From positions 1-38,427 of the forward strand of contig JANYCX010000192.1 of NCBI GenBank assembly GCA_025360065.1: a stretch of 38,427 nucleotides of DNA, given 5' to 3'. Shown one piece after another: positions 1 through 38,427 of the stretch (position 1 is its first letter; the number at the start of each line of letters is the position of its first letter). Position numbers and translations under genes: made by a program. Source of the DNA: Acetobacteraceae bacterium. Lineage in GTDB: Bacteria > Pseudomonadota > Alphaproteobacteria > Acetobacterales > Acetobacteraceae. Under the pieces are notes generated by a model. That model did no database searches. It was not told where the DNA came from and worked only from the letters and a program-made list of their open reading frames with translations.

Positions 1-238
1 CTGGGCGAGCATTCGGGCCAACGGTGCGCTCATTCAAGGTGAAGCGCCCGTCGGCGGTAGCTTCAAAGGGCTGACCAAATTTGCATCTGGCAACAGTGCC
101 GTGATTGTGCGGCGTGAGGGCAACAAGCAGGTAACAATAAAACTGCGCCTGTCCGACCTGATCAAGAATGGCGATATTTGTCAGAACGTCGAAATGCGCG
201 CGGGTGATACGATCATCATTCCGCAAAGCTGGTTCTGA
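1..238 (+). CDS. Polysaccharide export protein (Wza/SLBB-type), C-terminal part only; 5' end outside window
   Basis: Open frame from base 2 ending ...RAGDTIIIPQSWF* (TGA 236-238), a typical C-terminus of Wza-like export proteins; immediately upstream of a Wzz-like gene. Confidence 0.75.
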   Translation, partial: WASIRANGALIQGEAPVGGSFKGLTKFASGNSAVIVRREGNKQVTIKLRLSDLIKNGDICQNVEMRAGDTIIIPQSWF

Positions 239-253
239 CAGGAAAGCCGCGCC

Positions 254-1855
254 ATGGACCAATTACGCGTTCTGCTTCGCCGCTATCTGGCCGCCGCCTG
301 GCGCTATCGCTGGGCAACGGTCGCTTGCGCCTGGGCAGTGTGCGGCATTGGCTGGGTGGGATCGACCTTCATTCCGAACCAATATGAAGCGAGCGCGCGG
401 TTGTACGTTGATGCCGACGCAGTGTTGACGCCGCTGCTCAAGGGCTTGGCGGTCGATAGCCAGATTACCTCACAACTCGACGTGCTCCAGCGAACCTTGC
501 TGAGCCGTCCAAACCTGGAAAAGCTCGTCTCCAACACCGATCTCGACCTGCTGATAGCAAGCCCGTCCGACCTCGAATCACTGGTGCTGCTGCTCGGCAG
601 TCAGATCAAGATCATCCCGCAGACCAAGAACCTGTTCACAATCGCCTATCGAAACCCGAGCCCGAAATTGTCCTTCGATGTCGTGCAGACCATCCTCACG
701 ACCTTTATTGAAAGCAAAACCGGCAATAACCGCTCCGAAATGCAGAATGCGATGCTGTTCATCGAACAGCAGATCGCCCAGTACGAACGCCAATTGCGCG
801 ATGCCGAAAAGCGTCGGGCGGAGTTTCGGACCAAATACCTCGATCTATTGCCCGGCGAAGGCAGCGGCTCCAGTGCGCTCGACACCACCCAGTCCCAGGT
901 GCGCACTCTGCAAGGCGCCCTCACCGATGAACTTAGTCGCCGCGAGCAACTGAAGGGCGAACTGGCCGCAATTCCACCCTTGCTGGTCACCGAAACCGAT
1001 CCCCTGCAAGCGCCAAATGCACCCACCGCGGCACCGGCACCGTCTCGCAATTCGCCCGAGCGGGCAAAACTTCAGGAAGCGCTTGGCCAGCTTGACGTGA
1101 TCAGGCTGCAATATACCGATAATCATCCCGACGTGATCGCGCTGCGCAAGCGGATCGACCTGCTGCGTCGTGACCTTGCCTCGGCCGACGCGGGCGTCGC
1201 GCAGGCCGTGCCGACCGACAAGGGCGATATTGCCACGCCAACCCAGCCTGGCACCCGCAGCCGGTCACAGCCAAACCCGGTCTATGAGAAAATCAAGGTC
1301 AGCCTGGTCGAGTCCGAATCGCGCGCGACATCGCTTCAGCGCCAATTATCGGACACCATCAAGGAACGCGACCGGTTGTTGGAAATCGCCCGTGGTGCCC
1401 CCGGTCTGCAAGCTGAATTCACCAATTTGAACCGCGATTATGATGTGTTGCGGCGCAGCTTCGAAGATATGCTGTCGCGTCGTGAATCGATGCGCATCGC
1501 CTCGGCTGCCGAAGCTGATGCCGACAAGATCAAAATCCAGATCGTCGATCCACCGCAGGTTCCGCAAAATCCGGTGGCCCCAAAACGGCTGCTGATTGTG
1601 ACCGGTATTCTGGGGGCAGGTTTGGCGATCGGGCTTGGCTTGGCCATCCTGCTCGCCCAGTTCGATCAATCATTTCACACGGTCGATGAACTGCGCGATC
1701 TTGGACTGCCGGTCGCCGGCAGCATTTCGCTGATCGTTGTATCGTCGCGTCGCAGCCAATTAATCGCTGCCTTGAGCTTTTCGCTCGCGTTGATGATGCT
1801 CGGCAGCGTCTATATCGGCTTGGTCGTGCGCCTGACTAAAGCGACCGGTGGTTGA
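254..1855 (+). CDS. XrtA-system polysaccharide chain length determinant (Wzz/GNVR family)
   Basis: 533 aa, N-terminal TM segment, long coiled-coil centre, C-terminal TM, PxxP-like 'DPPQVPQNPVAPKR' before the second TM; position in XrtA locus. Confidence 0.88.
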   Translation: MDQLRVLLRRYLAAAWRYRWATVACAWAVCGIGWVGSTFIPNQYEASARLYVDADAVLTPLLKGLAVDSQITSQLDVLQRTLLSRPNLEKLVSNTDLDLLIASPSDLESLVLLLGSQIKIIPQTKNLFTIAYRNPSPKLSFDVVQTILTTFIESKTGNNRSEMQNAMLFIEQQIAQYERQLRDAEKRRAEFRTKYLDLLPGEGSGSSALDTTQSQVRTLQGALTDELSRREQLKGELAAIPPLLVTETDPLQAPNAPTAAPAPSRNSPERAKLQEALGQLDVIRLQYTDNHPDVIALRKRIDLLRRDLASADAGVAQAVPTDKGDIATPTQPGTRSRSQPNPVYEKIKVSLVESESRATSLQRQLSDTIKERDRLLEIARGAPGLQAEFTNLNRDYDVLRRSFEDMLSRRESMRIASAAEADADKIKIQIVDPPQVPQNPVAPKRLLIVTGILGAGLAIGLGLAILLAQFDQSFHTVDELRDLGLPVAGSISLIVVSSRRSQLIAALSFSLALMMLGSVYIGLVVRLTKATGG

Positions 1856-3015
1856 TGATGGCTGACGACATCGCCCCGCCTGAGCCCCCGCCCCCGAAGC
1901 CACCTTCCCGGCACCTTGTCGAGCGCATGGCCCAGCGCCTGCGTGGCATCGGTGGGTTGTCCGCGCCCAAGATTGCGCAACCGAACGACGTTCAGGTGCC
2001 CGCAGACCACAGCATCGCCGGCGCGGAAGCTGAAATCGAGCGTCCCGCCACTCCCGACGCTGAGACAGAGGGCGCATCCGATCACAATAGTACTGTCACC
2101 GACACACCAATCGCCGATGCCCCGGTCAGACCCAATGTCGAGGCCATGCTCGCCCGCGTGGTGGCCGACGCCCCGCCCGGTCTGGCACGGGCCGCAGCCG
2201 AGCTTGCCAGAAATGGCGCCCAACCAGGCAGCGATCTGCGCGCGCCGGACGAGGCCCCGGTTCCGAACTTCATCGATCACGCGATGCTGGAAAAGGCCGG
2301 CATGGTGGTTGGCCGCAAACTGCGAACCCGGATATCGGAAGAATTCCGCATCACCGTTGGCGCAATCCTGCGCTCCCTCAAGGGCAGCTATACGCCAGGG
2401 CGCGGGGCCGGCAATCTGCTGATGGTGACAAGTTCACGGCCAGGTGAAGGCAAAAGCTTCACCTCGCTCAATCTCGCCGGCAGCATCGCCCAGCATACCC
2501 AGCGCGAGGTGTTGCTGGTGGATGTTGACGCCAAGCAGCATTCGCTGACCGATCTGATCGGGGTTGGCGATCTGCCCGGGTTGATTGATCTGGCCGCCAA
2601 TGCCAGTTTGCGGGTGGAAGACACCATCGTCCGGACCGCGATTTCCAACCTGTCATTCCTGCCCGTCGGCGTGCGACGCGAAGATGGCGGCGACCTTGCC
2701 GCCGACAGTGTGCCGCGCCCGGTGACCAGTCTGATCGAGCGGTTGGGGCGGCGTTTCCCCAATCACCTGATCATCCTCGATGCGCCGCCCTGCCTTTCGA
2801 CCAGCGACCCCAGCACCTTGGCCCCGCATGTCGGGCAGATTGTGATGGTTGTCGAAGCCGAACGCACCCAACGTGCCGAGGTCATGGCCTCCCTCGATCT
2901 TCTGAAAGCATGTCCGCAGATCATTCTGCTGTTGAACAAAATCAAAGTGACCACCAGCTACACCTTCGGGGCCTATCATTACGGCGCCTATAACTACTCC
3001 GGCACGTATCCGTAA
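1852..3015 (+). CDS. XrtA-associated tyrosine autokinase (BY-kinase, CpsD/CapB family)
   Basis: Walker A 'SSRPGEGKSFTSLNLA', Walker A'-like 'VLLVDVDAKQ', Walker B-like 'HLIILDAPP', C-terminal Tyr cluster 'TSYTFGAYHYGAYNYSGTYP'; ATGA overlap with the Wzz gene. Confidence 0.88.
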   Translation: MMMADDIAPPEPPPPKPPSRHLVERMAQRLRGIGGLSAPKIAQPNDVQVPADHSIAGAEAEIERPATPDAETEGASDHNSTVTDTPIADAPVRPNVEAMLARVVADAPPGLARAAAELARNGAQPGSDLRAPDEAPVPNFIDHAMLEKAGMVVGRKLRTRISEEFRITVGAILRSLKGSYTPGRGAGNLLMVTSSRPGEGKSFTSLNLAGSIAQHTQREVLLVDVDAKQHSLTDLIGVGDLPGLIDLAANASLRVEDTIVRTAISNLSFLPVGVRREDGGDLAADSVPRPVTSLIERLGRRFPNHLIILDAPPCLSTSDPSTLAPHVGQIVMVVEAERTQRAEVMASLDLLKACPQIILLLNKIKVTTSYTFGAYHYGAYNYSGTYP

Positions 3016-3017
3016 CC

Positions 3018-4652
3018 GTGCGATATTCAGGGCGCCAGGCGCCGCTCCCGCGCATCGCCTTCGGCATCCGGGTGGCAACGCTATTGTTGGGGGCGGCAAC
3101 GCTCCTCGCGTCACGCCCGGTGGCAGCCCAGGTGGCGGGCGCGGATGTCCGCCTGGGCAATTTACGTGACAGTTTTCAGAACGCATTTCCCGGACAGGGG
3201 GCAATCGTCACCGGCGGATGGACCTGGGGGGCATCGCTGGGCATCGACGAAACCTACAACAGCGCCACGCCGAACACCGGGGGCACACGCGGCGTTAGTT
3301 CCAAGCCGGATTTCTATACGTCGATCACCCCAAATATTTCGGTGCAAGGCGAGGGTCCGCGGCTGACCGGCAGCTTTTTCTATTCGCCGCAAGCGCAGAT
3401 TTACGCAAAGTCACCGTCGCAAAACACGATTTCCCACAGCTTCAACGGCACCGGCCATTTAACCATTGTCCCCGACCTGGCCTACATGGATCTGCGCGGT
3501 AACACAGCGTTGCGATCCCGCGCCGGTGGCGTTGGACCCGCCGGCACAACCAGCCTGTCCGCCCAAGATCAGCTCCAGACCACCGCGCTCTCGGTTGACA
3601 CTTATCTTGTGCATCGTTTTGACACTATCGGCACCGCCCAGCTGGGCTACACCATTGGCCAGACGATCATTTCCGGCAGTCAAAACCAGATTGTCTCGCC
3701 CTTCGTCACCCCGCAATCGGACCAGTCGCTGCGGTCGATGACCCCGCATCTCAGCTTCACCACCGGCGACGATTTCGGACGCTTTCAGGGCAGTTTGCAG
3801 GCCCAAGCCACCACCAATCAAGGCACCGGCCCCGCCGCCGGATCAAGCCGCAGCTCTGAAACCGCCAGCGGTTCGTATGCGCTGACCCGGCTATGGACCC
3901 TGACCGCATCGGTCGGGCACGAGAAAATCGATTATCCCGGGCTCAACCCAATCCATATCGATGGCCCGACCTGGAGCGGCGGGGTGACGGTCACCCCGGC
4001 TCCGGCCAGCAGCCTCGCGATCAGCTACGGGCAGAAATCCGGCCGCCCGTCATTGTCGGTCAACGCCAGCACGGCGCTGACATCGCGGATTCTCCTGTCC
4101 GGCAGCTATTCCGAGATCCTCAGCAGCAGCGCTGAAAACGCCCAGGCCGGGCTCGCCAATTCAACTGTCGGCGCTGGCGGCATTTCGATCAACCGGACCA
4201 CCGGCGCGCCGATCATCAACTCGGATAATTTCAACGGCAGCCAAGGTGCGATAACCTACAGCAAAACCATCAATGCCACGCTGACCTGGCTGCGGGACCT
4301 GGACACGGTGTCATTCTCCGTCAACCGCCTGCAATCGCAGATCATCAGCGCGACCGCAGTCGGCGGGCCCAACGCCACCACCAGCTTTAACGGCACACTC
4401 TCGTGGCAGCACGAATTTTCCGAGAACCTGCACGGCAATGTTTTCACCATGATCGGCCAACGTTCGGCGGTGTCGGCGGCCCGCGTCACCACGAGCCAGA
4501 ATACCATGAGCATCTTCGGCGGCCTGACCTATAATATCTCGCAGACATTATCGACCCACATGCAGGCCAGCTACACCAAAACCACCAACCCGCTGGCAAC
4601 TCAGAAGCCCACCACCACAATGATCGTGTTCGGCCTGAACAAAATGTTTTAG
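3018..4652 (+). CDS. PEP-CTERM/XrtA system-associated outer-membrane beta-barrel protein (TIGR03016-like)
   Basis: Signal-like N-terminus, repetitive amphipathic strands, terminal aromatic 'FGLNKMF'; GTG start 2 nt after kinase stop; conserved locus position. Confidence 0.8.
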   Translation: MRYSGRQAPLPRIAFGIRVATLLLGAATLLASRPVAAQVAGADVRLGNLRDSFQNAFPGQGAIVTGGWTWGASLGIDETYNSATPNTGGTRGVSSKPDFYTSITPNISVQGEGPRLTGSFFYSPQAQIYAKSPSQNTISHSFNGTGHLTIVPDLAYMDLRGNTALRSRAGGVGPAGTTSLSAQDQLQTTALSVDTYLVHRFDTIGTAQLGYTIGQTIISGSQNQIVSPFVTPQSDQSLRSMTPHLSFTTGDDFGRFQGSLQAQATTNQGTGPAAGSSRSSETASGSYALTRLWTLTASVGHEKIDYPGLNPIHIDGPTWSGGVTVTPAPASSLAISYGQKSGRPSLSVNASTALTSRILLSGSYSEILSSSAENAQAGLANSTVGAGGISINRTTGAPIINSDNFNGSQGAITYSKTINATLTWLRDLDTVSFSVNRLQSQIISATAVGGPNATTSFNGTLSWQHEFSENLHGNVFTMIGQRSAVSAARVTTSQNTMSIFGGLTYNISQTLSTHMQASYTKTTNPLATQKPTTTMIVFGLNKMF

Positions 4653-4661
4653 AGCCCCATC

Positions 4662-5651
4662 ATGTATGAAAAATTCTACCATCTGACCGGAATGCCGTTT
4701 CAGCTGACGCCCGACAGCCGCTTTTTCTTCAGCAGCAAGGGCCATAGCCGGGCCATCGCGCATCTGATCTACGGCTTGTCGCAAGGCGAGGGTTTCATCA
4801 TCGTTACCGGTGAAGTCGGCGCCGGCAAAACCACGCTGGTCGAACGGCTGTGGGCCGAACTTGACCGCGCGACTTATACGCTCGCCCGCATCAACACCAC
4901 CCAGGTTTCCGGCGACGATCTGTTCCGCCTGACCATGGGCGCGTTCGGCATCGAAACCGAAACCTCGGACAAGCCGACCCTGCTGGCGCGGTTCGAGGAT
5001 ATGCTGAACGACCACCGGATCGAGGGCCGCCATTGCATTCTGGTGGTCGATGAGGTGCAGAACCTGACCCTTGCCGGCCTCGAAGAACTCCGCATGCTAT
5101 CCAACATCACCGAAGGCGGGCGGGCATCACTGCAAACAATCCTGCTCGGCCAGCCGCAGTTTCGCGCCAAGCTCGCCAGCCCCGATCTTGATCAGCTGCG
5201 CCAGCGGGTGCTGGCATCCTACCATCTTGGCCCGCTCGATGCGGCCGAAACCCGCGCCTATATCGAACACCGCCTGGGCGCGGTCGGCTGGACCGGCAAC
5301 CCGCAATGGACAGACGCCGCATTTGCTGCCGTGCATCGCCAGACCGGCGGCATTCCGCGCCGGATCAACCGGTTATGCTCGCGCGTGCTGCTTTACGGCG
5401 CTCTGGAGGAAGCCAGCACGATTTCGGCGGCCTCGGTCGATGGCACCGCCGAGGAACTACAGCACGATCTGGAGGGTGATTTCACCGACCCCGATGCGCG
5501 TGCCACCGAGGACGCCAAGCTGCTGTCAGCCGATGACCGCACCAGCCTGCTCGGCCGCATCCAGCGCCTGGAAGCGCAGATCACCCGCCAGGATCAGATC
5601 TTCCAGCGCCTGGCCGAGGTTCTTGCCGCCACAAGCACTGACAAAGGCTAG
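4662..5651 (+). CDS. XrtA-associated AAA+ ATPase (ExeA-like, TIGR03015-like)
   Basis: 'MYEKFYHLTGMPFQLTPDSRFFFSSKGHSRAIAHLIYGLSQGEGFIIVTGEVGAGKTTL' plus Walker B 'CILVVDEVQNL'. Confidence 0.92.
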   Translation: MYEKFYHLTGMPFQLTPDSRFFFSSKGHSRAIAHLIYGLSQGEGFIIVTGEVGAGKTTLVERLWAELDRATYTLARINTTQVSGDDLFRLTMGAFGIETETSDKPTLLARFEDMLNDHRIEGRHCILVVDEVQNLTLAGLEELRMLSNITEGGRASLQTILLGQPQFRAKLASPDLDQLRQRVLASYHLGPLDAAETRAYIEHRLGAVGWTGNPQWTDAAFAAVHRQTGGIPRRINRLCSRVLLYGALEEASTISAASVDGTAEELQHDLEGDFTDPDARATEDAKLLSADDRTSLLGRIQRLEAQITRQDQIFQRLAEVLAATSTDKG

Positions 5652-5658
5652 CGCCGCC

Positions 5659-6510
5659 ATGCCCCGCATCACCAACGCCATGACGGTCGACGTGGAAGAT
5701 TATTTCCAGGTTGAAGCATTTGCCGGCGTGGTGCCGCAGGCTGACTGGGACAGTTTGCCCAGCCGGGTCGCGGCCAATACCGATCTGCTGCTGGCGCGCT
5801 TCGAGGCCGCCGGCGTGAAGGCGACCTTCTTTACCCTCGGCTGGGTGGCACATCGCTCGCCGGACATCGTTCGCCGCATCGTCGCAGCTGGGCATGAACT
5901 GGCGAGCCATGGCTACGCACATCAACGCGTGTCCCGCCAGGACGCCGCGACCTTCCGCGCCGATGTCAGCCGCGCCAAGGCATTACTCGAAGATATCGGT
6001 GGGGTTGCGGTGATCGGCTATCGCGCGCCGACCTTCTCGATCGGCGCCGCCACCCCATGGGCCGCCGATGTCCTGGCCGAAACCGGGCATCGCTACAGTT
6101 CCTCGGTCTATCCGGTGAAGCACGATCTTTACGGCGCGCCCGATGCGCCGCGCCTGCCCTATTGCCCCGGCCCGGCCGGCTTCTGCGAATTGCCGATGAC
6201 CGCATTGCCGGTTTTTGGGCGCAATCTGCCGTGCTCCGGCGGAGGATTTTTCCGCCTGCTGCCCTACGCGCTGTTTCGTCTTGGCCTGGCTGGTTTCAAC
6301 ACCGTCGAGGGCAAGCCCGGAATTTTCTACACCCATCCTTGGGAGTTCGATCCAGACCAGCCGCGCATCGCCGGTCTAAGCCGGCTGTCGCGCTTCCGCC
6401 ACTACCTCAATCTCGACAAAACCGAACCGCGTTTGGTGCGCCTGCTCGGCGATTTCGCCTGGGATCGGATGGACATTGTGTTTGCCCAAGCCATCGCGGG
6501 GCCGGCATGA
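5659..6510 (+). CDS. XrtA-system polysaccharide deacetylase (DUF3473-type)
   Basis: 'NAMTVDVEDYFQVEAFAGVV', 'GHELASHGYAHQRV', 'GYRAPTFSI'; in frame with ORF 5071..6510, start chosen at MPRITNAMTVD. Confidence 0.92.
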   Translation: MPRITNAMTVDVEDYFQVEAFAGVVPQADWDSLPSRVAANTDLLLARFEAAGVKATFFTLGWVAHRSPDIVRRIVAAGHELASHGYAHQRVSRQDAATFRADVSRAKALLEDIGGVAVIGYRAPTFSIGAATPWAADVLAETGHRYSSSVYPVKHDLYGAPDAPRLPYCPGPAGFCELPMTALPVFGRNLPCSGGGFFRLLPYALFRLGLAGFNTVEGKPGIFYTHPWEFDPDQPRIAGLSRLSRFRHYLNLDKTEPRLVRLLGDFAWDRMDIVFAQAIAGPA

Positions 6511-7556
6511 GCGTGACAATCCGCGCCCTCGCGCCCTTCGACACCGCCGCCTGGGACGCGTTTGTCACCGCGCATCCGGACGGCACGTTCTTCCATCTTG
6601 CCGCCTGGCAAACCGTGATCGCGCGCGCTTTCGGCCATGCCACCCACTACGCGCTGGCCGAAACCGATGGCGCGATTACCGGAGTGCTGCCACTCGCGCA
6701 GGTCAAGACCATGCTATTCGGCAACAGCCTGGTCTCGGTGCCGTTCTGCGTGCATGGCGGCCCGCTGGCCTCCGACCGCGCCAGTTTCCAGGCGCTCCAA
6801 GCCCATGCCTCCGGGCTGATGGATCGGCTTGCCGTGCCGGTGATGGAGTTTCGCTTTCGCGACGCGCCAGAAGCCGGCTGGCTGGATGAAGCGCAGTGGC
6901 CCGCGCGCGGCGATCTTTACGTCCTGTTCCGCAAGGCGATTACAGCGTCCGATGACGCCAACCTCAAGGCCATTCCGCGCAAGCAGCGGGCGATGGTGCG
7001 TAAGGGCATCGACGTCGGGCTGCGCTCGGAACTGGATGACGACGTCACAAGGCTGCACGCGATCTATGCCGAAAGCGTACGCAATCTTGGCACCCCGGTG
7101 TTTTCCAAGCGCTTCTTCGCCATCCTGATGGAGGAATTTGCTGGCCAGATTGACATTGTCACCATTGTGGATGGGCAAACCCCGATTGCCTCAGTGATGA
7201 ACTTCTATTTCCGGAATGAAGTTCTGCCTTATTACGGTGGCGGGCGGGCGGTAGCGCGCGAACGCTATGGCAATGACTTCATGTATTGGGAGGTGATGCG
7301 GCGCGCGGCGGCGAAGGGCTGCACCCTGTTCGATTTCGGTCGCAGCAAGCTCGGCACCGGGGCGATGGCGTTTAAGAAGAACTGGGGCTTCACCGCGGTG
7401 CCAATGCAGTACCGCTTCCGCCTCGCGCCCGGGCAGTCAATCCCGGACAACAACCCGTTGAACCCGAAATTCGCGCTGTTCATTGCCGCCTGGAAGCGCC
7501 TGCCGATCCCGATCGCCAATCTGATTGGCCCGCATATTGTCCGTGGTCTGGGATGA
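6507..7556 (+). CDS. FemAB-family XrtA/PEP-CTERM system-associated protein
   Basis: 'MSVTIRALAPFDTAAWDAFVTAHPDGTFFHLAAWQTVIARAFGH...' and GNAT-like C-terminal half 'LFDFGRSKLGTGAMAFKKNWGF'; ATGA overlap with deacetylase. Confidence 0.88.
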   Translation: MSVTIRALAPFDTAAWDAFVTAHPDGTFFHLAAWQTVIARAFGHATHYALAETDGAITGVLPLAQVKTMLFGNSLVSVPFCVHGGPLASDRASFQALQAHASGLMDRLAVPVMEFRFRDAPEAGWLDEAQWPARGDLYVLFRKAITASDDANLKAIPRKQRAMVRKGIDVGLRSELDDDVTRLHAIYAESVRNLGTPVFSKRFFAILMEEFAGQIDIVTIVDGQTPIASVMNFYFRNEVLPYYGGGRAVARERYGNDFMYWEVMRRAAAKGCTLFDFGRSKLGTGAMAFKKNWGFTAVPMQYRFRLAPGQSIPDNNPLNPKFALFIAAWKRLPIPIANLIGPHIVRGLG

Positions 7557-8812
7557 AGCCGACCCTGCTGTTCATCAGCCCGCGCTTTCTTTACCCGCCA
7601 GTGAAGGGCGAGAAAATCCGCGGCTGGAACCTGCTGCGCCATTTCGCCAGCCGCTATCGGGTGCTGCTGGGCTGTCTGGTCGATGATCCGGCCGATATGG
7701 CGCATTACGAGGTGCTGCGCCCATTTTGCGCCGAACTCGTGTGCTTTCCGATCGACAAGCGCTGGCAGAAAATCAAGTCGCTGGCGAGTTTCCGGCCGGG
7801 CCGGCCGTTGATGCTCGACTACAATTATCACCCCGGTCTGGCCGCCTGGGTGACGTCCGTCCTGGCGCGCGAGCCGGTCGATATCGCCTATTTGTTTTCG
7901 ACCCCGATGGCGCCCTATGTGCTGCCGTTGCTGGGCAACGGGACGCGCCCGGTGCTGGTGCTGGACATGCAGGATATCGATTCGGAAAAATGGCGCGAAT
8001 ATGCGCTTACCGCACGCTTTCCGATGGATAGGGTCTGGGCGCGGGAAGCCCGCACCTTGCTCGCCTATGAAATTGCTGCGGCCCGGGCCTGCGATCTGAC
8101 TTTTCTGGTATCCGAACCCGAATGCGCCGCGTTCCGCCGCCTGATGCCCGCGATCGGCGACAAACTGCACGCGGTCGAACAGGGCGTCGATCTCGAACAA
8201 TTCTCGCCGGTTCATCATTTCGATACGCCTTACAAATCGGCCGGACCGCATATCGCCCTGGTCGGCAACATGGATTACTGGCCCAACGAAGATGCGGCGA
8301 TGTGGTTCGCGTCCGAGGTTCTGCCGATTGTGCGCCGCCGCCATCCAACCGCTGCATTCGCCATTATCGGCGCCAATCCAACGCCCCGGATCCGCGCCCT
8401 GGCCGAACTGGCAGGCGTGCTGGTAACCGGCCGGGTCGCCGATGTGCGGCCTTATGTCGCGAACGCCGCCGTGGCGGTAATCCCGTTGCGCATCGCGCGC
8501 GGCATTCAGAACAAGGTGCTGGAGGCCATGGCGCTCGGTCGCCCGGTGGTCGTCACGCCACAAGCCTTCGAGGGCGTGCGCGCCAAGGCAGGGCGGGACC
8601 TGCTGGTGGCTGACGGCGCCGAGGCGCTTGCAGCCACCATCGGCGAGGTGCTCGACGGCAAACACCCCGATATTGGCCTGGCCGCGCGACGGGCGATGGA
8701 GGCCTCGTATGACTGGGCCTCGCGGATGGCGTTGCTCGATCGCTTGCTGGATGCCGAACTTGCCGCACGCTGTGCTAAACCTGTACCCACCAACAGCAAG
8801 GACGCCGCATGA
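7553..8812 (+). CDS. XrtA/PEP-CTERM system glycosyltransferase (TIGR03087-like)
   Basis: 'LLFISPRFLYPPVKGEKIRGWNLLRHFASRYRV...' and GT4-like C-terminus 'ARGIQNKVLEAMALGRPVVVTPQAFEGV'; ATGA overlaps on both sides. Confidence 0.9.
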   Translation: MKPTLLFISPRFLYPPVKGEKIRGWNLLRHFASRYRVLLGCLVDDPADMAHYEVLRPFCAELVCFPIDKRWQKIKSLASFRPGRPLMLDYNYHPGLAAWVTSVLAREPVDIAYLFSTPMAPYVLPLLGNGTRPVLVLDMQDIDSEKWREYALTARFPMDRVWAREARTLLAYEIAAARACDLTFLVSEPECAAFRRLMPAIGDKLHAVEQGVDLEQFSPVHHFDTPYKSAGPHIALVGNMDYWPNEDAAMWFASEVLPIVRRRHPTAAFAIIGANPTPRIRALAELAGVLVTGRVADVRPYVANAAVAVIPLRIARGIQNKVLEAMALGRPVVVTPQAFEGVRAKAGRDLLVADGAEALAATIGEVLDGKHPDIGLAARRAMEASYDWASRMALLDRLLDAELAARCAKPVPTNSKDAA

Positions 8813-10404
8813 CCGCCGAGACCGAGGATTTCGATCCACCGCAAGGCGAATTGGCGGATTTCGTCGATGCGTTGCGGCCGGTCGCCTGGGCACTTGGGCT
8901 GGGCCTGGCGGTCTTCACCGCGCTGTTCTGGTCCGAGGGCCGTGCCGCGGTCGGCATCTGGGAGGCATCGACCGCCTATAATCACTGCTTCTTCGTGATC
9001 CCGATCGCGCTCTATCTGGCGTGGGACCGGCGGGACGATGTTGTCGGCCAGATCGCCCAACCGATGCCCAAAGCCGCCTGGCTGATGGTGCCGCTGGTGC
9101 TGGCCTGGATCGCGGTCGAGCGGCTTGGCATCATGGAAGGCCAGCAGCTGATCGTCATTACGATGGTTGAGGTGCTGTTTTTGGCCTGCCTGGGCTGGCA
9201 GTTGTGGTGGACGCTGTCAGCCGCGTTGCTTTACCTCTATTTCCTGGTGCCGGTTGGCTATTTCCTGACCCCGTGGCTGCAGATCGTGACCGCGCATTTC
9301 ACCGATATCGGTCTGACAGTGTTGGGAATTTCACACTACACCGACGATCTGATTATCGAAATTGCCGCAGGGCGCTTCCTGATTGCCGAAGCGTGCGCCG
9401 GACTGCGCTTCCTGATCGCCTCGGTGGCTTTTGGCGTGCTCTATGCCTGCCTGATCTATCGCAGCCCCGGCAGGCGGGCGATGTTTTTTGTGGCGTCGCT
9501 GATCATCCCGGTGGTGGCCAACGGCTTTCGCGCACTTGGGATCGTCACGCTCGGCCACATTCTTGGGAGCGCCGAAGCGGCTGCCGCCGATCATCTGATC
9601 TATGGCTGGATTTTCAACTCCTTCGTCATCCTGCTGCTGATCCTCGCCGGGCTGCCGTTCCGCCAAGATCACGAGGCCCGGCCGGCGGCGCCGGATTACC
9701 CCCCGCCCCAAAACTTTGGCCGCTGGTCGCCAATATTGGCGGTGTCGCTGGTCGGGATGGTGGCCAGCACCGGCCCTGCCGTCGCACTTTGGTTCAATCG
9801 CTCCGGCGGCGGTGACAAGATGGCAATCACCGCCCCGCATTTCGCCATTCCGCAAGGCTGCCTCGCCCAACCGGCGGCGACCGATCAATCCGGCCCGAAT
9901 GCCAGCAACCGCCAGGACTTCATCTGTGGGCCGATCCGTTTACAGGTGACCATCGAAGTGTTCTCAAGCCGGGCAAGCCCCGGCATTCTTGCGGTGAGCC
10001 GCAACCGGTTAAGTGGTGCCGAAGCCTCCGATGAACGCATATTCTCCAGCATGGTGATCCCCGGCATTGAGCCATCGCGCTGGCGCACGGTTTCCACTGA
10101 AACCCCGCCCCGGGTCACCGCGATGACCTATTGGCTCGACGGACGGCCGAGCGCTGGTGGCCTCAGCGAACGTCTGCTCCAGGCGCGCAATTCCATGCTC
10201 GGCAGCCGATACGCCCAGGTACTGATGGCAGTCAGCGCCGAGCCAATCATTGCCGCCGGGCAAAAAATCCAACCGATGACCACCCCGCAACGTCAGTTTT
10301 CCGAGCGCATGATCCAGATTTTCCTCAACGCACAGTCCGGGCTTGCCGATCAGGTCGCCGCGTTGGCGACCAGCGCCATCATCGGTCAAACCAAGGGCAG
10401 CTAG
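8809..10404 (+). CDS. xrtA: Exosortase A fused to a C-terminal EpsI-like domain
   Basis: Multi-TM protein with exosortase catalytic motifs: 'EACAGLRFLIAS' (Cys), 'VVANGFRALGIV' (Arg), 'DHLIYGWIFNS' (His); soluble EpsI-like C-terminal region. Confidence 0.93.
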   Translation: MTAETEDFDPPQGELADFVDALRPVAWALGLGLAVFTALFWSEGRAAVGIWEASTAYNHCFFVIPIALYLAWDRRDDVVGQIAQPMPKAAWLMVPLVLAWIAVERLGIMEGQQLIVITMVEVLFLACLGWQLWWTLSAALLYLYFLVPVGYFLTPWLQIVTAHFTDIGLTVLGISHYTDDLIIEIAAGRFLIAEACAGLRFLIASVAFGVLYACLIYRSPGRRAMFFVASLIIPVVANGFRALGIVTLGHILGSAEAAAADHLIYGWIFNSFVILLLILAGLPFRQDHEARPAAPDYPPPQNFGRWSPILAVSLVGMVASTGPAVALWFNRSGGGDKMAITAPHFAIPQGCLAQPAATDQSGPNASNRQDFICGPIRLQVTIEVFSSRASPGILAVSRNRLSGAEASDERIFSSMVIPGIEPSRWRTVSTETPPRVTAMTYWLDGRPSAGGLSERLLQARNSMLGSRYAQVLMAVSAEPIIAAGQKIQPMTTPQRQFSERMIQIFLNAQSGLADQVAALATSAIIGQTKGS

Positions 10405-11061
10405 ATGTTTCCGACCAGATTAGCCGATGGCTACCGGAGCTTCCTCTCCGGGCGCTTCGATGATGAACAAACCCGGTATCGCGACCTCGCCGATCAGGGC
10501 CAGCGGCCTGAAATCATGGTGATCGGCTGCATCGATTCGCGGGTGTCCCCCGAAGTGATCTTCGATGCCGCACCCGGCGAAATCCTGGTGGCGCGCAATG
10601 TCGCCAATCTGGTGCCGCGCTACGAACCTGGCGGCGACAGCCAACACGGCACCTCAGCGGCGCTCGAGTTCGCCATCGTGGCGCTTGGGGTGCGACATAT
10701 CGTGGTACTCGGGCACGCGCTATGCGGTGGCATTCGCGCCTATGCCGATGGCATCGATCCGCTGTCGTCAGGCGATTTCATCGGCCGCTGGATGTCGCAA
10801 ATCGCCCCCGCAGCGGCCGAACTGGGGCCGCGCGGCCCGGATTTTCAGACAAAGCTGGAATTGGCGTCGGTTGCACTCAGCCTGCGCAATTTGATGACAT
10901 TTCCCTGGATCTACCGGCGCGTCGAGAGCGGAACCCTGGCACTGCACGGGGCCTATTTCGGCGTCGCGTCCGGACAGTTGCTGGTGCGCGACCCCGCGAC
11001 CGGCGCGTTCACCCCGATTGCTGACGGGCGGCGGCCTTTGCGTTGCGACGCGGAAAAATAA
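10405..11061 (+). CDS. Beta-class carbonic anhydrase
   Basis: Zn-ligand motifs 'CIDSR' and 'GHALCGG'; 'ARNVANLVP'; ATG immediately follows the xrtA stop codon (TAG/ATG). Confidence 0.93.
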   Translation: MFPTRLADGYRSFLSGRFDDEQTRYRDLADQGQRPEIMVIGCIDSRVSPEVIFDAAPGEILVARNVANLVPRYEPGGDSQHGTSAALEFAIVALGVRHIVVLGHALCGGIRAYADGIDPLSSGDFIGRWMSQIAPAAAELGPRGPDFQTKLELASVALSLRNLMTFPWIYRRVESGTLALHGAYFGVASGQLLVRDPATGAFTPIADGRRPLRCDAEK

Positions 11062-11076
11062 TCGGTTCGGGCGGCA

Positions 11077-12591
11077 TCACCCTTCTTCAACAAAGGCCTT
11101 TTCCCGCGCGCGGCGGATGAACGGCAGAATGACCATCAACAGCAGCACCGCGGCGATAATCAGAAATGCGAGGCTCAGCGGACGTTCGACAAAGACATAC
11201 GGGTCCCCGCGCGACAGCAGCATGGCGCGGCGCAGATAGGTCTCCATCAACGGCCCGAGGATGAAGCCCAGCAGCATCGGCGCTGGCTCGCAGTCAAGCT
11301 TGACGAACAAATAGCCCGCCACACCAAAGAAGGCGATCAGCAGGACTTCATCAGCCGAATTATTTAGGCTGTACACGCCGATACAGCAGAAGAACAAGAT
11401 GGCGATCGACAGCAGCCGATACGGCACCATCAGCATCTTCACCCAGATGCCAACCAGCGGCAGGTTGAACACCACCAGCATCAGATTGCCGACCCACATG
11501 CTGACGATCATGCCCCAGAACAGGCCGGGCTTTTCGGTCATCACCTGCGGACCAGGCACGATGCCATGGATCATCATGCCGCCGACCATCATCGCCATCA
11601 CCGCGTTCGATGGAATGCCCAAAGTCAGCATCGGAATAAAGGATGTTTGCGCCGCGGCGTTATTGGCGCTTTCCGGGCCGGCCACACCCTGGATCATGCC
11701 GGTGCCGAATTTCTCCGGGGTCTTGGATATGCGTTTTTCCAGCGTGTAGGCGGAAAAGCTCGCCAGCACCGCGCCGCCGCCGGGCAGGATGCCGAGCACG
11801 CTGCCCAAGGCGGTGCCGCGCACCATGGCGCCAAACGACTCCTTCAAATCCTTGACCGTCGGCATCAGCCCGCTGACCTTGGAACTCAGCAAGTCGCGGC
11901 GCTGTTTGTTGGTCAGGTTGGCCATAATCTCGTTCAGACCAAACACCCCCATGGCGATCGGCACGAAGTTGATGCCGTCGTAGAGAATGTCGACACCGAA
12001 GGTGAAGCGGAGGTTCCCCGTATTCACATCGGTGCCGCAAATCCCCAGCAGCAGGCCAAGGAAGATCATCCCCAGCGCCTTGATCACCGAGCCATGTGCC
12101 ATCACCACCGCGGTTACCAGGCCCAAAACCATCAGTGAACAATAATCCGCCGGGGCAAATTGTTGCGCCAGCACCGTAAGCGGCGGTGCGGCGACCGCGA
12201 TCAGGAACGTCGCCACAGTGCCAGCGAAGAACGACCCGATCGCCGCAATCGCCAGCGCAGGCCCAGCACGCCCCTGGCGCGCCATCGCATAGCCGTCCAG
12301 ACAGGTGACAACCGAGGACGACTCACCCGGCAAATTCACCAGAATAGCTGTCGTCGAGCCACCATACTGGGCGCCGTAATAAATGCCGGCGAGCATGATC
12401 AGCGCGCCTTCGGCCGGCAAATAATAGGTCACCGGCAGCAGCAGCGCCATCGTCGCCACCGGGCCAACCCCTGGCAGCACCCCGATTGCTGTGCCCACCA
12501 CCGCCCCGACAAGGCACCAGAACAGGTTTTGCAGCGTGAGGGCGACCGAAAAACCGAGGGCAAGATTATCGAGGAGGGAACTCAGTTCCAT
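11077..12591 (-). CDS. tctA: Tripartite tricarboxylate transporter large permease TctA
   Basis: Start MELSSLLDNLALGFSVALTLQNLFWCLVGAVVGTAIGVLPGVGP; 'GIYYGAQYGGSTTAILVNLPGESSSVVTCLDGY' TctA signature. The longer ORF to 12999 runs antisense-frame through tctB. Confidence 0.93.
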   Translation of the reverse strand: MELSSLLDNLALGFSVALTLQNLFWCLVGAVVGTAIGVLPGVGPVATMALLLPVTYYLPAEGALIMLAGIYYGAQYGGSTTAILVNLPGESSSVVTCLDGYAMARQGRAGPALAIAAIGSFFAGTVATFLIAVAAPPLTVLAQQFAPADYCSLMVLGLVTAVVMAHGSVIKALGMIFLGLLLGICGTDVNTGNLRFTFGVDILYDGINFVPIAMGVFGLNEIMANLTNKQRRDLLSSKVSGLMPTVKDLKESFGAMVRGTALGSVLGILPGGGAVLASFSAYTLEKRISKTPEKFGTGMIQGVAGPESANNAAAQTSFIPMLTLGIPSNAVMAMMVGGMMIHGIVPGPQVMTEKPGLFWGMIVSMWVGNLMLVVFNLPLVGIWVKMLMVPYRLLSIAILFFCCIGVYSLNNSADEVLLIAFFGVAGYLFVKLDCEPAPMLLGFILGPLMETYLRRAMLLSRGDPYVFVERPLSLAFLIIAAVLLLMVILPFIRRAREKAFVEEG

Positions 12592-13055
12592 GGGAAAACC
12601 TTGATCGGCATACCGAGACCCCAGATGAAAATGCCAACGCCAAGCACCAGCATGATGGCCAGAAAGATCGACAACTCCCGCAGGCGATGTCCATCGCCCG
12701 CCAGCGCACCCAGCCCCATCAGCACCGCCATGCTGACCACCAGCCCGGCAGGCTCGATCAGGAGCCCGAAACATACCGCCGCCAGGGTAATCAGAATGAC
12801 CGGCCGCCACGCCCAGCCGGTCAGACGCGGACCATCGGTCAGCAAACCTTTGACGAAAACGATGGCGCCAACCGCGATCAATCCCCAACTGAGCAGCCAC
12901 GGGAATACCCCGCTGCCCAGGCGCAACGGCGTGCCCATCGGATAGTCGCGGCCAACCCACAGCGCGCCGGCGCCGATCAGCGCGAACATCGCACCGCACA
13001 ACAGATCCTGCCCGCTGCGGATACCGCCCTGGGGTGTTTGGTCGCCCTCCGTCAT
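12582..13055 (-). CDS. tctB: Tripartite tricarboxylate transporter small permease TctB
   Basis: 'GQDLLCGAMFALIGAGALWVGRDYPMGTPLRLGSGVFPWLLSWGLIAVGAI', four TM segments; overlaps tctA start. Start could also be 13112. Confidence 0.85.
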   Translation of the reverse strand: MTEGDQTPQGGIRSGQDLLCGAMFALIGAGALWVGRDYPMGTPLRLGSGVFPWLLSWGLIAVGAIVFVKGLLTDGPRLTGWAWRPVILITLAAVCFGLLIEPAGLVVSMAVLMGLGALAGDGHRLRELSIFLAIMLVLGVGIFIWGLGMPIKVFPWN

Positions 13056-13261
13056 GGCGTCGCTGTCATGGTTTTGTCGCTTCCCTACCCGTGCTGTCGA
13101 TTCACCGTTCATGACGGTGATTGGGGCATTGTTTGCCTGCCCGATGCCACCTTGTCGAGCAGGAAAGCGGGGCCAAGCTTGCCGACCACGCGCGAACCCG
13201 CCATGTTGGAGGTTGGTCAAGGCGGGCACTGGTACGACCCGCCACCGTGGAGAAACATAGT

Positions 13262-14236
13262 ATGCAACGCCGTACATTGGTGACTTCCCTGTTCGGCCTT
13301 GCCGCGCCCGCCGTGCTCGGTGGCCGTGCCGCCAATGCCCAAGCGGCCTGGCCGACCAAGCCGGTGAAGCTCATTCTTCCTTATGCGCCCGGCGGCTCCA
13401 CCGATTTCATCGGTCGGCCCTGGGCTGACAAGCTCGGTCAGGCATTTGGCCACCCCTTTGTGGTGGATAACCGCGGCGGTGCATCCGGTGCGATCGGGGT
13501 TGAGGCCGTGGCCAAGGCGCCGCCCGATGGCTACACTTTTCTGCTGACGCCCAACGCGCCGCTCACCGTGCTGCCGCATTTGCGCAAGTTGGCGTACAGT
13601 CTGCCCAAGGATCTGGTGCCAGTATCCCGGATGGGTGACCTGGTCTGCGGTTTCACCATCGTTCCCTCGCTGGGCATTAATTCAATCGCCGAACTCGTCG
13701 CTTACGCCAAAAAGAACCCCGGCAAGCTGGCGTTCGGCTCGGCCGGTCCCGGCACATCGACCCATATGCGCATCGAGGCGCTGAAGGCCGCTGCCGGCAT
13801 CGATATCCTGCACGTGCCCTATCGTGGCAGCGCCGACGCGTTAAACGATCTGCTGTCGGGCAACGTGCAGATCATGAACGAGATCATCGTGATCCCGCAT
13901 GTGCGCAGCGGTAAACTGAAGCTGCTGAACGTCAACAACGCGACCCGCCATCCGGAGTTCCCCGCCGTGCCGACCCTGGCCGAGGCAGGCTACCCTGGCA
14001 TCGACGTGCCGGTTTGGTATTCAGTGTGGGCACCGGCCGGCACCCCCAAGGAAATCGTCGCCGCTTTTAATGCGAAAGTGACCGAAATCGCCGCAACCGA
14101 CGACATGAAGGCCCGCATGCAAGCGATCAACGTGGTGGTGCCGTTGCAAAAGCCTGATGATATCAGCGCCCATTGGGGCGTGGACTCGGCGGCCAACGCC
14201 AAGTTGATCCGCGAGGCCAAGATCACCCTGGACTGA
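13262..14236 (+). CDS. Tripartite tricarboxylate transporter substrate-binding protein (Bug/TctC)
   Basis: Signal peptide 'MQRRTLVTSLFGLAAPAVLGGRAANAQA', 'WPTKPVKLILPYAPGGSTDFIGR', 'FVVDNRGGASGAIGVEAVAKAPPDGYTFL'. Confidence 0.92.
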   Translation: MQRRTLVTSLFGLAAPAVLGGRAANAQAAWPTKPVKLILPYAPGGSTDFIGRPWADKLGQAFGHPFVVDNRGGASGAIGVEAVAKAPPDGYTFLLTPNAPLTVLPHLRKLAYSLPKDLVPVSRMGDLVCGFTIVPSLGINSIAELVAYAKKNPGKLAFGSAGPGTSTHMRIEALKAAAGIDILHVPYRGSADALNDLLSGNVQIMNEIIVIPHVRSGKLKLLNVNNATRHPEFPAVPTLAEAGYPGIDVPVWYSVWAPAGTPKEIVAAFNAKVTEIAATDDMKARMQAINVVVPLQKPDDISAHWGVDSAANAKLIREAKITLD

Positions 14237-14243
14237 TCGCGCC

Positions 14244-15386
14244 TTAACCTGGCGGCTTCTTTCGATCCCCGTTGCGCCGCAACAGGAACTCGCGACCAAC
14301 CTTGACCATTGGCGTGCCGCCATAGTCCACAATATCGGCGGTCGCATAGGTCTCGGTCCAGGCATCGGGAATAAAACTGCCGGTGCCAACCACATCGACC
14401 GGCGCCTTGGCATCCGCCATCACCCGGCATTTATCGACGCCGAAGCCGGACGAGGCGACAATCCGCACCAGCGGGAAACCCGCCGCATCGAGCGCTTCAC
14501 GCATCCGCCAGATCGCGGCCGCTGATACGCCAGTGCCGATCAGATAACGCAATTCGGTTTCGCTGCGGTAGCGCCTGATCGCCCCGGGCGCGTGGCGTTC
14601 GAGCACGGCGTAGCTTTCCGCCGGATCGAGCCCTTCGAGGAAGCGCCCGCCATGGGTATCAAGCCGGACCTGCATCCGCCCGGCGCGGGCAAGATCGGGG
14701 AAGCGCTGGCAGACTGCGAGCCCGTCGGTCACTTCGCGGCCAAAATAATCAACCAGCACGGTCAAGACTTCGTCGGGGAAAGTTTCGTGGAACATTTCGG
14801 CGGCGCGCACCGTACTGCCGGCATAACCGATCAGGGCGTGCGGCATGGTACCCATGCCGATCTTGCCGCCATACCAATGCGCGGTGCCATCATTGGCGTT
14901 GCCGACAAAGCCTTTCGCGCCTTCGCGCTGGGCGGCGGCACTGCCGACCGAGGCGCCATACGCCATCATTTCCTGCATTTCGGCGCCGGCACAGTGGCGG
15001 GCATCCATGGCGAGGAAGGCCACGCCGGGCAGTGACAGGCACATCTGATAGGCGTTATGGGCGGCAACGCAGGCCGGGCCGATCTTTTGCAGCATAATGG
15101 TTTCAAGATCGGACAGTAGCGCGAAACTGCCACTGATATAGACCAAAGGTTCACCCGCGCCGGTCCAACTGCCTTCCGGATGGGTCACATCAATGTCGAA
15201 CGACGTGCCCCGTTCTTTCGCAACCGCTTGGACCCAGTCCAGCATCAACCGTGGCGCGGACACCACCGGCCGACGCAGGAACACCGCGTAAGTGACGCGC
15301 TGATCGCCGAAGCGCTGCACCACCTGGCGGGTGCGATTGAAATAAACATCGGTGCGCGCGGCGATGTCTGCCGCCAGATTGTCCAT
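14244..15386 (-). CDS. Nicotinate phosphoribosyltransferase family protein
   Basis: 'ARTDVYFNRT', 'GTMPHALIGYAGSTVRAAEMFHETFPD', 'VRLDTHGGRFLEG', 'SSGFGVDKCRVMADAKAPVDVVGTGSF'. Confidence 0.85.
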   Translation of the reverse strand: MDNLAADIAARTDVYFNRTRQVVQRFGDQRVTYAVFLRRPVVSAPRLMLDWVQAVAKERGTSFDIDVTHPEGSWTGAGEPLVYISGSFALLSDLETIMLQKIGPACVAAHNAYQMCLSLPGVAFLAMDARHCAGAEMQEMMAYGASVGSAAAQREGAKGFVGNANDGTAHWYGGKIGMGTMPHALIGYAGSTVRAAEMFHETFPDEVLTVLVDYFGREVTDGLAVCQRFPDLARAGRMQVRLDTHGGRFLEGLDPAESYAVLERHAPGAIRRYRSETELRYLIGTGVSAAAIWRMREALDAAGFPLVRIVASSGFGVDKCRVMADAKAPVDVVGTGSFIPDAWTETYATADIVDYGGTPMVKVGREFLLRRNGDRKKPPG

Positions 15387-15390
15387 GTCC

Positions 15391-16770
15391 CTACTGCGCC
15401 GCAGCGGCGAGGGGGGTGAAGTCTCGGCGGCGCTTCAGTTCCTCCGACACCAGGAAGGCAAGTTCGAGCGATTGTTCGGCGTTGAGGCGCGGATCGCAGA
15501 AGGTTTCATAACGATCGGCGAGATCGGCTTCCGATAATTGATGCGCGCCGCCGATGCACTCGGTGACTTCGCGGCCGGTCATCTCGACATGTACCCCGCC
15601 CGCCCAGGTGCCTTCGGCGGCATGGACGTTGAAGAAGCCGCTGACCTCCCCCAGGATTGCGTCAAAGCTGCGGGTCTTGGTTTTATTCGCCGTGCTGATG
15701 GTGTTGCCGTGCATTGGATCGCACAGCCACACGACTTTTTTGCCGGCGCGTTTGACCGCGCGGACCAGCGGTGCCAGCAGGGTTTCGACCTTGTCAGCAC
15801 CCATCCGGCTGATGAGGGTCATGCGGCCGGCTTCATTGGCGGGATTGAGCGTGTCGATCAGGCGCAGCAAATCATCGACGCTGGTGGTCGGCCCTACCTT
15901 GAGGCCAAGCGGGTTTTTCACCCCGCGCAGGAATTCGACATGGGCATGGTCGGGCTGGCGGGTGCGGTCGCCGATCCACAGGAAATGCGCGGAACACGCG
16001 TACCAGTCACCCGAAGTTGAATCGACCCGGGTCAGCGCCTGTTCGTACGGCAGCAGCAGGGCCTCGTGGCTGGTATAAAAATCGGTCTCACGGATTTGCG
16101 GGGTGGATGTGCTGGTCATCCCGCAAGCGGCCATAAAGGCAAGGGTTTCGTCGATCCGCGACGCGAGATCCTGGTAGCGCGCGGCAAGCGGGGAGCGCGC
16201 CGCGAATTCGAGGTTCCAGCGATGGACTTCGTGCAAATCCGAATATCCACCGGTCGCGAAGGCACGCAGTAGGTTCAATGATCCAGCCGACTGAAAATAT
16301 CCGGTTTCCATCCGCGCCGGATCGGGGATGCGCGATGCCGCATCGAAGCCTGGGCCGTTGATGATGTCGCCGCGATAGCTCGGCAGGGTTTCGCCGCCGA
16401 TGGTTTCGGTGTCACTGCTGCGCGGCTTGGCGAACTGCCCGGCCATGCGGCCCATTTTCACCACCGGCACGCCAGCGCCGAAGGTCAGCACGACCGCCAT
16501 TTGCAGCAGCACCCGGAAACTGTCGCGGATGATGTTGCCGGTGAAGTCCTGGAAGCTTTCCGCGCAATCGCCGCCTTGCAGCACAAACGCGCGGCCTTCG
16601 GCGACTTCGGCCAACGACGCCTTCAGCCGCCGCGCTTCACCGGCGAACACCAGCGGCGGATAGAGGCGCAATTTCGCCTCCATGGCCGCGAGTTTCTCGC
16701 CGTCCGGATAGGTCGGCATTTGCTTGATCGGCAGCGCGCGCCATGATTCCGGCGACCAGTTGGTGGGCAT
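15391..16770 (-). CDS. Class II 3-deoxy-7-phosphoheptulonate (DAHP) synthase
   Basis: '[19 protein letters not shown]', '[12 protein letters not shown]', '[24 protein letters not shown]', '[11 protein letters not shown]'. Confidence 0.95.
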
Positions 16771-16897
16771 TGGGGCGTTTCTCCGCGACTTGTGGCGGGA
16801 AACTAGCGCGGATTGGGGGGCGGAGGGAACCGGGAGAGTGCATGGGTGGTGGGCGAAGGAAAGTTTATATCGAAAACATTACTAAATCGGGCAGCAG

Positions 16898-17386
16898 GTG
16901 CTCGGCAAGCCCGATACAGTCTGCTTCCTGTTCGTCCGCGACGACATCCGCCACAGCGTCGATTACCAAATGAACCCGGTCACCTGTCGGGCGTCCGACG
17001 TGCTGGCCCATCGCACCGGCTACTGCTTCGCCAAAAGCCATTTGCTGGCGGCGCTGTTGCGCGCCAATAGGATTCCGACGGGTTTTTGCTATCAGCGCCT
17101 GTCGATCGACGATGTTGGCCCGCCCTTCACCTTGCATGGCTTCAACGCAGTGTGGTTGCGGGATTTTGGCTGGTATCGGATCGACCCGCGCGGCGACAAG
17201 CCTGGCGTGGCAACCGCGTTTAACCCGCCGGTGGAGGCGCTGGCCTATGTGCCAAAGCTGCCGGGGGAGGCCGATTTGTCGGAAATCTGGCCCGATCCGT
17301 TGCCGGTGGCAGTGGATGGGCTACGTGCGGCGATGAGTTGGGACGGGTTTCTGGCGGCGCTGCCAGATATGAAGACTTTGGGATAG
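16898..17386 (+). CDS. Transglutaminase-like domain protein, apparently N-terminally truncated
   Basis: 'VRDDIRHSVDYQMNPVTCRASDVLAHRTGYCFAKSHLLAALLRANRIPTGFCYQRLS', 'LHGFNAVWL', 'WYRIDPRGD' (Cys/His/Asp triad); GTG start leaves only a few residues before the conserved core. Confidence 0.7.
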   Translation: MLGKPDTVCFLFVRDDIRHSVDYQMNPVTCRASDVLAHRTGYCFAKSHLLAALLRANRIPTGFCYQRLSIDDVGPPFTLHGFNAVWLRDFGWYRIDPRGDKPGVATAFNPPVEALAYVPKLPGEADLSEIWPDPLPVAVDGLRAAMSWDGFLAALPDMKTLG

Positions 17387-17452
17387 CCGGCTCCCGTTGA
17401 AGTGTAAGCATATTTGTGTATATTGAAGACGGTCAGTTTCGGATATGCCCCC

Positions 17453-17710
17453 ATGCCGCGTACCACCACCACCATGACAGTCCGCGTCAGCGGCGCACTG
17501 AGTGACTTCGTCGCTTCGAGTGTTGGCGAAACGGGCGCCTATGAAAATGTTAGCGAATATATCCGCGACCTTATTCGGCGCGACAAGGCGCAGGCCGAGC
17601 AGGCCGCGTTCGAGCGGTTGAAAGCTGAGTTGAAGCTCGCGTTTGCCGCGCCCGATACAAGCTATCAGACGCTGACCGCAGCGGAAATCATCGGCCGCAA
17701 TTCCCGATAA
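17453..17710 (+). CDS. parD: ParD-like type II antitoxin
   Basis: 'MPRTTTTMTVRVSGALSDFVASSVGETGAYENVSEYIRDLIRRDKAQAEQAAFERLKAEL' ribbon-helix-helix ParD pattern; 2 nt before a ParE-like gene. Confidence 0.85.
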   Translation: MPRTTTTMTVRVSGALSDFVASSVGETGAYENVSEYIRDLIRRDKAQAEQAAFERLKAELKLAFAAPDTSYQTLTAAEIIGRNSR

Positions 17711-17712
17711 TT

Positions 17713-18027
17713 ATGCCCGAAGTCCGAATTCAGGAAGCAGCGTCACATCGGCTCGATGAAATTTACCGTTATTCACGCGACCAATGGGGCACAGCCCGGG
17801 CTGATGAGTATCTTGCAGGCCTGTTTGCGGCATTCGACAAGCTCGCGAGCCACGCGGTGATCTCCGGCCCGGTCCCTGCCGAATTCGACGTCAAGGGCTT
17901 TGTCAGTCGCTATGAGAGGCATCTCATCTACTGGCGCAGGCTCGACAATGGCGATGCCGGCATTGTGACGATCCTGCACGAGCGGATGCATCACATTGAG
18001 CGGTTCCGACAGGATTTCGGGCTATAA
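17713..18027 (+). CDS. parE: ParE/RelE-family toxin
   Basis: 'QEAASHRLDEIYRYSRDQWGTARADEYLAGLFAAFDKLA...FVSRYERHLIYWRRLDNGDAGIVTILHERMH'. Confidence 0.87.
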   Translation: MPEVRIQEAASHRLDEIYRYSRDQWGTARADEYLAGLFAAFDKLASHAVISGPVPAEFDVKGFVSRYERHLIYWRRLDNGDAGIVTILHERMHHIERFRQDFGL

Positions 18028-18030
18028 CCC

Positions 18031-19398
18031 CTACTCCGCCGCCAACGCCCGCTCCCCCGCCACCCGCGTGCGCGTCCGCATCGTCACGAACTCCTCGCCT
18101 GCGGTCGGGTGAATCCCCACCGTGCGATCAAAATCCGCTTTCGTCGCGCCCGCATTGATCGCAATCGACAGGCCCTGGATAATCTCGGGCGCGTCCTCGC
18201 CCAGCATATGCGCGCCAACCACAAGCTGGCTCGCCTGATCGACAATCAGCTTCATCGTAGTTTTGCGCGCGCGGCCAGACAGCGTGTGCCGCATCGGGGT
18301 GAAACGGGAAATATAGATATCAACCGGCCCCTCGGCGGCGGCTTGGGCCTCGGTCAGGCCCACCGTGCCGATCGGAGGGGAGGTGAACACGGCCGTCGCC
18401 ACCCGGTCGAGATGCCATTTGCGCGGGCCGGCGCCATAAAGCCGTTCGGCCAGCGAATGGCCCTCGGCAATGGCAACGGGTGTCAGGTTCAACCGGTCAG
18501 TCACATCGCCAATGGCGAAGATATTGGCCTGCGAGGTGCCGCTTTCGGCATCCACCGCAATCGCGCCGTTCTTTTTGGTCAGCACGCCGGCGGCCTCCAG
18601 CCCGAGATCCTGGGTGTAGGCATGGCGGCCGAGGGCTGCAAATACCAGATCGGTTTCGATCACCCGCCCATCGGTCAGGGTGATGCGCTTGTGGGCATCG
18701 ATGCTGGCAATTTGGGCTTCGCGGATCAGGTTGATGCCTTGCGCTTGCAGGGATTCATCAAGCGCGGTGCGCATGTCTTCATCAAACCCACGCAGCGGCA
18801 AGGGTTGCCGGAAGATCAGATCGACTTTGGCCCCCAATCCAGCAAAAATCCCGGCGAATTCAACCGCAATATAACCACCGCCAAGAATGGCGATGCGCGG
18901 CGGCAGGTCGGGAAGATAGAACGCGTCATCGGAGATAATGCAGTGTTCCGCGCCGGGGAAATCCGGGCGGGTCGGGCGGCCACCCGTCGCGATCACGATA
19001 CGATCAGCGGTGACAGTTTTGCCACCAACGGAAATCGTATGGGCGTCGACCAGCTTGGCGCGGGCGTCAAACACAGTGCAGCCGGCACCATCCATCATGC
19101 GCTTGTAAATGGCCTGTAGCCGGTCGATTTCGCGGTCTTTCGCCGCGATCAGCGCGCCCCAGTTATGTTTGGCCGGCGCCACATCCCAGCCAAAGCCACG
19201 GCTGTCGTCCAGGCCCGCGCCATACTCGCTCGCCATCACCAGCAGCTTTTTCGGCACGCAGCCGATATTGACGCAGGTGCCGCCCCAAAAACGTTCCTCC
19301 GCCACGCCAACCCGGGCGCCGTGGCCGGCCGCGATGCGGGCGCAGCGAACGCCGCCGGAGCCGCCGCCGATGACAAAGAGGTCGAAGTCGTGGGGCAT
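18031..19398 (-). CDS. gor: Glutathione-disulfide reductase
   Basis: 'MPHDFDLFVIGGGSGGVRCARIAAGHGARVGVAEERFWGGTCVNIGCVPKKLLVMASEY' redox-active CVNIGC; 'VGIHPTAGEEFVTMRTRTR' C-terminus. Confidence 0.93.
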   Translation of the reverse strand: MPHDFDLFVIGGGSGGVRCARIAAGHGARVGVAEERFWGGTCVNIGCVPKKLLVMASEYGAGLDDSRGFGWDVAPAKHNWGALIAAKDREIDRLQAIYKRMMDGAGCTVFDARAKLVDAHTISVGGKTVTADRIVIATGGRPTRPDFPGAEHCIISDDAFYLPDLPPRIAILGGGYIAVEFAGIFAGLGAKVDLIFRQPLPLRGFDEDMRTALDESLQAQGINLIREAQIASIDAHKRITLTDGRVIETDLVFAALGRHAYTQDLGLEAAGVLTKKNGAIAVDAESGTSQANIFAIGDVTDRLNLTPVAIAEGHSLAERLYGAGPRKWHLDRVATAVFTSPPIGTVGLTEAQAAAEGPVDIYISRFTPMRHTLSGRARKTTMKLIVDQASQLVVGAHMLGEDAPEIIQGLSIAINAGATKADFDRTVGIHPTAGEEFVTMRTRTRVAGERALAAE

Positions 19399-19420
19399 TG
19401 AGGTTCTCCGCAGAAAGAAA

Positions 19421-19456
19421 TTCTTTTTGTGAACAAAAAGAACCAAAAAAACTTTT
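19421..19456 (-). repeat. AT-rich palindromic repeat, copy A
   Basis: On - strand: aaaagtttttttggttctttttgttcacaaaaagaa; 10-bp perfect arms TTCTTTTTGT/ACAAAAAGAA (19421-19430 / 19433-19442). Confidence 0.88.
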
Positions 19457-19519
19457 TGATACTGGCGCACTATGGCTTGTGCGCACTTGGAACCGAAATC
19501 AGCGCTTCTTTACGCCTAC

Positions 19520-20980
19520 CTACGTACCGATACCTCCGATCGCGAGATACTTAATCTCCAGATACTCATCAATGCCCTGATGCGATCCCTCGCGGCCCAA
19601 GCCCGACGATTTCACCCCGCCAAACGGCGCCACCTCGGTGGAGATGATGCCCTCATTGATGCCGATCATGCCATATTCCAGCGCCTCGGCGACCCGGAAG
19701 ATGCGGCCGATGTCGCGGGAATAGAAATAGCTCGCCAGACCGAATTCAGTGTCGTTGGCCAAGGCGATGGCTTCGGCTTCGGTCTTGAAGCGAAACAGTG
19801 GTGCCACCGGACCGAAAGTTTCCTCGCGGAAAATCAGCGCGTCGTGTGGCACATCAACGAGCAGGGTCGGTTGGAAGAACGTGCCGCCGCGCGCATGGCG
19901 TGCGCCACCGGTTACCACCCGGGCGCCGCGGGCAAGTGCGTCGGCGATGTGTTCTTCAACCTTGGCAACTGCGGCAGCATTGATCAGCGGGCCTTGGGTG
20001 ACACCATCTTCCATGCCGTCGCCAACCTTCAATGCTTCAACCGCCACAAGCAGCTTGGCCGTAAACGCGTCGTAAACTCCGTCCTGCACCAGCATGCGGT
20101 TGGCGCAGACGCAGGTCTGGCCGGTGTTGCGATATTTGCTCGCCATCGCGCCGATCACCGCCGCATCAAGGTCGGCGTCATCGAACACGATGAACGGCGC
20201 GTTGCCGCCGAGTTCCATGCTGGTTTTCTTCACCGTGGGCGCGCATGCCGCCAGCAGCTTGGCGCCAACCTCGGTGCTGCCGGTGAAGGTTAACTTGCGG
20301 ACCAGCGGATTGGACGTCAGCTCCGCACCCATCGGCCCCGAAGGCCCGGTGATCACGTTGCAAACGCCTGCCGGCATCCCCGCGCGTTCCGCCAGCACCG
20401 CAATCGCCAACGCGGAAAACGGCGTTTGGCTCGCGGGGCGAATAACCCCCGTGCAGCCCGCCGCCCACCCAGGCCCGGTTTTGCGAGTGATCATCGCGGC
20501 CGGGAAATTCCACGGCGTGATGGCGGCGAAAACCCCGATCGGCTCCTTGGTGACGATAATGCGTCGGCCTTTGGCATTTTGCGGGATGGTGTCGCCATAG
20601 ACGCGTTTGGCTTCCTCGGAAAACCACTCCAGAAAACTCGCCGCATAGGCGATTTCGCCCCGGCTTTCGGCGAGCGGCTTGCCCTGCTCGGCGGTCATGA
20701 TGATGGCAAGGTCTTCGGTGTTGGCGATCATCAGGTCGAACAGGCGCCGGATGATGGCAGCGCGTTCCTTGGCCAACAGCGCCCGCCAGGCCGGCTGGGC
20801 GCGATGGGCGGCTTCAATCGCACGGCGAGTTTCGGCGGTGCCGAGTGCCGGAACCTCGCCAACCAGCGCGCCGGTCGAGGGGTTGTGGACCTTGAGCGTG
20901 GCGCCATTGTCCGCCTGGACCCATTTAGCGTCGATGTAGTTGGCCTGGCGGAGCAGGGTGGGGTCTTTGAGGGTCAGCAT
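19520..20980 (-). CDS. gabD: NAD(P)-dependent succinate-semialdehyde dehydrogenase family (GabD-like)
   Basis: 'MLTLKDPTLLRQANYIDAKWVQADNGATLKVHNPSTG', 'TFTGSTEVGAKLLAACAPTVKKTSMELGGNAPFIVFDDADLD', 'NTGQTCVCANR', C-term 'GGVKSSGLGREGSHQGIDEYLEIKYLAIGG'. Confidence 0.9.
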   Translation of the reverse strand: MLTLKDPTLLRQANYIDAKWVQADNGATLKVHNPSTGALVGEVPALGTAETRRAIEAAHRAQPAWRALLAKERAAIIRRLFDLMIANTEDLAIIMTAEQGKPLAESRGEIAYAASFLEWFSEEAKRVYGDTIPQNAKGRRIIVTKEPIGVFAAITPWNFPAAMITRKTGPGWAAGCTGVIRPASQTPFSALAIAVLAERAGMPAGVCNVITGPSGPMGAELTSNPLVRKLTFTGSTEVGAKLLAACAPTVKKTSMELGGNAPFIVFDDADLDAAVIGAMASKYRNTGQTCVCANRMLVQDGVYDAFTAKLLVAVEALKVGDGMEDGVTQGPLINAAAVAKVEEHIADALARGARVVTGGARHARGGTFFQPTLLVDVPHDALIFREETFGPVAPLFRFKTEAEAIALANDTEFGLASYFYSRDIGRIFRVAEALEYGMIGINEGIISTEVAPFGGVKSSGLGREGSHQGIDEYLEIKYLAIGGIGT

Positions 20981-21020
20981 GATGGGGCTCCTGGTTCGTG
21001 CTATGCTGGAACGGGTAACC

Positions 21021-21596
21021 TTACGGTCGTTGCGCCCCATGATACTCCCGATTGGGCATCATATCGGTTGCCGACGCCATCCGGTTGGACAGGTTGAAAA
21101 AAGCAATTGTCTCGGCGAGATCAAAGACATCGTCGTTGCTCAAGCCCACCGCGCGCAGCCCATCGCGGTCCGCATCATCGACCAGATTGGGCGTCGTGGT
21201 CAGCTTCCAGGTGAAATCCAGCATGGCGCGCTGGCGGGGGTCGAGTTTGGCGACCCGATAGTTCAGCGCCATCATTTCCCCGAGTTCGGCATCGCCCGAC
21301 ATCATCCGCACCGCGGCGCCATGGGCAACAAGGCAATAATAGCAGCGATTGGCCGATGACACGACGACCGCGATCATCTCGCGTTCCAGCTTGGTCAGGC
21401 CTGATTTGGCCAACATAATCTCATTATACATCGCCATGAAGTTGCGCAGGCGCTGCGGCTTGAGGCTGTAGGTCGAGAACACATTGGGCACGAAGCCGAG
21501 CTTTTCGACGCATTTCGCCCAGATGACCTTTAGGTCGTCATCAAGCTCGGCCGGATCAGGCACGCCAAGGACGGAAATATGGTCGGGTTGCGGCAT
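21021..21596 (-). CDS. Peroxidase-related enzyme, carboxymuconolactone decarboxylase/AhpD family
   Basis: 'LTKLEREMIAVVVSSANRCYYCLVAHGAAVR' CxxC-His AhpD-like motif; 'LGFVPNVFSTYSLKPQRLRNFMAMY'. Confidence 0.88.
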   Translation of the reverse strand: MPQPDHISVLGVPDPAELDDDLKVIWAKCVEKLGFVPNVFSTYSLKPQRLRNFMAMYNEIMLAKSGLTKLEREMIAVVVSSANRCYYCLVAHGAAVRMMSGDAELGEMMALNYRVAKLDPRQRAMLDFTWKLTTTPNLVDDADRDGLRAVGLSNDDVFDLAETIAFFNLSNRMASATDMMPNREYHGAQRP

Positions 21597-21607
21597 CTTG
21601 GGGTCCT

Positions 21608-23455
21608 CTACAGCGGCAGGATGGGAAGCAGCACATGGCTTGGGCAGTTGGCATCGACATAGACGGTATTCACCGCCACACGACGGCGGCGGGCGCGGGC
21701 CTCCGGTTCGCCGGTATTCGGATTGACGTCAAACTTGGGGAAGTTCGACGAGGATACATCCAGCCGGATGCGATGGCCTGGGGTGAATAAATTAGCCACC
21801 GGCGGCAGGGTCAGCACCGCTTTCACCATCTCCCCCGGTTGGCGGAAAATTTCCTGGGTGGGGTCTTCAACATAGCGCAGGCGGATGATGCTATCGGTCA
21901 GCAGCATCGCGTAGCCTTGCGGGTAGTCGGCACTTGGCGGGTGGACATCCATCAGCTTGGCGGTGAAATCGGTGTCCGGGCCGTCGGTCGAAACCCACAG
22001 CGTGACCTCAATCGGCCCGGCGATCTGCACCGGTTCGGACAGCGGCGCGGATTGGAACGCCAGCACATCGGCGCGCGATGACAGCGGCAGGAACGGTGCG
22101 GTGCAGCCGAAGAAGCCGGGGGCCTCGACCTGGTTCCAACTGCCGGCATGGGCGACCGGATCGAGGCTGCTGAAATTGCCGCCAATCGTCGGCACCGGGT
22201 GGGCGGGGTCAAAGTCATAGGCGACCGGAGCGGCTTTCTTGGACGGCATGTCCGGGGACAGCGCGCCATCGCCATGCAGATACCATTGCGTCGGCACCAT
22301 GGCCGGTGGCGGCCAGTCCGCCAGACCCAGCCAGCGGCCACCGTGCAGCAGATGCCCGGTGGCATCACGCTTACCGCTGCCGCCGCCCATCACGAACACC
22401 CGAACCGCTGGTTCATTGTTAGCATGGCCATGGATGACAGCGTCGAAATGGCGCAGGCGATACTGCATCCAGTCGCCCGCCCAGCTATCGAGGGTGGCAT
22501 CGGGGCCGAATTCGACATCGCCAAAGCGGGTCAGGCTGCGATCGCCATGCGTCCATGGCCCAAGGATCAGCCGTTGCGGACCGCGTCCGGCGGCTTTCAA
22601 CCCGATATAGTTGGTGGCGGCAGTTTGCGCGTATGGGTCGAACCACGATGACATATGCACGCAATCGGCGGCGACGTAGCGGTGGTAAAACCCTTCCGCC
22701 CAGATGCCGAGCTGCTGCCAGAACGGGCCGAACACGCCGTGGCGCCATTGCTCGAACAAATAAGCCTCGTAGTCCGGGTGATGCCGCAAGGGCGAATGGC
22801 CGGGGAACCATGGCAGACGCTGGAACCAGTCGAGAATGTCCTCGGCTTGCAGCGCCGCTTTCATCACCGGATCGGCTTCCGCTTCCGGGGACAGCATTGC
22901 CTGCTTGTGCGCCCAGGTCGCCTGCTTCATCTCAAACGCGCCATACTGGCGGATGCCGCCGGTCCAGGCATTGGCAAACCCGCCGCAATCCATGATCTGC
23001 GCCACCACCCCGGGCGCATCGAGGCAGCCAAGCGCCACCTGGGTGTGGGCCGAATAAGACAGGCCCATGGTGCAAATCCGCCCATCGCACCAGGGCTGGG
23101 CAACCAACCAGGCGCAAAGATCAAAGCCGTCTTCACCGTCTGACAGGTATTTGACGAACCGGCCCTCACTGCCATGGCGGCCGCGATTGTCTTGGAACAC
23201 CACCGCGTAGCCGGCATCGGTGAAGATTCGGGCGAGTTCGGTGCGGGTCAGCGGCGTTGCATTGGCGGCCGTGCGTTCGCTGCGGCTGATCAGGTCGCGG
23301 CCATAAGGAGTGCGTTCCAGCACCACCGGGAACCGGCCATGGCCGGCGGGGAAATAAATGTCGGTGGCGAGGCGGATGCCGTCGCGCATCGCCACCATGT
23401 CAGTTGTTTTGGTCGGTGCGTTACTGTTTGGCACGTCGTTCTTCTCCCTAGCCAA
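21608..23455 (-). CDS. CocE/NonD family hydrolase (X-Pro dipeptidyl-peptidase-like)
   Basis: 'MVAMRDGIRLATDIYFPAGHGRFPVVLERTPYGR', 'CTMGLSYSAHTQVALG' nucleophile-elbow-like segment, C-terminal jelly-roll 'GPIEVTLWVSTDGPDTDFTAKLMDVHP'. Confidence 0.9.
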   Translation of the reverse strand: MAREKNDVPNSNAPTKTTDMVAMRDGIRLATDIYFPAGHGRFPVVLERTPYGRDLISRSERTAANATPLTRTELARIFTDAGYAVVFQDNRGRHGSEGRFVKYLSDGEDGFDLCAWLVAQPWCDGRICTMGLSYSAHTQVALGCLDAPGVVAQIMDCGGFANAWTGGIRQYGAFEMKQATWAHKQAMLSPEAEADPVMKAALQAEDILDWFQRLPWFPGHSPLRHHPDYEAYLFEQWRHGVFGPFWQQLGIWAEGFYHRYVAADCVHMSSWFDPYAQTAATNYIGLKAAGRGPQRLILGPWTHGDRSLTRFGDVEFGPDATLDSWAGDWMQYRLRHFDAVIHGHANNEPAVRVFVMGGGSGKRDATGHLLHGGRWLGLADWPPPAMVPTQWYLHGDGALSPDMPSKKAAPVAYDFDPAHPVPTIGGNFSSLDPVAHAGSWNQVEAPGFFGCTAPFLPLSSRADVLAFQSAPLSEPVQIAGPIEVTLWVSTDGPDTDFTAKLMDVHPPSADYPQGYAMLLTDSIIRLRYVEDPTQEIFRQPGEMVKAVLTLPPVANLFTPGHRIRLDVSSSNFPKFDVNPNTGEPEARARRRRVAVNTVYVDANCPSHVLLPILPL

Positions 23456-24146
23456 TCCGCATCAAACGCGGGCCTTCGCGGTGCAGCCAGGCGATGGCAC
23501 TGTCGGTGTGGACCGTCAGCGCCGAGACCTGCCGCCAGAAACGATCACTGTGGTTCATGTGGGCGAAATGCGCGACCTCATGCGCCGCAACATAGTCCTG
23601 CACAAAACCCGGCGCCATCACCAGCCGCCAACTGAACGCCAGATCGCGCCGCGCGGTGCAACTGCCCCATCGGCTCGACGTGTCCTTGATGCTGATCCGG
23701 CCCGGCTTAACCCCGAGCATATCGGCCTTGGCGAGGGCCGCCGCGCCGATACTGCGGCGAGCCTCGGCGCGGAGGAAATCATTGACCCGGCGGGCGAGAA
23801 ATTCGGGTTCTCCGCCAATATGCAGGGTCTGGTCGATCACCCGTGCGCCGCGCGTGCCGGGCAGATGGGCGATCTGGTGATCGACGCCATGGAGCGGCAC
23901 CATCGCGCCGGGCTCAAAGCTGGTCCTGGTCGGCAAAGCGGCGAGCCGGTCGGTGACCCAGGTGGCGTTATCCAACAGCAGCCGCATCCCCGCCGCACGG
24001 GAACTGCGCGGCGGTAAAGTCACCACCACCGCGCTGCCCTTGGGGTGAATGCGCAAACTGATCCGCCGGGCGCGCGGATTGCGCCGCCATTCGACCGGCA
24101 CCGGACCGCCGGGTAGGCCCACAATATCTGTTTCACTGGACAGCAT
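23448..24146 (-). CDS. YgjP-like metal-dependent hydrolase / M48-type metallopeptidase (DUF45)
   Basis: 'VAAHEVAHFAHMNHSDRFW' (HExxH) and 'IKDTSSRWGSCTARRDLAFSWRLVMAP'. Confidence 0.9.
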   Translation of the reverse strand: MLSSETDIVGLPGGPVPVEWRRNPRARRISLRIHPKGSAVVVTLPPRSSRAAGMRLLLDNATWVTDRLAALPTRTSFEPGAMVPLHGVDHQIAHLPGTRGARVIDQTLHIGGEPEFLARRVNDFLRAEARRSIGAAALAKADMLGVKPGRISIKDTSSRWGSCTARRDLAFSWRLVMAPGFVQDYVAAHEVAHFAHMNHSDRFWRQVSALTVHTDSAIAWLHREGPRLMRIG

Positions 24147-24207
24147 GCAGGCTTTGTGGACGATCCGCCCGCAACCGGGCAACCGGAACTTTAGCTTGGG
24201 GCGCGAG

Positions 24208-24765
24208 ATGATCCAAAACAGCTACGACAGCACCGCCGACACGCTGCGCCACATCGCCGAAGTGCGGAACCGGCTTGAGGTTTTCGTGGTCGAGATGCTG
24301 CGGCGCGGCCGGGTGCATGACGCGAGCAAATTCACCCCAGAGGAAAAGCCGGCCTTTGACGAGGCCATCCCCGCCATCAAGGGGCTGGCCTATGGCTCGC
24401 CGGCATATAACGAAATCGTCGCCCGGGTGCGCCCGGCATTGGCGGTGCATTACAGCCGCAATTCGCATCACCCGGAGTTTTATGGCGAGCGTGGGATCGC
24501 CGGGATGGATCTGTTCGATCTGGTGGAGATGCTGTGCGACTGGATGGCAGCGGCGCAACGCAATCCGGCCGAAGGAAGCGTGAAGGGAAAGGCCTTTTTT
24601 TGTGAACAAAAAGAAACAAAAAAACTTTGTCTGTTTGTTGCCAAACTGGCCGGTGAGGGCGATGATGTTGGTTCAACAGCAGAGCGAGTGAACCATGCGT
24701 CTGTTCATTTCGTACGGCCATCAGCCGCCTGCGCTTGCGGCGTTCGTGCGTCAGGTTGCCGATGA
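24208..24765 (+). CDS. DUF5662-like protein with a disrupted, non-native C-terminal tail
   Basis: 'LRHIAEVRNRLEVFVVEMLRRGRVHDASKFTPEEKPAFDEAIP...HYSRNSHHPEFYGERGIAGMDLFDLVEMLCDWMAAAQRN' family pattern; from about residue 125 the frame reads through an AT-rich repeat ('KGKAFFCEQKETKKLCLF'). Confidence 0.65.
   Translation: MIQNSYDSTADTLRHIAEVRNRLEVFVVEMLRRGRVHDASKFTPEEKPAFDEAIPAIKGLAYGSPAYNEIVARVRPALAVHYSRNSHHPEFYGERGIAGMDLFDLVEMLCDWMAAAQRNPAEGSVKGKAFFCEQKETKKLCLFVAKLAGEGDDVGSTAERVNHASVHFVRPSAACACGVRASGCR
24594..24628 (-). repeat. AT-rich palindromic repeat, copy B
   Basis: On - strand: caaagtttttttgtttctttttgttcacaaaaaaagg; matches copies at 19421-19456 and 28399-28434. Confidence 0.85.
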
Positions 24766-27115
24766 TCTCGAAAAGCGTGGCTATGCGATCTGGATAGACA
24801 GCAGGGACATCAACGATGCGCATCCCGATTGGCGGCGGGCGCTGACGGATGCGCTGGCGGCCGGGCCGGTCTGGACCTTGGGCTTTTTGTCGCGCCACGC
24901 GATGCGCGAGGTTGATGGCAGCCCTGGGATTACCCGGCAGGAAATGGCGTTCGCGCTTGATCGCAATGCCGGGCGGCTTGCCACCGTGCTGGTCGAAAAA
25001 CTTGCCGATGACTGGTCGGTACCGCCGGGGCTGGGGCGCCATCAATGGGTGGATATGTCGGACTGGGAGGATCGCCAGGGCGACGATGCTTGGTACGAAG
25101 GCAAGCTGGATGAGATTACCAAGCGGCTCGACCCGGCATCGGCCGCATTGTTTGATAGTGAAATGGCGCTGCTGGCCACGCATTTATCCCCGGTGCGGCA
25201 GGGCGCGGATATTGATCTGCTGGTGGATGGGTTCGTCGGGCGGACATGGTTGCTGGAAAAGCTTGAAGCCTGGCGGCAGGACCCGAAAGGGCGTGGCATG
25301 TTCTGGCTCACCGCCCAGCCCGGCACCGGGAAATCCGCCTTTGCGGCCTGGCTCGCGCATAGCCACAGCGCCAATGTGGTGGCGTTGAATTTATGCCATT
25401 GGAGCTTGCCGGACCGCTGCAATCCGCAAAAAGTCTTTTCCAGCCTGGCCTATGAACTGGCGCGCCGGGTGCCGGATTACCGCGCACATCTGCTCAATGC
25501 GCTGCGCGCCCAGGCGCGCAACCCGGCTTATGACGGTGGGATTGATCCGGTCAAATTGTTTAATTGGCTTGCCGACTCGCCGCCGGACGCGCTGTTCGAG
25601 GCGTTGCTGGTGCAGCCTTTGCACGATGCCTTCAATGGCGGACTGAACACCGACAAATTGCTGCTGGTGATCGATGGGCTGGACGAGGCACTGGACAATG
25701 CGCGGCATTTCGCCACTGGCGGGCTGGTGCAAACCCTGATCGCCCGCGACAAAATGCTGCCGCCGTGGCTCGGGTTGCTGGTGACCAGCCGGCATGACGT
25801 GCTGGCCGCCGAGTTCGGGCGCAATCCCGATGTGCATATCGATGATAGCAAAGACAATCGCGCCGATTTGCAGCTTTACGCGGCGGCGTGGCTGCGCGCA
25901 CGGCCGGGGCTGACCGATGATGAGCGCGTGGCACTGTTGGCGGCGATCGATGCCAATGCCGATGGCAATTTCATGTATTTGCGCAAATATCAGGAAGGGG
26001 TGGACAAGCGCGGCTTCCCGCTCGATCCCCAGGCGCTGCCCAGGGAGTTGGGGGGGATTTATCTGCAATGGTTCCGCCGCCAGTTTGTTGGGCCGGCGCC
26101 GCGGAGGCATAATCTGGCCAGTTATCGCCGCGATTTTGCCCCGCTGCTGGCGGTGCTGGTCGCTGCCGACAATGCCGTGCCGGAGGAATTGCTAACCGAG
26201 TTGCTGGGCTGGACGGACCCGTATCAGGCGGCCGATCGGCTCGGGTCGCTGGGCAGCTTATTTCAGCGGCGCGGCGATGGCTGGACGCCGTGCCATAAAA
26301 GCCTGCGGGACTGGCTGCCGGATCGCGCCGCGGCGACGGCGGATTTTTTTGTCGATGTTGCAGATGCGCGGCGGCGGTTGGCCGATCTGCTCGGCCGGCG
26401 GCTGGCCGCGGCCGGTGCCGCGGCGCTGCCGGCAGGGTTCTTGCGGGCTGAATTTCCCGGGCTGATTGAGGCGATGGATGCCCGCGCGCAAACAACCTGG
26501 CTGGCAGCGTATGGTGGGACGGTGGCGCTGCGGTCCAGCATCACGGCGACCATCACAGCGTTGCGAGACGCCCGAGCGTGGCAGGCAAGCCTGGCCTGGT
26601 GCGCGGCGGCGCAAATGCTGGCGACGGCGGGCAAGGATTATTGGCTCGGGATGTGGGCGGTGGGTGGCGCAGGGGATATTCATACCATCCTCGGCAATAG
26701 CGCTGCCGCCATGACGGCGTTTCGACAGGCAGAAAAATTCGCGGCGCTGCGCGCGGATGCCGAAAAAGACAATCCAGGCACGATGCGCGATCTGTCGGTG
26801 TCATTCGAAAAGATCGGCGACGTGCTGGGGGCGCAGGGCCAGTTGGAGGCGGCGCTGCAATCCTATCGCGACAGTCTCGCGATCGCCGAACTTCTGGCGA
26901 AGGCCGATCCGGGCAATGCCGAGTGGCAGCGGGATCTGTCGGTGTCGTTATTTAAGATTGCGCAGGTGGAGCGAGGGGCTGGCAGGGCGGGGGAGGCATT
27001 GGCGGGTTTGCGGCGAGGACAGGAGATTATGGCGTGGTTGGTGGCGATGGACCCGAGCCATGCCGGGTGGCGGGGGGATTTGGCGGTGTTCGAGCGGTTG
27101 ATCGCGGAGATGTAG
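24695..27115 (+). CDS. TIR domain - STAND-type NTPase - TPR protein (candidate NLR-like/antiphage)
   Basis: N-term 'MRLFISYGHQ...LEKRGYAIWIDSRDINDAHPDWRRALTDAL...GFLSRHAM...RQEMAFAL' (TIR-like); Walker A 'TAQPGTGKSAFAAWLA'; Walker B 'KLLLVIDGLDEAL'; C-terminal 48-aa TPR-like units starting 'DLSVSFEKIGDVLGAQG' and 'DLSVSLFKIAQVERGAG'. Confidence 0.85.
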   Translation: MRLFISYGHQPPALAAFVRQVADDLEKRGYAIWIDSRDINDAHPDWRRALTDALAAGPVWTLGFLSRHAMREVDGSPGITRQEMAFALDRNAGRLATVLVEKLADDWSVPPGLGRHQWVDMSDWEDRQGDDAWYEGKLDEITKRLDPASAALFDSEMALLATHLSPVRQGADIDLLVDGFVGRTWLLEKLEAWRQDPKGRGMFWLTAQPGTGKSAFAAWLAHSHSANVVALNLCHWSLPDRCNPQKVFSSLAYELARRVPDYRAHLLNALRAQARNPAYDGGIDPVKLFNWLADSPPDALFEALLVQPLHDAFNGGLNTDKLLLVIDGLDEALDNARHFATGGLVQTLIARDKMLPPWLGLLVTSRHDVLAAEFGRNPDVHIDDSKDNRADLQLYAAAWLRARPGLTDDERVALLAAIDANADGNFMYLRKYQEGVDKRGFPLDPQALPRELGGIYLQWFRRQFVGPAPRRHNLASYRRDFAPLLAVLVAADNAVPEELLTELLGWTDPYQAADRLGSLGSLFQRRGDGWTPCHKSLRDWLPDRAAATADFFVDVADARRRLADLLGRRLAAAGAAALPAGFLRAEFPGLIEAMDARAQTTWLAAYGGTVALRSSITATITALRDARAWQASLAWCAAAQMLATAGKDYWLGMWAVGGAGDIHTILGNSAAAMTAFRQAEKFAALRADAEKDNPGTMRDLSVSFEKIGDVLGAQGQLEAALQSYRDSLAIAELLAKADPGNAEWQRDLSVSLFKIAQVERGAGRAGEALAGLRRGQEIMAWLVAMDPSHAGWRGDLAVFERLIAEM

Positions 27116-27122
27116 ACATTGC

Positions 27123-27280
27123 TGGCGCCATAGCGAGCGACCCGGAAAAGGGTCCCACGTGGTCTACAAGAAGCTAGCCATTCCATTGTGGTGCTGCTGA
27201 ACCATGGTGGTGACCTTGCACCTGGAACGCTGCGGAGCATTTGCGCGGCCGCCGGCTGGGACTATCCACCGCGTCGCTGA
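27123..27280 (+). pseudogene. hicA toxin remnant (5'-truncated and frameshifted)
   Basis: Frame of 27123/27150 reads WRHSERPGKGSHVVYKK; a different frame then reads HSIVVLLNHGGDLAPGTLRSICAAAGWDYPPRR* (TGA 27278-27280). Together these reproduce a HicA 'GSHxxYKK...VxHxxxDLxxGTLRSIxxxAGW' pattern; immediately precedes hicB. Confidence 0.72.
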
Positions 27281-27293
27281 ACAGGGGATTTCA

Positions 27294-27701
27294 GTGACCA
27301 TCTGCCACTATCTCGCGATCGCCGAACACGCGCCGGAAAATTGGTCGCTGAGCTTCCCTGCGTTTCCCGGCGCCGTCACCACCGGCCAGGATTTCGCCGA
27401 ATTGATCGCGCATGCGCGTGACGCACTGGCGTCAGTCGTCGCGGCCATGCAGGAAGATGGCGACAGGCTGCCGGCGAGTTTTGAGGCATCGCCTGAAGTG
27501 CCCGCTTTTGATTTGGCTGAGTACGTTGAACCGCGCATCGTGCCGGTGGATGTTGGCGGGCGATCGGTGCGGATCAACGTGACGATGGACGAGGGCTTGG
27601 TGGCGCGGCTCGACAGTCTTGCCGATCGTGCGCATGTGAGCCGTTCGGCGTTGCTGGCACGGGGAGCGCGGATGGTGCTGGCGGTGGAGATGGCGGATTA
27701 A
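27294..27701 (+). CDS. hicB: HicB-family antitoxin with C-terminal DNA-binding (RHH-like) region
   Basis: 'AEHAPENWSLSFPAFPGAVTTGQDFAELIAHARDALASVVAAMQEDGDRLPAS' HicB pattern plus 'VRINVTMDEGLVARLDSLADRAHVSRSALLARGARMVL'. GTG start preferred over ORF-track ATG at 27204, which lies inside the hicA remnant. Confidence 0.85.
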   Translation: MTICHYLAIAEHAPENWSLSFPAFPGAVTTGQDFAELIAHARDALASVVAAMQEDGDRLPASFEASPEVPAFDLAEYVEPRIVPVDVGGRSVRINVTMDEGLVARLDSLADRAHVSRSALLARGARMVLAVEMAD

Positions 27702-27717
27702 GAGAAAGATAATTATA

Positions 27718-27746
27718 TTGACTTTTAGGTTATTTTTACTTTATAT
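27718..27746 (+). promoter_or_regulatory. Candidate sigma70 promoter: TTGACT (27718-27723) - 17 nt - TTATAT (27741-27746)
   Basis: Consensus-like hexamers with 17-nt spacer in an AT-rich pocket, 7 nt upstream of ATG 27753. Confidence 0.5.
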
Positions 27747-27752
27747 CGCGAG

Positions 27753-28271
27753 ATGTTTACATTTTCCGACATCCTCACTGCGCTGCAGGCCGTGATCGCG
27801 GTTGCGTCGGCGCGCGACCGGAGCATGCCGATGTTTTTCATCGCGCTGTGGAACCGCGTCGGGCGGATGCGGGTGCGGTTGGAGAAGTTGATCGCGCTGT
27901 GGCGAGCGGGGATGCTGCCGAAGGCGCGGGTGCGTGGGTCGCAGGCTGGGGCTAGCCCGGAGCGGGTTCGTACGGAGAAGCTGACCTTCCCGAGCGTGCG
28001 CGGCTGGTTGATTCCGCGCGTGGGTGACGCGGCGAAGTTTGGTGCGATGCTGGAAACGATGCTGACGCAGGAGGAATGTGTTCGGTTTCTGGATGAGGTT
28101 CCGGCGGCAAAGCGCATTGTTGGGGTGCTGCAGCGGATGTTGATACCCGAGCAGGGCAAGGTGCCGCCGAAGGTGAGGCGGGAAGTGGTTTGGCCCCCGC
28201 CGGCGTGGCAGGAGGCGGTGCGGCAGGCGGGGATGCAGGTTGGGCGGACAGGCCGGCTTGAATGGGTGTGA
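27753..28271 (+). CDS. Uncharacterised basic protein (possible lineage-restricted family)
   Basis: 172 aa ORF 'MFTFSDILTALQAVIAVASARDRSMPMFFIALWNRVGRMRVRLEKLIALWRAGML...'; own promoter-like sequence; no recognised enzymatic motif. Confidence 0.65.
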   Translation: MFTFSDILTALQAVIAVASARDRSMPMFFIALWNRVGRMRVRLEKLIALWRAGMLPKARVRGSQAGASPERVRTEKLTFPSVRGWLIPRVGDAAKFGAMLETMLTQEECVRFLDEVPAAKRIVGVLQRMLIPEQGKVPPKVRREVVWPPPAWQEAVRQAGMQVGRTGRLEWV

Positions 28272-28300
28272 GAGAGGCGGCGGAAAGGTGCGAGTTATTA

Positions 28301-28316
28301 GTTACGATATCGTAAC
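28301..28316. promoter_or_regulatory. 16-bp perfect palindrome GTTACGATATCGTAAC, candidate operator
   Basis: Direct reading; each 8-nt half is the exact reverse complement of the other, in a noncoding AT-rich gap. Confidence 0.5.
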
Positions 28317-28398
28317 ATATTTTAAATTAAAGAGCAATTTACAATGAATTGGTGCAATGCGAAGGTGCATTCCACTTTACGCGGTGCACAAATCGGAG

Positions 28399-28434
28399 AA
28401 AGTTTTTTTGCTTCTTTTTGTTCACAAAAAGAAG
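28399..28434 (+). repeat. AT-rich palindromic repeat, copy C
   Basis: gaaagtttttttgcttctttttgttcacaaaaagaag; 11-bp perfect arms CTTCTTTTTGT / ACAAAAAGAAG (28411-28421 / 28424-28434). Confidence 0.88.
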
Positions 28435-28446
28435 ATTCTTCCTTCC

Positions 28447-30288
28447 CTAATCAATCAACTTCCTATTCCGCAATTCCATCACCACCTGATCCGCCAGGCT
28501 CTCAGCGCTTTCATCAACAGTGCGCAAATGCACCTCAGCAGATAATGGCGCCTCGTACGGTGCATCGACGCCGGTGAAGTTCTTGATCTGCCCGGCATCG
28601 GCTTTCGCATAAAGCCCTTTGGGGTCGCGTTTGCGGCATTCATCGACCGGGGTATCGACAAAGACTTCGATGAATTCGCCGTCTGCCACACGTTCCCGCG
28701 CCAGCAAACGTTCGGCCCGATACGGCGAAATGAACGATACCAGCACGATCAGCCCGGCATCGACGCAGAGGCGGGAGACTTCGGCGACGCGGCGGATGTT
28801 TTCGACGCGGTCGGCCTCGGAGAAGCCGAGGTCGCGGTTCAGCCCATGCCGGACATTGTCGCCGTCCAACAGGATGGTATGGCGGCCAAGCGTGTGCAGG
28901 CGCTTTTCGACCAGGTTGGCGATGGTGGATTTGCCGGCGCCGGACAGTCCGGTGAACCACAGCACCACCGGCTGTTGGTTTTTCAGGGCGGATCGCGCGG
29001 CTTTGTCCACGTCGGCTTTATGCCAATGCACGTCTGATGCGATGCGGTCGGTGCCGTCGATCATCCCGGCAGCGACGGTGTTGCGGGTAACCCGGTCGAT
29101 CAGGATGAAGCCGCCCATCACCCGGTTATGGCGATACGGCTCAAACGTCACCGCCTGGGCGAGCGACAGATTGACCAGCCCGATTTCGTTGAATTTGAGG
29201 TCACGCGCCGGGTTTTCGTCGAGCGTATCGACATCCAACACATGGGTAACGCTGGTAACGGTCGCGGTCACAATCCGTGTGCCGAGCATCATCTGATAGG
29301 ACCGCCCGCGAAACAACGGGGTTTCATCGAACCAGGCAAGACGGGCGACCAGCGTGTCCGAGGTTTCCGGCAGTGGCGTCATCGCCAGCACGTCGCCGCG
29401 CGAAACGTCAATTTCGGTGTCCAGCACAATCGTCACCGGCGTGCCGGCATGGGCTTCGGCAAGGTCGCCATCCATGGTCACGATGCTGGTAACGGTCGCG
29501 GCCACGCGGGACTGGACGTTGGTGATTTTGTCGCCCGGGCGAACGGTGCCAGCGGCGACGGTGCCCGAAAAGCCGCGGAAATTGAGGTCCGGCCGGTTCA
29601 CATACTGCACCGGCATGCGGAAGGCGTGGTCGGCGGCGATTGACGGGATTTCGGCCTCTTCCAGAATGTTGAGCAAGGCCTTGCCGGTGTACCAGGGCAT
29701 GTTGACGCTCGGCGCGATCACGTTGTCACCGACCACGGCGGCAACCGGGATGGCGATCACCGACAGGCCGCCGAGTTTTTCGGCGAAGGCAGCAAAGCCG
29801 CTGGCAATCGCGTCAAACACCGCCTGATCGTAGCCGACCAGATCCATCTTGTTCACCGCCAGCACCACTTGGCGGATGCCGAGCATCGCGGCAATCGTCG
29901 CGTGGCGCCGGGTCTGGATCAGCAATCCCTTGCGCGCATCGACCAGCAGCACCGCGAGGTCCGACATCGACGCGCCGGTCACCATATTGCGGGTATATTG
30001 TTCGTGGCCGGGCGTATCGGCGAGGATGAAGCGCCGCGCCGGGGTTTCGAAATAGCGATAGGCGACATCGATGGTGATGCCCTGTTCGCGCTCGGCGGCG
30101 AGGCCATCGACCAGCAGCGCGTAGTCAATCCCGCCCGGCACGGTGCCGTAGCGCGCGCTGTCGCGGGCGAGCGCCACCTGCACATCATCGGGAATGCGGC
30201 CGCATTCATACAGCAGCCGGCCGATCAAGGTGGATTTGCCGTCATCGACCGACCCGCAGGTCAGCACGCGCAACAGGGATGCGGGCAT
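28447..30288 (-). CDS. cysN/cysC: Bifunctional sulfate adenylyltransferase subunit 1 / adenylylsulfate kinase (CysN-CysC)
   Basis: '[20 protein letters not shown]' GTPase domain and C-terminal '[21 protein letters not shown]...[22 protein letters not shown]' APS kinase. Confidence 0.96.
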
Positions 30289-31211
30289 CAGAAATATCCC
30301 TCGCGCTTTTTCTTTTCCATCGACGATTCCTGGTCCTGATCAATCAGCCGTCCCGCCCGTTCGCTTTGGCGCGTGGTGTGCATTTCGGCGACGATTTCGG
30401 CGATGGTGGCAGCCGGCGATGAAACTGCGGCGCTGTAAGGGTAGCAGCCGAGTGACCGGAAGCGCACCAGCCGATCTTCCGGCACTTCACCGGGTTTGAA
30501 GCGAAAGCGGTCATCATCAACCACGATCAGGCTGCCATTGCGGATCACCGTCGGGCGCAGTTTGGCGAAATAGAGCGGCACGACCGGGATAGTCTCGGCT
30601 TCGATATAGGTCCAGACATCGAGTTCGGTCCAGTTCGACAATGGAAACGCGCGCAATGATTCGCCAGCGCCAAGCTGGCCATTATAGACCGACCACAATT
30701 CCGGCCGCTGGCGCTTGGGGTCCCAGGTCTGGCCGGGGCCGCGAATGGAGAAAATCCGCTCCTTGGCGCGCGACCGTTCCTCATCCCGCCTGGCGCCACC
30801 GATGGCGGCATCGAAGCCGCCTTGGGTAAGGGCGATTTTCAGCGCCTCGGTCTTCATAATGGTGTTATAGTGGACGCTGTCACTATCGAACGGGTTGACG
30901 TTGTCGCGGATGCCATCCGGGTTGGTGAAGATGCGCAGATCGAGCCCGAGGTCCCGCACGGTCTGGTCACGGAAGCTGATCATCTCGCGGAATTTCCACA
31001 AAGTGTCGATGTGGAGCAGCGGGAATGGCAGGCGGCCGGGGAAGAAGGCTTTGCGGCAAAGATGCAGCATCGCCGAGGAATCCTTGCCGATCGAATACAT
31101 CAGCACCGGCGCGCGGGCCTGGCCGACGACTTCGCGCAGACTATATATCGCCTCGGCTTCCAGCGCCTTCAAATGGGCGGGAAGGCGGGTCCGGGCGGCC
31201 GTCACGGTCAT
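30288..31211 (-). CDS. cysD: Sulfate adenylyltransferase subunit 2 (CysD)
   Basis: '[41 protein letters not shown]', '[20 protein letters not shown]'; TGATG overlap with cysNC. Confidence 0.96.
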
Positions 31212-31267
31212 GTCTGCACTATCCTATTTTGCGATCGCGCCGAACTCATGCCGGCCACATCGCATAC

Positions 31268-32080
31268 TTACTGCGCCCCCGCCTCCTGCACCATCACCGC
31301 CACTGCCAGCATTTCGGCCCCTGCCCCCATCCGCACGCCGCGAATTGGCGCGGCACCGCCAGCATCCAACCCGACCGCAAGCCGGACATAACCTTCGGTC
31401 GGACAGGTCAAGTTTGCCGGATCGAACCCGACCCACCCGAGATGCGGCACCAGCGCCTCGGCCCAAGCGTGATGCGCGGAACCGGCGCCGGTCTGATCGG
31501 TCAGCAGATAGCCGGTCACATAGCGCGCGGGGATGCGCAGATGGCGGGCAGCGGCGGCGAAAATCTGGGCGTGGTCCTGGCATACGCCGCGGCGCTGGGC
31601 AAAGGCCTCGGATGCAGTGGTGAAGGGTTTGGTGGCGTCGGTGTCGTAGGCGACTTCGGCATGGATGCGCGACATCAGCGCATGGAGCGTCGGCATTTCA
31701 TCGTGGCCGCGCACGCTGTCGGCCATGGCGATGATTTCGGGGCTGGCTTTGGTGGTGCGGGTTTCACGCAGGTAGATCGCCGCGCGGCCGAAATCCTCGA
31801 GGCTACCAACCACTCCGGCGGTGTCCTTGGTCGCGATCACCCCCTGCACCGCAATCAGCGATCCGCTGCCGCCGTCGCGGCCGCCGGGAGTGATAAGGTG
31901 CACGCGATTGCCGAACGCATCGATATAGGTCGCGGCTTTGTCGATGCCCGGTGCGCTGAGATGCCAATGGACGATGGCCTGGCCGGGGCTGGTTGGCGGC
32001 GTCAGGCGCAGCGCCTGCACAATCGCGCCGCCGACGCGGTCGTAGCTATAGGCGCTTTGGTGGGAGATTTGGATCTGCAT
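31268..32080 (-). CDS. Transglutaminase family protein (bacterial transglutaminase-like, N-terminal region)
   Basis: 'MQIQISHQSAYSYDRVGGAIVQALRLTPPTSPGQ', 'AQRRGVCQDHAQIFAAAARHLRIPARYVTGYL', 'SAHHAWAEALVPHLGWVGFDPAN'. Confidence 0.93.
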   Translation of the reverse strand: MQIQISHQSAYSYDRVGGAIVQALRLTPPTSPGQAIVHWHLSAPGIDKAATYIDAFGNRVHLITPGGRDGGSGSLIAVQGVIATKDTAGVVGSLEDFGRAAIYLRETRTTKASPEIIAMADSVRGHDEMPTLHALMSRIHAEVAYDTDATKPFTTASEAFAQRRGVCQDHAQIFAAAARHLRIPARYVTGYLLTDQTGAGSAHHAWAEALVPHLGWVGFDPANLTCPTEGYVRLAVGLDAGGAAPIRGVRMGAGAEMLAVAVMVQEAGAQ

Positions 32081-32117
32081 GATGGGGTACTCGTTGTAAA
32101 CGAAATCCGGGCAACGC

Positions 32118-33062
32118 CTAAAGAAAATGAAACTCCTCGCCAATGGCCGTGGCCAATTCCCCGGTATCGTTGATAAACCCATCCAGAAACGCCCCCAGCC
32201 CACTGGTCATGATGTGCTCGACCTTCATGTTGCACAAACCGCCAAAGCGCTGATCGGCGAATGTGACGCAGCTTTCGCCGCCCTCGGTCAACGCCACCAG
32301 ATGGCGCAGGGACTCGCAGATCAGGTCACAGCAATGGCGCAGGCTGCGCGGCATTTCCTGGCGCAGCACCAGGAACTCGGCGATGTGATGCGGACGGTAG
32401 GATTCCTGGTAAAAATGCCGGTACGACCGATGCGCGGATACTGACCGCAGGATGGTTTCCCATTGATAGGCGCTGCGATCGTTGATTTCGCCGGAAGAGC
32501 TCGGCAGCAGCACCGAATATCTCATTTTCAGGATGCGGGCGGTATTGTCGGCACGTTCGAGATAGGCGCCAATCTGGCTGAAATGATAGCCTTCGTCGCG
32601 CAGCAAGGTGCCGATCGTGGCGCCGCGGAACAACGCCGTGCGCTGGCGGATCCAGTCGAGGATTTCCGGCAGACGGGCCGGGCCGACCGCGCCAGGGGCA
32701 AGGGCTGCGAATTCATTCCAGGTGGAATTCAGCGCTTCCCACATTTCCCGAGTGACCGCCGTCCGCACCGAGCGTGCATTATTGCGGGCGATTTCGATGC
32801 ACGACATAACCGAGGACGAATTTTCGCGGTCAAACAGCAAATAATCGCGGGCGGCGTCAGCAGTAAGCGGAAAGCCGCGCGCCTCGAACCCCCTGAGGCA
32901 GCCGGCGGCCTGCAGCACCGATTGCCAGTCGCCGCGATGGCCCCCGCCGCTATCGGGGGTGAGCGCGCTGCGATAGCCGACCTCGGTCAACCGGGCGACG
33001 TTTTCGGCACGCTCCATATATCGCGACATCCAGAACAGGCTGGCGGCGGTGCGTCCGAGCAT
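32118..33062 (-). CDS. Alpha-E domain-containing protein
   Basis: 'MLGRTAASLFWMSRYMERAENVARLTEVGYR' signature; next to ATP-grasp and transglutaminase genes. Confidence 0.93.
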   Translation of the reverse strand: MLGRTAASLFWMSRYMERAENVARLTEVGYRSALTPDSGGGHRGDWQSVLQAAGCLRGFEARGFPLTADAARDYLLFDRENSSSVMSCIEIARNNARSVRTAVTREMWEALNSTWNEFAALAPGAVGPARLPEILDWIRQRTALFRGATIGTLLRDEGYHFSQIGAYLERADNTARILKMRYSVLLPSSSGEINDRSAYQWETILRSVSAHRSYRHFYQESYRPHHIAEFLVLRQEMPRSLRHCCDLICESLRHLVALTEGGESCVTFADQRFGGLCNMKVEHIMTSGLGAFLDGFINDTGELATAIGEEFHFL

Positions 33063-33063
33063 G

Positions 33064-34524
33064 TCAGTCCTCCAGCACCCAGGTATCCTTGGTGCCGCCC
33101 CCCTGGCTGGAATTGACCACCAATGACCCTTTTTTCAGCGCCACCCGGGTAAGGCCGCCCGGTGTAACCCGGATGCGGTCGCCGACCAGCACAAAGGGGC
33201 GCAGATCGACATGGCGGGGGCCGATGCCAAGGCCGGTGCCACTGCCGACAAAGGCCGGGCAGGTTGACAGCGCAAGGGTGGGCTGGGCGATGTAATTGCC
33301 CGGATTGGCGGCAATGCGGGCAGCAAAGCGGCGGAGTTCCATTTTGCTGGCGTGCGGGCCGATCAACATGCCGTAGCCGCCCGAACCATGAACTTCCTTG
33401 ACCACGAGATCCTGCAAATTGGCCAGCACCTGGGCGCATTCTTCCGGCACCGCGCAGCGCATGGTCGGCACATTGTTCAAGATCGGCTTTTCGCCAGTGT
33501 AAAACTGGATAATTTCCGGAACATACGCATAGATCGCCTTGTCGTCGGCAATCCCGGTGCCGGGCGCATTCACCAACGTCACTTTGCCGGCGCGATAAAG
33601 GTCGAACAGGCCGGGCACCCCGAGCATGGAATCGGGGTTGAAATTCAGCGGGTCGATGAAGGCGTCATCGATCCGGCGATACAGCACATGCACCCGTTCC
33701 CGACCGCGAATGGTGCGCATATAAAGCGCGCCGTCCTCGATCATCAGATCGCTGCCGGTCACCAGTTCGACGCCCATCTGGTCGGCGAGGAAGGCGTGCT
33801 CGAAATAGGCCGAATTAAAGGTGCCCGGGGTGAGCACGGCAAGCGTCGGGGCGCCATCGCAATCGGCCGGCGCCACGCTTTCAAGCGTCTGGCGCAACAT
33901 GTCGGGGTATTGCTCGATTGGCGCCACCAGGTGGCCGGCAAATAATTCCGGGAACAGCCGCATCATCGCCTCGCGGTTTTCCAGCATGTAGGACACCCCG
34001 GAGGGAGTCCGCAGATTGTCTTCCAGCACGAAAAACCCACCATCGCCGGTGCGCACGATGTCGGTGCCGATAATATGGGCATAGATATTGCGTGGCGGGT
34101 CGAAGCCCATCATTTCAGGCAGGAACGCGGCGTTGCCTGCAATCATCTCGGCGGGCACGATTCCGGCGCGGATGATCTCCTGTTGGTGATAAATGTCGTA
34201 CAAAAACGCGTTCAGCGCCCGCACCCGCTGCTGGATGCCGCGTTCCAGGAAGCGCCATTCGGCCGCCGCCAGCACCCGCGGGATCATGTCGAACGGGATC
34301 AGCCGCTCACTCGCCGCCGCATCGCCATAGACGGCGAAGGTGATGCCGAGCCGGCGAAACATCGTATCGGCTTCCTGCTGCTTTTGCCGAATGTCCGAGC
34401 CGTTTTGCGCCGCCAGCCAAGCTGCCAGCGCGCGATAAGGCGCACGCGGTTTGCCATCGGCGTCGAGCATTTCATCAAACGCGTTTGCCGACGCTCCGAC
34501 CGCATACGCCTCTTTTCTAAGCAT
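33064..34524 (-). CDS. Circularly permuted type 2 ATP-grasp protein
   Basis: 'FAVYGDAAASERLIPFDMIPRVLAAAEW', 'DIVRTGDGGFFVLEDNLRTPSGVSYMLENRE', 'VNAPGTGIADDKAIYAYVPEII', C-term 'SLVVNSSQGGGTKDTWVLED'. Confidence 0.94.
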   Translation of the reverse strand: MLRKEAYAVGASANAFDEMLDADGKPRAPYRALAAWLAAQNGSDIRQKQQEADTMFRRLGITFAVYGDAAASERLIPFDMIPRVLAAAEWRFLERGIQQRVRALNAFLYDIYHQQEIIRAGIVPAEMIAGNAAFLPEMMGFDPPRNIYAHIIGTDIVRTGDGGFFVLEDNLRTPSGVSYMLENREAMMRLFPELFAGHLVAPIEQYPDMLRQTLESVAPADCDGAPTLAVLTPGTFNSAYFEHAFLADQMGVELVTGSDLMIEDGALYMRTIRGRERVHVLYRRIDDAFIDPLNFNPDSMLGVPGLFDLYRAGKVTLVNAPGTGIADDKAIYAYVPEIIQFYTGEKPILNNVPTMRCAVPEECAQVLANLQDLVVKEVHGSGGYGMLIGPHASKMELRRFAARIAANPGNYIAQPTLALSTCPAFVGSGTGLGIGPRHVDLRPFVLVGDRIRVTPGGLTRVALKKGSLVVNSSQGGGTKDTWVLED

Positions 34525-34592
34525 CTGTGGCCTTTCCTATAGCCTGTCTGCGCGACCAAACTCCGACGTAGGAAGCAACGATCGTGCCGACA

Positions 34593-35375
34593 CTACCCGG
34601 CCGCCGCAGCCCGCTCCGCCGAGGCCAGATCGATCAATCTGCTCCACTGGGCGCTCGAATACAGTTGGGCATAGATCGGGCCGAGCCAGCCGCGCCGGCG
34701 CCATTCCAGGAACGTCGCATCGCTGACCCCGTCAAGACGGTCGGTGCGCAAAAGCTGGAAACCGCGAATGTGCAGATCCCCGCCGCCGGTGAAGGTGACA
34801 TGGGCCTCCTCGTCCTCAAGCAGGCCCTCGGCAGCCAAGGCACGCGCCATCGCGGCGGCGGACGCGATGTTGTCGCGCACCGTCGTGCACAGCCCGATCG
34901 CGTCATTCAGCAATTGGGTCGGCTTGGCGTCCTCGAACAAACGCTCGCCGACCGCGGTGCCCAGGCATGGCGCCGTGGCCTCCATCCCGATGAAGGTCGA
35001 TCCGCTTGCCGGGTCATCGATCAGCACGAAGGGAAAGCAGCGGACATAGGCGGGGATATAGGTATCAGCCCGCCACTTGCTGTCCGGACCTACAAACAGA
35101 TTGCCGCGCCCGTCGAGCCCGACCAGCGCCACCGGGACCGGGTTGGGGCCGGTGGTGTACAAAATCGGATAGCTGCGGGCTGCCGCGTCGAACTCACCGA
35201 GGCCGATCGGGACGGTCTGGGTCTTGGCTGCAAAGCCGTGGCCGTGGTCCCGATCCAGGCGCAATTCAGGCGCCTCGGCTGGGTTCACGCCGGTGACGTT
35301 GGTGAAAAACAGAGGCATTTGCGGCGCATCGGTGACTTGCGCGCCGGTTGGGGTGGATCCGTTGGTCTGCGACAT
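34593..35375 (-). CDS. SapC family protein
   Basis: 'SYPILYTTGPNPVPVALVGLDGRGNLFVGPDSKWRADTYIPAYVRCFPFVLIDDP' SapC-like pattern. Confidence 0.85.
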   Translation of the reverse strand: MSQTNGSTPTGAQVTDAPQMPLFFTNVTGVNPAEAPELRLDRDHGHGFAAKTQTVPIGLGEFDAAARSYPILYTTGPNPVPVALVGLDGRGNLFVGPDSKWRADTYIPAYVRCFPFVLIDDPASGSTFIGMEATAPCLGTAVGERLFEDAKPTQLLNDAIGLCTTVRDNIASAAAMARALAAEGLLEDEEAHVTFTGGGDLHIRGFQLLRTDRLDGVSDATFLEWRRRGWLGPIYAQLYSSAQWSRLIDLASAERAAAAG

Positions 35376-35408
35376 CGCTCTACGCCTCTGCTAAAAATAT
35401 ATCTTCCT

Positions 35409-35894
35409 CTACCCTGCCAACTGCCTGGCGAACAACTCCAAAGCGCCGATCGCAAAGCGGCGCATATTGGCTTCACGATCGGGGCTGGCGGTTTCAAGAA
35501 TAATCGCGGCCTCGACATCGGGGCCGACCACCGCAAAAACCCCGTGCCCGGCGCCGTAGCCGTAGCTGGTCCCGGTCGGGCCGGTGGCGCCAATTTCGGC
35601 AATCGCCCAGTCGGTGTTGAGCCGTTCGCGCATCGCGCGGGCCAGCAGCAGGGCCAGAGCCTCGGTGCCCGGCGGCACCGCGGCCATTTCATCATCGGTA
35701 AGGCCAAGCAATTCACGCCGGGCGCGGCGGGTATAGACCACGGTACCGCCCATGTAATAGGCAGATGCCCCGGGGACAGCCAGCAACGCCGCAGAAATCA
35801 GCCCGCCAGCGGAGCTTTCGGCCACGCCCACAGTATCGCGACGGGCTTTCAGACGCTCGGCAACCTGGCGGGCGATCGGCAGAACAGTTTCCAT
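35409..35894 (-). CDS. CinA family protein (nicotinamide-nucleotide amidohydrolase-like)
   Basis: 'VAERLKARRDTVGVAESSAGGLISAALLAVPGASAYYMGGTVVYTRRARRELLGL', 'AIAEIGATGPTG'. GGAG ahead of ATG 35894; 35906 is an alternative start. Confidence 0.85.
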   Translation of the reverse strand: METVLPIARQVAERLKARRDTVGVAESSAGGLISAALLAVPGASAYYMGGTVVYTRRARRELLGLTDDEMAAVPPGTEALALLLARAMRERLNTDWAIAEIGATGPTGTSYGYGAGHGVFAVVGPDVEAAIILETASPDREANMRRFAIGALELFARQLAG

Positions 35895-35985
35895 GAGTTT
35901 CTCCATCCCAAAGTTCGGTGGGTTTGTGTCCCTGGATGCTATGGTAGAACCAGACGAGGGCCGCGCAAGGCACAGGGCGCAGGAA

Positions 35986-36156
35986 ATGTCAGGATTTGCC
36001 TCAACCAATGATCTCGCAGAAAAACCGTGGGGCAATGAATTCGGTGCTGCGGACCGAGTGGCGGATGTTTTCGTCGCCTGGGATGCGTTTGCCAAGCTGG
36101 TGCTGCTATTGGCCAATCATATCGGTCACGCAGGGGTTTTGCGGGAGGCGATTTAG
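35986..36156 (+). CDS. Possible small hypothetical protein (56 aa)
   Basis: Only an ORF filling the gap between cinA-like and GT4 genes; 'MSGFASTNDLAEKPWGNEFGAADRVADVFVAWDAFAKLVLLLANHIGHAGVLREAI'. Confidence 0.25.
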   Translation: MSGFASTNDLAEKPWGNEFGAADRVADVFVAWDAFAKLVLLLANHIGHAGVLREAI

Positions 36157-37289
36157 GCAGTGACCAACTCGCCCGCCCAGCCGACGATCCGGGATGCGTT
36201 GCCAGACCAAGTATAGTCGCGATAGACAAGCTCGGCGCGGGCCGCCGTGCCGAGGCGGCGACGCAGCGCGGCATCGCGGATCAGGCGTTGAATGGCGGTC
36301 CAGCGCTGGTCGGGCGCCGCGGGATCGAACAACAAAGCGGTGTGGTCGTGGGTCAGAATTTCGCGGATATTAGGCTGATCGGGGGCGACGATGGCGCAAC
36401 CTGCCGCCATGTAATCGAAAATTTTCAACGGCGAGGCGTAGGGCGTGACCCCGGGCTGGAGCGCGATATCGAACTCCAACACTCGGCCGGCGACCTGATC
36501 CTGCGGCACCAGCCCGGAAAACCGCACCCGATGGGCGATACCGAGTGTGCGAGCCTGGTCTTCCAGCTGGGCACGCACCGGGCCATCGCCGACGATGGCA
36601 AGCGATACGTTTTGGCTATCCGCGTCTTCGGCCAAAGCGGCGATGACCATATCCAGGCCATGCCAGTCCCGCACGAAACCGACAAAGCCCAGCACGATCG
36701 GCGCCTGTCCGTCGCCATGCGGAAGGCGGGGGGGGAAGCGGTCCAATACGATCCCGTTCGCCACCACCCGGATGCGGTCCGCTGGCACGCCGCAGCCAAT
36801 CATGATGTCGCCCAAAACCTGGGTCACCGGCAGGGCACGGGTCGCGGATCGCCAGCTGAAGTTTTCCACCGCGCGCGCCAGGCGACGCAGCTTCAGGCCA
36901 CCGAATTTGGCGCGTTCATCCGCCAAAGGCGAGTTCACTTCCATAAACAACGGCAGCTTGAACCAGCGCGCCAGCAGCGAACCGGCCAGAAAATAGAGAT
37001 TATAGCGCTCGTAGATAAAATCAGGCCGGAACCCGCGACAGGCGCGCCACAAGCGCAAGGTGGCAGGCAGGTTATAGGCCAGTTCCGCCAGTTCTTGCGC
37101 AAAGCCGGGCAGAAAGCGGCGGATGGTGGCGACGAGACTGCTCTCGCCGCCGAATTCCGATTTCTGGTAGACCCCCGGACCGACCACCATGACTTCGTGG
37201 CCCGCGGCGCGAAAGGCGTGGATCAGTTCCTCGACATGCACACTTTGCCCGTCGCGGGACTGAATCCGATGGCTGTACAGAATGCGCAT
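36153..37289 (-). CDS. Glycosyltransferase family 4 protein
   Basis: 'MRILYSHRIQSRDGQSVHVEELIHAFRAAGHEVMVVGPGVY', 'VLGFVGFVRDWHGLDMVIAAL', 'GVTPYASPLKIFDYMAAGCAIVAPDQPNIREIL'. Confidence 0.92.
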   Translation of the reverse strand: MRILYSHRIQSRDGQSVHVEELIHAFRAAGHEVMVVGPGVYQKSEFGGESSLVATIRRFLPGFAQELAELAYNLPATLRLWRACRGFRPDFIYERYNLYFLAGSLLARWFKLPLFMEVNSPLADERAKFGGLKLRRLARAVENFSWRSATRALPVTQVLGDIMIGCGVPADRIRVVANGIVLDRFPPRLPHGDGQAPIVLGFVGFVRDWHGLDMVIAALAEDADSQNVSLAIVGDGPVRAQLEDQARTLGIAHRVRFSGLVPQDQVAGRVLEFDIALQPGVTPYASPLKIFDYMAAGCAIVAPDQPNIREILTHDHTALLFDPAAPDQRWTAIQRLIRDAALRRRLGTAARAELVYRDYTWSGNASRIVGWAGELVTA

Positions 37290-37310
37290 GCGTCAAACTC
37301 GTCCGGATGA

Positions 37311-38427
37311 TCAGGCCCGCGGACCGACGGCATTGGATTGTTTGACCGCATCCACCATTCGCCCAAGAATCTGATCGATAATTCGCCCGGAGGTGGCGAA
37401 ATTGAAGCGCACGAATTTCGCACCGGCCGGATCGAATGCTTCCCCCGCGCTGAACGCGATTTTGGCGCGATCATGGAAGAAATCGAACGCGCTGCCGGCG
37501 AGCGGCAATTGCGAGCAATCGAGCCAGCCGAGATAGGTGCCTTCCGGCGCACGGGCACGGATTTGCGGCATTTCTGACGCGATAGTGGCGAACACCTTGT
37601 CGCGCATGGCCTGGAGATGAGTAACGACGTCGTCCAACCAGGGCTGGCCGTCATTCCAGGCGGCAACCGTTGCATCAATGCCAAGAATGCCGGGCGAGCC
37701 CAGCACCCGCTTTGGGACGCGCTTGTGGAAACGTTCACGCAAGGCGGCACTGCCAAAATACATCACCCCGCAGCGCAGGCCGGGGATGTTGAAGCTTTTG
37801 GTCGGCGAGTTGATGGTGATGGTGCGGGCCGCGATCTCGGGGCTGATTGTCGCAATCGGGATATGGACCGCGTCGCCATAAATCAAATCGGCATGGATTT
37901 CGTCGGAAAGAATAATCAGATCGTTTTCGATCGCGGCGCGACCGATCGCTTCCAGCTCGTCTCGGCCGAACACCCGCCCGGTCGGGTTTTGCGGGTTGCA
38001 CAGCAGAATCATTTTGGTGCGCGGCGCGGCGGCGTGGCGCGCGAGCTCGGCAAAATCCATCACGTGGCGTTGGCCATCATCACGCATCATCAGCGGCACA
38101 AGCACGCGGTCGGTGCTGTGGATCGCCTCGTGGAAGGGCGGATAGGCGGGTAATTGCAGGATCACGCCGTCGCCGGGATCTGACAGCGCCAGGATCGCCG
38201 AAAAGGTGCCCTGCACCAGATCGGCGAGCGGCTGGACCAGATCGGTGTCGATGTCCCAGTTGAAGCGGTCCTTCATGCGGGTCTGAAACGCGGTCGCCAG
38301 ATAGGCATCGCCACCGCCGCCGGGGCGGTCGGGATAGCCATAATCCTGGTCGGCGATGCTGCGTTCGAGGGTGCGACGGATCGGGTGGGCAATCGCGAAA
38401 TCCATTTCAGCCACCCAGGCCGGCAGC
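37311..38427 (-). CDS. PatB/MalY-type pyridoxal-phosphate aminotransferase (C-S beta-lyase-like), 5' end outside window
   Basis: 'LPAWVAEMDFAIAHPIRRTLERSI...YGYPDR', 'CNPQNPTGRVFGRDELEAIG', 'SDEIHADLIY', 'TINSPTKSFNIPGLRCG' (PLP lysine). Confidence 0.92.
   Translation of the reverse strand, partial: LPAWVAEMDFAIAHPIRRTLERSIADQDYGYPDRPGGGGDAYLATAFQTRMKDRFNWDIDTDLVQPLADLVQGTFSAILALSDPGDGVILQLPAYPPFHEAIHSTDRVLVPLMMRDDGQRHVMDFAELARHAAAPRTKMILLCNPQNPTGRVFGRDELEAIGRAAIENDLIILSDEIHADLIYGDAVHIPIATISPEIAARTITINSPTKSFNIPGLRCGVMYFGSAALRERFHKRVPKRVLGSPGILGIDATVAAWNDGQPWLDDVVTHLQAMRDKVFATIASEMPQIRARAPEGTYLGWLDCSQLPLAGSAFDFFHDRAKIAFSAGEAFDPAGAKFVRFNFATSGRIIDQILGRMVDAVKQSNAVGPRA

Follow-up and report, generated by a model that had tools for sequence, protein, structure and literature searches.

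A TIR-STAND-TPR protein on a repeat-bounded Acetobacteraceae insertion as a candidate NLR-like immune receptor

The window analysed here, a stretch of 38,427 nucleotides from an Acetobacteraceae bacterium (assembly GCA_025360065.1, contig JANYCX010000192.1), carries a gene for a protein that joins a TIR domain, a STAND NTPase core and TPR units and that is probably a single-protein NLR-like immune receptor, acting by abortive infection through TPR sensing, a STAND switch and NAD+ cleavage by TIR. The gene (24695..27115; coordinates refer to the forward strand of the window unless stated otherwise) is a single open reading frame of 806 codons starting with ATG, exactly where the initial annotation had placed it, and is described from the open reading frame list, Pfam, an AlphaFold (AF2) model and homologues. 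In the mechanism that we infer, the C-terminal TPR superhelix would detect an infection cue, upon which the NPHP3_N/NACHT-type STAND ATPase would swap its nucleotide and oligomerise. The N-terminal TIR domains, activated by clustering, would cleave NAD+ through Glu83, which would halt growth or kill the cell ahead of phage maturation. The receptor gene itself is accessory and is carried by an insertion with repeats at both ends.

Domains of the 806-residue protein

The TIR domain spans residues 4-126 (24704..25072) and is recognized by Pfam TIR_2 with an E-value of 1.8e-13. A TIR-like N-terminus had been proposed from the letters of the sequence and is well founded, as the TIR-domain profile of the homologues matches the known NADases Cat1, SARM1 and tir-1 and other TIR structures in the PDB; this profile was needed to reach them, since phmmer with the single protein as query found no match in the PDB. 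The candidate catalytic residue of an NADase is Glu83 (codon 24941..24943), located in the RQEMAFAL motif that the initial annotation had singled out. It is invariant, and Ala87 is nearly invariant, in an alignment of 12 sequences drawn from Acetobacteraceae, Prevotellaceae, Ruminococcaceae and Clostridiales, which represent three phyla. The E-x3-A-L spacing of QEMAFAL equals that of KEIVTAL in SARM1, whose Glu is the catalytic Glu of the SARM1 TIR domain, although a small gap interrupts the alignment to SARM1 at this place. In the alignment of the TIR profile with Cat1, the 'cldEl' column of the family aligns with a Cat1 Glu. The TIR domain is likely an active NADase, with Glu83 assigned by position.

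The STAND NTPase core, of NPHP3_N/NACHT type, occupies residues 184-366 (25244..25792; Pfam NPHP3_N, 4.3e-16). The P-loop and Walker B claimed at the outset are both found, with key residues conserved across the 12-sequence alignment. In particular, the Walker A motif AQPGTGKS (residues 207-214, 25313..25336) has invariant G210, G212, K213 and S214, whereas its first residue is Ala here and in the nearest congener but Gly in most other homologues, and the Walker B motif LLLVIDGLDE (residues 322-331, 25658..25687) has nearly invariant D327, L329 and E331. A weak winged-helix-like region follows at residues 481-569 (26135..26401), where HTH_TANC1 matches at 2e-4; this is below the cut-off, which the same model passes in homologue L098, and AAA_16, NACHT and the TPR models also fall below their own Pfam cut-offs in this protein. 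The hallmarks of a STAND NTPase are all present, namely the P-loop, the Walker B with its acidic pair, the NACHT/NPHP3-type core, the helical/winged-helix region (below cut-off) and, as C-terminal superstructure-forming repeats, TPR helix pairs with a 48-aa period.

The TPR sensor (residues 660-806, 26672..27112) is defined by sub-threshold Pfam matches, the model and a comparison of its units. Three 48-aa units, at residues 660-707, 708-755 and 756-803, have pairwise identities of 19/48, 15/48 and 9/48. The AF2 model of the whole protein, built from only 12 sequences, reaches a pLDDT of 85 and a pTM of 0.79. It shows an alpha/beta domain at the N-terminus, then a P-loop NTPase extended by helices and, at the C-terminus, a superhelix in which helix pairs start at residues 649, 694, 742 and 790 and thus recur every 45-48 residues. 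Units and helix pairs together bear out the C-terminal 48-aa TPR-like units that had been claimed, and the structure prediction suggested by the initial annotation returned the alpha/beta domain at the N-terminus, its TIR likeness to SARM1 coming from the profile. In the PDB, Foldseek ranks first the STAND protein 6mfv, which has a TPR sensor, and NOD2 is also in the top ranks; the comparison used whole flexible multidomain chains, which keeps the TM-scores low (0.2-0.3). The joint presence of the TIR domain, the STAND core and the TPR units is far beyond chance. Related TPR arrays are found elsewhere under trypsin-like, TIR and TIR-nSTAND1 N-termini, as well as with a sub-threshold esterase match, and the sensor region therefore behaves as an exchangeable module.

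As a separate observation, a TIR-TPR-Sel1 gene with related TPRs at locus L112 (G373:C11) adjoins the gene of a 1566-aa nSTAND1-WD40 protein, the N-terminus of which resembles DUF4062.

The insertion and its site

The receptor gene lies in an insertion between the DUF5662 gene and cysNC, whose matching stretches are 3,868 bp apart in the window versus 112 bp in congener G089. The latter genome is the empty site of the insertion: it has DUF5662 and cysNC without the insert, in agreement with the accessory stretch that the initial annotation had recognized here. The insertion is bounded by a left inverted repeat (24597..24631) and by a copy of it in inverted orientation at the right end (28395..28433, reverse strand). 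The flanking DUF5662 gene (24208..24690; Pfam, 1.5e-31) is disrupted at its 3' end beside the insertion. Indeed, it is without its normal C-terminus and its frame continues across the left repeat and into the beginning of the TIR gene, while the C-terminus is uninterrupted in congeners G089 and G150. Congener G229 is also without the insert, but a plain empty site was rejected for it: DUF5662 is cut short there and the sequence on the right looks like the outer half of the right repeat, so that a deletion scar left by loss of the insert is the likelier reading. At another site of that genome (G229:C382:5683-5868), a match of 62 codons to the TPR end adjoins an inverted-repeat copy and is likely the remnant of a similar insertion.

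In congener G193, a TIR gene, cut off by the contig end after 254 residues and 91% identical up to there, lies directly behind DUF5662 in the same position, and the right end of the insert, with the 172-aa gene described below, is on another contig. The 254 codons of the TIR/STAND part that can be compared have a dN/dS of 0.165, which supports purifying selection on the receptor gene. Between the window and G193, dS inside the insert is 0.26 for the TIR/STAND part and 0.31 for the 172-aa gene, and outside it is 0.56 for DUF5662, 0.56 for the metallopeptidase-like gene, 0.74 for the hydrolase and 0.81 for cysNC. The lower divergence inside suggests that the insert is younger than the species split, or that it was exchanged between the lineages after the split; gene-to-gene variation in synonymous rate is another possible explanation of the difference.

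Downstream of the receptor gene lies a remnant of HicA (27134..27277), which lacks a complete open reading frame and matches HicA_toxin (6.8e-4) over the C-terminal 27 of the 58 profile positions only (32-58). It is followed by an orphan HicB-like antitoxin gene with an RHH domain (27294..27701; HicB_lk_antitox, 5.6e-16), for which GTG at 27294 is the likely start. A complete HicAB toxin-antitoxin pair was rejected, HicA being a partial remnant and HicB intact but orphan. The last gene of the insert (27753..28271) encodes a 172-aa protein of a high-copy family.

Relatives and likely function

Matches at the level of TIR and STAND occur in roughly 8 of 398 Acetobacteraceae genomes in a whole-genome search, the remaining matches of which mostly cover the TPR region alone. 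A sample of 385 further genomes of the class yielded no credible match and one weak TIR-only match, while more distant homologues are found in Prevotellaceae, Ruminococcaceae and Clostridiales genomes. The phage collection searched gave no match, a scan of IMG/VR with the alignment gave no relative, and matches in a plasmid search were confined to TPR regions. Such a patchy occurrence fits horizontal spread. In one Prevotellaceae MAG (L032, 7836-10802), a TIR-STAND homologue lies directly after three large genes of 487, 904 and 913 aa, which are almost without Pfam match and possibly form one operon with it.

Most of the homologues inspected are single genes with housekeeping neighbours, for example lepA-like and oppD-like ones (names taken from translations, most not profile-checked). 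In the window, the flanks contain DUF5662, a metallopeptidase-like gene, a CocE-like hydrolase, cysNC and cysD, again read from translations, with DUF5662 alone profile-checked; judged by these gene names, no defence genes adjoin in the flanks, and homologue loci are mostly housekeeping. The initial annotation had read the locus as a defence module of one gene or a small operon and had proposed a survey of homologue neighbourhoods for defence islands. Its architecture and its likely function hold, but the small operon and the defence island are unsupported: since a broken HicA, an orphan HicB and one copy of a high-copy family are what follows the receptor gene, a defence operon was rejected.

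The TIR-STAND-TPR gene is best filed under an already known architecture of antiphage protein. Rousset et al. 2022 described TIR-NLR, a single gene of P4-like satellites with TIR-STAND-TPR order that protects E. coli from phages, and proposed TPR sensing and NAD+ degradation for it (PMC9122126). The claim that TIR-STAND fusions occur in antiphage systems is thereby backed by experiment on a protein of the same architecture. Both are accessory single genes with TIR, a central STAND NTPase and C-terminal TPRs, the likeness being one of domain architecture; TIR-NLR sits on a P4 satellite in E. coli, whereas the gene described here is on a repeat-bounded chromosomal insertion. The protein of 6mfv shares the STAND and TPR fold but has 12% identity and, by its title, no TIR fusion. 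In the bNACHT proteins (e.g., bNACHT25, PMC12169576) and AVAST (Avs), an NLR-like NTPase also couples sensing to an effector in antiphage function. They carry other effectors, and the core here is nearest to NPHP3_N in Pfam, the curated NACHT model being below cut-off. The NTP-dependent conflict systems that Kaur et al. described in 2020 (PMC7159879) combine STAND/AP-ATPases, TIR effectors and C-terminal TPRs but are multi-gene (vWA-MoxR and related), and no such partner genes are present here. PADLOC offered no well-fitting model for the TIR-STAND-TPR protein (best bSEFIR, 1.6e-4 over 41 residues), and NCBIfam and PHROGs no close family.

The catalytic outcome may differ from plain NAD+ loss. 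Some bacterial and plant TIRs produce cADPR isomers (PMC10022894), and hydrolase and cyclase are indistinguishable from a TIR sequence, so that the domain might make a second messenger like the cyclic ADP-ribose type of Thoeris, or use other nucleotides, and signal to another effector. No effector gene, however, adjoins the receptor gene in the window or its relatives in the homologue loci inspected, and this outcome is unlikely. Somewhat less likely still is a STAND regulator of a cellular process other than phage defence, which might act in stress or cell-death control or on other mobile elements, its TIR serving for interactions. Although such a role would agree with the solitary homologues adjoining housekeeping genes and with the functional diversity of STAND proteins, the distribution is patchy and horizontally moving, the candidate catalytic Glu is conserved and the look-alike is antiphage by experiment. 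That the gene might be a passenger without current function, decaying like its broken HicA neighbour, is very improbable: a related genome (G229) does retain just the 62-codon TPR match, but the reading frame here is full-length, selection on it is purifying and all motifs are intact. An NLR-like immune receptor is the reading that we prefer, although the poor PADLOC fit, the homologue loci without obvious defence islands, the Ala at the first Gly of Walker A and the low TM-scores count against it.

The repeat and the 172-aa gene family

The repeat that bounds the insertion consists of a 22-bp palindromic core TTCTTTTTGTGAACAAAAAGAA with a CAAAAAAACTTTCTCC extension and has a third copy in the window at 19421-19455, besides 24597-24631 and 28395-28433. 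The genome has about 85 perfect cores, which often form inverted pairs with a spacing of about 100 bp, whereas a reversed control pattern of the 22-bp core occurs nowhere in it. Several repeat elements lie directly behind the stop codon of a host gene. The repeat is MITE-like or terminator-like.

The 172-aa protein belongs to an Acetobacteraceae-restricted family: 33 of 150 Acetobacteraceae genomes contain it, and a sample of 189 genomes from the rest of the class yielded no member. Each of the five genomes of the genus (G000, G193, G089, G229 and G150) has 25 to 59 copies. In G193, at least 10 copies lie in near-identical inverted-repeat frames of about 0.8 kb, in which the left repeat begins 118-123 bp before the gene, the right repeat 88-124 bp after it, and longer inverted arms are visible in the sequences. 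Close copies have a dN/dS of about 0.2, and about half of their synonymous sites differ; on both counts the family is old and selected, not a fresh burst, and the divergence at synonymous sites led us to reject recent transposition of all copies. The model of the protein is mostly helical (pLDDT 81) and has no significant match among PDB folds. Its sequence has no match in Pfam, NCBIfam or PADLOC, and the best PHROGs value (0.14) is non-significant; a known transposase or REP-associated (RAYT-type) enzyme was rejected for want of a significant profile match and PDB fold match and in view of the mostly helical model. On one G193 contig, a TPR-array gene lies just upstream of a 172-aa gene and the right repeat of that gene, which gives the repeat/172-aa platform a second TPR conflict-type gene.

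Tentatively, the insertion might belong to an Acetobacteraceae family of repeat-bounded elements that collects conflict genes such as those for TIR-STAND-TPR proteins and carries them to sites directly behind host genes, with the 170-aa protein as part of the system. Such a family, with paired inverted repeats, would range from MITE-like units of about 100 bp, through units of about 0.8 kb with the 170-aa gene, to multi-gene versions.

Collectively, these data extend TIR-STAND-TPR receptors to a patchy lineage of Acetobacteraceae, with homologues in Bacteroidota and Firmicutes, and the candidate catalytic Glu and the P-loop are conserved across phyla. The gene provides a single-gene candidate suited to testing. 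Its carrier is the more open lead, a conserved protein without a PDB fold match on what may be a repeat-bounded, high-copy element family.
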